Shown here one piece after another: positions 1 to 64,000 of a stretch of 64,000 nt of DNA. Both the position numbers and the translations under genes were made by a program. Under the pieces are notes generated by a model, which worked only from the letters and a program-made list of their open reading frames with translations, did no database searches and was not told the origin of the DNA. Source of the stretch: Chytriomyces cf. hyalinus JEL632 (lineage: Eukaryota > Chytridiomycota > Chytridiomycetes > Chytridiales > Chytriomycetaceae); the NCBI GenBank assembly GCA_025435555.1, contig JAIWWG010000032.1, forward strand, positions 248,001 through 312,000. Reading direction: 5' to 3'. The stretch's first letter is position 1. Each line of letters starts with the position of its first letter.

Positions 1-120
1 GCGCGAGTTCTCAGGAAAGGTCAAGAAAAAACGGTGAAAATCGTTCGATTCTATGTGGAAGGAACTGTGGAACAAGATATACACGAAGCCAGGGTGCAAG
101 CTTTAGATGCAGCTCGATGA
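1..120 (+). CDS. SNF2/RING helicase paralogue, C-terminal fragment (cut by window edge)
   Basis: An open frame enters from the left edge and stops with TGA at 118-120. Its 39 residues match, with only a few changes, the last residues of the intact helicase at 4717-7916. They include the helicase motif VI region (ARVLRKGQ) and the ending VQALDAAR. It is therefore the 3' end of another family copy lying directly upstream of the pseudogene at 341-3260 in the same orientation, so at least three copies stood in tandem. Whether the rest of this copy is intact cannot be judged from here. Confidence 0.85.
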   Translation, partial: ARVLRKGQEKTVKIVRFYVEGTVEQDIHEARVQALDAAR

Positions 121-340
121 AGCTTCTGCCGAAGCGTGTCCATGAAGGTGGTGGAATAATATGGAAGTGAAAGTGCTTGCCTGGGCAAGGTTCTTTGGTC
201 AGCGCAATAAATTGCACATTTTTGTTTGTGATGGTCAGTTGCGCATGCGACGTTCTGTGCTGTGCTTATGTATTTTGCATGTCCGAAACTTTGCAACGTT
301 TTTCTTGATCAACTTTTCTCTCGTTTGGACTTTCATCAGC

Positions 341-3260
341 ATGGGTGCTGGCTCGATCACTGCCGCTGCTGGGCCATCTGCTGCATCTGCCCCGCTTCCA
401 GTCCCAGCCACTGCTAATGCACTCAGCAGCTCCCTCACCTTTGAGGTTGAGAGTGATGAGGATCTTACGGCATTCATCGGCAACAACTCCAGCACAAACG
501 ACAATCAACTCGAAGGCGATCATATAGAACTCGCCGTGTTCATGACCCAAGCTTACTGGATCAACTACGAGCACTGGCCGAAGGAGCTCTCGGCAGCTAT
601 AAAGCGCATCATCAACTTTCATCCTTGGTTTATGTATCCGATTTCACAGGGAGATACGGTCGAAAAGAGCATCAACTTGTTGATCGGTGAAGAACTGAGT
701 ATACTTACAGTTTGCGACTGTGTTTTCAACGTTTTGCTCAAGCTCGCACGCTATGCGCAAGACGATAGACTTGTGGATATCGAGTTGCATGTTCGATGGA
801 AAGACAACGACAGTGCCGCTTTAAAGACGCCAGAAGCACTAAAGCGAATTCGTGCAGATGTACTGGACAAATGGTGCGGGGCATTTTCATTTGTCGAGAA
901 CGAGTTAGTCTGAACTCACACAGTGGAGGGAGGTGTCGATTCAACACTCTCAACGCTTACAGTGCCTGCAACATTCGATATTGCGCTATGTGTTGGGAGT
1001 CCAAGATATTCATCAAACGGGACACAGATTCTCGGCAAGCGCGAAACGTGACTTCTGGAATCATTGCGGCATGCAGCGCACTGTCTTTCAGTTGTTATAG
1101 TATCCAGAGGCTCAATACCATCTCCTGCATACCCTCAGGACAAACCTGGCGTTGGGAAAACAGTCACAACACTTGCCCTTTGCCACTCGCGTCCATTCTC
1201 AAACCAATCCTTTTTGTACTCCATGCGCAACGGCATGTTCCGCTCAAAAGCCACCCTCATCCTTGTCCCAAATAACATTGCTAACCAGTGGGAGCAGGAG
1301 ATCCGCAAATGTCTGGGAGATTCTGTCTCGGTGATTCAAATGAAGGGCAAAGCAAATTACGCAAAGACAAGCCTGCAAGATATTGTCAGCTGCGACTTCT
1401 TAATTGTGTCATATCAATTAATCGTCAACCCCGCCTATCGAGGCGCCAAACAACAAAGTGACCGTTACCTGTCATACTTTTACAGAAAATTCGATCTCGA
1501 AGACTTTGCTGCCAACCGCGAGAATTTTGTGACTAGCCACAAAAACGGGGACTTTGCCTTCACGTGGCGTCATTTCCACCGCATTGTGTATGATGAATTG
1601 GATGAAGTTCTTGACAAGCAAAGCGCCATCGTGAATCAAGTCCTGCACCTGTCCGCTGACTTTTTGTGGGGATTGACGGGGACTCCCACCTTTGATTGCA
1701 TGAATACAATTCGTTGGTATGCTGATTTCTTGAGCCTCGATGCAACGCACAGGTGGCTGGCTCCGCACCTGGAGATGTTTCAGTTCATTTAGAACCGTGT
1801 CAGACGGAACGAGCCAGACGTGATATACCCACCACCTGTCTTTGAGATTTTCAGCCGCCGTCAGACTCCCATAGAGCGCGCATTCTATCAATCCTGCATC
1901 CATTCTGATTTGGAGAATCTGCTGATGCTGTGCAACCACTATCAGATTGGGAGAGAAGGAGCCAACCTCGGAGTTCATGCTGCAATGTCGATTGAAAGAG
2001 TCACTCAAATGGTCCAAAAGAATCGCGTATCAGAAATGGCGGACTTGAAAAATCAGATTTCACGAATGGAAGACGACGCCAAGGAGCTTCAAATCACATT
2101 GAATGACCCGGATACCAAGCGCGTTGCAAACATCAAAACTAAGGAAGCAAAAATCGAGACCATCAAAGTCGAAATTGACGAGACGCGCATCCAACTGACA
2201 TCGATTCAAGCACAGTTTAATTTTTTCGAAAACTTTATGAATACGTATTTATCCAAAGAAGGACAGAAGATTGAATGCAGCGTGTGTCTGGAGGAAAACG
2301 TGCAAGGCGAGATTGGCATCGTGCCATGCGGGCATTCGTTCTGTGGAGAATGCGCTGATGCAATCTCGGCGCAAGGAAAGTGTCCCAGTTGCCGCGAAGT
2401 TTTCAAGGTGGTGGAGGTAATGAAGGCGCTACCACCTCCAGCAAATGAACCTGTGCTTGAATATCCCAATATCGAGGATGAAGATACGGCTGACGCGAAA
2501 AATCTGGATCACTATATGGTGCGGCAGCAGTCATGCTTGAAGCATTTTGTTTTGCTCAGCATTTAACTATTTTGACAGTTTGGATCCAAGATTCGCGAAG
2601 TGGTCAAGTACATCAAGGAAGAAAGCATCAAGTCGGACGACTACCGATTCCTTGTATTTATTCAGTTTTCAGACCTGGCAGATCTTGTCTCGGCAGCTCT
2701 GAAAACCTATGGACTGTCAACAACGCGAGTCAAACAAGGTTGGAAGCAGCGAGAAAAATCCCCTTAGAGTGTTTCGCGCAGGCCGGTTTTGACAGGCTGC
2801 AGATGCTGCCGAAAATAATACTGTTCTGGCTGAAGTATCCGAGCCAGCGGTTAATCTTTTAGATCACAAGGGTAAAGGCAAGCGTGTTGCAGAGGAGGAG
2901 CCAGATCGACGACTGAACTCCCAAGCAAGTAAAGCGGAACAAACCCGCCCAAAAACCGGTCAAGGTGCTCATGCTCTCTGCACGTGATTCAGTGAGTGGA
3001 TTGAATCTGACGGAAGGTGAGTATTGGAGATTATACTGCAATGGATGCTGAAACTGACGGCAGCGCCGCACTCCATCATCTTGCATCCGTTTGTGTCTGA
3101 GAAGGAAGAAAATGCCGTTGCGTCTGAACAGCAAGGCATCGCCCGGGTTCTCAGGAAAGGTCAAGAGAAAACGGTGAAAATCGTTCGATTCTATGTGGAA
3201 GGAACTGTGGAACAAGATATACACGAAGCAAGGGTGAAAGCTTTAGATGCGACTCAATGA
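341..3260 (+). pseudogene. SNF2/RING helicase pseudogene (tandem copy)
   Basis: This aligns along its length with the intact gene at 4717-7916, beginning MGAGS at 341 and ending at 3260. It is broken several times. TGG has become TGA at 911-913. About 150 bp before motif I is missing near 990-1000. The first intron has a GC instead of a GT donor. CAG has become TAG at 1790-1792. The helicase-C part is shifted out of frame near 2757, where a stop follows. The RING finger near 2277-2400 still keeps its Cys/His pattern, and the DExH-like box reads DELD. The decay looks fairly young, because long stretches remain translatable. A truncated protein from 341-913 is possible but unlikely to have helicase activity. 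Confidence 0.88.
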
Positions 3261-3570
3261 GTGTCCTGGTGGAGTTGATTTATGAAAGACGGTGGAAAAC
3301 ATGAAACTGAATGCGGTTGTGTGTGTGATTAAGGTGTCACGACTGCTGCGCAATGCCCTTTTGGTTGCCGAACCTTCTTGCATAATGTTTCTTGACAGCA
3401 TGTAAAATGATTATATCCAGACTTGTGATGGTTGGTGACTGTTGCAATTGGTTTTTGGGTGTCCGAAAACGCAGCCTCTGTTGCTTCACTTACTTTTTGC
3501 GCCAGATCGATGCCATATCTTGAAGTGCAATCGTCACAATAGGTCGGCTAGGTCGGAAGTGGATTGGACG

Positions 3571-3597
3571 GTTCAAGCTGTGGACGGGGCTCGATGA
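3571..3597 (+). pseudogene. Possible relic of the helicase C-terminal tail
   Basis: Nine codons read VQAVDGAR and then TGA, close to the VQALDAAR ending of the family. The bases after the stop also resemble those after the stop at 118-120 (a tga..gtgg.gga pattern). This suggests one more, almost erased, 3' end. The match is short and could be chance. Confidence 0.35.
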
Positions 3598-4716
3598 ATG
3601 TGCTGGTGGAGTGGGTCCTTGAAGTCGTTGGAATTATTTTGTAAACCGGAAGAGTTTGTCTGAATAATGTACATTCCATGACTGCTGGGTTGTGGAAGTT
3701 GGGTTGGCAATGCTCTTTTGGCCAAAAAAAACTGTCACGTTGCAGTCCTTGAATATTTTTCGAAGAAGTCGAAATGCTGGAGGAAGGCCGCAATTGCATA
3801 AGTTGCATGGACTTTGTACATTGCCGAACGCAGAGGCAATGATGGCGCGCTTTTGGCACCAGAGAGTATAGAACGTGAGAACACGCACGCGAAGTGCTTT
3901 GTGCATGGACGGACTGCCAGGTTACGCTTGAGTTAATTGCGCTCGTGAGGATGGGAACGGCGAAAGTGACAACGCAGAGTCTATCCTTTCTGCTGATGAA
4001 GGAACTGCGCTGCTTGAAGGCAAGTTCGCACGGTATGCGCGAGGACTCTCGTTTGATGCAAGCGTGCGGCTGGGTGGAGGATTGGAGTACATAGAAAGAA
4101 GGGTCGAGCTAACGGCGCCGCAACGTTCTTAGCCAAAAGGCCGTGCTTGGAAGCAGATGGAACCGGGCGGCTGAAGGAATTGTGGGTCCACTCCAGGCCC
4201 CAGCGGCCAACTCCCCCGCCATAGGCACCCACGGCAAACCCACGGAAAAGGCGCCGACGTAGTGGAAGGAGCAACAAGCAAAACTGAGCACGAAAAACAA
4301 GCGTGTTTTGTAACCACAGTCCGCCCAAATTTTTCTTAATTTCAGCGGGCCGTTTTGCACAAATTGTTTTTGCATGTCCGAAAACGCCTTTTCTTTTTTC
4401 TTGTTCCTGGAGCAGCGACAGCCACGATTGGTGCGGATTCGATCAGACGGCTACGCACCCAGCTGTGCTCAAACAGACGGTCCCAAACGCAAATGATGAA
4501 ATGAAAGAACATCGAGCTGACGTCAAGCAAAGAAGCGGCCTTCAGTTGAGGTGGACTCCCACTCAGGCCAATCGCATTGTCGCTCGGTCATCTGAGAAAC
4601 GACCATTGCTTCCTCCCTCAAGCAGGGAAATGGAAAGAAGTGAGGTTGCCCAGCTTGCTGTGCTTTCAGCTCAAAACCATTTCTGAACATTTTATCTGGT
4701 TTGGAATTTTATTACC
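3598..4716 (+). other. Spacer between helicase copies, no gene recognised
   Basis: Short frames on both strands show no family I know. A short phrase near 4375 (catgtccgaaa) also occurs near 279, upstream of the pseudogene, so part of this spacer is probably duplicated 5' flank. No rRNA, tRNA or terminal repeats of a mobile element were seen. Confidence 0.5.
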
Positions 4717-7700
4717 ATGGGCGCTGGTTCCGTCACTGTCGCGGCTGGGCCATCTTCTGTGTCCGCTCCACCTTCAGCCCCAGTCGCTGCCAAGATACTC
4801 AGCCGCTCCCTCACCTTTGAGGTTGAGAGTGATGAGGATCTTGCGGCGTTCATGGGCGACAGCTCAAACAAGCACAGCACGGCTGACGATCCAGCCGAAG
4901 ACGATCATATCGAACTTGCCGTGTTTATGGCTCAAGCGCTTTGGGTCAAATACCAGCACTGGCCAAAGGAACTCTCGGCTGTCATGCCACTCCGTTTTTG
5001 GGCAAAGTATTTCTATGCGAAGCGCAGCATCAACTTGCACTGTTGGTTTGCGCATCCAATTCCGCAGGAAGATACAGTCGAAAAGAGCATCGTCTTGTTG
5101 ATCAGACAGGAACTGATGATACAAACAGTTTGCGGGGCCAATTTTAATGTCTTGGTCAAGCTTGCGCGCAATGTGCAAGACGATAGACTTGTGGATATCG
5201 AGTTGCATGTTCGATGGAGAGATAACGATATAGAAGCACTCAACACTCCAGAAGCATTGGAATACGAATTCGTGCAAATGTATTGGGCAAACGGCGGTGC
5301 ACCTGTCGTGATTGTCGAGAACGAGTTAGTCTGGACTCATACAGCGGAAGGAGGCATCGATTCCACACTCTCAACGCTTACAGTGCCTGCAACATTTGAT
5401 ATTGTGCCATGTGCTGGACCCTCCGAGCCGTTTGCGTTGGAATTGTTTGACTATCAGCTGCGAACTTTGGCATGGATGCAAGGAATCGAAGATCGGGAAC
5501 AGTCTCTGTTTTATGCGCCGAATTTGTTTCCAGTGGATGATGGTACTGGTGACATGTGGTTTGATTTGGAGTCCAAGTCTTTCATGAAAAGGGACTTGGA
5601 AGCCCAGCAATCGCGAAACGTGACTTCTGGAATCATTGCGGTATGTACTACATTTCCACTTTGTTGTTTCAGCATCGAGCTGCTCAGTATCATCTCTTGT
5701 ACTCAACAGGACAAACCAGGTGTCGGCAAGACAATCACAACACTTGCCCTTTGCCATTCGCGTCCTTTGAAGGACCAAAACTTTTTGTACTCCATGCACA
5801 ACAACATGTTCCGTTCAAAAGCCACCCTCATCCTTGTCCCAAACAACATTGCAGACCAGTGGGAGCAAGAGATCCGCAAATGCCTGGGAGACTCCGTCTC
5901 GGTGATCCAAATGAAGGGGAAAGTGAACTACACAAAAACAAGCTTGAAAGACATTCTCACCTGCGACTTCGTGATTGTATCATATCAATTCCTTGTGAAC
6001 AAGGCCTACCGAGGTGCGAAAGAAAGTGGCCGTTATTTGTCAAACTACGGCAAAAACTTGGATTTGGAAAACTCTGCTGCCGACCGGCAGAAATTTGTGA
6101 CAATTCGCAAAAAGGGAGACTTTTCTTTGACGTGGTGTCATTTTCACCGAATTGTGTGCGATGAATTTCACGAAGTGCTGGATAAGCAAGAGTCTGTCAC
6201 AGACCAAGTCCTTCAGCTGTCTGCCGACTGTTTATGGGGATTGACGGGAACCCCCACCTTTGATTCAATGAGAGTAATTTGTCGCTATGCGGATTTCCTC
6301 AACCTTGATGCAACAAAAAATTGGCATGCCCCTCAACTGGAGATGTTTCGGTTCATTCAGAACCGTGTCAGACGGAACGAGCCAGATGTGACGTATCCAC
6401 CACCTGTCTTTGAGACATTTAGTTGTCGTCAGACTCCGATTGAACGCGCATTTTATCAATCATGCATTCATTCTGGTGTGGTGAATCTGCTGAAGCTGTG
6501 CAACCACTATCAGATTGGGAGAGAAGGAGCCAACCTCGGAGCTCATGCGGCAATGTCCATTGAAAAAGTTACCCAGATGGTCCAAAAGAATCGCGTTTCG
6601 GAAATGGCAGACTTGGATGACAGAATAACTCGAATGGAGGAGGAAGGAGAGGAATTACGAATTACGCTCGATGAGTCTGATGTCAAGCGTGCGGCAAACA
6701 CCAAGGCCGCAGAAACAAAAATCAACACAATCAAACTCAAGGTCGCAGAGATGCGCGTCAACCGAGCATCCATCCAGGCTCAGTTCAACTTTTTCGAAAA
6801 CTTTGTCAACACGTACTTGTCCAAGGGAGGACAGAAGATTGAATGCAACGTGTGCTTGGAGGAGGATGTGCAAGGCGAGATTGGCATCGTGCCATGCGGG
6901 CATTCGTTCTGTGGAGACTGTGCTGATGCAATCTCGACACAGGGAAAGTGTCCCAGCTGTCGCGAACAGTTCCAGGCGGGGGAAGTGATGAAAGTGCTTC
7001 CTCCTCCAGCTGTTGAACCCGCGCAGGAAACTATCGGTGGCGAGGAGGCAGATGTGGAGGATGACTCCGAAAATCTGGATCCGAACATGGTATAGTTGCA
7101 GCCCTCATTTTTGCGACGCGATCAATTTGCTTATCATTAAACTGCTTTCGACAGTTCGGATCCAAGATTCGCGAGGTGGTCAAGTACATCAAGGAAGAAA
7201 GCATCAAGTCAGATGACCATCGATTCATTGTATTTATTCAGTACTCAGATCTTGCCGACCTTGTCTCGGCAGCTCTGAAAACGTACGGACTATCGACTGC
7301 GCGAGTTAAGAACGGCTGGCAGCAGCGAGAGAAAGCGCTTCGACTGTTTCGTGCGGGCCTTTCGAAACCTGCTGCAGAGAAGATCGAAAATACCGATACT
7401 ATTCTGGCCGAAATATCCGAGCCAGTGATTGATCCTTTGGATCCCAAAGGAAAAGGCAAACGGGTTGCGGAGGAGCAGCCAGAAGCAGTATTGAAAACTG
7501 CAAAACAACTGAAACTGAATAAACCGGCCCAAAAGCCGGTCAAGGTGCTCATGCTCTCGGCGCGCGATTCAGTTAGTGGATTGAACCTGACAGAAGGTAA
7601 GGCATTGGACCCACTGCCGACCATGGTTTTTAAGTTGTCGCTTTATTTCCTACGGCGAATTGTCGACTGTGCGTTATATGTTCGCTGAGTTTGAATGCTG

Positions 7701-7916
7701 ATTTTTTCTTTTTTCGCAGCATCTCACTGCATCATCTTGCATCCGTTTGTGTCTGGGAGGGAAGAAAACGCAGTTGCGTCTGAACAACAAGGGATCGCGC
7801 GAGTTCTACGTAAAGGTCAAGAAAAAACGGTGAAAATCGTTCGATTCTATGTGGAAGGAACTGTGGAGCAAGGCATGCACGAAGCAAGGGTTCAAGCGTT
7901 GGATGCGGCTCGATGA
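4717..7916 (+). CDS. SNF2-family helicase with embedded RING finger (SHPRH/RAD5-like)
   Basis: Four exons (4717-5640, 5710-7089, 7155-7596, 7720-7916) give about 980 residues. Motif I is assembled by the first splice as GIIADKPGVGKT. Motif II is CDEFHEVLD and motif III is LTGTPT. A coiled coil follows, then a C3HC4 RING finger around residues 685-730 (CNVCLEE, CGHSFC, CPSC). The helicase C half carries motif V (SARDSVSGLNLTE) and motif VI (ARVLRKGQ). A RING between the two helicase lobes is the layout of SHPRH, Rad5 and Rad16 ubiquitin ligases that remodel DNA or chromatin. The protein is shorter than SHPRH and lacks visible histone-reader domains. The first intron is 69 nt and stopless, so retention would add 23 residues inside motif I. 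The start is shared with the pseudogene. The exact subfamily is inferred. Confidence 0.85.
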
Positions 7917-8035
7917 CCAAGAGTTTGGTGCTTCATTTTGGAGGCTACAGTTTGTGCTTCTTTGTGTTCATGCGCGGTTCAAGCCGCAATAAATTTGTTT
8001 TATCAGGTTCTGTGGTTTCGCCGGTCAGACGGATT

Positions 8036-11000
8036 TTAATGCAAAGCACTCCCTCCTCCGCTATCTCCATGTCCGCCATGCCTTCCGTGACCTCCATTTG
8101 CCTTTGCAACTCCAGCCCGGACTGACGGCGCCACACGAATCTTCATTACTGGCTTCATTGGACCCAACTGGGCGTCATTGCTATCAAGATCGGCAACACC
8201 CGACGACGGGTCCTCCAACTGTCGCATCCACATTTGGTAATACGTACCAATCCATCCCATCTCCTCAGTTTCTCCAACCTTGAATTTCCCATCCGGCCCA
8301 CTTAACGACGCACGTTTTTCTCCGGCAGCCAAAAGGTCCAAATGCGTGCCCTTTTCTATAATTTTTCCGTCTTTCATGACAATGATGCAGTCGGCATCAA
8401 CAATTGTGCTTAACCGGTGAGCAATCACAAGCGTGGTTCGGCGGGATGTGAGTTCCGTCTAGGATCGCTGGATAAGTGCTTCCGTGGTATTGTCCAGGGC
8501 TGAAGTAGCTTCATCCAAAAGAATGCTTGAAGAAAAAAATGGGTTAATTTCGTGAACGTCGGAAGGAGGAAAAAACCAGTGATTACATTTTGGGGTCCTT
8601 GAGCAATGTGCGCGCAATTGCCACTCTCTGTTTTTCACCTCCACTGAGTCGTAACCCGCGCTCGCCGACTTTTGTTTCGTATCCGTCGGGGAATGCCAAA
8701 ATCTTGTCGTGAATCTGTGCCTTTTGCGCAGCTTGCTCGATTGCTGCCATGCTGGCGTTGGTGTCTCCGTATCCAATGTTGTATCCAATGGTATCGTTGA
8801 AACAGACTGTATCTTGTGGAACTACTCCAATAGCGCGTCTCAGAGAAGATTGGGTCATTTTGCTGATGTCTACAGAATCAGAATTTTCGAATCTGGTGAG
8901 TTTGGCGGTTGGTGGAAAGAGATACTCACCTTGGCCGTCGATTAGAATTCGACCCGACTGGGGATCATACTAAATTGTGCAGAATATAAATGATGAGCAA
9001 ATCAATCCGCGAAAAGCATGAAAGCAAACGATCTTACAAAGCGGAAAAGGAGTCTGAAAACAGTCGACTTGCCGCTGCCACTTTGTCCAACAAGAGCGGT
9101 GGTAGTTTTGGCAGGGACAATGAAACTTATGTTCTGCAGTGCAGGCTGACGCGCATCGTACGCAAAAGATACGTTTTCTAAGGGAACGTCAGTCAGTCAC
9201 AGAGATACCTAACATTGACGTGGGAAGACGAACCAAACTTAATTTCTCCGTCGGAGCAACTCATATCCCTCGCAAACTCTTCATCTTTTACTGCTGCGTT
9301 TTCGTTGAGCAGATCGAACATGCTTTCCATGTCAATAAAGTTCTGAATAAACCAAAACTCAGAATTCGCAAGAACAGCAAAACGCGATGGGTGCAAACCT
9401 GCTGAATGACGCGGTAATACGTTCCAAAAAAGTTGAGCGGCTGATACAATTGCACAATGTACGTAATGAACATGATGAAATCTCCGACAGTCAGCTCCCC
9501 CCTAACAACCCGTCCGGCGCAAAGTAAACTCCCGCATGCCAGACCTACTGTGATGACCGTGTTTTGCGCCATGTTGAGGAGGGTCAGAGACGCGCTAGAT
9601 TTCCAGTCTGCATTTTGGTATTCAAGAATGCTCTTTTCGAATCGGTTGACTTCATAGTTTTCATTGTTGTAGTATTTGACGGTTTCGAAGTTGAGAAGCG
9701 AGTCGACAGCTCTTGCGCGGGAGGAAGAATCAAGCTGTGTGCCGAATTAACTCAAGTTTAGCAAGAAATTTTGGGAGCTGAGAAATGAAGTAAAGCTGAC
9801 CGCGTTCATTTCCCTTCGAAACTTTGTTCGCCATTCTGTTATAACCACCGTCATTGTCACATACAGTACCATCGTAGAGAGTACAATCAGCCCGGTCAAG
9901 TAGTCGAACATGTAAATGAACCAAAACACGGCAATGAAAATATCGACAAAGATGGGAATAATGTTGAACACGATTGCATTGAGTAATGAGCCCACGGAGC
10001 TCGTTCCACGGTCCATCACGCGAAGAACTGGTGAGGTAGAGTTACTTGCGAATTCGAAAAAAGCGCTCTGCAACGCTGAGTCCATACCTTCTCCAGTCTT
10101 TCGATTGATGTGAAATTGTAAGCTCAGCGAATGTAAATGTCTCAACATCTGAACTGATATTTCCCTCGTGTTGAACTGGCTCACTGGAATCCAACACAGG
10201 GACTGCAGCGACGAAATGACACCCACGCCACTCTGCAGATATCTCAATGAGCAAAATGCAAGAACTGCTCCCCACGCATAATACGGCGACCGGGATTCTT
10301 CCGGTGGCAGGTACGTCAGTGTGTCCACAAGCATCTTGTACTGCAGCGGTACAATCACATTCACAATTCGTCCACATACAAGCAGACCCATACAAAGGCC
10401 AACCATGGACTTCAGATACAATCCGCGAGGCATCAGAAACGGAAACAATTGCCGCATATGTTTGAATGTCTTGGCCCAAGAGGATGTTGATTCCGTGCGT
10501 CTGTCCTCCCCCAACAACGCGCTTTCCTCATCAGCACCACTCCCTCCAAACGGCATTCGCAGCATAACGCACGATCCGCATTCAACAATGCACCGAGCAG
10601 CCAGCAATCCCAGAAACATCCAATCTGTCTTTGTAAGATCGCCAATAGCAACACGATTCGAAATCAGACTCGCTGCAATGAGCGAAAGTTGCGCCGCATC
10701 CAGCACGGCTCCTGCAATCCAGGCACCTCGCACAACACACCATAGTCGGATTCGCCCCCACAATGATCTCGATGGGTCCCAGTTCCCCACGATGAAATGA
10801 GCCACGGACAAGGCCGTCCATCCAAACAATACAAGGCCATCGCACGCAATGCCGGTTCGGGAACGACCTCGGCGTAAATCGAGTCCGCTTGAATCGGTAT
10901 CCACCGCGTCCAAGATCAGGATAAAACCTGTGAGAATGAGCAGACCACTCGAAGACTGCATATGCTTCGAAAGAGACGGGCCGTGGTTGACAGTGTTTGA

Positions 11001-11096
11001 TGTTCGTCTGATCAAACCCAGAAGGCCAACCAGGCCAAATAGGGAGATCAGTGCCGCTGCGGATACGTCCAGAACGTCGACAAGGGCAGCTTCCAT
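8036..11096 (-). pseudogene. ABCB6/HMT1-like half transporter, copy A, with in-frame stop
   Basis: Eight exons on the minus strand: 10088-11096, 9801-10027, 9399-9734, 9234-9342, 9038-9177, 8930-8969, 8587-8869 and 8036-8525. All phases agree with copy B at 18931-21831. The protein would have an N-terminal membrane domain, a six-helix ABC membrane domain and one nucleotide-binding domain (Walker [19 protein letters not shown]). TAG at 8461-8459 replaces a sense codon shortly after the D-loop. Translation should stop at residue 736 of 877 and lose the H-loop (IAHRLST). The frame beyond the stop remains open to 8036 with a His/Gly-rich tail, so the nonsense change is recent, or is a sequence error. 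An upstream ATG at 11162 is an alternative start. The intron at 10028-10087 is stopless and in frame. The family exports porphyrins, metal chelates or thiol conjugates. Confidence 0.8.
10088..10924 (-). repeat. Near-identical inverted segment, arm A (ABC exon 1)
   Basis: This part of copy A exon 1 matches 19103-19942 on the opposite strand almost base for base. Only a few substitutions and one extra glycine codon in arm B were seen. The match stops at the exon 1/intron 1 junction. Downstream exons differ at many amino acids. Confidence 0.85.
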
Positions 11097-11332
11097 GCGT
11101 TGCAGTGTTTGTTTTTTGTTTTTTCGTGGGTTGTTTTTTGACCACTCTGACACACCGGGCAACTACCGATCACAGCATGAATAAAACCTTATTTTTGATC
11201 GATATTTTACTCTTGAAAAAGGAAAGTCTACTTCCACGCATGTTCACGCGAAATACAAAAACGGAAACGCAAAAAAAAAAAAGTGTCAACAGAATGTCAA
11301 AAGATACAAACAATGCCAGCATATTTCAACAA

Positions 11333-13403
11333 CTACATCGCACTCCATCCGTGGTTGACCAACGATGATGGACTGGTGCCGTTCTGGCAGTTGGCAGCGT
11401 TGAACTCATCAATTCTCATCTTCAGCAACGCGTGCTTCGAAGTGACCATGTCGCAGCTCATGTTCATGGCTTCGGCGTATTCGCATGTAATTGGGTCTGG
11501 GTAGGCAAGGTGGCAAGGGTGGCTTCCAGCCACAACTTCTTGTGGTGCTTCTGGGTTGGGAACATATTCAATCACGGGCATGGCTGGGAAGAATCGCTTG
11601 AGTGGACCGCCGGGCAATTGTGCCGTCACTGAGGACAAGTACACAGCAACAATCTCGTATTCGGCAGGGACTTCAATCGTTTTGTGGAAGTTGGTGTACG
11701 AAATGGTGGTGCTATTGTCTGCGTTTCGTGTCTCAACGTACAAATGATTGGGTTTCGCTGCTGGCTCAGTTGCAACTGCAGTTGCAGTTGCAGTTGCAGT
11801 GAGAGTTCCAGTTGCGGTGCCAGTTCTTGAAGCAAACTCAGTTTCTGTTGCAGCCTCAGCGTCTGTTGTAGTCTCAGCGTCCGAAAAGCTTTCCAACTCG
11901 TCACGACCGAAAACAACAATATCTCCGCCTGCCGTTGGAATGTCCTGAATGGACACTTGCCCGTCATCTGAAGCACCACCAACTTTCCAGACCACCTTTT
12001 TCTTTTCAATCATTCTGACAAGGGCAACATTGAGCCAGTTGTCATCAAGAGAGTTGGCTGCAACTGTTGGACGAACTGGAACAGAAGTGCGACCACTAGT
12101 TTCGGTAGGGCGGTCAGTGTTTGTGTCGCTGGGGTCTCTTGACGTGGTAGGTTTTGGCACAGCACTTGTGGTCGTGAAGGCCGGGCATGATACTGCTTGG
12201 GGAGTGACGTCTCCCTTGGATTGGGAGTATCTGTAGCAGAGAGTGTCTCCTTCGGACTCCAACAGGTCGGCAACGATGAATGGGTAAGAGTTGACGTAAA
12301 GATCCTTTGAAGCTTGGTCGCTGCCGTGGGACATTGGATCGTCAGCCGACTTCAGGCGACCTTCGTAGTCGTACTTGAAGGCCTGACACTGCTGCTGCCA
12401 TCGCCACCAGTACTTGTCAACGAATCCGTGGTGCACTATTATCAATAATTAGTTTTGTCACAGCCACTGATTAAAGAAGGAGACTCACGGTAAAAGAGCG
12501 GGTCATTTGGACTGATGCTTGGGTTACTCAAGTCACCTCCGTCTCCACCAATCGTAACGTGCCCAGATGCGTGGTAGTTACCGTTGTCCAAGTTGTAACC
12601 AGTGAACTCCGTGTAAGTGTTTGGCGCAAGTCCCCGTGTGATCTCAGTTGCATCCGGCAGCACAGCACCGCTTCTCGCATTACGACGCAGGCAAGTCAAG
12701 TCACCCGTCGTGATGCCTCTAGAACCCTCAGGATCGTCGGCAACCTTGTACTTGCCTTTGGCAAAGGCTCCTGTCAGCACACATCCATCCTTATCCTTGC
12801 TGGTGGCAGATCCAAAGTATTGGTCCGAGAAGATGTCGGACGTCCACCAGTTCTACGCAGAGAGGAAAAGCGTGTTCAGTTGGAAAGGCATGATGAGACA
12901 GTTTTGAAAAAAAGCTTTGTGTCACCTGCGACATTGCCGACCAATCAAAGTAAGGGACTCCCATACTCGATGGCCACTCGCCCGTCGAGATGAGAGCATT
13001 CTCAAACTGCCACATCATTGCACGATGGTAAGGATAGAACTGGGCGTTTCCCTATTGTTGTGGGAGAGAGAAGGAGATGTGAGACAAGGCATCCAGCCAC
13101 AACCTCAAACTTACGTGGGCCCAGTATGCATTGCGGGAGTGGGTCTGCACAAAGTCATGCCAAGCCATGCGGGTAGGGTCATCGTACTGACCGCTGACTG
13201 GTCTGCTAGCAAGAGCAACGGTGGCTCTGACGTCTGTTGATGATGGTGTGAGAAAGGGGAAAGCCCAAAGGACACCGTCACTCACAAGCAGCCTTCTGGT
13301 CCGGGGACATGTCGTGCCACTCCATACGAATGCGTGGGTTCGAGCAAGCGGCGCTGACGAGACCGGCTGTAGCGGCCACTGCCAAGAGTGTCTGCATGAT
13401 CAT
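11333..13403 (-). CDS. Secreted tyrosinase, paralogue 1
   Basis: Five exons (13286-13403, 13115-13233, 12926-13051, 12489-12852, 11333-12435) give 609 residues. A hydrophobic signal peptide ends near residue 19 (VSAA). The CuA site has His71 (THSRN), His79 (WAHGN) and His88 (PYHRAM). The CuB site has His215 and His219 (NYHASGH) and His244/245 (LHHGFVDK). This is the di-copper centre that oxidises phenols and catechols to quinones, the first step of melanin formation. The long tail is rich in Ser, Thr, Ala and Val and may be cleaved off or glycosylated. It is the first of three head-to-tail paralogues on this strand, next to ABC copy A. A Met two codons downstream (13397) is an equally good start. 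Confidence 0.9.
11769..11800. repeat. Hexanucleotide repeat (gttgca)n in tyrosinase 1
   Basis: Several gttgca units lie in the coding sequence of tyrosinase 1. On the minus strand they encode an alternating Thr/Ala/Val run in the low-complexity tail. The tract is in frame and likely to vary in length. Confidence 0.7.
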
Positions 13404-13567
13404 ATTGAGCGGTAGAGATTTCGAAATGGAATTTAGAAAACGAGAGCGATTGCACTTTTAAAATGCGATCCCCAAGTCATTTTGAGACCATGTCCCATCT
13501 TGGGAGACATACAACGTCAATAGAGATATGCATATCCGACCATTCTCTGTATATATACCATCTTTAT

Positions 13568-15642
13568 TTAAAACAGACTTCCATCCCGGCGCGTGTAATT
13601 TTGGTTCAGCATCGACGACGGGCTGATCACCCCGTTACAGTTGGCGGCATTGTACGCATCAATCTTACTCTTGACGCTGTTGTGGATGCTAATGACTCTC
13701 GGGTAATTCATCCCCATGTGTGTCACCCACGCTTCCTGCGGCTCAGGTGGGTACGCAAGGTAACAAGGGTCTTGACCAATCTCGACATCGGTAGGAGCTT
13801 CTGGGTTGGGCTCGTACGGTGCAATGTCCATGGAGACAAAGAATCGGTGTGGCTTTCCGTCTGGGCCGATGGTTCCGACGTGCGAGTTGAAGACGTATTT
13901 GATGGTGTGGTTTGCTGGGATCTCGATGGTGTAGTTGGCGTTTGTGAAGGAAACTGTCACGCTGCCGTCCTCGTTCATTGTGTCGTTGTATGTGTTGGGG
14001 ACTGGAAGCGCTGTCACGTTTTCAAAGGAAATGGTTGCGTTCAAATTGACGCTGGCCGAGACAGTATCTGTCAGATTACTATTCAGAGTTGAGTTGATCA
14101 GGTTGGTGATGTTCAGAACCGTGGACGAGTTGCTCGAGCCTGCCAAAACAATGGTTGTGATGTTGCTTGGCGCCGTTAAATTGTCCACCAAATCAGCTGA
14201 AGTAGAGTTGTCACGTCCCATGATAATAACATCCTCGCTGCCTGCATCTCCCGAGTCTGTTGTCCCTGTTGGCACGGTAGGTTTCACAGTCCCAGTTCCA
14301 ACAACAGGGTTCGAACCAAACCCCTTCAACGGCAACGGAGCAACCATCCCAATCAGCAGTTTCTGAATCCACAAATCACTTGCATCATTCTGAGCGGCAT
14401 TCAAACTAGTAGTAGGGGTAGTCGTACTCTTTGCGACCTCAGGTTCCGGGGTGAAGGCCGGGCAAGTTGCCGATGGTGCGGCAAGATCACCAGCACTTTT
14501 AGAGTACGTGTAGCAGAGGGAGTTTCCCTGAGTGTTGAGCATTTGAGAAGCAGTGAATGGCCAAGAGTCAAGGCTCAATTTTGAAGAAGCTGTTCGTGTT
14601 CCATCGCTGATGGGATCGTCCGCGCGGGAGAGAACACCGTCGTAATCTTGTTTGTAGAATGGGCAAATGTTTTGCCATCTCCACCAGTACTTGTCGACGA
14701 ATCCATGGTGCACTAGATGTTGCGTTTGCAATTGTTAGCGTTTTTTTTGGGGGGGGTCAACAATAAGTGAACTTACACCAAAACACCGGGTCGTTGGGCG
14801 AAACTGACGGATTCGACATATCCGAGGTACCGCCGCCTCCAAGAACTCCGTGACCGTCTGCGTGGTAGTTCGTCTGAAACCAAAATTGAAACATCAGATA
14901 AACAACGTCACAACACCAGAGAAAAAAAAAAAAAGCAAACCTCATCATAGTAGTGATTCGGGTCCTGACTCGTAAACTGAAGATAACTGTTGGCATTCAA
15001 CGAACTCGTGATGGTGGTAGCATCCGTCAACGCCGCTGGTGGCGCATTTCGGCGCAGACAAGTCAAATCTCCGGAAGTGACCCCACGATGATTATCCAAA
15101 TCTGCAGCAACATTATAAACTCCACGTCTAAATGCTCCATTTGTAACACATGAATCTGGATGTGTGCTCGTAGCGGACCCAAAGTACTGGTCACTGAAAA
15201 TGTCGGATGTCCACCAGTTTTGGGACATTGCGGACCAGTCAAAGTAGGGTACACCCGTGCTGGATGGCCACAGGCCCGTGGAAATGATGGCTTCTTCAAA
15301 TTGCCACATCATTGCGCGGTGGTAAGGATAAAACTGGGCGTTTCCCTGTTTATGAAACTCATGTTAGCTACGAAGGGAAAAGTCAGAGAAGTATTTGCGT
15401 TTTACGTGAGCCCAGAATGCGTTGCGGGAGTGAGTCTGTACAAAGTCGTGCCAGGACATGGTAGATGGATCTGACGTCTGTCCACTGACGGGTCTTTTTG
15501 CAAGGGCAGCGCAAGCCGAGACAAAGCTTGATTTCTGAGAGGAGGAAAGCTGGTGCCATTCACTGCGGACACGCGGGTTGCTGCAGGCTGCATCAACGGC
15601 AAGGCCTAGGGAGAAAATGACTGTGAGGCTGACGAGCTTCAT
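13568..15642 (-). CDS. Secreted tyrosinase, paralogue 2
   Basis: Four exons (15406-15642, 14941-15345, 14777-14873, 13568-14712) give 627 residues. It starts with a signal peptide (MKLVSLTV...VDAA). CuA ligands are His71, His79 and His88. CuB ligands are His218 and His222 (NYHADGH) and His248/249 (LHHGFVDK). It lacks the first and third introns of paralogue 1, but keeps the intron that splits WAH from GNA. The tail has many Asn-X-Ser/Thr sites and Asn/Thr/Ser-rich stretches, fitting a glycosylated secreted or wall protein. Its role is phenol oxidation; the natural substrate cannot be read from the sequence. Confidence 0.9.
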
Positions 15643-15876
15643 CTAATGAAGATAATAATAATTTGGAAGTTGCGGCGAAGGCGCTCCCCAGATCCCATTT
15701 TGAAACACCGGAAATGGAACAAAATTTTCAACCAACACCCCAAAATGATATTGGCGCCAAACAACGGCTGTTCAAGTATCGCTAGTGAATATTCTATTCA
15801 GTTGTCCACTCTTACGACATAAAGCACACCAAAAGAAAAAAAAAAAGAGAAAGGCAAAAGAGAAAAGTAAAGGACA

Positions 15877-17950
15877 TTAGCACGACGGACTCGTGCCGCT
15901 TTCCATGTTAAATTTATCAATGGCCATCATTTGCAAATTGTACACGTTATTGTACATGGCAACGTCCATATTCATACCCGCCAGGTACGACTCGGGTACT
16001 TTTTGAGGGTACTTGAGCCAGCAGCGACCTGGGTCGTTGGACAAGTCTGTAAAGTTGGCAGGTTGGCTGTATTCCAAGGGTTCCAGTGGCGAAAAGAATC
16101 GCTTCTTTTTGTACGTCTTTTTGTCGATGGCAGCGACAGAGCGTGAAAATACCAAGAAGACTTCATGTGTGGCAGGAATTTGGACAGTGTGGTTGAAATG
16201 CGTGTACGATACAAGAGTGCTTCCGTCCGGCAGTTGCGTTTCAATGTATCCGTCTTCAACTTTACTCGCAACTTCTTTGGAAGCCACGGCCGAAGATGTG
16301 GCAACGATAGTTGCGGTCTGTGTCGCAAGGACTGTTCCGGTTGCTGAGACAGGTACTGTACCAGCGCCAGCATCCTGGTCAGTTGTATTATCTCTCCCCA
16401 TAATGATGATGGCCCCACTGTCTCCACCCGCAGCAGCGTCAATTCCAGCAGATCCGGCAGCGCTTGTTCCAGCGTTAAACGAACCCAAGCTAGGCGTTTT
16501 CACCAACTTTACAAACATGGAACGCAGCCACATATCCTCTACTCCTCCTTTTGCTGATCCGGTTGTACTCGCAGAAGAAGATGCAGTTCCAGTTTGTGCC
16601 GTAAGCGGTTTCACAGCAGGGCATGCAGGAGGGGAGCTTGCCGGCAAGTCGCCCTTTGAAGGTCCGTAGGTGTAGCATAGAGTATCTCCTTGTACATCCA
16701 TCATTTGCTGTACAGTGAATGGCCAAGAATCCAAGTTTGCGTATGGACTGCTGTCTGTTAGTCCAGTTGCATCTTGCCGTTTGAGCACGCCTGTGTAGTC
16801 GAATTTGAATTGCGGGCATTGACTTTGCCATCTGAACCAGTACTTGTCGACAAAGCCGTGGTGCACTGGGATTTTTGTCGATCATTAGCCTACCTCGGTC
16901 TTCAATAATTCGGAGAAAGCAAAAACTTTACGCCAAAAGATTGGATCGTTGGGAGATACACTCGCATCTGCGAGGTCACTTCCTGGACCACCGATAGTCC
17001 CATGTCCCGAAGCATGGTAGTTGCTCTATTCGAAAAGAGAGTCAGTGCTTTTCGTGGATGGGGTCCAAACTTGAAGCATACCAAGTCGTAATACGTGTTG
17101 GGGTCCTGGCAAGTAAACTGCAAGTAACTGCCCGCAGACAAGGCGTCCTGCATGGATGTTGCGTCGGGTAAAACGTACTGGCCCCCGTTTCGGCGAAGAC
17201 AAGTGAGATCGCCCGTGGTAATCTTTCGATTTTTCAACGCATCCGGAGCAACAGAGTACACGCCCTTTGCAAATGCGCCATCGACCACACAAATGTCCGG
17301 GTCTGGAGATGATGCGGATCCAAAGTATGAAGGGCTGAAGACATCGGAAGTCCACCAGTTCTGTTCAATCTCATCGTATCAGTGCGTCTGTGGGGGGATG
17401 AGAGCGATGAACAGTGTATAAACCTGAGACACGGCCGACCAGTCCCAGTAAGGAATTCCTTTGCTGGCGGGCCATAATCCAGTTGAGATGATGGCCTTCT
17501 CAAACTGCCAAACCATGGCGCGGTGGTATGGATAGAACTGGGCGTTTCCCTGTAGAGCCACGGCAGGTTAGTTAATCGTAATGAATCACAGCGAACAGTA
17601 CGAACATGAGACCAGAAGGCATTCTCGGAGTGGCTGTGAGTTACAGCGAATGAGCACAAGTGAGACACTGAGAAACAACTGGACTCACGTTACGACAAAG
17701 TCATGCCAGGACATGATGGAAGGGTCTGCATACTGGTTGCTGAGTGGTCTCTTTGCCAGTGCAGCACACGCAGCCACGACTGGGGCCAATGGAATGAGGG
17801 GTGAGTATGAAGGATGATGGGGTGAACGGCGGGGCACTCACAGGCAGACTTGTCGCCTGAAGACAGCGTGTTCCACTCTTGGCGCACGCGCGGGTTCGTG
17901 CACTGGGCCAGAGCATGGCCCGCGACAACGATCAAAGCGAGCAGCTTCAT
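15877..17950 (-). CDS. Secreted tyrosinase, paralogue 3
   Basis: Seven exons (17842-17950, 17689-17779, 17606-17633, 17424-17549, 17082-17360, 16932-17025, 15877-16865) give 571 residues. The third exon is only 28 nt and carries HA1 and HA2 (HSENAFWSH). CuA ligands are His68, His76 and His85. CuB ligands are His215, His219 and His244/245. A signal peptide precedes CTNPRVR. The tail is Ala/Thr-rich and ends SGTSPSC. A helicase relic ends only about 34 bp upstream of the start, so the promoter may contain foreign sequence. An ATG three codons upstream (17959) is an alternative start. Confidence 0.9.
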
Positions 17951-17983
17951 TGGATCCAATTTGATTACTGATCAGTCACAATT

Positions 17984-18671
17984 CTAATGACACTTTAAAT
18001 CCAACGCTTGAATCCTTGCTTCGTGCATGGCCTGCTCCACCCTCCTTTCCACGTAGAATCGTGCTATCTTGACAGCTTTCTCTTGGCCTTTCGTAAGAAC
18101 TCGTGCGTTTAGACCCAACCGCGTTTTCTTCCTTCTCAAACACATGTTCCCTGGGATCCAAAGGGTCAACCACTGGATCGGATATTTCGGCCAGCACAGC
18201 GTCGGAATTTTCGACAGAATCTGCTACAGTGTTCGACACGCCCGCACGAAACAATCGAAGAGCTTTTTCTGTAGCTTTGATATTTACCGTGCGGTTGGCA
18301 TCCAGAATAATTCGCAACTCCTCCACTTCTTCGTCCATTCGTTCAATTTGCTCAGTCAAGTCTGCCATTTCCGCAACGCGATTCTTTTGAACCATTTGGG
18401 TGACTTTTTCGATCGACATGGCAGCATGAACGTCAAGGTTGGCTCCTTTCCCACCCAATATGTTAGTGGTTGCGCAGTTTCAACAGATTCACCACACGAG
18501 AACCAGTGCAAGACTGACAGAATGCGCGTTTTAATAATTTTTAGTTTGATAGGCAACGGCCACTTTCGTTAAAATTTGTTGCCGAGAAGTTGATACGATC
18601 ACGCGTCGGAAGTGAGAACATCTTGCAAGCTAGTTTTTGTGTAGTTCGCGTCGCCCTTCATTTGGATGACC
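17984..18671 (-). pseudogene. Rearranged fragment of the SNF2/RING helicase family
   Basis: Read on the minus strand, pieces of the helicase at 4717-7916 appear in the right order with large gaps. The first is VIQMKG...TKTSLQD near 18670-18620. Next is the coiled-coil region (AAMSIEKVTQMVQKN) near 18425. Then comes the ALRLFRAG and DPLDP region near 18260-18150. Last is the motif VI tail (VLTKGQEKAVKIARFYVE) near 18090, ending LDLKCH at 17984. The RING finger and helicase motifs I-III are gone and the last piece is out of frame. It is a dead fragment on the opposite strand to the array at 1-7916, placed between tyrosinase 3 and ABC copy B. Confidence 0.85.
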
Positions 18672-18930
18672 AAGGCGTCATGTAAATTGCTGGGTAAGCT
18701 TGGCTGTGCTTGTTTGGGCGGGAGATCCTGTCATTGTCGAAGGTGCGGGAACGGCTCAACTGCCTGTGCTGTTGTTGGATGGTTGCAGAGAAGGACCGTC
18801 GGGAGGTGCGGACGCTGGCCCGTCAGAACAAAATGTCGTGTGGTGTCTGCTTTTCTACTGTCCGAACTTTCTCCATAAACGTTCACCATCGACATAAGCA
18901 TCAGATTATATTATACTCGGATCATCAGAA

Positions 18931-21831
18931 ATGCGAATGGAAGCCGCTCTTGTCGACGTTCTGGACGTATCCGCAGCGGCACTGGTATCTCTGTTTGGCC
19001 TGGTTGGACTGCTGGGTTTGATCAGACGAACGTCAAACACTGTCAGTCCGTCTCTTTCGAAGCATGTGCAGTCTTCGAGTGCTCTGGTGACTTTGTGTGG
19101 TCTTATCCTGATCTTGGACGCGGTGGATACCGATTCAAGCGGACTCGATTTACGCCGAGGTCGTTCCCGAACCGGCATTGCGTGCGATGGCCTTGTATTG
19201 TTTGGATGGACGGCCTTGTCCGTGGCTCATTTCATCGTGGGGAACTGGGACCCATCGAGATCATTGTGGGGGCGAATCCGACTATGGTGTGTTGTGCGAG
19301 GTGCCTGGATTGCAGGAGCCGTGCTGGATGCGGCGCAACTTTCGCTCATTGCAGCGAGTCTGATTTCGAATCGTGTTGCTATTGGCGATCTGACAAAGAC
19401 AGATTGGATGTTTCTGGGATTGCTGGCTGCTCGGTGCATTGTTGAATGCGGATCGTGCGTTATGCTGCGAGTGCCGTTTGGAGGGAGTGGTGGTGCTGAT
19501 GAGGAAAGCGCGCTGTTGGAGGAGGACAGACGCACGGAATCAACATCCTCTTGGGCCAAGACATTCAAACATATGCGGCAATTGTTTCCGTTTCTGATGC
19601 CTCGCGGATTGTATCTGAAGTCCATGGTTGGCCTTTGTATGGGTCTGCTTGTATGTGGACGAATTGTGAATGTGATTGTACCGCTGCAGTACAAGATGCT
19701 TGTGGACACACTGACGTACCTGCCACCGGAAGAATCCCGGTCGCCGTATTATGCGTGGGGAGCAGTTCTTGCATTTTGCTCATTGAGATATCTGCAGAGT
19801 GGCGTGGGTGTCATTTCGTCGCTGCAGTCCCTGTGTTGGATTCCAGTGAGCCAGTTCAACACGAGGGAAATATCAGTTCAGATGTTGAGACATTTACATT
19901 CGCTGAGCTTACAATTTCACATCAATCGAAAGACTGGAGAAGGTTTGCTTATTTTTTAGGGTTGTTTCTCAGCAAACCCGGGCCGTAACTCCTGTCTTTC
20001 TAGTCTTGCGAGTGATGGATAGAGGTACAAGCTCTGTTGGATCAATCTTGAATGCCGTCCTGTTCAATATTGTACCCGTGTTTGTTGACATTTTCATCGC
20101 TGTGGTTTGGTTCATCACGCTGTTTGATATTTTGACTGGAGCGATTGTTCTTGCGACGATGGTGTTTTACATTGCATTTACGGTCGCGATTACAGAATGG
20201 CGAACAAAATTCCGCCGTGAAATGAACACTGTGAGTCATGATAAGGCAGGGCGTTCATTGATGATGTTTAATTCAACTTTATGCCCCTCCAGCTGGACTC
20301 CCAAACCCGCGCAAGAGCAGTAGACTCGCTTCTCAATTTCGAAACCGTCAAATACTACAACAACGAAAATTTCGAAGTCAATCGCTTCGAAACAAGTCTT
20401 TTAGAATATCAAGATGCTGGATGGAAATTTAGCGCGTCATACAATCTCGTTAATATGGCGCAAAATAGTGTGATTACTCTCGGTCTCACTTGTGGTAGTC
20501 TTGTTTGTGCGGATCGTGTTGTGAAAGGCGAGCTTTCAGTCGGTGACTTTGTCATGTTTATTGCGTATATTCTGCAGTTGTATGGGCCGTTGAACAGCTT
20601 TGGGGGCTACTATCGTATGATTCAGCAGGTACTTGGCTCTTTGGCAAACCATCATTGATTCTTCTTCACTCATCAACTGCGTTCAGAACTTTGTTGACAT
20701 GGAAAGTATGTTTGATCTGCTGAATGAAAACTCGGCTGTAAAAGACGATCCTTTTGCGAGCGAAATGAAATGCTTCGATGGTGAAATCGTATTCGGTCAG
20801 TGATATTGGCTGTTCTCAATGTATGGCTCATGTTGAATTGCCGCATCCTGAAGATAATGTGTCGTTTGCGTATGACTCCCGACAACCCGCTCTTCAAAAC
20901 ATCAGCTTCGCATTGCCTGCAAATACAACCACCGCGTTTGTTGGACAGAGCGGAAGCGGGAAATCGACTTTGTTCAGGCTTCTCTTTCGATTTGTGAGTT
21001 GCACCTTTGACAGGCGCAGGTGCCGTTTGATTGATCATTATCATAACGTAGTACGATCCTCAATCTGGGCGAATTCTGATCGATGGCCAAGGTGAACCAA
21101 CTTGCTTGATAAAACGCGTCAGTGTCCAACTAACCTCCTGCACAACAGACATTAGCAAAGTCACACAATCCTCCCTTCGACAAGCAATCGGCGTAGTTCC
21201 GCAAGACACGGTTTGCTTCAACGATACAATTGGATATAACATTGGATACGGCGACACGGCGGCGGATTCTGCGGCGATTCAAAGCGCGGCTCAGAAGGCT
21301 CAGATCCATGACAAGATCATGTCATTTCCAGACAAGTACGATACCAAAGTCGGTGAACGAGGACTTCGGCTGAGTGGCGGCGAGAAGCAGCGCGTAGCAA
21401 TTGCAAGAACGTTGTTGAAGGATCCAAAAATGTAATTTGACATGTTTTTATTTTTGTGTCTTGCAACAAAAGTTGAACCCTTTTCAAGAATCCTGTTGGA
21501 TGAAGCTACTTCTGCGCTGGATAACACTACGGAGGCCATGATCCAGCGCTCTCTTAACGAGTTGACGTCACGACGAACCACGCTTGTTATTGCGCATCGA
21601 TTGAGCACAATCGTGGATGCGGACTGCATCAATGTAATGAAAGATGGGAAGATAGTGGAACGCGGCACTCATTTGAATCTACTCGCTGCTGGTCAAAGAC
21701 GCGCAGACATGAGTGGGGCAGATGGCAAATACAAGGTCGGTGACAATGAAGAGATGGGGTGGATCGGTACGTATTACCAAATGTGGATGAGGCAGTTGGA
21801 GGATCCATTGGCAGAATCGCCCAGTCAATAA
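18931..21831 (+). CDS. ABCB6/HMT1-like half ABC transporter, copy B
   Basis: Eight exons (18931-19942, 20004-20230, 20293-20628, 20687-20795, 20854-20993, 21052-21091, 21149-21431, 21489-21831) give 829 residues. An N-terminal hydrophobic domain (about five helices) precedes the ABC membrane domain, which contains the family phrase [15 protein letters not shown] formed across the first splice. The nucleotide-binding domain has Walker [10 protein letters not shown] (Lys598), LSGGEKQ near 696, [11 protein letters not shown] and the H-loop IAHRLST. All motifs are intact, unlike copy A. Such half transporters dimerise in mitochondrial, vacuolar or lysosome-like membranes and move porphyrins, metal-thiol complexes or related compounds. 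Its place beside tyrosinase 4, mirroring copy A beside tyrosinases 1-3, suggests a link to pigment or metal handling. That link is inference. A Met at 18937 is an alternative start. Confidence 0.9.
19103..19942 (+). repeat. Near-identical inverted segment, arm B (ABC exon 1)
   Basis: This is the counterpart of 10088-10924, in inverted orientation about 8 kb away. The match runs from inside exon 1 exactly to the donor of intron 1, then drops sharply: the introns share no obvious sequence and later exons are clearly diverged. Confidence 0.85.
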
Positions 21832-21932
21832 AAGACCGCCAAAATAATATATAAAGTAACGAGAATAACTGTTTCCTTTTACAGATCAAAATTATTTTTG
21901 ACAGTGTGGCTTGTTTCAAAATCATTCCAAAA

Positions 21933-23922
21933 ATGAGGATCGTGCTTACCGTGTCTGCCGCTCTTGCTTCTGCGACGATGGTTGTTTCAGCTGCCTGCAA
22001 CAACCCGCTCGTCAGGAGAGAATGGGAGCAGCTGTCCAGTGCAGAGAAAACTGGATGTGAGGCATCCCGACTCAAACTCAACTCATACCTTCTCACTACC
22101 TCAACTTCAACAGATGTCAATGCAGTAGTGGAGCTGACCAAGCGTCCCATCTCCGGAAATCTGCAAGACCCAAACACCATTTCGTACTACGACTTTGTTG
22201 CTACCCATGCTGCCAACGCCTTCTGGGCTCATGGAAACGCGCAGTTTTATCCATATGTAAGCTTGCGGTTCTTGCTCCTTTACCAGCCAGTCAGACTAAC
22301 TTGAGCTCTTTTACCAGCATGTATGTCAAGTACTTTGCCAGTCGTCGACTGGCGTCAAACTAAACTCCTCAATTTTTTTCAGCGAGCAATGATGTTCCAG
22401 TGGGAGAGAGCATTAAATTCCGTCGGATGGAAGGGTGGAGCAGTGTATTGGGACTGGCCAGCATCACCGAACCAAGTGAGTTTTTTTTTTGTTGCAGTCA
22501 GACATCCATCAAGTTATTCATGTGTCTCCCTCTAATCTCAGCAATGGTGGAAATCAAGCGTATGGGATTACTTTGGCGCCGTCGATAGCAATGACCCAGA
22601 TAACTGTGTCTTGGACGGTGCATTTGCGAAAGGAAAGTATGCAGTTTCCATGGATTCGAACTCGAGAAATCTTCGCAGACTCTCAGGGGACCAAACGTGT
22701 CTCAGACGATGTGGTCTCGTTGGAGCTGCAGTCACTGATGCAACAACAATTACAAACCCGTTGAGAACTGCCAAAAGCTACATGGCGTTTCATGGTGGAG
22801 ACACAAGTAACTACCATGCCGTTGGTGGGTTGTTCACTTAAGTTTGAGTGGTGTGGTAGTGATATTAAATGCGCGAAATGTTTAGGTCACGTAACCATCG
22901 GAGGAAGTGCATGTGACTTTGGAAACCCTTCATACTCTCCAAACGACCCGGTGTTTTTCCGTGAGTGCTCTGAAGTTGCAACATCCCTGTCCGAATCTAA
23001 TCTTAATTTCCTATTAATGCTCGCAGTACATCACGGTCTGGTTGACAAAGTTTGGTGGAGGTGGCAGCAGTCATGCCCCGCATATGTCTTGGACTACGAA
23101 GGCACTTTGGCCAGAGCAGATGACCCGATTTCAGATGGAAAATCAAACGTAGCATACGCGACTCTGAACATTGACTCTTGGAAATGGTGGACCGTCGCAG
23201 ACATGCTAGACACACAGGGAGACACGCTCTGTTACACTTACTCTCAGTCCGCAGGGGACCTTACTATTCCGACCCCTTCTGGTTGCGATGTTTCCACAAA
23301 GACTACTAAAACATCCGCCACAACTTCCACCTCTGATTCTGCTGTTCAGTCTTCATCCCCATCCACTACGAAATCAAGTTCAACAACTGCCTCCCCAGGA
23401 CCCGTCTCGAAAAACAATCAGACGGAAGTCTTCAGCGACGGGTGGATGAACTTGCTCCTGCAATCCCTCGTAGAAGTTCCAACATTTAAATTCAACGTTC
23501 CCACAACCGGTCAAACGAAACGAGATGACACCATCAACTACACATCTGGATACACTACAGAGGTGCAACCAGACAGCAGCACACTCGTAACCATCTACCC
23601 ATCTCTACGTGAAGTCTATGTTCCTGGGGGTTACGAAATCAGTGTTGTGTATGAATCGCGGGTGCAAGCCATGAATCTTCTCACGAAGCGGCCTGAAATG
23701 TTTTTCAGACTTGTTGAGCCGATTCCGTATGTGAAGTTAGACTGTGCGCCTGAGAATGTTGTGCCAGGCAGTCATCCATGTTACCTGGCGAAACCGAACC
23801 GGGTTTCGATTGAATATGCGCGCAAGATGAAGATGAATCTTGTGCAAGTGTCCAACAACGACAATATTGTTGCCATGCAGATTGACAAGCACAACTGCGA
23901 ATGCGATCAAAAAGCGCGATGA
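21933..23922 (+). CDS. Secreted tyrosinase, paralogue 4, with a 3-nt microexon
   Basis: Seven exons (21933-22056, 22114-22256, 22318-22320, 22383-22475, 22542-22824, 22886-22960, 23027-23922) give 538 residues. A signal peptide precedes AACNNP. CuA is His73 (THAAN), His81 (WAHGN) and His90 (PYHRAM). His90 is encoded entirely by a three-base exon between two phase-0 introns of 61 and 62 nt. CuB is His213, His217 and His242/243 (LHHGLVDK). It lacks the intron after WAH that the other three paralogues have. The tail is Ser/Thr-rich with several N-glycosylation sites and ends in a Cys-containing segment. It lies just after ABC copy B in the mirrored half of the cluster and is the most diverged of the four copies. 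Confidence 0.88.
22318..22320 (+). other. 3-nt microexon (CAT) encoding a copper-ligand His
   Basis: CAT is preceded by ...ttttaccag and followed by gtatgt. Both flanking introns have CTAA-type branch points (gactaac; aactaaa). Splicing it in restores PYHRAM, exactly as in the three paralogues. Skipping it leaves the frame open but removes the third CuA histidine. Confidence 0.82.
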
Positions 23923-24137
23923 TTTTATGATTTGACGATGGTGAAGATGCATACTTTTTGTTTGTGTTATTTATTGTATTTTACTCTTGGTCGCGTAAGA
24001 TGCGTCGCATGTCCATTAAACATTGCTGAACATTCCTGTATGTAAGGTCGCATCCACATTCGAGACAGTGTACCATATCTCATCAACGTAACAAATCTTG
24101 GGTAGCAGTTTTTATTCAAAACCTCACAGTCTCTGAA

Positions 24138-26377
24138 TCACATCAAGTCTGACAGATCGATGGTATCGAAAAATGGGTCTTTGCTGAAAACAGTGAGTTC
24201 CAGTTGATTCAGCGCAATTCTGATCGAAGTTGAAGGCTTGACACGCTCTCTGCGAGAAGAAAGAATGCTATCAGCACATTCGTTTTCGTTCCAATAACCA
24301 ATAAAACCATACTCAACTGAATAACAGGCTTAACGTCTTCCATGCTACCTCCATTCGCGCCCCTCGATTTAAAGTTTTTCATATCAATCTCAGCTCGACG
24401 AGCCTCCTCATACCCACGCAGCCGATTTCGCTCATTCAATTTCGCAAACGCGTCCAATTTCGAAGTTCCTTCCTTCGACTTTTCGCTCGTAAGTTCATTC
24501 AGCTCCTCCAATTTTACTTCCAGCGCTGCGATTTGTTCAAAGTTTTCGTCATCCCGCGCTTGATCCAATTGGCGCAGAACGAGAATCTTTTCGCTGGCAA
24601 TGTTGATGGGCGTGCGAAGGAGCGCCTTCTTTTGGGCAACCATTTCTTCGACTTCTTCCTGATCTCATAAAATAGGTTTGTTTTTACCATTTTCGATACA
24701 TATATCAATGGATCTTTTTTTTCTCACGTTCGAAAACACGTGGTTGCGAGCTTCTTGGATCTCTTCGGATTTCGCCTCAGCTTCACGACTCGAGATCATG
24801 GGCTCTTTCGCAAGAGCTGCCAAATAGCGCGAATATTCATCCTGCCCCCCCCAAAAAAACCGAGTCAGCACCTCGAAAATAACACGCAATATATCAGCAT
24901 ACCTCGCTCGGTGGTGAATTCGAAACAATATCCATCAGAAATGCCTTCTCCTTGAAAGAACCGTACACTAAGTGCAGTTGCTTTTTGCAAACAGAGCTTC
25001 CAACATTGTACGCCTTATCCCTTTCAGAAACCTCTGTTGTTTCAAGCAATGTTATTCAGTAACTTTTTGAAAACATCAATTTCCAAGTATAAGCGCGAAA
25101 ATGAAATGGGTTTACCGGCTACTTTGCACAGTCGGTACTTTTGTTGTTTCGTTTCAGGATCCACGCCAAACACAAGGCGAACAAAAGATCCTATCGTTAA
25201 GTTCGAGATAAATATACTGTGCATGGATTTAAAGAGCCAAACAGCTGGGCGGTATGACGCACCAATAACAAGATCACGAAAATTTCGCATATACATCCAA
25301 CGCTCAAGGTCGGTTCGAGAGACTGTGATTTTTCGTATCAAATCGATGCCTGGTTTCTCTGAAGATTTCGAATACTCCTTGTCGCGATACGAGGACGATC
25401 TGCGAGAGCAGATGATTGATTTATGGCATCACATCAAGGTGCATTGAACAAATTTCAGACAAAAACTGATGAACACCGTACCTGTATCGGTCATCATCAT
25501 CCGAATATCTGTCTCTGTCGCGATCTCTGCCCCTGTCGCCGTCTCGGTCTCTGCCTCGGTCTCTTTGATCCCGATCACTGTCTTCGTCTTCACTACTGTA
25601 GTAATTCGCCGCTTTTCGTCGTTCAGGCGTGGGGTCTGCATTCTGGATTTGGTGCAGGTTTCAGCTGGTGTTCTCACCAACGATCAGACACTAACAGATG
25701 ATGTCCTTTTCGATGATTTCTCGTCACGCTGCCTTTTCAGGGCCCTCAGCGATTTGGACGCTTTACTCTTTTCTTCTGCTTTTCGGTTGGAGCCTGGGCC
25801 ATGAACAATTGATGATGAGGATATGGTACCACGCAAGAATAAATTTCGTCCTCACGTCTCCCCGCATCTTTGCTTGCCCCTGAACCCGAGACTGCGCCGC
25901 CACCCGCCCCACGCACTTTACGCTTGAGTTCGAGTCTGTCGAGGACAACCTGGCGGCGCTCTGCCCTGTCTGCCAGGAACTTTTCTCTGTCGAGAGCTGT
26001 CATGGCATTGAGCCTATGGAAAAGAGAAGCGACATTTAAGTGGAGAAACCGAAAAAGAATTAAGAAGAAGATGAGTAATCACATGCGTCTGTCCTCTTCG
26101 TCCCCCATCAAGTCGTCTCCCCATCGCCGAATCTCACGCACTTCTTCGTTGTCATCGCTATCCTCCGCCACTTCATCATCAACAGCCCCGTCCTCATCGT
26201 CCGACTGGTCCGAGTCGCTGTCGTTGCGCCGTCTAAAAGTGAAGAGAATGCGTGTTGGCTGTGGCTGCCAGCAGTCCAGTGAAGCGTATGCTACTTCTTT
26301 TGTGTGGCCCGTGGCTTTGGCTCTCCAGCTGCGAGTGCCAGCAGCTCGTCCTCAATATCGTCGTCAAAGTCAGACAT
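24138..26377 (-). CDS. RTF1: RTF1, Paf1 complex subunit with Plus3 domain
   Basis: Eleven exons: 26295-26377, 26083-26232, 25856-26013, 25696-25793, 25482-25642, 25263-25399, 25116-25190, 24903-25033, 24728-24841, 24313-24658 and 24138-24247. They give about 520 residues. The order is an acidic N-terminus, the basic LNAMTALDREKFLADRAERRQ helix, an Arg/Asp repeat, the Plus3 domain (about residues 230-345, with ITVSRTDLERW and VIGSFVRLVFG), then coiled coils. RTF1 helps RNA polymerase II elongation and promotes H2B ubiquitination and later H3 methylation. Joining VIG to SFVR needs a gtgcgt donor and a cgatag acceptor, which restores the family pattern. The last splice must use the second of two adjacent AGs (cgcagag) to keep the conserved acidic end (DTIDLSDLM), so it is the least certain. 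Confidence 0.88.
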
Positions 26378-26612
26378 TATTTACTTCGCAGATAAATTTT
26401 ACTTGTAACAAATATTCACATTTTACTTTATGGTCGACCCCGCTTCTCAGTACGAGCTTATATTTTGCATTATCCTTCAGCCAAGAATCTTCCTCCCTTC
26501 CACGCTTACCTTGTGTGAATGAGATACGTTTCGAGCATTCACTCCTTGCATGAATGAGTTGCGGGAAAAAGCGCGTCTTGACAATTTCCAGATTTCTCCA
26601 ACGCAGCACTGA
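26378..26612. promoter_or_regulatory. Bidirectional spacer between RTF1 and the phosphodiesterase
   Basis: The two start codons diverge across 235 bp, so both promoters must lie here or overlap the genes. No TATA box or known motif stands out. Confidence 0.4.
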
Positions 26613-29600
26613 ATGTCCAAGGAGGGCCAGTCGTGCCCAGAGCTGCCAAAAGACGGCCAACAGTCAGATCCCGCCTTTGACTTTGCGACACTCAGCAGCC
26701 CAATCCTCATCATCGCAGACAACGATGGCGAAATCACAGAGACAAAGATTGACGTACCCATACGCTCCGATCCGCCATCTCCCAAGAACGACACATCAGC
26801 GTCTCCTTCCAAACCCATGGACGACGTAAATTCTGCCACGTCCCACGAAAACCTCACAGCAAATAAGCGGCTGCAACCGGCGTCCGTTTCTCAAAGGCTT
26901 CCTCCCATTCCGAGCACTGCTGCGGCCATTGCTACCGCAAACATGCTGGCAAGTTCGTCGCCGAATCTTTTCAAAAAATCCGTCAGTTTTTTGAATGTTG
27001 GCACTGCACATCCACCGCTTCCAATCAAGAAAAGAGGTGACTCCATACACTCAAACATACCTACCGAAGGCTCTATTTAATCGTTTCTACAAACAGCCGA
27101 GACGGTCAAAAGACCCGACAGCCTTACAATTCAGCCATACCTAAGATCCTCATCGCAGATATCGCGTGGCGGAAGCAACGTCAAAATATCAACAACCAAC
27201 GGCAGCCAAATTATCGCCAGCCAGTCATGGGTAGTGTCTGGGAACAAAAGTACAGGATCCAGTCCACCGCCGTCGGTTCGCAAAATAGGGTCTCAAGCAT
27301 CGATTGCGCAGCCACGTATACGCGCATCTTCAGCACTTTCTTTGGCTTCGATCAATGCAGAGGAGTTGGCGCTTGCGCATTCGCAGGTTGTTGCTAGTGC
27401 CGCCCAGAATGGTCACAATGCTTCTTTCTCGGGGGAGCCTGCGACTGTCGCATCGCCATCGCTGGGCAAAAAGATGTCGGTAGTCAGCGGCCAAACCACG
27501 TCCACGATGGCTGAGGAAAGGTCGAGTGACACAGTGCCGGCGACAATGGTCAATGTCAGCAACAGAAGCAAGAAAAACTCCAAAAAGTCTCTCAAAGCCT
27601 CAAATTCAATCCGGGACTCGGCAAACAAAACCGCAGAGCCAAACACTACCCCTGCAGCTGGCAGCGATAAACGTCGGCAGAAAGTCGAAAACCACGACAC
27701 GTACCAAAAGTCACAAGAAAATCTGAAGCTACAGCATCTGAACGAGCAGTTTGCCATTGATTACCCAGGCGCGATTGGTGGAGACAACGAAGGCAGCATT
27801 AACGAAGAAGTGTTCGGTGTCGGAGTAGCTGCCGCCATTGCAAATGCAGAGGCGCTCAATGGACTCGCGAGTCCATCCACATTAACGTTTTATGATCCGG
27901 AGATGGAATCTGGATACAGAGACTACTTTGCAATCTATTACATTGCCATGTGGAGGAAAGCGCTGGCATTGATTCTTGGAGTTGGTTGGGGCGTCTTTGT
28001 CTACCACATGCTTATTTACCCTGCCGACTCGGACTTTTACATCAGTCTCAGCGCCATTCGCACCAAGGCATTCCCCGATGGCAGCTGGAGGTCAAAGCAA
28101 TGCCTACCAGGTTTCGTCTGTGTGCCCTGTGTATCAGGCCATCTATGCAACGTGTTCAATCCCATCTTGGAGTCGGTGTTTTTTGGAGGCGGGTTTCTGG
28201 TTCCGACGATGGCACTGTTTATCGCAAGCTACAAACTTGGCCCAGGCAGCGCATTCAACGTGTACACCCACTCACTGGCCATCACTTACATGGTTGTGCT
28301 GGTGTCGATCCCAGTGTCACTGCGGCACTACTACATCGAGCCGACCATCACTCCATACAAGACGGTTCTGCTGTACATATTCATTCTGTTTAGCGCATCA
28401 GTTTTGTTCCGAGTGCGTTTCATACACTTGTTCACGGCATTCCCCGTGTACATTGCCGCATACGCTACTGAAGCAGCGCTGACGTCGATCAAGCACCGCA
28501 GCGGTGATTCAACTGGGTTCGGGATCGGGATCATGCTTCTTGTGAGCAGTTTTCTCGTCATTTTGATGGGCAGTTACGACTTTGAACGGAATGCGCGGGC
28601 CCAGTATGTACAGACGCGATGCGTAGTGCAGGTGATTGATTTTTTTTTTTGAACGAACGTTATCAATATGTCATAACCCCCCCCCTTTTTCATTGTGAAT
28701 CAGGCCAACGAGAAGCTCGTCTCGCAGTTGACCAGCATCAACACAAACTTCAGCGACCGCATTGGCGAGCTCGACACTCCTCTTGAGAAGGCCATTGGAC
28801 TTATTAACATCATGCGCAGCGATCCGAAACTGAGCAGGCACCATATGGACGGTTTCGGCATGCTGCTGGCGTTGCTCAATTCAAACAACCTCATGGCTCC
28901 AGACATTGAGAACGACCCAGGTCGATTGGCGAGGGATGAGGAAGAAGAGGTGGGACACAATATGATTTGTTTGTTTTTCATTCAGAAAATATTCAACAAC
29001 TTCATTGCAGGCGTACCTATTTAGTAATCTGTACCGCGCACGCCCCAAGACAAAGCAGAGGCTGAGCCAGGGTGTCATTGAAAAGTCACCATCGAAACAG
29101 ATTTCAAACGGAGATGATCGACGACAATCTCGCGTCATTTCTGCGCGTATTCGGGCTCCTTCGAATGCATCCGCTTCAAACGACAGCAAAAGCTCGGCAA
29201 TGTCCATTCCATCCCTGTTCTTGTCTTCAGTCAGCGCAAAAAACTCTTTTTCAGCAGCTTCACCGGATGTGGAGGCGGATGACAGTGATCAAACAGACAG
29301 TGTGACTTCATCAAGGTGAGTTTTATTTAGTGCAGTCGCCCACATGGCAGTTTACTGACACCAGCATGAACAGATCTGTTGTATCCTGGGGTCTTCGCAG
29401 ATTAAGCACCAAAAACCGCGACTCACTGACACCAGATCGAAAACCCAAGGGATTCGACAACACAGCTTACATTGCCATGCAAGATTCTAAGCGCAATTCT
29501 CTTTTACCAAACCAAGGTGGCGCATCTCTCAATGTTTCTCCTGCAACCGTGCGTCGACCGTCCCATGGAAGCAACCTGAGCACAAACGGCAGTTTCAGCG

Positions 29601-31616
29601 CACAAGGAGTAAACCACAACGTCTCCATCATTGTCGACGAAAACCATCACAAATCTTCGTCATCACTCGCTGTCCCGAAACCCACCCTCGGAAACCCTTT
29701 CATGAACGACAAGACGAGCGAAAGCGACACATCCCTCGACTTTGAATCCATGATCAACCTCAACACGCATTTACAAATGGTATCGCTGCTTGAAAAAGTG
29801 GATCAATGGAACTGGGATATTTTCGATGTACATGAGTTGTCGGAACATCGCGCGTTGTTTACTCTGTCGCATTACTTGTTTCTGCGGAATAACTTGTACA
29901 ACAAGTTTCAGATTCATACAGATACTTTTTTGCAGTTTGCGGCTGAGATTGAGGCGGGGTATCATGCGGATGTGCCGTATCATAACTCTGTGCATGGTGC
30001 TGACGTTTTGCATGGTGTCAACTATTTTCGAAATGCTTGTGCGAATGCTATCGAGTTTACGGACATGGAGCTTTTGATACTCTTTACTGCCGCCATGATT
30101 CACGACTTTAAGTAAGTGAGGTTTCCAGAGTTGTTTTGATCTAATTATTTCTTCCTCCCTTCAAATGGTGTTGCGTTCTCTTTGTTTCTGCGGACCCAAA
30201 GCCACGTAAGTTATTGGGGATACTGGGTATGGACACTTGCTGATAATTTCCCCAGCCCGGAAGAAACAACAACTTCCTCGTCAACACATCCGACCAACTC
30301 GCGCTTCTTTACAACGACCGCTCCATCCTCGAAAACCACCACGTCAGCACCGCGTTTCGAGTGCTTCTGCAGCCTGAATGCAACTTTGTGGCAAAGCTGT
30401 CCAAGGAAGAGCACAAGGAGTTTCGCGACACAATCATTGAACTTGTGCTTGCGACGGATTTGCAGGCGCAGCATTTTTCGATTCTGAGCATGTTCAAGAA
30501 TAAGGTTATTTATTTTATTTTATTTTATTTTATTTACTTGATTAGTAATCATTGTTTGTATCAGGTCTCTCTCACAAACTCGTTTGATCCTGTCAAAGTA
30601 CACGAAGACAGAACGCTCTTGTTCAAAATGATGATCAAATGTGCTGGTAACGCGTCCTCTCTCTTTAACGTGGCAAGTTGTTTCCTGACCGGTTCGTCAA
30701 ATCCCTTAAAAGACGTGTCGAACCCCACAAAAGCATGGCCGCTGTATGAAAAATGGACTGGTCTTGTTCTCGAAGAATTCTTTACGCAAGGTGACGCGGA
30801 AAAGGCCCTCGGGATCCCAGTTTCGCCGTACTACGATCGTGACACGGTTTTTGCTTTTTTTTTTTTCTTTCTCTTACCAATGCTGTTCTATATCCTCTAG
30901 TATGCTTACAATTGAAAAAAAACACAGATTTACGTGCCTGCTTCTCAGATGGGGTTTATTGACTTTATTTGTGTGAGTTTCCTTCAAAGGCGCGAGATTG
31001 GCAGAACCACAGCGTCTCTAAAAACATACTGTTTTTCCTTGCCAGATTCCACTTTTTGAAGCGTTCAACATGTACGTCGACATTTCCACGCCCGTGGAAG
31101 GTAACAAAAACAATCTCCCCCATCCCTACCAATCGACGGCCGACATACTGAAAATTACAAATAGGCATCATCAACAACCGCGCATACTGGCTCCTCCAAG
31201 TCCAAAAAAAGAATGCTGCTGAAGCAGAAGCCACTGCAGCCGCCACCGCTGCCGCAACCCCCGCACCACTGAATGGTAGTACCGCAAACGACATGGCACG
31301 ATCAAATCGCAGCGTCCATGCTCTAAATGGATCCGACGCCGTTGCAATTGCCATGCCAGCAGTTGAAAAGGATGGAGCAACAAATTCGCAGCCTGAAAAG
31401 AGAGAGCCTGTGAATTGGCGATCGCTGAAGGTCATGTTGCGGAAAGATATGAAAGACAAGAAGCATACTAGTGCGGCTCCAATGCCGCTGGGAGGTCCAG
31501 GGTCTACTACGAGTCCTGTGCAGTCTGTGGGAACTTCAATCGGAAAAATAGCGCCTTCTTCGGCGCTTGGTGGGTCCATGACAAAGCTCGCAAAGTCCCC
31601 AAGTGGTGCACCGTGA
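26613..31616 (+). CDS. Membrane-bound class I cyclic-nucleotide phosphodiesterase
   Basis: Twelve exons (26613-27036, 27097-28631, 28704-28949, 29011-29315, 29365-30111, 30202-30205, 30256-30504, 30565-30646, 30713-30846, 30928-30972, 31046-31100, 31165-31616) give about 1425 residues. A disordered Ser-rich N-terminus is followed by six hydrophobic helices (about 430-633), a linker, then a PDE catalytic domain. The domain has YHNSVHGADVLH near 1042, the metal pair His1083-Asp1084 in IHDFNHPGRNN, and KCADVSNP. It hydrolyses cAMP or cGMP; specificity cannot be read. The six-helix block is not an obvious rhodopsin, as no retinal lysine context was seen. The acceptor of exon 5 may be nine bases further on (29374). 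A four-base exon carries the His of HPG. The C-terminus is Ala-rich. Confidence 0.88.
30202..30205 (+). other. 4-nt microexon (CCAC) completing the PDE HDxxHPG motif
   Basis: CCAC sits between ...gacccaaag and gtaagt. The upstream intron (30112-30201) starts gtaagt and contains ctaat. The downstream intron (30206-30255) contains ctgataa and ends cccag. With it the frame reads IHDFNHPGRNN. Skipping it shifts the frame and loses the motif. Confidence 0.85.
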
Positions 31617-31759
31617 AAGAAACAGAAACAAGAGTGATAATACATCAACCATATTTATATCATAGGAAGACTTTCAATCAAATAAAATCTAAGAACGGGG
31701 AAATTTACTTGATGAATGAAGGCTTGTGCATGAAATTGCCAGGGTTAGCGGACTCTTTT

Positions 31760-33712
31760 TTAGGCGGTCAGCTTTCCGGCAAGGGCGGCAATGAGAGCGG
31801 CACCCTGTCCAGATCCGTCACGAGCTTGTTCCAAGACAATGTTCTCCGCACTGAATCCGAGAATTTCGTGCATAGCGTCACGCATACGGTTGGAAAAGTG
31901 GGGGTACAGCTCAAACAGAGATCCATCGATACCAACGGTGCATCCGTCCAGCTTGTTCATTTTGGTGACAATGGCGGCGATTCCGGCGGCACTGAGACGG
32001 GCAGCACGTTTTCCAATCATTTCACAGATGGCCTTGGTGAGACGACGGTCAGCCAAAGTGGTTCCTGGAATGTGCATCAAGTCCTCCAGAACGGTGCGAA
32101 CATCACTGAGGTCCAAAGAGTGGTCACGCTCAATACGGGACATGAAAGCAGTTTCGAAAGCGTGGGGCACAGACAGAGTCTTTGATTTGGATCCACCAGC
32201 AATGTAAATTTCACCAGTCTTGACAAGGTCAACCAGAACGTATCGGCAAATTTCACCTAAGTACATTCCAGAAATGAGCTTCTCAAATGTCCATGATTTA
32301 GCGTTGGCAGTGCCGCGGTCGACTTTGTGGTCGTACTTTGTTCTTGGGATAACAACCATTTCGTCATCGAATGCTCCCCACTCAGTGTTGATGATCATGT
32401 CCTTGGCGCCAGCAGGGTCCTTCTTGTATTTGGTAATGTTTTCAATCTTTTCGACGTAAGCAGCGTTGGTACCGGTTCCGAGAATAACACCAACGTAGGT
32501 GTCTGGGGCCGAGTAGGCGTGGGATACGAGGGTACCGGTGGTGTCGTTGACAAGAGCAGTGACTGAGACATTCATGCGCTTTCTCTTGAAGGCGTCCTGC
32601 AAAAGAACAACGGCGTCCTTGCCGACACAGTCTGAGGCAGAGAAACCCTTGTTCCAGCCCATGAGGAAACCTGGCGCGTGATGGTGGTGGGGGTGATGGT
32701 GAGCGATAAGGATAAGACATTGATTAAAAGAAAATTCAAGAAAAGCAAAATTGTAAAAATTTCTGATGGAACAAGCCCAGCCAGAGTGGAGTTGTAACAA
32801 CACACACACCTGAGTTGATGGACACCTGGTTCACGGCAAACGAGAACGTAAATCCAAGCTTAAACTCGTTCGTGTGCAGATCCTTGTCCGTGACTTCCTT
32901 CTGGTCGTCGCTGAGCAAGAACTGCTTGACACATTCGGCAAAAAAGTCAAACAACGCAGCACCAGTGCCATTCTTTAGGTCATCCGTGACAGTGTGCTTG
33001 GACTGGCGGACACGAGTTCCACCGCGACCGTCGAGGGTAACCTCGCACACGCGGAAGTTGGTACCACCCAAGTCGAGGGCAAGGTATGAGCCCGTTTCGT
33101 CACCCTTTGGTCTGCGCACGACGTGGGTGGGGATCATCTTGAGCGCTGTTTACGATGGAGCATCAGAGTTAGCATTTTGTGGGGGGGACAAATGGCGCAA
33201 GAAAAAGAGAAGAAAAACCATCAATGATGGATTATGACTGATTAAAACTGCAAAAAAAGATTGGGTGACTCAACTGGAATCATCGGTAGCAAGACCCTTC
33301 TTCATCTCAGCGACCATGTGCTTGGCGATCTGGCTCAATTTGTCGCCATTGACTTCAAAGAGGTGCTGCAGACGCACGAGCGTTGCTGGGTTGGGTTCGT
33401 CCGGTGAGATTTTGTGCGTCTCATTGGGCACGAACGACGACGTCGATGCGCGGTCGTCGGACACGGCGATGGAGGACAGAGCCAGTGGTTGGGAGGCATG
33501 GGCAATAGCCTTGGCGTTCTTTGCCCGCTGGTTGTTGATGTAGACAAAGGCCGCTCCGAGGGAGAAGAGCCCCGCACAGATGGCGATACCTGGGATGCAT
33601 GCAATGCATTAGCGATGCCGTTGTTGTTGTTCTTGTTGCATTGGGGTGCCCCCGCAAGGTCCATCGCAGTCTCACCAGTGGCCAGACCGTAGGTAAAGTC
33701 GTTGTTGGACAT
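31760..33712 (-). CDS. Hexokinase with N-terminal membrane anchor
   Basis: Four exons (33676-33712, 33275-33589, 32810-33145, 31760-32670) give 532 residues. Residues about 14-30 (IAICAGLFSLGAAFVYI) form a hydrophobic segment, so the enzyme is probably tethered to a membrane such as the outer mitochondrial membrane, as in animal hexokinases. Typical yeast hexokinases lack such a segment. The phosphate loop is LDLGGTNFRV, sugar binding is LGFTFSFAVNQVSI, the catalytic Asp is in LVNDTTGT, and the adenosine loop is GIDGSLFE. It phosphorylates glucose and similar hexoses. The first coding exon is only 37 nt. The intron after exon 2 uses a gttgag donor, also used twice in the kinesin-like gene. 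It converges on the phosphodiesterase with 143 bp between stop codons. Confidence 0.9.
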
Positions 33713-34110
33713 TCTTATTTTTTTATTATCTCAGTTGAGCAATTTTGCGTCGTCTTTTGAGCAGCTCAAATCGACAGCGGAAAATTTTTCAATTTCAGCG
33801 ATTCACGTGATGTGACGCCAGATAACGCATAATGTTATTCCACTGCTCTTATTTATCCTGCTGCTACCATCGGACTTTTGTTGCTTCTGTTATCGGACAT
33901 TATCGAACTGTTACTGGCCTTCTTTGAGCATCATGTACTGTTTTTCATTTTCGGACACTAGTTGTCGTTACCCGTTACTGCAATGGTTTTTGAATCAGTG
34001 TGCATACCTGGAAGCCCTCATGCTGGGAAGATGAGATGTTGTCCCAGGAGACAGCAATACTGAAGAGATGAGTACAGCGTACTCAACCGCAAAAAAGGAA
34101 AGATAAAAGC
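33713..34110. other. Spacer upstream of hexokinase
   Basis: About 400 bp between the hexokinase start and tRNA-Arg. It should hold the hexokinase promoter. No open frame, repeat or recognisable motif was found. Confidence 0.5.
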
Positions 34111-34183
34111 CGAGCGTACCAGGGGTCGAACCTGGAATCTCCTGATTCGTAGTCAGACGCGGTAACCATTTTGCCATACGCCC
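34111..34183 (-). tRNA. tRNA-Arg (anticodon ACG)
   Basis: On the minus strand this folds as a full cloverleaf. The acceptor pairs GGGCGTA with TACGCTC. The anticodon stem encloses the loop CTACGAA, giving ACG. The T arm is CCAGG-TTCGACC-CCTGG. No intron is present and CCA is not encoded. Inosine at position 34 would read CGU, CGC and CGA. Confidence 0.93.
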
Positions 34184-34404
34184 GTGATAGTTTCCATAGA
34201 TAGTATGATTTTAGTCAATTTTAAGAGCGAGACTTGCTTCACGATTCCGAGAGAGCGCCTTGAGAAGTCATGAAGCAATTGTTCTATCTTGGTTCCATCA
34301 GTAACGTCACTCAGGTCATGTCTGGGCGACAAACACTTGCAGAAAACTTGCCGAAAACAAACGCGGGTGCTATATTTACGTTCGCAATGACATAAAAATC
34401 AAAA

Positions 34405-34956
34405 TCAAAACAAGGAAAGCTTGCGAAGACGTGGGACCACTCCAGCACCCAGCTTCTTCTGATCCAAGACACTCACTGGAATGTCCGCCTCACTGTCCCG
34501 CTCGTAATAAAGCAAGCCGACACTTTTCTCTGAGATGTAACATTCGCGCGAGTCAGGTTTCTTTGTTTCTGGGTTGGACTGCTGATACAGCTGTAACTGC
34601 GATTGGTAGCGCAGGTATTGTTGAAAGTGTCTGTGGTCGCGTGCCGACTGTGCTGCGGACAAGTTTCGATGTTGGTTTGCAGTGGCAGTGTTGGTCCTTG
34701 TCCGTGGCAGGGCTGCATTGTGGCTGAAACTGCACGCAGTCAGTGATGCTGGCGACGGTGGTGAAGTTGATAATGGAAGAGTGTCGCGACAGAGCGATGA
34801 TTTGCGCGAATGGGTTAAGCTGAAGCTGCGGCTGTTGAGGGAATGTTCTTCAGAGAAGGATAAAGACTGGCATGAGGTATTGGAGTTGTTGGAGTCGGAT
34901 CCACGACGGCGGGACAAGGCGTGGCTGTGGTGAGGGATGTCGATTGGAGATGACAT
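34405..34956 (-). CDS. Unrecognised Ser-rich protein
   Basis: A single-exon frame of 183 residues that I cannot assign. It is rich in Ser, His, Arg and Gln, with Gln/Tyr-rich segments near the middle (YLRYQSQLQLYQQ) and many Ser-Arg or Arg-x-x-Ser sites that could be phosphorylated. No signal peptide, membrane segment or known domain is visible. It diverges from the gene at 35224 across 267 bp. Length and uninterrupted frame favour a real but fast-evolving gene. Confidence 0.5.
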   Translation of the reverse strand: MSSPIDIPHHSHALSRRRGSDSNNSNTSCQSLSFSEEHSLNSRSFSLTHSRKSSLCRDTLPLSTSPPSPASLTACSFSHNAALPRTRTNTATANQHRNLSAAQSARDHRHFQQYLRYQSQLQLYQQSNPETKKPDSRECYISEKSVGLLYYERDSEADIPVSVLDQKKLGAGVVPRLRKLSLF

Positions 34957-35223
34957 TTATTACTGTGAGATCGAGAGGCAGTTGGCTTTATTATATAGGG
35001 AACGCGTAATTGTTGATGCTGGGATAGATACGCGGGGTTCTTTTAGTAACGCTTGGGTGCTTGGTTTGTGAAAATAATAACGCCACTCGTTTTGAACACT
35101 GCGTTTGAGGCATGGGTGCCATCTATTATTCAGATATGGCGAGTTCAAGTTTATCCGACCAAAAGTGAACAGATCGATGAGGCATTGTTTCCCCACTTCA
35201 ACAAAAATCATCACTGCTCAAGT

Positions 35224-37117
35224 ATGGCCGCATCAGCACCACCCTATGAAGAAGTACAAGGAATATCTCAAGAACTGCAACCACAGTACCATGAAACTGA
35301 TCTCAAATATAGCACGCTGTTTCAACCCCAGCAGTCAGCAGACTCGAAGGACACTCTGTCTGGATCGTACCAGGACATCATCAACGGACCTGTGTCTTAT
35401 TCAAAACTTGCACCACTTCCTCACCAGCTTCTCGGGCAGCAATCTTGTTATCACGCTTCGTATCAGAACCTCGCTCTTCCCGATTTTCAAAATGATTCCC
35501 GTCGCCCCGAACAGACTATTTCCCCACGCATACCAATTTCTCAGGACGATGCGCCATTATACCAACTCAGATCTGAGATGAATTTGCGCGCTAACGAATC
35601 CCAAGGTTTTTACTATACTTTTGCGATGCAAAAACAGTTTTGCTGACACGCTTGCTATTCAACATCCAGAGAGAACGCGCTCTCAATCCGAAGTACCGCC
35701 AGGAGCCACCACCTCATACCGTGGCGGCACTGACGATAAATCTTTTATGAAGCGTTTCTTCAAATCCAAACTCGGCAAACCGAAACCGTCATCAGATCGG
35801 GTTCAGCAAATGGCCGATGTTCGGGAAATTGTGAAGCCAGGCATATCTGCAATCGACACTCAGTTGTCCAACTGTGTTGTTGGCAGTTTACCAAAAGACG
35901 AGTTGCCTGTTTCAAAGAAACAGTTTCTCTCGAATGAAGAGCGCACCACTTCCATGCTTGCGTTTAGTCAAGCATTCCCACGAGAAGGAGCCACTTTGAA
36001 GCCAAATCCGCAGCAAAAGTCGCTGTCTCGCGAAGTTCCAGTCTCCCTCGCCAAAATAGCGGCGCCATCAGCACCCGTGGATATTGAAAGCGCAAGCAAC
36101 AATCAGGCGCAAAAAACGGCCATCAATTTCTCGTTCCCTGTTTCAGAGTACCCACAGCTCCATGTTCGGTATCCTTCGAACGGTGCCGACTCGATCAAGG
36201 ATCTCGAATCTGCCAGCCCTTCAAGGTCTTCTTCCACCAGCAGTTCTATGAAGGGCACTTTTTCTCATTCGGACACTTTCTTTGTTCCGAACGACGCTCC
36301 TCCTTGTCCGTTTGTCAACATAAACCCTGGAGTTCTTGACAAGGGTTCAGTCAACCAACCCATCTTGTTCCCAGCAAACAGCCCAGCGCTCGGGGCATCC
36401 AACCAGATCAATTCTCCTCCTCGAAAGTTTATCAAATCATGGCTGGAAAAGTGGACGCGTGTCAAGATACCACCAGACGCCATGCATGACCTGGCAAAAG
36501 GTTTCGAAGATTCCAAGAATGCATTGTTTCCAAACGCGTCTTTGCCAACGACGGCTGCTGAATTCCAGCCAAACTATACACCCGAGTATAGAAATATAGC
36601 GCTCCCTAAAAATCCACCCACCCCTGAAACAACTGAGCCGCTGCAGCGTGAAGCCATGTTCATGCCGCCACCCACGAACTGCCAAATCAAGATCCAAAAT
36701 GAATCATCACTCCACTCGTTGGACGATCTTCAGACACCGAAACCTGGACTCTTTTCACGGCATCAAACCTCGGTTCTGAATCCAACCGGCGAAGTTGGAA
36801 CAGGCGTCAACACGTTGACGGAAGGAGAATGGCACCCTGTCGTGCTGGAGATTCGGCCGGATGGAACGGGCGGGAGGCTTGAAGCGCGAGTTCGGAAGCT
36901 GTGTATTATGACGGAGTGTCATGGTTGGATGCTGCAAGGTGCACGGGTGTATACCGGCGGGTTTAATGTTGGGGCAGTTGGAAAGGATTATGTTCTGAGG
37001 GTCGCTTTTATGAATGGAAGGAGCATCTTTCTTGATTTTGAACACGCTGATGCGATGGAGTTGTGGCAGATTGCGTTGAAGTTTCGGACAGGGCAGTTGC
37101 GGGTTGGTCCGAAATAA
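35224..37117 (+). CDS. Unrecognised disordered protein with a PH-like C-terminus
   Basis: Two exons (35224-35605 and 35670-37117) give 609 residues. The acceptor acatccag at 35669 keeps the frame. The nearer ag at 35634 does not. The first 500 residues are Pro/Ser/Gln-rich and probably disordered. A short basic-aromatic region (FIKSWLEKWTRV) lies near residue 400. The last 95 residues alternate strand-like segments (VVLEIRPDGTGG, LEARVRKLCI, YVLRVAFMNG, IFLDF) and end in an amphipathic helix (DAMELWQIALKF). This fits a PH or PTB-like fold used for lipid or peptide binding. The fold is inferred from pattern only; I recognise no family. Confidence 0.62.
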
Positions 37118-37195
37118 CTGTAGGGATGACTGGTGATTCCCCTTTGATCGTTGCCCATAAATTTACCAAAAGTAAATAAAGAAATAAACAGAAAA

Positions 37196-40100
37196 ATGGA
37201 GAAGCTCCTGACGACGCTCGGTGAGCACTGACGCCTGCATTTGCGATGGACTCTCGCACTCCCGCAGAGACAGATGCACCACGAAGCTGGCGCAACTGAA
37301 ACCACCCCCCTGCCCCCACACACAACTGCTAAATCCAAAACACCTCGCAATTAACAGTCACAACGCGGCTGCGAGACATGATCAAAGCCATTCGATCCAC
37401 CAAAACAATGGCCGAAGAACGCGCTGTCATTGCAAAGGAAAGCGCATTTATTCGCACGTCCTTCAAGTCGGAGAACCTCGAAACGAGATACATCAACGTG
37501 CAGAAGCTGCTTTACATCTACATGCTCGGATATCCAGCACACTTTGGACAGATGGAGTGTCTGAAACTGGGTATGCAGTTGTGATGCCTTTTTGTTTTGT
37601 TGTTCAGCGTGGAAGTTTGATGAGTGATGATGGCCCAGTTGCATCGAACAAATTCATGGACAAACGGCTTGGCTATCTCGGCATCATGCTTCTTCTGGAT
37701 GAGAACCAGGAACTCTTGACCCTCGTCACGAACTCGATTCAAAAGTAACTTGCATTTTCCCTTGTGAGCTTTTCATTTTGACATGGTTTTTGCGCACACA
37801 CAGCGACATGAACAACGGCAACATTCAAATCGTCGGACTTGCTTTATGTACTCTGGGAAACATTTCATCACCAGAAATGGCGCGAGATCTCACTGCGGAT
37901 GTGGAAAAACTTCTTGGAAGTGGAAACTCGTTTGTGAGAAAGAAGGTGAGGAGGATTTACAGGGCGATTGTAGTGATTTTAACTTGTAATTTAAAGGCTG
38001 CTCTTTGCGCTGTCCGACTCGTCAAAAAAGTTCCAGACTTGCTCGAAAATTACCAATCGAAAGCAACGAGCCTTTTGCAAGATAAACATCATGGCGTGCT
38101 GCTCACTGCGATTACCCTTCTCATCGAAATGTGCAAAATCGATTCAAATGTGGCGGACGAACTCAGAAAGGTTGGGGGCTTTTTAATATCCGTGAACAAA
38201 CTGTCTCACTGTCGTGCAATTTGGAAACAGTCATCTGTCCCGATTTTAGTCAGGCATCTCAAAAACTTGACCACGGCGGGCTACAGTCCAGAGCACGATG
38301 TTTCTGGCATTACTGATCCATTCCTTCAAGTCAAAATCCTGCGCCTGTTGCGTATTCTTGGGAACGGATCCACATTTGCGAGCGATGCAATGAATGATAT
38401 CTTGGCTCAGGTCGCAACAAATACCGATGGGTCGAAAAATGTTGGAAATGCAATTCTTTACGAAACTGTCCTCACCATTATGGACATTGAAAGTGAGAAT
38501 TCCCTGCGTGTGTTGGCAGTCAATATTCTTGGACGGTTTCTCTCCAACAAGGACAATAATATCCGGTATTTCTGAAGTTAATTTACTTCACCACTTATAA
38601 ATCACTCATTGGTATGGGTGTCCTATTATTTTTAGATACGTCGCCTTGACAACCTTGACAAAGACTTCTCAAACAACCCTGTCTGCCGATTCGTCAGCAC
38701 TTCAACGCCATCGCGCCACAATTTTAGACTGCCTTAAAGATTCAGACGTCTCAATCCGTCACCGCGCATTGGACCTCTCATTCTTTCTCATCAACAGCAG
38801 CAACATTCGAATTCTCACCCGCGAACTCCTTTCCTTCCTCGAAGTTGCCGAAAGCGACATCAAATCCAGCGTCGCGAGTCGTATTGTTGACTTTGCCGGC
38901 CGATTTCGGCCAAACAAGCGGTGGGAGATTGATACAACGATCCGCGTGATGCGTGCTGCCGGTGCGCAAGTGGATGCGAGTACCGTGAATCATTCTGTGA
39001 AGTTGATTACAACGAGCAGCAAAGATTTGCAACTCTATTCAGTTAGGAAATTGTATAATTTGGTCAGGTTGGAGGGAGATTTGGCGCTTTCGCAGGAAGG
39101 ACTTGTGTTGGTGACTGTGTGGTGCGTTGGTGAATTTGGCGATGTGCTTGTCCGAGGTGGTGATGGCGGTAACAGTCTTACGGGTGGAGAAGATGACGAT
39201 ATGGTTGCGGGACAAACGGACTACATGACTGCGCCTTCTGAAAACGACGTTGCTTCTGTGCTGGATTCAATTTTGAGGGGTCCGTTTGCCTCTGTTTTAG
39301 TCAAGGAGTACATTATCACGGCCCTTGCGAAATTGACTGGACGATTCACGGATAAACCAGTCTTAGAGTACACATCGCTTTCTATTTTTCGAGTCCTCCC
39401 GTTATGTACTGACTTGTCCGATTTTTTTGCAGCTCCATTCGTTCATTGCTCGCCAAATACCAAAATCACACAAACGTCGAAATTCAAGCGCGTGCCGTTG
39501 AATTCACTGCCATCACTCGGCTGGATGCAGAAACAAGAGCTGCACTCTTGGAATGCATGCCTGTACTCGAAAGTGCCTTGAAAGAAGAATCTTTGAAAGG
39601 AACTGGAAAACCAACTTCTGCCGTGACAAGTCCTGGACGGCAAACAACTGTCCCAAGGGCGGCTGAAAATATTCTCGACTTTGGAGAAGATTTGATGTCA
39701 GGAGCGCCTGTGGCAAGTAAGGCACCGGCCGGCGGGTCGACGGCGGCGAATGATTTGCTGGATTTGGTGTTTGGAGGGACACCGGCTGTGACGGCTGCAG
39801 CGACGATGCCTGCTTTTGGAAACTTGGCGTTTGGAGGAGCTTCAAATCAAAGCAATGTAAATGCCCTTGTTTTCTGCCTTTAATAGAGTTGTTGGAGGTC
39901 TCATACTTCCTTACCATTCACAGAATATTATGGATCTGCTTGGAGGCCTCTCGATGAGTTCTGGAACCTCGACATCAATGCAGACAGCACCGATGGGTAT
40001 GGGTATGGGCGGCATGGGCATGGGAATGGGCATGGGAATGATGAACGCGACAAGCATGAACCAACAAACCACAAAACCATCGAATGCAAATGACTTGCTA

Positions 40101-40714
40101 GGTGATTTATTCGGATCTGGGCCTGTTCAAAGCCAGCCTGCTGCCCCATCCATGTCGTTGTTTGACTCTTCGGCTTCAAACGATCCATTCGGTTCCCTTT
40201 TATCATCTCCCTCAGTTCCCACATTGAAATCGTATCCATGCTACGAAAAGAATGGGCTTCGTATCGGGTTAACTCCTGAGCGATTGGATGGCGGTTTGGC
40301 GATTTCCATTACGGCAAAGTTTGAGAATTTGGGGATGGGTAGCGGGGCCGTCACCGGTGTTGCATTTTTGGTGGCTGTGCCAAAGGTGCGTCCCATGATT
40401 CGATATTTTTGTTGTTCAAGTTTCTCAAAAAACGTTGCAGAGTTTAAAATTGGCCATGCAGCCGCCGTCGTCAACATCCATTCCGTCGGCCGGCTCAGCA
40501 ACGCAGGTCATGCGAATCGATAACCCATCTCGAGTGAGTTGATGCGTACTATCCCGCAATTGTATCATATTTATCGGCTATCTCCTTGTTCTTGAAATAG
40601 AGCGCCATTAAGCTGAGGATCAAGCTGTCGTATGCTGTGCAGAACCTGATGGGACCGCAGCAAGTGGATGAAATCGTCGACTTTGGCGCGTTCGACGCGT
40701 CGCTCTGGTCTTGA
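37196..40714 (+). CDS. APL4: AP-1 adaptor complex gamma subunit (gamma-adaptin)
   Basis: Adaptin trunk, hinge and gamma-ear give about 939 residues in eleven exons: 37196-37220, 37358-37570, 37639-37744, 37804-37945, 37997-38170, 38231-38565, 38636-39367, 39433-39856, 39924-40385, 40441-40533 and 40601-40714. Family phrases include [48 protein letters not shown] and [17 protein letters not shown]-1 with clathrin buds vesicles at the trans-Golgi and endosomes. The hinge holds a Gly/Met repeat near 40000-40040. An ATG at 37378 would drop the conserved LRD just before it. A 25-nt first exon at 37196 restores LRDMIKAIR in phase, but the 137-nt intron it needs is long for this locus. The start is therefore tentative. 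Confidence 0.9.
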
Positions 40715-40787
40715 ATATTTCGATTTTGAGTGTTTGTGGGGGTTTCGATTAAAAATCGTGGCTTTTTAAAATTGTCAGCACTCAAAA

Positions 40788-43700
40788 ATGCGGCCTCCAA
40801 TCTCGATTCTGGTCGACGCGGCCAACGCCAGTGCTTGTCTCACATGCGATCCAGTGTCGCAGTCGCTGACGGTCAAGACGAAGGACGATGCGCGCACGTT
40901 CCAGGCGGATCAAGTGTTTCTTCAAGAGGCTGACCAGAGTGCTGGACCCGCGTTGAGAGCTGTCGTAAAACCATTGGTTGAGAGGTTTCTGGGCGGAGTT
41001 AATGTCACGCTCGTGCTTCTGGGGTCGAGTGACAGTGCGAAGGGCCAGTTGTTTCATTCCGTCTCAAGTTGAGTTTTTTGTGGGTTTATGAAGCAGCTGG
41101 AACTATTCTCAACATCTGTACGCGATTTGGGCAGGCAAGGCATCTATTTTGCCAATCTTTTTTGAAAGTGTTTTTGAGCAAGGGTTGGCGACGGAGCCGT
41201 TGAAGCTTGAGGTTTGTGTTGCCAACATCAAGAAAAAATCCTGACTTCTTTCGCAGTTATCAGCGCTTCAAATCTATGGCGACTTGTTACGAGACCTTCT
41301 GGATCCTTCAAACGCGGCAATCGAATTAGTGAACGACGGGTTCTCGGTAAAGGCGAACGGCATCACCCGAAGGACAATCTCGAGCTCGCTAATTGGTCTC
41401 GAAACGCTTTCAATGGTGCGAATCTTGCATCCTTTCTCTCTATTTTGAACTCACTTTGTTTGCAGCTCGGAAATCCAAGTTCGGGACAAGCGGCACTTGC
41501 CGCGACTACTGAAGTATTGACATTTGAAATTGAGAGGGATGTGACTCTGAGTACCGCGAATATGGTATTCATTATGTCTTTCCCCCCCCCCCCCCCCCCC
41601 CCCCCCCCGGACTTCAATTGACATTGACTTTCGTGTACAGTCAACGACAGAACGCGTTCGATCCTCTTTCACAATCTTAAAGTTATTAAGCTCGGATTTG
41701 TTTACCGAAGAGCCCAACTGTTTATTGCTGCAAGAGGGTCCCAGTGTCTCCCACTCTGTCGCCGTGCTTGCTTCTGCCATCAACACTGTTGCTTCAGCAA
41801 AGGTACTCAAAGTTTCGTTACAAAGCCGCTTCTCACTTTCGGTTCATTCCAGGGAAGATTCGATTTCACACAGTCCAATTTAACAAATGCGCTATCGCAA
41901 GCTCTCGGCGGAAACTCACTGACTGCGTACCTCGCCTTTGTAAAAGGGGACGCGAGCGCAGGACAAATCTGCAACGTTTTAAAACTTGCGCAGCGGATGG
42001 GACGGATCAAGAATAACCCTGTTCATTTAACCGCGAGTGTTCGCAATTTGTTGCAGAGAGTTCAGGTACTTCTTACGCTGCCGTGTTGCTGTTTGTCTGA
42101 ATGCTGGTGTGAATAGGACTTGTCGCCCGCCGAGGACCGAAGACAAATGGATTCGGATGCATCGAAATCCTGTGAGTTGAGTTTTTTGAAGATTGTGAAG
42201 AGTGAATTGACCTCTTCGCAAACGGATTCCAGACTCTTCCGCACAACACACAGGCGCGCAGATTCAAAACCGCGATTTGAAAAAGGATCTGAGCACGTTG
42301 CAAGCTTACGTTTACGAAATGACCACAAAGTAAATCTTACGAAAAGTAGTCTATTGAGTGCGAAAGCTGACGTCCATCTCCTCCCTCATATCCAGGTTCA
42401 ATGAACTCAAACTCGCCAACGCCACGTTAGAAGCATGCTGCAAAACAACGGAAAAGGATCGACTCGCAATGAAAACTGAGCTGTTGGAAGCCAAAATTGA
42501 ATTGAGTCGGTCTCTGGAGAACATGGACGGCAAGAACGGCGATGTGAGTTTTTGTTTTTTCATGTCATCTTTTGAATACTGGGGCACTGTTTAAATCATG
42601 AACAGCTTTATTCACAATTGCGGAAAAGCCAAGATGACATGAAAGCAGTCGAAACTCAGCTGCATAATGCGAAAGCTCGATGTCAATTGCTTGAAGAACA
42701 AATCAACAAAGGAGCAGTGGACAGAGAAAAACTGAAACTTGAACTGGACTCTGAAAAAAAGACGAATGCGGGCTTGGAAAAAAGGCTGCGAGTTGTGGAA
42801 ATGAAAAATAAGGAAATTGGGTTGGAAATGATTGCTGTGCTGGCGACGAAGGTATGCCCCCCCCTCAGACTGCGATAGTTGAAATGCTCTGACCATCTCG
42901 GCAGAACAACTACGACCGGCACAATGAGTCTCATAAACTCGAGTTGGATAAACTCAGAAAACAGTGAGTGAAGTGACCTGTTGCTCAACAGTTTTTGAAG
43001 AGCACTCAATTTGAAAAAACAGTAACGAATATCTGAAAAAGAAGATGGAAATCAACCAAAAGACTTCCTTCAGTCTGGGAAATGAAATGGAGCGAATGCT
43101 TCAAAGAGAGCAAGAAAAGTTGTAAGACGACGCCCGTTTTTTCAAGTTTTTTTTTCCATGTTTTTCTGCTTGTTTTTGTGATGTTTTTGTGATGTTTTTT
43201 TTTCTTTTTGGTTTTGCAGACGAAAGGTGACTCTCGAGCACAACGACCTCAGATCGCGTATCAGAGAAGCGGAAGAAGAAAAGAAAACCGCTGAAGACAG
43301 GCTGGAAAGTTTCCAAGAAGTCAGCGCAGCAAAAGAATACGCACTCATTCAAACGCACGCCACCGAGTGTGAAGGGTACCAATCTCAGATGGATGCAATG
43401 AAAGAATCTATAAAAAAGTCGCAGAGTCATCTTGAAGCATTGCGTGTGGAGATTGAAGAGTTGGGAAGCAAGTTGAATTTGGCGGAGAGGGAAAAGGAGC
43501 AGTTGCAACAAGTGATTGCGCATTTGGAGGATCAGGTGAGCGTCACTTTATTTTCGATTCAAAGATCGCCAAAAAAAGCTGCGTACAATTGATTTGATGC
43601 CATGACTTTGGCTTAAGCATTCAATTGCGACCGAGCATTACCGGTCAAAACTGGAGAAGCGTGAGTGTTTATCAACACCCAATCAAAGCTGTTAACCGTC

Positions 43701-44214
43701 GCCTAATTAAATAAACAGTCAGCCATGACGTTGCTTCGGCGGGCAACAAGAAAGGTGAAAAACCAGACACCCTTCATTCTTGTAACTCACGCTGACTCGT
43801 CGCAATGACTCTCAGACGCTGCCGCAGTGTCCAAGCAAATCTTCAAAGAAATGTTGGAGTCGTACACTTTTCATGAAAAGCAGCTTCAAGAGGAACTGGT
43901 GCACGCGAAAAGGAGTCTTGCAGTTGAGCGGACGGCTTTCTTGCGTCTTTGATTCTTTGGGTAAAGCTGAACAATATGGTTTACAGGGAAAACAGCAGGA
44001 ATCCAGTTCGACTTCATCCAAGATTGATCAGAGGGACTTTCACAAGAAGGTACTTTAAGCTTGCATGATCTCACAAGTTGGGGTCTCACACATTTCACAG
44101 CTCAAAGAGTTCACAATGAACATCCAGTACAAACTGGAAGTTGATCGCACCAGTTTATTAACGCGTGCGATTGTGGCAGAAGAGCTATTGAAGCAGCACT
44201 GCATCGTTCCATAG
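40788..44214 (+). CDS. Kinesin-motor-like protein without a P-loop, with long coiled coil
   Basis: Eighteen exons between 40788 and 44214 give 783 residues with consistent phases. The first 420 residues retain the kinesin motor outline: LSALQIYGDLLRDLLDPSN (the motor has LQIYNE..DLL), the alpha-4/alpha-5 region ALGGNSLTA and LKLAQRMGRIKNNP before the neck. The ATP-binding loop GQTGSGKT is replaced by GSSDSAKG and the switch II DLAGSE region is not recognisable. A coiled coil fills the remainder. It cannot be a normal ATP-driven motor. It may bind microtubules or scaffold, perhaps at the basal body or flagellum like animal CCDC78, which also has a kinesin-like head. The CCDC78 comparison is from memory and uncertain. 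The neighbouring flagellar gene IFT56 agrees with such a role but does not prove it. Confidence 0.8.
41582..41608 (+). repeat. 27-base poly-C run inside an intron
   Basis: Twenty-seven uninterrupted C residues lie in the intron 41565-41640 of the kinesin-like gene, between the donor and the acceptor cgtgtacag. The opposite strand would be a G27 run able to form a quadruplex. Confidence 0.9.
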
Positions 44215-44389
44215 CAACGAACATGTGAAAATATATAAAAAAAAGAGTGACAAATTCTGCGGGTTAAAACAAACTGTAAAATATCAAAACAAATCTTTGC
44301 TCGTCAACAGATCCAACTCAACCAAAGATGGTATCTCATATCAAACATCCAAGCAAGTCAACATCTGTGTTGACAGTGTTTTACCTCAG

Positions 44390-46765
44390 ATGCTATCACG
44401 CGCAAAACCGGCCATCGCGGCGACACCGCCCGTCGCAAACGCGTCAACACTCGACAAAAAGAAGAAAGTGCCTAAACTGGACCATTTCATCTCAGCAAGA
44501 GACTACACTGGCGCAATTACAATGTTGGAGGTGATTCAAACTGGTGTAAAAGTTGTGATCAATTTGAGCACCCAGCAAACGTATGATTACCCGCACAGTT
44601 TTCGAAAGCAATTGGAAAGTACGACTATGACACTCAGATGTGGCTTGGATACACCAGCTTCCATTTGGGGGATTACAGAAAAGCGATGCAGGTGCGAAAG
44701 AAAAAACATGGGGAGATACATGCTGACAGCAGACTTGAAAACCAGATCTACGAAGCAATGCTGCAAGACGCCAACTGCGATCCGCTCATCAACCTGTACC
44801 TGGCATGCTGCTACTTTTTTCTTGGAATGTACAAAGAATCGGACGAAGCAGCGCAACGCGGTACACTCTCTGACACTTCATTCGATATGTCGGACTGACG
44901 ATACCCGAAATAAGGCCCGACATGCAAGCTGCAGAACCGTCTCTTGTTTCATCTGTCGCACAAATTTAACGATGAAAAGAGGTTGATGGGATACCATCAG
45001 AATTTGCAAGACGTGATTGAAGATCAGGTAAGAGCTGCTTTTGCGAATATATCCACGATTTTGATGTACTGACGTCCCGCACTTGCGCTTTAGCTGAGTT
45101 TGGCGTCCATTCACTACCTGAGAAGCCACTACCAAGAAGCCATTGACATTTACAAGCGAATCTTGTTGGAAAACAGGTGAGCCCAGTCTTCGTCGCCAGG
45201 GGTGCGAACGGCTACGAACTCACAAACATGACAAAAGGGACTTTCTGGCAATTAATGTGTACGTGGCCATGTGCTACTACAAGCTGGACTATTACGATGT
45301 GTCCCAGGAAGTCCTTGCTGTGTATTTGCAGCACTTTTCCGACAGTCTGATTGCAATTAATTTGAAGGCGTGCAATCACTTTCGTCTTTACAACGGCAAA
45401 GCTGCTGAAGCTGAGTTGAACACCATCTCGGAAAAGATATCACCGGCGTTCCGTTTTGCAGATGATTTGATCAAGCATAACTTGGTATTCCTGCTATCTT
45501 ATGACAACTTGGAGGGTACTTATAATGGAGATACTTTTAGGTGGTGTTCCGTGGCGGTGAGGGTGCACTGCAAGCGTTCCCGTCGCTTCTCGATGTGATT
45601 CCGGAAGCGCGTCTTAACTTGGTCATTTTCCATTTGAGAAACGACGACATTATCGCAGCCTTCAACTTGATGAAGGATGTTGAGCCTTCGACTCCTCAGG
45701 TCAGCAACCGGTCCCGAGGCCACTCACTCCAGCTGACATGTCTTTGCAGGAATACATTCTGAAAGGAATCGTGAATGCCACTCTGGGCCAGGACCAAGAA
45801 TCGCGCGATCATTTAAAGATTGCCCAGCAATACTTTCAACTGGTTGGAGGCTCTGCGAGTGAATGCGATACCATTCCTGGCAGGCAGTGCATGGCGTCCT
45901 GCTTCTTTTTGTTGAAGCAGTTTGACGATGTGTTGATTTATCTGAACTCCATCAAGGTATTCGCTACTACATATGATCCAAATAGTTGCTGACGAGTTGT
46001 TAATTCAGGGGTACTTTTACAACGACGACACATTCAACTACAACTACGGCCAAGCCAAAGTCGCGGCGGGTGCGTATGAAGAAGCCGAGGATATTCTCCT
46101 TCTGGTTCAAAACGACAAGTTCAAGAGCGAATACGCGTACCTGAGCCATCTTGCAAAGTGCTGTGAGTTTGAGATGAGATTCGACAATACAGCATTCAGA
46201 CCCGTTCTTCATTGAAACAGACATCATGAATAAGAAGCCGAGATTGGCATGGGAGCTGTACTTGAAGATGGAAACGTCGAGTGAGTCGTTTAGTTTATTG
46301 CAGCTGGTCGCGAACGACTGTTACAAGGTAATTTGCAACCACACCCGCGCTCTTCATCCAAACATTTCAACCCACAACAATCACACGCCAATAGATGGGC
46401 CAATTTCTGTACTCTGCCAAAGCGTTTGATGTGCTGGAACGGTTGGATCCAAACCCAGACTACTGGGAAGGAAAGCGCGGAGCATGCATTGGCATCTTGC
46501 AGCAAATCATATCAGGCGAGGAGTCGAAGGACTGCTTCAGAGATATTATCGCGTTGCTGCGAACCACGTCAAATCCCCAGGTGGAGTATATTCTGCGCAT
46601 CATTAAGGTGAGAAGCTTCTTGATTCCTACCTCGGTAGCCTCACGTGCTGACACTTTCTTTATCCACAGAAGGTACGCCCGTGAGCGCGTTTCAGGTTTT
46701 TTCTTGTGACTAACCCGTTTTGTTTGTTGAACTAGTTTGCAAGGGAAAACCGGTACCCCGTTTAA
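44390..46765 (+). CDS. TTC26: IFT56/TTC26, intraflagellar transport complex B
   Basis: Thirteen exons: 44390-44530, 44599-44691, 44746-44860, 44915-45027, 45094-45176, 45238-45484, 45541-45699, 45750-45956, 46009-46162, 46221-46327, 46395-46607, 46670-46672 and 46736-46765. They give 554 residues, the usual length of this family. TPR-type helices run throughout ([43 protein letters not shown]). The C-terminus has [16 protein letters not shown] and [19 protein letters not shown]56 is a peripheral IFT-B subunit that carries motility proteins into cilia and flagella. Its presence implies a flagellated life stage. The twelfth exon is three bases. The stop codon is 28 bp from the clathrin light chain start. 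Confidence 0.93.
46670..46672 (+). other. 3-nt microexon (AAG) near the IFT56 C-terminus
   Basis: AAG lies between tatccacag and gtacgc, flanked by introns of 62 nt (branch gctgac) and 63 nt (branch gactaac). Included, it gives IIKKFAREN, matching the double lysine typical of the family. Reading through it instead would end after VRP. Confidence 0.75.
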
Positions 46766-46793
46766 CGTAAATAAAAATAAAAACTAAATTAAA

Positions 46794-47731
46794 ATGGACC
46801 CCACCGAAGAATTCCTCGCCCGCGAACGCGAACTCCTCGGCGATGACGCACTCCTGTTTGGAAACCCGCTCGGCGCTACTACTGACGCTACAAACACTGT
46901 CGACGACTTTGGCGGGTTCTCCCAGGCACCAGCTGCCAGTCAACCTCAACCGATCGATCTTTTTGGCCAATCCGAAGTAGACACACACTTTGACACTGGA
47001 TTTTCGAATCAGGTGAGCGATTGATGGGTTTTGATGGGACTGAAGGACTCGGCAAGTGATATTGACGGGCAACCAGGACTTTACATCGCAGCATGCTGGC
47101 CTGTTTGGCGAATTGCCGATGGAAAACAATAACCACGTTCCGGACGAATCACATGTTGAGACTGAGGCGGATGCTGTGAGGTGGGAAAAAGTTGTGTGTC
47201 TTTGGTATCAACGCTGCTAAACTCAATTGAAACAATTTGATGCTGCAGAGCTTGGCGCGAAAACTTTGAAATGACCATTGCGGACAGAGATGCGCGCTCT
47301 ACAGTCAAGAACGAAGAAACCCTGCGATCCGCGAAGGAGTCGTTGGACCGTTTCTACGCCGAATACAACGACAAAAAGAATAAGACCATTGCGAGAAACA
47401 AGGAGAGCGAAAAGGCGGCGCTTGCCCTTCAGGAATCTTCGACTGGAAATGTTTGGGTGTGTGTTTTATCCTTTTGCTGATGTTCTGTGCGGGGTTGTAT
47501 TTATTTGGTTTTTTTATGTTGCAGGAACGTGTCGTGAAGCAGATTGACACCAGCGTCTCCAGCAGCGCAAATGCCGCTAAACTCAAGGAAAAGATTAAGG
47601 CGGATGGATCAAAAGACGACAGAAAGCGGGCGTCTGCAGCAGCCGCTCCAAAAGCAAAAGACACGAGCCGCATGAAGTCACTCCTCATCAGCTTGAAGGC
47701 AGACAAGAGCGCACCTGGCGCCGACGTCTGA
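46794..47731 (+). CDS. CLC1: Clathrin light chain
   Basis: Four exons (46794-47012, 47077-47180, 47249-47456, 47525-47731) give 245 residues. An acidic N-terminus with DDFGGF is followed by the heavy-chain-binding helix (AWRENFEMTIADRDARS, then ESLDRFYAEYNDKKNKTIARNK). The C-terminus has the family phrase DTSRMKSLLISLKAD. It binds clathrin heavy chain and regulates coat assembly at the Golgi, endosomes and plasma membrane, in the same pathway as the gamma-adaptin gene 6 kb upstream. Only 28 A/T-rich bases separate it from the IFT56 stop, so its promoter must lie in the last IFT56 exons or introns. It converges on KOG1 with 98 bp between stop codons. Confidence 0.93.
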
Positions 47732-47829
47732 AAATCGAACATCAAAAAATAAAAGACTGACAGCGCATTCAGAAAATCATAACCACTCTTCGATATTACA
47801 ATGCACATCTTTAATTAACGCATCTCAAT

Positions 47830-50800
47830 TCATGGCTGCGAGGAAAACAGACATATCGATGCATTGTTGGTAGTTCTGGAAAGGAGCGAATATAAGTTAG
47901 CGAAAATGCAAGGTTGGGCCGATGGAGAAAATGTTATTTACCCTGCAGCTAATAGATCCTTGTACGGATGGAATGCCACGCAACCAACATGGCCAATCCT
48001 CGAACCGAGCAACCCATCGTTAAAGCGGATGGTGTTCAGGTTCATTCCATTGACATTAAAGATACGAATATACTCCGTGTTGCTTCCGCTGAAACCCGAA
48101 AAAACAAACCAGTGAGAACCTTCCTTTTTCAAAAAGCACAAGTGAATTACCACGCAATCAGAGGTGTGTCATCATGAATCGCCAACGCCGTCATTTCTAC
48201 ACCTGCCGGGACCGCACTGATTTTCTGCTGTGCTTTTTGTCCCGATCGAATGTCCCAGAACAGTACGTCTCCAGCACTGCTGCCCGAGACAAGCGTGTGG
48301 TAGCTCCCGGTACCGTCATTTTGAAGTTTGCAATTTAAAACGCGACTGGGATGCTCCCGGAATGACATGACCACGCTTTAGCAAATATACCAATGTCAGC
48401 TTTTATAAAATTTCGAGGGACACCCATAAAATCATACCTTTCGTTCGTGGGAACACGTCTATCATACAAATTGAGCAACCCATCCGCGTATCCGGCAACC
48501 AATAACCGACCGTCCTCCTTATCGCTTGCTAAAGCTGTAATGGCCTGTTGATTCTTGTTGGCAATATCCTGCACGCACAGCTCCTTCTCCATATCCCACA
48601 CCCGAATCAACCGTAAATCTCCGGCAACAAGCAATGAGCCTGACTTTTGATGCCAATCGACAATCAATTCGGAGCGAGAATGCTGGGAAAGGTCTTCATT
48701 CACAGCACGCCATGAAGTGGCAAGTTCACAGTTTTCTTGTGACGCATAGTTTTTGTAGACTCTCACCATTCCTTCATCTGTTTTCCGAGTCAGCATACAA
48801 AATATGCAAGAACAAGTGAATTCAAAAAACGGGGTACCTGAGCCAGTCACAATGAGCGCGATGTCATTCTCGTTAATAAACCTCAACGACGTGATTCGAG
48901 AACCAACTGGATTTGAGTTGCTGAACCAGTTGATGCGGGAACCATCTTCCCAATTATAGACACTGAAAGAGCAAAAAGGCAGAGGAGGTGGTTTAAAAGA
49001 GGGTTGTAAGGGCAAACAAAAAAAAGCAGTCGTACATAACGCCGTCGGCATCATCCGCCCCCAAAAGGTGAGGTTCAAACGAATGAAAGTAAATGTGTTT
49101 TCCAGGATTATTGTCGCTCCGCAGAAAGTTGACTTGATGATCAAACTTGAGCTTTGTAGATTCCATGGATCGGGCAAGTGAACTGTTTGCAAACTTTTTG
49201 GTCTGCTCAAATCTCCACAGCTTTTCGTTGTATTGCGTGCTTCCAGGAGCTTCAATGTCGGGAAGCTGGTGAGGCAATGAGGGTTAGTTACACATGTAAA
49301 CAGTCTTGAGAGTCAGTTTCAAGAGTCCTGAACCTTCATCTGAGGCTCTCTAAAGTACTCTACATTCCACTCATACACGGTCGACTTCAAGCAGATGCTT
49401 TCTTTTCCGTCAGGACCCAACTGCATATGATACCGCGCACTTTTGAGCAAATCCGTTTTTCGTCCACGTTTCGAATCTTCTTCCATGCCAACCATTTTAC
49501 TGTTTCGGTTTGTTGGCGTGCCGTACCGTTCGCCTTGACCCGAGTTTTTCGGATCTTGTCCCGCCAAGGCACTGCCTCCTGCAGGAAACGACACCAACGA
49601 AGCAAGGCCCTGAAAGCTTTTGAAAGGGTTCACAAACGATGAATGCCGTTTCACGGAGGGGGACGCATCCCGGCTTCGAATGCTTGCACTACCAATCCCC
49701 AGCGAACTTAAGTCCGATTGAACTGAGTTGCTCTTTCGCGGCTTTGAATTCGGTGAAGGGGTGGGTTGCAGGTATGACGGCTGTTGCTGCCCGTACATGC
49801 CTGACGACGGTCCCACACCATTCAAACCAGGACTTCCGATGCCAGGAGCAGCTGCAACACTGCTCAATCGCTTATTCAGCACAGATACAGGCGCATTTAC
49901 TTTCCCTGCGGCAACAAACGGCGCATGGATCATGTCAACCACGTGACGCGCAAGTAAGGCCACGAGCGGGTAAGGGTCAGCACTCAAACCCAGTAACGCC
50001 TTGTAAACGCTCATCATAAAGCCATTCACTTCCTCCGCCCCATCTTCATAAACAATTGGATCCTCTTTGGTAAACTTTTCATTTCTTAGAACAGTGGCCG
50101 CAGTTCGTGCCATACGGTCCTCCTGCAGTGCGACGACTTTGGATAGCACAATGACAAGCTCTTTGCGCACGAGCGGGCTCGCATCGATAAGCCCGTGAAT
50201 TATTGCGCGACATACGCAGAGTTCGACAGCGGATGCATTCAGCTTGGTCCGTTGCTGGATTTGTGCAATAACGGCAGGAGGCTGCTGCGCGTTTACTGCC
50301 TGCTCAGGCTGAATCAAAGCACCCACTGCGAATAAGGCTGCACTGCGAACTTCGGCGCTGTCGTCCCCAAGCAGCAACACAAGCTGTCTGTGCAATCCAT
50401 CCTTGAAACAAATGTCTCTTGCTGCGGGGAACCCTTCAACAGTTTTTGCGAGACTGATGCATACCCATTGCCGTAATAGCGAGTCTTCATCTTCGAAATG
50501 GATCGCCAACGTGTGAAGGAGTTCATTTTTGACGCATGCTTCTTGTCCAAACCGGAAATGGTGGCAAAACACGCACAGTATAAAACAACACATTGCGCGG
50601 TGTTCGGCAATATTTGGAATCATGCTCGTGTTGTTGTTGTTGGTGAGGATATTGATAAAGTACGTGAATCCATTGTCTTTGAGGAGGTCGTTTTGGCAAC
50701 TGCTGTCGAGCGCAAGAATTTTCGCCCAAATGAATACAAGAACTGGTTTCAATTCGGCCGCGGGACTTTGAAGAAGCTTGAGAACGTATGGGAAAATTCC

Positions 50801-52404
50801 TACGCTCAGTGCCAGTTTGACGCTCCAAGGGCCTAGATCCAAAAATCGACTGAGAAGCATCAACGCACGCAGTCGGTGTACTTGTGAGAGCAAAACTTGC
50901 AGAACAATTGGCAACTGTTCAGGATGGCTTTGAGCAATGGGCCCCTTTGACAGCCAGACTTCGAACGCCGTCAACTGGTCCGAGAAAAATGCGCTATGCT
51001 GATATTCAGCCGGAGGTGATTTGAGCAATTCGGGTAACTGATGCAGGCACAATTCCGCCGCAAGATCCCATGACGACCAAAGTGGATGCTGATGGGTACT
51101 TGGAAGAGGAGGGTGTGACAGAGGCGAACAGTGATAATATCTCATGATACGCTCGGCCAGCAGGAAATTTCTGAATAGGGCTGCAACCATCAGATCTTGT
51201 CGAAACAGCTTTTTGAAAACATCGTGCGGCAACATGTTCCAGGCAATAGTATCCGTGATGGCAGTGAAAATCCAATTCAGCTCTCCGAGTGCAGTTCGCC
51301 TGTCATTCAGTTGTCCCGGAATTTTCATGATCATGTCTGCTGTGATGCCATCGAGTAATGGGCTGTGCGACACAAACCAGCGCAAAGCAATTTCGATTGG
51401 AGTTGTCAGGCAGCAAGTGAATAAATCTGCAGGCAGGTCTGGATTCATTGGGAGTGTATCTGTCGCGTTGCACGCGGCAAGAAGAATGCATTCCTTCATA
51501 GATATATACGGAATTTTGTCTCGATCAGGATTATTTGCGTGTTCTTCGTCGCGTTGAATGGAGAACCGATCAAAGGCATTCAAAATGTTGCCGGCATTTG
51601 AGCTTGAGTTTTGATCTTTCGTCAGCGGTTTGAGTTCTCAAAAGAATCGCAGGACTCACCAGTCAAACACATAGATGCACGGGGAGCCCAACCAGGTCTG
51701 CAGATCATAGATGGAGCAAGGCAGGTACTGGGTGTACGATCTGTTGAAAACCCAAATTTCGCCACCCTTTGTGGGTTTGGGGACACCGTGCCCATTGTAG
51801 TGAAATAGAATGCGCTCGTCTTTTGCGTTCTTCCTCAGTGATAAACACGCTTTTTTTGTCTCTTCCACAGATGGATCGAGAAGAGACTTATAACGCGCGC
51901 GAGGCTGCCAAACTAGAGAGATAATGTCAGCGCCGTGTATAACAGCGACTCACGTACCTTCGTACTGCTGCTGTAGGTTTTTGCCGATTGTTTCGAGCGC
52001 CTTTTGTGGAGGCAGTGAGAGGGGGTCGACCCAGCACTCGGCTGAACAGAAGATGAATGCAATGAGCGGATACAACAGATAAGTGAGTATGCATCAAGCA
52101 ACGAGAATACATGAGTTTAATGACTCATCCTCATATAAGACAGCAACTCACTCTTTGCGCATGGGATGGTTTTAAGCACGTCGGGCGGGTCAATGCCAAT
52201 GTTGAGACACAGGACCAGGGCCACAGACACGGTCTTGAGTCTCTCGCGCATGCGCCAGTCGCCGCTGTCTGTGTCTGCGTCCGCGTCCTGCGCGTGTTTG
52301 GGCACGCCGCAGCTGTCATGTCTGCGGTCCACTACGAAGCTGTACATGCCGAGTTCTGCTGGCACTGCCGCTGCTGCAACGGCCGCTGCCACCTGCTCAT
52401 CCAT
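47830..52404 (-). CDS. KOG1: Raptor homologue, TORC1 subunit KOG1
   Basis: Ten exons: 52152-52404, 51958-52041, 51660-51912, 49334-51602, 49036-49265, 48838-48962, 48438-48777, 48151-48375, 47942-48088 and 47830-47875. They give 1323 residues. The N-terminal caspase-like region has [29 protein letters not shown] and IYVFDCSNAG. HEAT-type helices fill the large fourth exon, followed by a disordered Ser-rich linker. Seven WD-type repeats end the protein ([24 protein letters not shown]). Raptor presents substrates to TOR kinase in response to nutrients. The intron at 51913-51957 is only 45 nt. The start at 52404 lies 40 bp from the CHS5 start codon; an internal Met at 52347 is a possible alternative. 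Confidence 0.95.
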
Positions 52405-52444
52405 TTTATTTATTCTGGTTTATGTTCCAGCCCAGTTAAAAAAT
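52405..52444. promoter_or_regulatory. 40-bp divergent gap between KOG1 and CHS5 start codons
   Basis: The two start codons face away from each other with 40 bp between them. The 5' untranslated regions must be very short, or transcription starts inside the opposite gene. No TATA motif is clear. Confidence 0.55.
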
Positions 52445-53507
52445 ATGGTGGGTTAACACTTGTGTGCGAGATACTCCTTCTAATACCGCACGTGTCCACG
52501 CAGTCTGAGTACACGGAAGTAGTGAGCCAAGAGTTCACTGTGGGTGAGTGGATCGATTATGGGCTGTGGAAACAACCGAATGCCACATCCATGCTCAACC
52601 ATAAACAATATCTGTTGGTCAGGCAAAGTGGATGCGGGCATGGCGATTCTGCTTTCCCCAGACCACCATCTGATCGAGTTCCCGTCGACGATTCTGCCAG
52701 ACGGAGTCACGACGGGGTCGGTCATCAATGTGACGATCGAGCGCAACCTGGACGAAGAGCGACGTCGGAAGTGAGTCACTGTGATTCATGCATTCGATGC
52801 CGCGACAGCCGTGGATGCTTACCGCTGTGAACAAAATGAATTGGAAACAGGGCCGAATTTGAAAACACTCAAAAAGACATTCTCGCTCAGTACACGCGAG
52901 TGCCCGTTGCGCCTGTGCTTTCTGTTGCCCACGTCACGCAGACCAGCGCACGCGTCACGTGGACGCCGCCCGTTCTTTACGGCGCCACGCTTGTTGGGCT
53001 TGACGTGTACCGCAGCGGCACGCTTCAGGCGCAGCATGTAGGTTTGGCTGCCACACAAGCGAAACTGTCTGGACTTGAAATGGACCACAAGTACGACGTG
53101 CATGTTGTGGCAAGGACCTCAGCTGGATTGTTGAAGAGCAACACTGTCTCACTGACTACGCATACCCTGGACAACTTGACGGGTATCTGTGTCTCCTTTG
53201 GTCTTTTGACAGACCAGGCTGAGGGTAAGTTCTATTAACTTGGCGTAGTTTCTCGGTATCCTCAAACGCGACTTTCACAGCACGGTCCCTTGCTCAGCTC
53301 ATCACTCAGATGGGTGCCACAAGCACCGAGCATCTCAGCACCGACAACACCCACTTGGTCTGTGTGTATGGAAGAGGTCCCAAATGGGAAAAGGCAAAGG
53401 AATGGAACATTCCATGTGTGTCGCCAGAGTTTCTCAAGGCTTGTTCTTCAAACGGACGCGTGATGCCAAGCCACTCATTTTATGTTGAAGCGTCAGCTGA
53501 CAAATAA
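52445..53507 (+). CDS. CHS5: CHS5-type exomer scaffold (FN3 + BRCT)
   Basis: Five exons (52445-52447, 52504-52543, 52623-52770, 52851-53224, 53281-53507) give 263 residues. The first coding exon is only ATG. Joined, the N-terminus reads EFTVGKVDAGMAILL, the CHS5 dimerisation segment, then DHHLIEFPS. A fibronectin III domain follows (APVLSVAHVTQTSARVTW to SLTTHTL), then a BRCT domain (GICVSFG, STDNTHLVC, CVSPEFLKAC). In yeast, CHS5 with ChAPs forms exomer, which carries chitin synthase from the Golgi to the surface. This protein ends after BRCT, without the long Lys/Glu-rich tail of yeast CHS5. Such short forms are, as far as I recall, common outside yeasts. The split start codon is supported by protein similarity and phase only. 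Confidence 0.87.
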
Positions 53508-54285
53508 ACAACACTCACTTTGTCAACAAAAATTGAAAGTAATATCTCCCCCCTACTAAAGCACGTATGTGTGGCGGATTTTTGGGGCGTTGAGTTTGCT
53601 AGTTCCTCCTTTCTTCTGACAGCTTCCGCGTTAGGCGCAGTAGCTGTCCAAAAGGGCCGGCTAGAACTCATCGTAAGTTGCCAGCATTATTGGTGACAGT
53701 ACTTGGTCCCCGGAATCTGGCAGGCTCGCCCTGACTTGATATTTTATCTCTCGATCGCTTATTTCTCTTCCGCTCTCTGACAGGAAACGCCTGTATCGTT
53801 CCATGTCACTGAGGTGTTGTTTCCATATTGTTTTGCAAGCAGAGCGTTGGTTCAGGTATCCATTTGTTTCCACTCGGTGTATCCTGGATCATCCGGTAGT
53901 GGCTGGCTGCTACTCAGGGTACCCGCAGCGCTTGTGGTAGTGTACTATTCGCGGTAGCTGTTCCCTTCGAGGAGCATCTCGCCAAGTTCTTGCAAGTTTT
54001 CCAAAATATATTTTGAAGGGAATGTCTCTCATGGACAAAGTGGTTGTGTTCATAACGTCGATAGGGATGATTTGGCTGGCACAGTTGTCAAACTTCAGGG
54101 CATGCACGACGCGTCCAGTGGAAAGAATGATACTGCGACGGTGGCATCCAATGCTTGTAACGACTCTTGTTTACTCTTTGATGATAAATGCCCTTGAAAC
54201 AGATGATAAGTATTGCCGTTTATTTCTCGATGGGTATAGTTAAATAAGCCCATGCTTGAGAGTGTAGAATGCGCGTTTTGTTTGC
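53508..54285. other. Unassigned region between CHS5 and RPC31
   Basis: Nearly 780 bp with no gene I recognise. Minus-strand frames of about 60-70 codons (53661-53873 and 53910-54107) contain protein-like stretches and may be remnants of a decayed gene. No transposon ends, tRNA or repeats were seen. Confidence 0.5.
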
Positions 54286-55297
54286 TCAGTAATCTCCACC
54301 ACCTGCATTCAACAGAGTAACAACTCTTTAAATCGCATTCTATAAATAAAATAACAAAGGCACCGTGATCAGATTCGTCTCCGCCAACTCCGTCGTGATC
54401 ATCATCGTAGTAGTCATTGACGTAATCGTCTTCCTCCTCTTCATTCTCTTCGTCGTAATCTTGTTCGACCACCTCTTCTTCTTCGTCGATCGCGCCGCCC
54501 TTCAAAAAGCGCGGTTTTGTGTAAGATACTCGACGGCTCATCAATTCAAATTTGGGACTCACTGTTTTGGCCTTCTTGTTGCTGTCCTCCTCATTTTCGA
54601 GTTCTTTTAGTCGCTTCTCCAAATCGATGCCTCCCTTGGCCGTTTTCGTGACTGTGAGAGCCAGAGTTAGTTCAAACAGCACGTGAAGGAAATGAACGAA
54701 CTCACCAGGCCGTTTCGAAGGGTCTTTTACTTGATGCAGCTCATCCGGAAAATATTTTAAATCTGCGAGGTCGAATCAGCTTTCCGTTTTTTTCGATAAA
54801 CGCTTCATAGCCAAATCGAGCAGCTGCATTCACCTGTAGGTACTGAAGTCATCGACTTTGTTTTCGGCCGTGACCATGATTTGAATCGATCCGAATATCG
54901 TTCGATGTCTGTGCAGCTGCAAGATCAGATTTTCGAAAGGTTCGCAGCTACATAAGCGTTTCCGAATAGACTGACGAACCATCTCGCACGGGAGGCGCTT
55001 CGACGTGGTATGGAGACTCTTTGAATTCCTTCATCCAAACTTTGTCAATGTCGAGCAATTCGCGTTCGTTTTCGGCGAGCTGTTTGAAGACGGGTGGTAG
55101 ACGCATTTCCTGGCAAGAGATTTCGCGGGCAAAGGTAAGAGTGCGATGGTACTTGCTAGCGTTGGAACACCACTCACTGGGAAGAGCGGTATGTCGTGGA
55201 ATGAAATGTCGAGGCCCTCGACTTCGAGCCCAAACTGACCCCTCCCGAATCCACCTCGACCTCCGCCCCGCCCACCTCTGAAGCCGCCGCGACTCAT
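54286..55297 (-). CDS. RPC31: RNA polymerase III subunit RPC31/RPC7
   Basis: Six exons (55178-55297, 54980-55109, 54834-54908, 54706-54762, 54364-54651, 54286-54302) give 228 residues. The N-terminus is an Arg/Gly repeat (MSRGGFRGGRGGG). A middle motif DIERYSDRFK matches the RPC7 signature. A basic region and a very acidic tail (EEVVEQDYDEENEEEE, then a DY repeat) end in GGGDY. The subunit belongs to the RPC82-RPC34-RPC31 subcomplex that opens promoters for tRNA and 5S genes. A gtgagt inside the fifth exon (54565 to 54497) could start a 69-nt in-frame intron, shortening the protein to 205 residues. The last exon has only 17 coding bases. Confidence 0.85.
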
Positions 55298-55413
55298 GTT
55301 CAGGTATAGGTTACAGAATAATTTAAACTTAAAAAACGTGAAGGGTTACTTCTTTTTCTTTTTTTCCCAATCAGTTTTATCAACCAGCAAAACCAGCTTA
55401 AAACAAAATAAAT
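55298..55413. promoter_or_regulatory. Bidirectional spacer between RPC31 and SSZ1
   Basis: 116 bp separate two divergent start codons. The SSZ1 side has a pyrimidine-rich stretch (ttctttttctttttttccc) about 45 bp before its ATG. Shared regulation of a Pol III subunit and a ribosome-bound chaperone would be plausible, but is inference. Confidence 0.45.
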
Positions 55414-57246
55414 ATGGCAGCCGAGTCAGTTTTCATCGGAATCGGATTTGGAACTCTCAACTCAACGATTGCCATTGTTGGAAAGGTGAGCGAGAGCAGA
55501 GGGGCTGAATGCTGTCTTGGCAGCGTCCTTATACTTTTGCGCAAACAGGACAACAACGGCGAGACCATTGCGAACGAAGATGGTGACAGAATTATTCCCT
55601 CATACGTCGCATACACGGGCTACGAAGAGGTACTCCATTCAATCGACCGTCACCCTGATCTGTCGCTGATTTTGTCCTTTCCCGCGAAACACAGCTAGTC
55701 GGATCTCAAGCAAAGATCCAGGCCATGTCGAACCAGAAAGGAACAATTGTTCAATTCAAGAGCTTGTTGGGTCTTAAGTGCGTTTCTTCATTATTATTAT
55801 TTTTTTTTTTGATTCTCCAACACCGCTGTGAAAGGCCAAAATCTCACTCCTACGCCCCCTCGCAGATTCGAAGATGAAGAAGTTCAGCACCATTCTTCAG
55901 CCCTCGCCATGACCATCACGCAACACCCAACAGACTCCCACACTCCAGTTTACGAAGTGGAGGAATACGAAAGTGAAGAAGCCGAAGAGTCAACCACAAA
56001 ACACGTGTCCGTTTCTACCGTTACCACCACCTACTTGGCCAAACTTAAGGAAACCGCTGAAGGATTCCTGGGTAAAACCGTTACTGGATGTGTCGTTTCC
56101 GTCCCGGCCCATTTCGCGGCCAAGTCCAAGCAGGCGCTTATTAAAGCTGCAACGGACGCTGGATTCGCGCACGTTCACACAATTGTGGAGCCAGTTGCTG
56201 CTGCTCTTGCTTTCGATGTCAATGCTGTTGTCAAGAACACTTCAAGTGAAAAGGCTGATCGCATGGTGTTGGTTGTGGACCTGGGTGGACATCAATTCAA
56301 CGTGACGCTTCTGAGCGCCAACAATGGGCTGTACAGTGTTGTTTCATCGTTTGACGACCACAAGCTTGGTGGTGTGCACTTTGACGAAGTTCTCGTGGGA
56401 TACATTAAGGACGAGTTCAAACGCAAAACCAAGACCGACATTGGAAACAACCGTCGTTCTTTGGCCAAGCTTCGTAGCGCGTGTGAGCAGACCAAGCGCA
56501 TGCTGTCGCAGAAAGACACCGCTCCATGCAGTGTTGACTCACTGTACGACGGTATCGATTTCCACGGACAGGTTATTCGTGGACGTTTTGAGAACTTGGC
56601 TGAGCCCCTGTTTCAGCGTTGCGCCGATTTGATTCGTCAAGCATTGAAGGAAGGAGGTGTTGCCGCCGCCAGCGGTGTTGATGAAGTTCTGTTTGTCGGA
56701 GGATCAAGCCGAATTCCTCGGTTTCAGCAAGTCATTGGAGGACTGTTCCCAGAGACTACAAAAATTCGCACTGATGTTGAACCTGATGAGGCTATCGGTA
56801 ACGGTGCCGCTATTCAGGCTGGTATCATTGTCGCTGCCGCTGCTGATGGTGTTGACTATGTCGCTGCTTCCACCAACAAGGACGTGACTGAGCTTGCACA
56901 CTTGAACCACAGTGTTGGTCTCGAAACCGCCAGCGGTGCATTTGTGAAGGTGATTCCCAGACTTACCCCAGTCCCAGCAAGGCGCGCCGTTGAGTTTTCA
57001 AATGCCGTCAAGGGGCAGACTGAGGTTTACCTTGCTGTCTACGAGGGTGAAGACTCTGTTGCCAAAAAGAATACGCTTCTTGCCGAAATTGTTGTGTCTG
57101 ACCTTCCCGAAGGCCTCGCTGTTGGAGCTGCCAAGATTGATATTACATTCCTGATTGAGAAGGACGAAGTGCTGCAAGTTGTTGCCAAGGAGCGGACTGA
57201 AGGCAAAGCGCTGAAGGTGAAGGTCACACCTGCCAAGCAGGCGTAA
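55414..57246 (+). CDS. SSZ1: SSZ1, Hsp70-like subunit of the ribosome-associated complex
   Basis: Four exons (55414-55485, 55549-55629, 55695-55777, 55866-57246) give 538 residues. The Hsp70 ATPase fold is present: IGIGFGTLNSTIAIV, TVTGCVVSVPAHF, EPVAAALAF, VVDLGGHQFNVTLL and VLFVGGSSRIP. The substrate-binding part is short, with no C-terminal lid or EEVD, and the phosphate loops are altered from canonical Hsp70. This is the layout of SSZ1, which with zuotin forms the RAC complex at the ribosome exit and activates SSB chaperones on nascent chains. The size matches the yeast protein. Confidence 0.92.
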
Positions 57247-57313
57247 AGAGCCATATCCTCGGGTGGATTTGATGTAGCCCATTCTTGACGCGACTAAATA
57301 AAACGTGATGGTT

Positions 57314-57443
57314 GTTTTCTCAACCATTCTATTTCAATAAGTAGCGAGCGATGCACAAATTAACTGCATCAGATTCAGGAGGATTGGAACCCTTGCGACT
57401 CAACCCAGCCGGCAGTCCGTAATGTGGTGTCCACCTGAAAGTT
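57314..57443. repeat. 130-bp exact repeat, copy 1 (HNH-family 3' end relic)
   Basis: Identical to 59697-59826 as far as I can read. On the minus strand it encodes the end VDTTLRTAGWVESQGF...SS followed by TGA and 3' flank. In copy 2 this is the C-terminus of the HNH-like frame, so copy 1 is a detached 3' end. Confidence 0.85.
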
Positions 57444-57757
57444 TTATTGACCTGTCATCAGAACATCATATAAAACTGAGGGGTTTGGGGGACCAGGATA
57501 TACGGAGGAGAATTAATTCGGGAATTTAGGAAGCTGATAGGGAGGAGAAGGGGAGCGAAGGTCCAGTGAGAAGCCCGGGGAGGATGGTGGGGAGAAACCT
57601 GTAAGCGTGTGAATGCGTTGAAGGCGGCAGCGGGTGCAGCCAAAACAGGAGAAGAATAAATTCCCTTCATTATCCCTACAACATTCCACATCACTACTTC
57701 CGACTCCTCACAGACGCTGTCGCCTTCGGCTCCAGTTTCTGTATTATTTTATTCTAC
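57444..57757. other. Spacer before PAF1
   Basis: No supported gene. A minus-strand frame (57694-57458) begins MMWNVVGIMKGIYSSPVLAAP, somewhat like a mitochondrial presequence. It could splice toward the repeat at 57443, but nothing downstream confirms a gene. The PAF1 promoter should lie here. Confidence 0.4.
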
Positions 57758-59659
57758 ATGGGGCCAGATCATGCGCAAACGACGAAAAATAAAATGAGCA
57801 ACAAGAAAGTTGGCCAGGACTTTCTCTGCGGCATCACCTATCGCAACGCGCTGCCGCCACTGCCCTTCGAGGCCAAACTTCTATCAAGGGATCTGAATGC
57901 TCGTCGGCGCGAACTGTGCCAGGATGTTCTCGGAACTCCATCAGCCGAAAACACAACCCAGATCACAGCAGCAGTGGATGTGGCAGCGGCACATGCGGAC
58001 AACGGAATGCCAGTCCATCCTCTTCGAATGGGCTTTGTGTTCAGTGAGTGTGTGTTTCAAAATTGATGTGTTTTATTACTGATTTACCTTACCTTCCGAT
58101 AACAGCACCCCCAGTACCTTCCACGGAACCAATTGACCCGCTCGATGCGGCGTTATTAGTGCCTTATGCTCCGCCCCAACCGAAAAAGCCAATCCAACCC
58201 ACATCTGTCTCAACTGCAACATCGGGAACTCGAAACGCATCATGGCTCAGACGGACCGAATATATTGCCGCAGATTTAGTACAAAAGAAAGTGGATGTGA
58301 ATGCAAGGTTTGTTGAGTTTCTGCTCATACTTTTTTTTTGTTCCAACTCAAAGGGTTCAAAAAACTCAACACCCAAATCAACGCAAACAAGAATCGCGAA
58401 AAAAGTCCAAGACAAATCACACGATAAATCACCCTCCAAAAAATACCAAAACATGACGCCACACGATGAAATCTTGGCGCGGATCCAACACACTTTCGAA
58501 GCCGCGGCGAAACAAAATGTGGCGAGCTTGAAGCATCCAACAAACCCGAAACTCACGGCGACAGAATTGTTGCCTGTGTTTCCTGATTATGAACATTGGC
58601 CGTTTGAGTATGTCTCGGTCGTGTTTGATTCGGATCCGTTGACATCCACGGGGAATGCGGTTCGTTTGGCGCGAATTTTTCTGGTCAAATTGCTCGAACT
58701 TATTTTTGTCCGCGTTTATTTCTTAAGAACGATGAGGTGGATGAGCGCAGCAAAATGGAGCACGAGGAATCTCTGCTGAGATACCAGCGAAACCCTGCGG
58801 ACGAAACTGATGCTTGTCTGTCTTATTATGCGCCTGCATCCGAAACTGTTGAAACCCTTATGCGTCGCAAACTTGATGATGACGATGAGGAAGATCAGTT
58901 GGATGATGCAAATGAAACTGACGCTCAGGTTATATCATCTTCTCATTTGAACACTCGGATTTTTACTTAATTTTGCGATGCACTTCGTTTTAAATGCAGG
59001 AACTCGATTTCAAGCTTGTGCGCGACTTTACGTTCAAGGAAAAGGCGCTCGGCCCTGAGAACTCCATGATCTTCTTGAACATTTCGGACGAAGTCGCCAT
59101 CTACCATCGTCTCGCTGGACGCGTTGATCTCGTTCGCAAGCGAGCTCTGGTAATACTCCTGCTTGAAATGCGCGAAGAAAAATTCAACTGACATACAAAA
59201 CAGGCAAAGACGTTCTTCAACCGATACGACGACACTGATTTCGAAAAACCAACGCTGTATAAAGTCTCGAAGCGTTCCCGCAATAAACGCGAACGGCGCG
59301 TAAAACTTGGGAAAATGCGCGAGATTTTACCGTTGGAGCATGAAGCTAGCGGCCCCGCAGACGGCGAAGGAGATGTGGACATGAGTGACCTGGATGACGA
59401 GGAAGAAGAGGATGACTCGTACGTTCAAGCCGCACGGAATGGGCAGTCGCAGAAGCAGAGTTATGATGCTGGTGCGGGGTTATCAGGTGGAGGATTGAAT
59501 GGGAATGGTTCCGAGCCGAGTCGGGTTCGGACGTTGGATGATTTGAGTGCAAGTGACTCGGATGATTCTGATGCAGGGATGCGGGTGGATCCGAACGACG
59601 GCGCAAATGCGCCAGTATATAACACGATTGTGGATGCGGATGGTGATGCAGAGTGGTGA
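57758..59659 (+). CDS. PAF1: PAF1, RNA polymerase II elongation complex subunit
   Basis: Six exons (57758-58043, 58106-58307, about 58392-58659, 58728-58928, 59000-59149, 59204-59659) give 520 residues. Family phrases are YRNALPPLPFEAKLL, LRRTEYIAADL, VFPDYEHWPFEYVSVVFDSDP and ELDFKLVRDF. The tail is acidic and Ser-rich. PAF1 scaffolds the complex that contains RTF1, whose gene is 31 kb away here. The acceptor of the second intron is uncertain: the nearest ag (58351) breaks the frame, whereas aacaag at 58391 keeps it. A second Met at 57794 is an alternative start. Confidence 0.9.
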
Positions 59660-59696
59660 AAATGGACGGAAGGAAACAAGGTTTTGTTCAATGAAC

Positions 59697-59826
59697 GTTT
59701 TCTCAACCATTCTATTTCAATAAGTAGCGAGCGATGCACAAATTAACTGCATCAGATTCAGGAGGATTGGAACCCTTGCGACTCAACCCAGCCGGCAGTC
59801 CGTAATGTGGTGTCCACCTGAAAGTT
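59697..59826. repeat. 130-bp exact repeat, copy 2
   Basis: Second copy of 57314-57443. Here the minus-strand coding part continues upstream into the HNH-like pseudogene at 59758-60670, which identifies the repeat as its terminal exon plus 3' flank. Confidence 0.85.
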
Positions 59827-60670
59827 CCCTTCATCATCATCTTCCATGCAGAGCTCATCAATGTCCTCATTTGCTCCGCCTGCCATTTTCCAAATCAAAC
59901 AAGCATTCTTGTGAAGAGCAAGTGGCGCATGATTTAGCTGCAGTGGCGGGTCTGGTCGCTGCTGCATGCCCTTCTTCCGATATCGGGATGACAATCACTT
60001 TCATTGGTCCGGCTTGACCGCGGCCTCCTCATCTGCGTCAGATATTCTCCGTTGCTGTCATCGCTTGTGAGATTTAGCACCTTGACAACCAGCTTTCCAT
60101 CAATGACATCCACATATCGATGCAATGCGTCAAAGAATATAAGACAATGGCCGCAGAGAAGAAGTCCATTCTGCACTTGATGTTTCGAATGGAGACCCGT
60201 GCGAGAAAACGAATCGTTGCTCGTGGTTGCTGATCGAGAAACAATATGAGCGGCTTACAAGGGTTCAGAGATCCATCAAAAGAGGCAGACTGCATCTCTG
60301 TCCACAAGAGCTGCTTTTAAGTCCGTATGATCGATCTCTGATTGAAGTTTGGGAGAGGGTAGTCCAAAATATGAATCGTGAGGAGTGGCGCACAACCTTC
60401 CAGTTGGTCCGTATTGCTTGAATGGTCCGATATGATCAAGGAGGTAATTGCCTCTTGGGTTGGCTTTGCATCTGGATCGAACAGGTTGAAGATTTCCTCG
60501 GGCGCTGTCTGGAAGATGAAACAAGACTCCCAGCAGGAACCCCAGCTTGTTATCGTCACACCATTCAGATATGGGTCTTCGAACGGGGGGTATGCTCCTG
60601 TTTATGTTGCTGAAGGGTTGGCAAAAGTGTTTCTCGGCGTCAGCGGTGTTGATTACCATTTGTTTCGTTG
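59758..60670 (-). pseudogene. HNH-like family pseudogene, copy 1
   Basis: Read on the minus strand, it follows the copy at 61489-62291 closely. Shared pieces are DNKLGFLLGVL, HIGPFKQYGP, KAALVDR, AVCLF, AAHIV, LLLCGHC, DALHRYVDV and GKLVVKVL. The C..C, AHI and LC..C pattern with FDAL resembles fungal HNH nuclease domains (HNH_2 type). It is broken. One extra C shifts the frame near 60510. Part of the segment before HIGPF is missing. TGA replaces the Cys after VCLF near 60280 and another stop follows. The C-terminal part to 59758 (EDDDEGNFQVDTT...) is open. The family assignment is by pattern only. Confidence 0.65.
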
Positions 60671-60878
60671 TTGCATGAGAATTTTGAAACAGCGCCTGCT
60701 TTTACCGCTTCTTTGACGCCTCCTTTTGCAAAAAGATGCTTCTAAGGACTTTCCGGCTTTTTTATCCCAAGGTAGTAAGCATGCAATGACTCCACTGCGT
60801 TGCACTGCGTGGATAAACCTTTTTTTTTTGTTTAAATTAAACGGCATTTCGTTTGAAGGGCCCGATAAATAAATAGGA

Positions 60879-61712
60879 ATGAGAATCCGGAGCCACAAAA
60901 CAAAGGGACTGTCGGTGTACCGCGACACGGACAATGCGAGCGAATCAGCAGTGAGAGACTTTGGCGAGAGAGAGAAAGCCGGCAGACGTCTCGTTGTCTA
61001 CGGAAAACGACGGAGCATCATGCACGCACGAATGGACACAGGATCGAATACCGCACCGAACAGCAATGCAAAGAAACTCAAAGTTGTGTCTGACAACTTG
61101 GATGCGAGCAAATCATCTCGCGCGCCGCTTTCTGTCATCCCCCTTCAACGCCACAGCAATGCTCAAAATTCGAATTCGCTCATTGTTCCAACGCGCAAAC
61201 AGTCTCGCAGAAGAGTTATTCAGCGCCCGCGGCTTTCTCCTGTATTTGAAGGCAGTAGTTTTGTCGATGCAGTCGACGAGGACAGAGATTTTTCGGACAA
61301 GCAAATCGGACAAATCTTGGATGAAGGCGCAACTTCGAAGAATTCTGTCTTGCACGAAATCAAAGAAGATGGTGGCGAAATTCAAACGGACTTCATGCCA
61401 GAATCTGTGTGTGCGCGCAATTTTGATGAGGAACAAGGTACCGTGACTTCAAACTTTGACCAAAAGACATTGACACACCTAAAAACATTTATAGCTTCTC
61501 ACGCAGACAAGCATTCTTGTGAAGAGCAAGGGCTGCAAGGCTCGGTTGCAGCGCCGCGTCCGCCTGCACAAAGTAGAGTTCCATTTCCCCATCGCTGTTG
61601 CGTTTATCATTTCCTGCATTGCGTTGGTATTTGCATCCTTCTGTTCGAAATGCCCGCAGGTAACCTAGGCGTTCCAGATATGCTGGATCGTTATCGTGAT
61701 TCACCACCTTGA
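60879..61712 (+). CDS. Unrecognised basic protein with 3' end fused to antisense HNH relic
   Basis: An uninterrupted frame of 277 residues. The first about 200 are Arg/Lys/Ser-rich, then acidic, with no domain I know. Phrases are KAGRRLVVYGKRRSIM, RKQSRRRVIQRPRLSP and FSDKQIGQILDEG. From about 61489 the DNA is the reverse complement of the HNH family, so the last 70 residues are read antisense through that copy. The original C-terminus has probably been replaced. The protein may be a truncated nuclear or cell-cycle factor. That is a guess from composition only. Confidence 0.5.
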   Translation: MRIRSHKTKGLSVYRDTDNASESAVRDFGEREKAGRRLVVYGKRRSIMHARMDTGSNTAPNSNAKKLKVVSDNLDASKSSRAPLSVIPLQRHSNAQNSNSLIVPTRKQSRRRVIQRPRLSPVFEGSSFVDAVDEDRDFSDKQIGQILDEGATSKNSVLHEIKEDGGEIQTDFMPESVCARNFDEEQGTVTSNFDQKTLTHLKTFIASHADKHSCEEQGLQGSVAAPRPPAQSRVPFPHRCCVYHFLHCVGICILLFEMPAGNLGVPDMLDRYRDSPP

Positions 61713-62291
61713 CCACCAGCTTTCCATTCACGACATCCACATATCGTTGCAGTGCGTCAAGAGCTGGGTAGCAATGGCTGCAGAAAAGAAGTCTAAATTG
61801 ACCTTGATACGTTGATTCCAAACCCACGAGAGAAAGCAAATCATTACTGACGGCTGTTGATTCAGCAACAATGTGGGCGGCATGCAAGAACTGGGTGGTC
61901 CAGCAAAAGAGGCAGACAGCATTTCTGTCCACAAGCGCTGCTTTAAAGTTCGTGTGATCGGCCTCTGAAGTTATGCTGGGTGAGGATGATCCAATAGATG
62001 AGGCTGAATCGTACGGTGTGGCACACAAACTTCCAGCCGGTCCGTATTGCTTGAATGGTCCGATATGCTGGTCATACATTTCATCAATCAAGGAGTAATG
62101 CCTCTTGAGCTGGTTTTGAATCTGTATCGAACGGGTTGAAGATTTCCTCGGCGCTGTCTGGAAGATGGGACAAGACTCCCAGCAGGAACCCCAGCTTGTT
62201 AATGTCACGCCATTGAGACATGGGTCTTTTGATGGGAGGTATGCTCCTGTCTATGTTGCTGAAGTGCTGGCAAAGGCGCTTCTGGTGTTGA
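61489..62291 (-). pseudogene. HNH-like family pseudogene, copy 2
   Basis: Minus-strand frame with NKLGFLLGVLSHLPDSAEEIFN upstream, then HIGPFKQYGPAGSLC, KAALVDRNAVCLFC, AAHIVAES, LLFCSHC, DALQRYVDVVNGKLVVKVV and ALALHKNAC. The HNH-like Cys/His set is intact here, unlike copy 1. The N-terminal part is frameshifted near 62095 (a loss in EAITSLIDE relative to copy 1). The C-terminus is cut at ALHKNACLREKL, where the sequence joins the plus-strand gene at 60879. A shorter product of about 190 residues starting inside could still be made. Confidence 0.62.
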
Positions 62292-62448
62292 TTACGATTT
62301 GTTTTCCTTGTGAAATGTTTTGATGTCTTTTATCCCGAGGCCCTGCATTAGACAACCAATCATTCCTCAATGCACAGTATTTCTAGCACCGCAGTATGCA
62401 CTGAAAGAAGATGAGTCGCGCTGTATTCATCAGTACAATTCACACAAG

Positions 62449-63402
62449 TTAGACAATAAAAAGAGGGTCCTTGTCCGCTTCACTGCTAATGACGCTAACA
62501 GCACTCTCGCCGTCCGCATCAATGACACTCTTCAGCTTTTCCAAAAACGGTCCAGCCAGGAATCCTCTCTCCGTGTTTGAATGCTCGCACAAAACCACAG
62601 CACACCCCCTCGCATTCGCAGCGAGCACATCGTGATGCGACATTTCACCCGTAAAGAGCAAATCCGCGGTTGCCGCCTCCAGCACCGACGAACCACTGCC
62701 CGCACACACGGCAACAGATGTGACGTTGAAGCTTTTCCAATCAGAGTGATTCGCTTTTGGAACTGCAACGCGCACATTGCTCAACTGTGTAAAGTCCTTG
62801 ATGTTCTGGATAATGGTTCCAAGTTGCTGTGGCTGGGCAAGTCTGGCGATGCGGCCCACTCCAAGAGCGCCATTGTGGCCTTGCTTCTCAAGTGTCTGAA
62901 CAAGCCCAGCATTGAAGGGAGATACAGCCGTGACTTGGTTCACACCGTGCATTCGCACAGCGCTGATCAGCCAGTCGTTGATGCCGTCAAAACAGTTGTC
63001 CAGCGCAGTATGTGGACTCAAGATCGATACGCCCGCTGCAGCACATCGCAACACAATCGCGCTCTTGACGTTGCTCAGAACAAGTCGCTTGGTTGCGCTA
63101 AATAGCGGTGGATGGTACGCAACAATCACTCCCACGAGAGGGTCCGACAAGGCTTCGTCTAGACTCTCGACAGTGAGGTCGTTTGTCACGAATACTCGGT
63201 TCGCATTCGGACGCGGTGTAGGCGCTTCCACGAGGAGGCCCACCTGTTTTAGCAGCACATTACTCTGCGCTCAGAACTCGATTGGCTCGCTCCCACTCAC
63301 GTTGTCCCATGCCTCCGCGATTTCGATGGGTGCAATCTGCTTGAACAGGGCATCGTATGTCCGCGAAAGAAGCCGCGACGAAGTGATGGCTGCGTGCTTC
63401 AT
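62449..63402 (-). CDS. NIF3: NIF3/DUF34-family metal-binding protein
   Basis: Two exons (63301-63402 and 62449-63243) give 298 residues. The splice joins EAWDN to VGLLVEA, the family phrase WDNVGLL. Further signatures are VIVAYHPPLF with the metal-binding His, SPHTALDNCFDGINDWL, VAVCAGSGSS, LLFTGEMSHHDVLAA, and CEHSNTERGFLAG near the end. NIF3 proteins form barrel-like multimers with two metals per site. They are annotated as GTP cyclohydrolase type 2-like or Ngg1-interacting factors, but their cellular reaction is unsettled. Confidence 0.93.
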
Positions 63403-63570
63403 TTGTGGGATACTTACAGCACAAGAGAAAGACTGCCGTGGTTGGCATCCATTTCATCCTCCCTTTGAACCACGTTCTTGCGCCTCATTCACACCAAACA
63501 TCTGCGCGCGTTCAAACACAATCGAATGATCAAAATAACAAATTGATAAACTTCGAGAGAGGGAAAAATG

Positions 63571-63652
63571 TGAGGAAAGTGGGGTTCGAACCCACGCCCA
63601 TTTCTGGACTACGACCTGAACGTAGCGCCTTGGACCACTCGGCCATTTCCCC
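63571..63652 (-). tRNA. tRNA-Leu (anticodon CAG)
   Basis: On the minus strand, acceptor GGGGAAA pairs with TTTCCTC. The anticodon stem CTACG/CGTAG encloses TTCAGGT, giving CAG. A long variable arm typical of type II tRNAs follows, then the T arm GTGGG-TTCGAAC-CCCAC. There is no intron. It reads CUG as leucine, so the organism does not show a CUG reassignment here. Confidence 0.93.
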
Positions 63653-63803
63653 GATGGTCTCCCAAAAAATCATGCTTATATGTAACTACCTAATTGTAAA
63701 AGGAGGGAAGGATTTCTCTTGGTCTCCTTGTGTTCCAGTGACATTGAGTAATTCCCACATTTATTCTAGTCAGCGAAGCTCTCCCTCATTCGAAAAAACG
63801 TCC

Positions 63804-64000
63804 TCATGCAGTTGGATACTCTTGCGGGAAGATCAGCACATGAATGTCGACAGACTTGAAGGTGCTACCGTCTTGAAGCTCATTACGCCGAAGTATTAAA
63901 CTCACGGGTGTGTCGATTTGAAGTCCAATCATTTTCAGAAACTGCAAATGGTTGTAAGAACGATACAAGCACAAAAATAAGAAAAACACGTACTTTAGAC
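63804..64000 (-). CDS. 3' end of an unidentified gene (cut by window edge)
   Basis: On the minus strand a likely exon end (63994-64000), a 52-nt intron (63942-63993, gtacgt...tttgcag) and a terminal exon (63804-63941) ending in TGA can be seen. The terminal exon encodes FLKMIGLQIDTPVSL, then a segment ending HVLIFPQEYPTA. I do not recognise the family, and the rest lies outside the window. Confidence 0.45.
   Translation of the reverse strand, partial: LKYVFFLFLCLYRSYNHLQFLKMIGLQIDTPVSLILRRNELQDGSTFKSVDIHVLIFPQEYPTA

Follow-up and report, generated by a model that had tools for sequence, protein, structure and literature searches.

A three-nucleotide exon very probably encodes a copper ligand of a tyrosinase in a fungal nuclear gene

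Analysis of a genomic stretch of 64,000 nucleotides (here called the window), which spans 248001-312000 of contig C169 in a genome of 37.8 Mb and 242 contigs, revealed a tyrosinase gene, here named T4, in which the trinucleotide CAT is very probably a real exon of its own. This 3-nt exon would encode His90, the third histidine of the CuA site. We base this reading on an intact gene product, a combination of splice sites that is unique among those around CAT, a low rate of chance occurrence and a conserved core in a truncated copy of the gene on another contig, C176. That the third CuA ligand comes from an exon of its own, 3 nt long, had originally been predicted for this locus, and our reading of the sequence agrees with it; the rest of the tyrosinase is intact. 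The layout of T4 and of its three paralogues in the window, T1 to T3, is given in Table 1. The genome contains the ciliary family IFT46 and numerous matches to chitin synthase, from which we take the host to be a zoosporic fungus, probably a chytrid; the chitin synthase part of this argument is weaker, because that family was also present in 4 of 14 control genomes.

Table 1. Positions of T4, its exons and the introns next to CAT, and its paralogues in the window
Feature	Position	Strand	Description
T4 (tyrosinase gene)	21933-23922	+	Seven exons, six GT-AG introns, 538 codons, no internal stop
T4 exon 1	21933..22056	+	Start codon; N-terminal hydrophobic stretch, signal-peptide-like (by eye)
T4 exon 2	22114..22256	+	CuA His73 and His81; last residues ...QFYPY
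T4 intron A	22257..22317	+	61 nt, GTAAGC...CAG, branch motif CTAAC at 22296-22300
T4 3-nt exon CAT	22318..22320	+	His90, third CuA ligand by homology
T4 intron B	22321..22382	+	62 nt, GTATGT...CAG, branch motif CTAAA at 22360-22364
T4 exon 4	22383..22475	+	RAMMFQWE...SPNQ
T4 exon 5	22542..22824	+	CuB His213
T4 exon 6	22886..22960	+	CuB His217
T4 exon 7	23027..23922	+	CuB His242/243, C-terminal extension, stop codon
T3 paralogue	15877..17950	-	Intron 17605-17550 directly after second CuA His; gene ends by eye
T3 28-nt exon	17633-17606	-	First and second CuA His
T2 paralogue	13568..15642	-	Intron 15405-15346 directly after second CuA His; gene ends by eye
T1 paralogue	11333..13403	-	Intron 13114-13052 directly after second CuA His; ends by eye, start uncertain by two codons

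With CAT included, T4 encodes an intact tyrosinase of 538 residues, in which PF00264 (tyrosinase) is the sole Pfam family at E ≤ 0.001, with 115.7 bits against a curated cut-off of 22.6. The protein shows the tyrosinase pattern of H2-x8-H3 in CuA and H-x3-H followed by HH in CuB, and all six copper histidines (73, 81, 90, 213, 217 and 242/243), whose roles as ligands we assume, are in place and do not vary among T1 to T4. Skipping of CAT would keep the frame and remove a copper ligand, as had been anticipated, and the PF00264 score falls to 104.4 bits for a query that was additionally cut after residue 329, outside the domain match. The T4 product is probably a secreted tyrosinase, and enzyme activity would be expected of it.

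The histidine encoded by CAT lies within WAHGNAQFYPYHRAM. Its spacing to the second CuA histidine, H81-x8-H90, is invariant across T1 to T4, as is the motif FYPYHRAM, and this region of T4 aligns to HG.A.F..WHR of hemocyanins with known structure. From this alignment and by analogy with type-3 copper proteins, we take His90 to be the third CuA ligand. Loss of this histidine is possible in the wider family, since a divergent tyrosinase-domain protein (locus L026, at about 2441 on the plus strand) lacks it, with FLPWIS in place of the FLPWHR of several relatives. In the close clade, the copy L030 reads HCAM where the others read HRAM, and two TGA triplets lie inside its stronger match.

The splice signals around CAT are those of two ordinary introns. 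Both introns are in phase 0, with complete GT and AG ends on each side of CAT, branch motifs on both sides and normal sizes; coordinates, lengths and phase were exactly as originally predicted, and CTAA-type motifs (CTAAC and CTAAA) are present, with the branch-point A lying 18 nt (intron A) and 19 nt (intron B) from the end of the intron. For comparison, 46 curated introns of the family range from 51 to 83 nt, with a median of 66 nt. This set was drawn, with an upper limit of 100 nt, from 69 raw introns with conserved flanks, from which we dropped eight of L011 (for which the aligner had used the wrong strand), two more above 100 nt (L022 and L024), ten locus/length entries from poorly aligned stretches, introns A and B themselves and one duplicate. 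Donor A is outscored by 18 of the curated introns and donor B by 22, and the corresponding numbers for acceptors A and B are 18 and 21. The branch motifs are not decisive, because a CTRAH motif occurs in 28/46 curated introns (a looser motif in 41/46).

To restore the conserved motif, CAT has to be spliced in exactly. The GT donors and AG acceptors around CAT can be paired in 427 combinations, 112 of which are in frame, and a single one restores H-x8-H-RAMM. The original prediction held that the histidine is present only if CAT is a whole exon. This applies to HRAMM, which follows in one combination only, but not to the histidine itself, as 15 of the 112 in-frame combinations (exon start 22318) place it directly after QFYPY. 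In the other 14, RAMM is lost or residues are added behind the histidine, and they require donors 22325, 22330, 22341, 22344 or 22354 or acceptors within exon 4; the donors inside intron B (the 22325-22354 group) score at most 0.12, compared with 6.83 for donor 22321.

The rate at which such an arrangement arises by chance was estimated from 200,000 random 126-nt introns with the real ends kept. AG-CAY-GT with both resulting introns of at least 45 nt was found in 1084 of them, in 91 when the splice scores also had to exceed the 10th percentile of real introns, and in 3 when CTRAH branch motifs on both sides were added. Furthermore, when the T1, T2 and T3 proteins were aligned to the T4 DNA with our own spliced dynamic-programming program, the single-residue H exon was picked in 15/15 alignments (three queries at five intron penalties), with scores that favor CAT partly by construction (a His match versus a gap). 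The aligner placed an internal exon of 30 nt or less in 17 of its 33 rows, of which five are trusted (T3, T4, L018, L028 and L037) and 12, some with exons of 3 nt, were judged to be misalignments, mostly at poorly aligned loci. Since it yields spurious tiny exons in poor alignments, its uniform choice is not proof by itself.

The copy on contig C176 adds a view of the history of the exon. C176 carries rearranged pieces homologous to the window, with 87.6% over 2685 columns adjoining T4, 90.7% over 2225 and 88.8% over 1580 columns for pieces from elsewhere in the window; further pieces are shorter or less similar, the lowest value being 70.4%. The T4 remnant among them (L037) matches from 22271, inside intron A, and continues through AG-CAT-GTATGT, intron B and most of exon 4, after which it skips to the end of the gene. 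Both CTAA motifs are kept and the intron bodies have diverged. Across branch region A (9 positions), CAT (3), donor B (6) and branch region B (10), T4 and the remnant are identical at 28/28 positions, whereas the intron bodies, counted from 22271, have 39 identical, 13 different and 8 gapped columns. For disjoint regions of our own choice, this contrast has a Fisher P of 8e-5 if gaps are included and of 0.002 for substitutions alone. Both acceptors together have 16 identical and 3 different positions and 5 gaps, and P becomes 0.015 if they are counted as signals. In exon 4, there are 4 differences at 81 aligned sites and one gap; three of the four are synonymous by eye, which suggests that the C176 copy was probably still constrained at the protein level during a large part of its divergence. 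In the remnant, donor A is missing and the acceptor of intron B is poor (CTTAAG), so that it speaks for history and not for present function. The simplest account would be that the 3-nt exon is older than the split between T4 and the C176 copy and that both copies were used for some time.

In T1 to T3 and in 13 other close-clade loci, the codon for the third CuA histidine lies inside an uninterrupted exon, and T1 to T3 have instead a phase-0 intron nine codons upstream that is absent from T4, a difference correctly noted in the original prediction. This intron, directly after the second CuA histidine, is found in eight genes (T1 to T3 and five further loci), and eight close relatives have no intron in the CuA stretch. 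On a tree of 28 rows, which has no outgroup root, leaves out L010, L011, L026, L033 and L037 and holds no row for L013, T4 forms a third lineage. A single change on this tree accounts for the upstream intron, which is restricted to the clade of eight genes that includes T1 to T3; T4 therefore probably never had it, its absence being ancestral and a gain more plausible than a loss. With T4 as the query, 29 alignments were obtained in 28/29 loci above the score limit (the strand was wrong for L011, no alignment came from L013 and L033 was barely above the limit), and introns flank the third-His codon on both sides in one of these alignments, that of the C176 remnant. In a distant subfamily (three L011 genes, L013 and L033), a donor lies 2 nt after the third-His codon in 5/5 genes, with the full join in 4/5. 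This offset implies that introns beside the codon had more than one origin or were shifted by 2 nt, and their recurrence makes a second intron on the other side of the T4 codon less odd.

A micro-exon of 28 nt that holds the first and second CuA histidines was seen in T3 and its relatives L018 and L028. Among 17 close-clade genes, 13 distinct intron positions were counted over T4 codons 21-262, and 8 of them are at most 2 codons away from a copper-ligand histidine, a zone that covers 14% of codons (binomial P = 1e-4, with an author-chosen radius, some doubtful positions and genes that are not independent). As for where introns A and B came from, the idea that intron B was copied from intron A was unconvincing, as their global alignment score of 38 was reached by 4/52 other introns against A and 1/52 against B. 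A mobile introner was rejected as well, the 126-nt DNA query having no match apart from itself and the C176 remnant (E ≤ 10, in a search that skips very common words), and so was sliding of an intron from the upstream site between H2 and G, an intron confined to the T1-T3 clade.

Taken together, we consider it likely that CAT is constitutively included and that two short introns are removed one after the other, giving a probably secreted tyrosinase. We infer the course of splicing, the order of removal and the route of origin as follows. The spliceosome would take each intron of ~60 nt as a unit (intron definition). As the splice sites flanking CAT are only 3 nt apart and could hardly be assembled on together, their simultaneous use is unlikely, and the introns would be removed in sequence. 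Either order would leave the second intron with intact ends, and CAT would end up joined on both sides, so that the spliced product would carry His90 and a complete type-3 copper center. The arrangement may have arisen by intron gain on both sides of the codon, in a stretch where the family repeatedly gained introns. A similar stepwise model is suggested for the 1-nt exon of Arabidopsis APC11 (PMC4674806).

The original prediction also offered skipping of CAT as a possible activity switch, in which inclusion would give active enzyme, removal of one 126-nt intron would give a protein one residue shorter without His90, and the ratio of the two would be controlled. If this were true, splicing would add or remove only the catalytic metal ligand and would determine how much protein is copper-loaded enzyme and how much is an apo-protein that differs in nothing else. 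A switch is conceivable because skipping stays in frame and meets no stop; the 3-nt exons of Drosophila TnT (PMC8042270) and hth (PMC7392893) and of human RPS24 (PMC11162997) are described as alternative, and a fungal micro-exon switch is reported for Xlr2 (PMC11121469). However, nothing observed here points to it: both introns are of modal size, their splice sites rank in the middle of the curated set and are not weak, and inclusion of the exon is what one would expect under intron definition. Furthermore, a 126-nt intron would exceed all 46 curated introns (longest 83 nt in a set limited to 100 nt), and the raw introns above 100 nt (10/69) all come from stretches of L011, L022 and L024 judged to be misaligned. 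We therefore did not adopt the switch, which we regard as unlikely.

It also seems quite improbable that CAT is not an exon and that a single 126-nt intron leaves T4 as a copper-defective, non-catalytic tyrosinase-like protein. The frame would stay open in this case and a family member without the histidine, L026, exists, but a residue-restoring AG-CAY-GT would turn up by chance in roughly one random intron in 185 under the loosest condition and one in 67,000 under the strictest, its core is conserved in the C176 remnant, and the five other copper histidines of T4 are intact. The truncation of the C176 counterpart would fit the idea that T4 itself is unexpressed, an assembly error or a decaying gene, and that the exon has no product; an open frame along all 538 codons, six introns with GT and AG ends and the occurrence of the same core on another contig make this very unlikely. 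Hardly any weight can be given to other splice sites that still encode the histidine, namely, acceptor 22305, which would create a 15-nt exon with the four extra residues LFYQ before it, or donor 22330, which would create a 12-nt exon with VCQ after it. Both are in frame, but acceptor 22305 is a GAG only 5 nt past the CTAAC motif, donor 22330 scores 0.12 compared with 6.83 for 22321, and T1 to T4 all keep FYPYHRAM unchanged.

Constitutive inclusion of CAT, the reading we prefer, would place T4 among the genes with ultra-short exons. The CYP621A P450 nuclear genes of Fusarium contain a single-nucleotide exon in 20 orthologues, confirmed by reads in two species (PMC12940212). As in T4, an ultra-short exon in a fungal nuclear gene is flanked by a pair of short introns (together 139 nt in F. 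graminearum) and restores one residue of a conserved motif, as inferred from comparison with an intronless relative; unlike T4, the exon is 1 nt and not a whole codon, the residue belongs to the PKG motif and is not a metal ligand, and the host is an ascomycete. The exon of Arabidopsis APC11 is likewise ultra-short and constitutive, but it has 1 nt, belongs to a plant and is shown experimentally (PMC4674806). In animals, 3-nt exons are recorded for Drosophila TnT and mouse Ncam (PMC8042270), Drosophila hth (PMC7392893) and human RPS24 (PMC11162997). They share with T4 the three nucleotides and a frame that is kept with or without the exon; in contrast, those of TnT, hth and RPS24 are alternative, and we saw no description of the encoded residues as metal ligands. 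Fungal stwintrons resemble T4 in their two abutting introns and consecutive reactions, but there the outer intron has one of its splice signals interrupted by the inner one (PMC6616335). The T4 introns each have their own complete ends and are separated by CAT, and we rejected a stwintron on these grounds.

Other fungal reports mention 3-bp exons when discussing mitochondrial genomes (PMC12308204), exons as short as 6 bp in P450 genes of Phanerochaete (PMC1184071) and a "3-bp exon 2" in Ganoderma that forms just the beginning of a longer exon (PMC8379801). Among the open-access literature matches listed, we found neither a fungal 3-nt nuclear exon nor an exon made solely of a metal-ligand codon. 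As far as our searches reach, a fungal nuclear gene in which a 3-nt exon consists of nothing but the codon for a catalytic metal ligand would be new.

If our reading is correct, T4 is a nuclear gene with an exon of 3 nt, and its host is a zoosporic fungus that probably belongs to an early-diverging lineage. When the exon is missed, the annotated T4 enzyme looks dead, and a layout this extreme is easily overlooked by annotation; a gene caller with a minimum exon length would be expected to report T4 without its copper ligand. T4 would furthermore provide a clean test of whether intron definition alone splices an exon that is too short for both of its sites to be occupied together.
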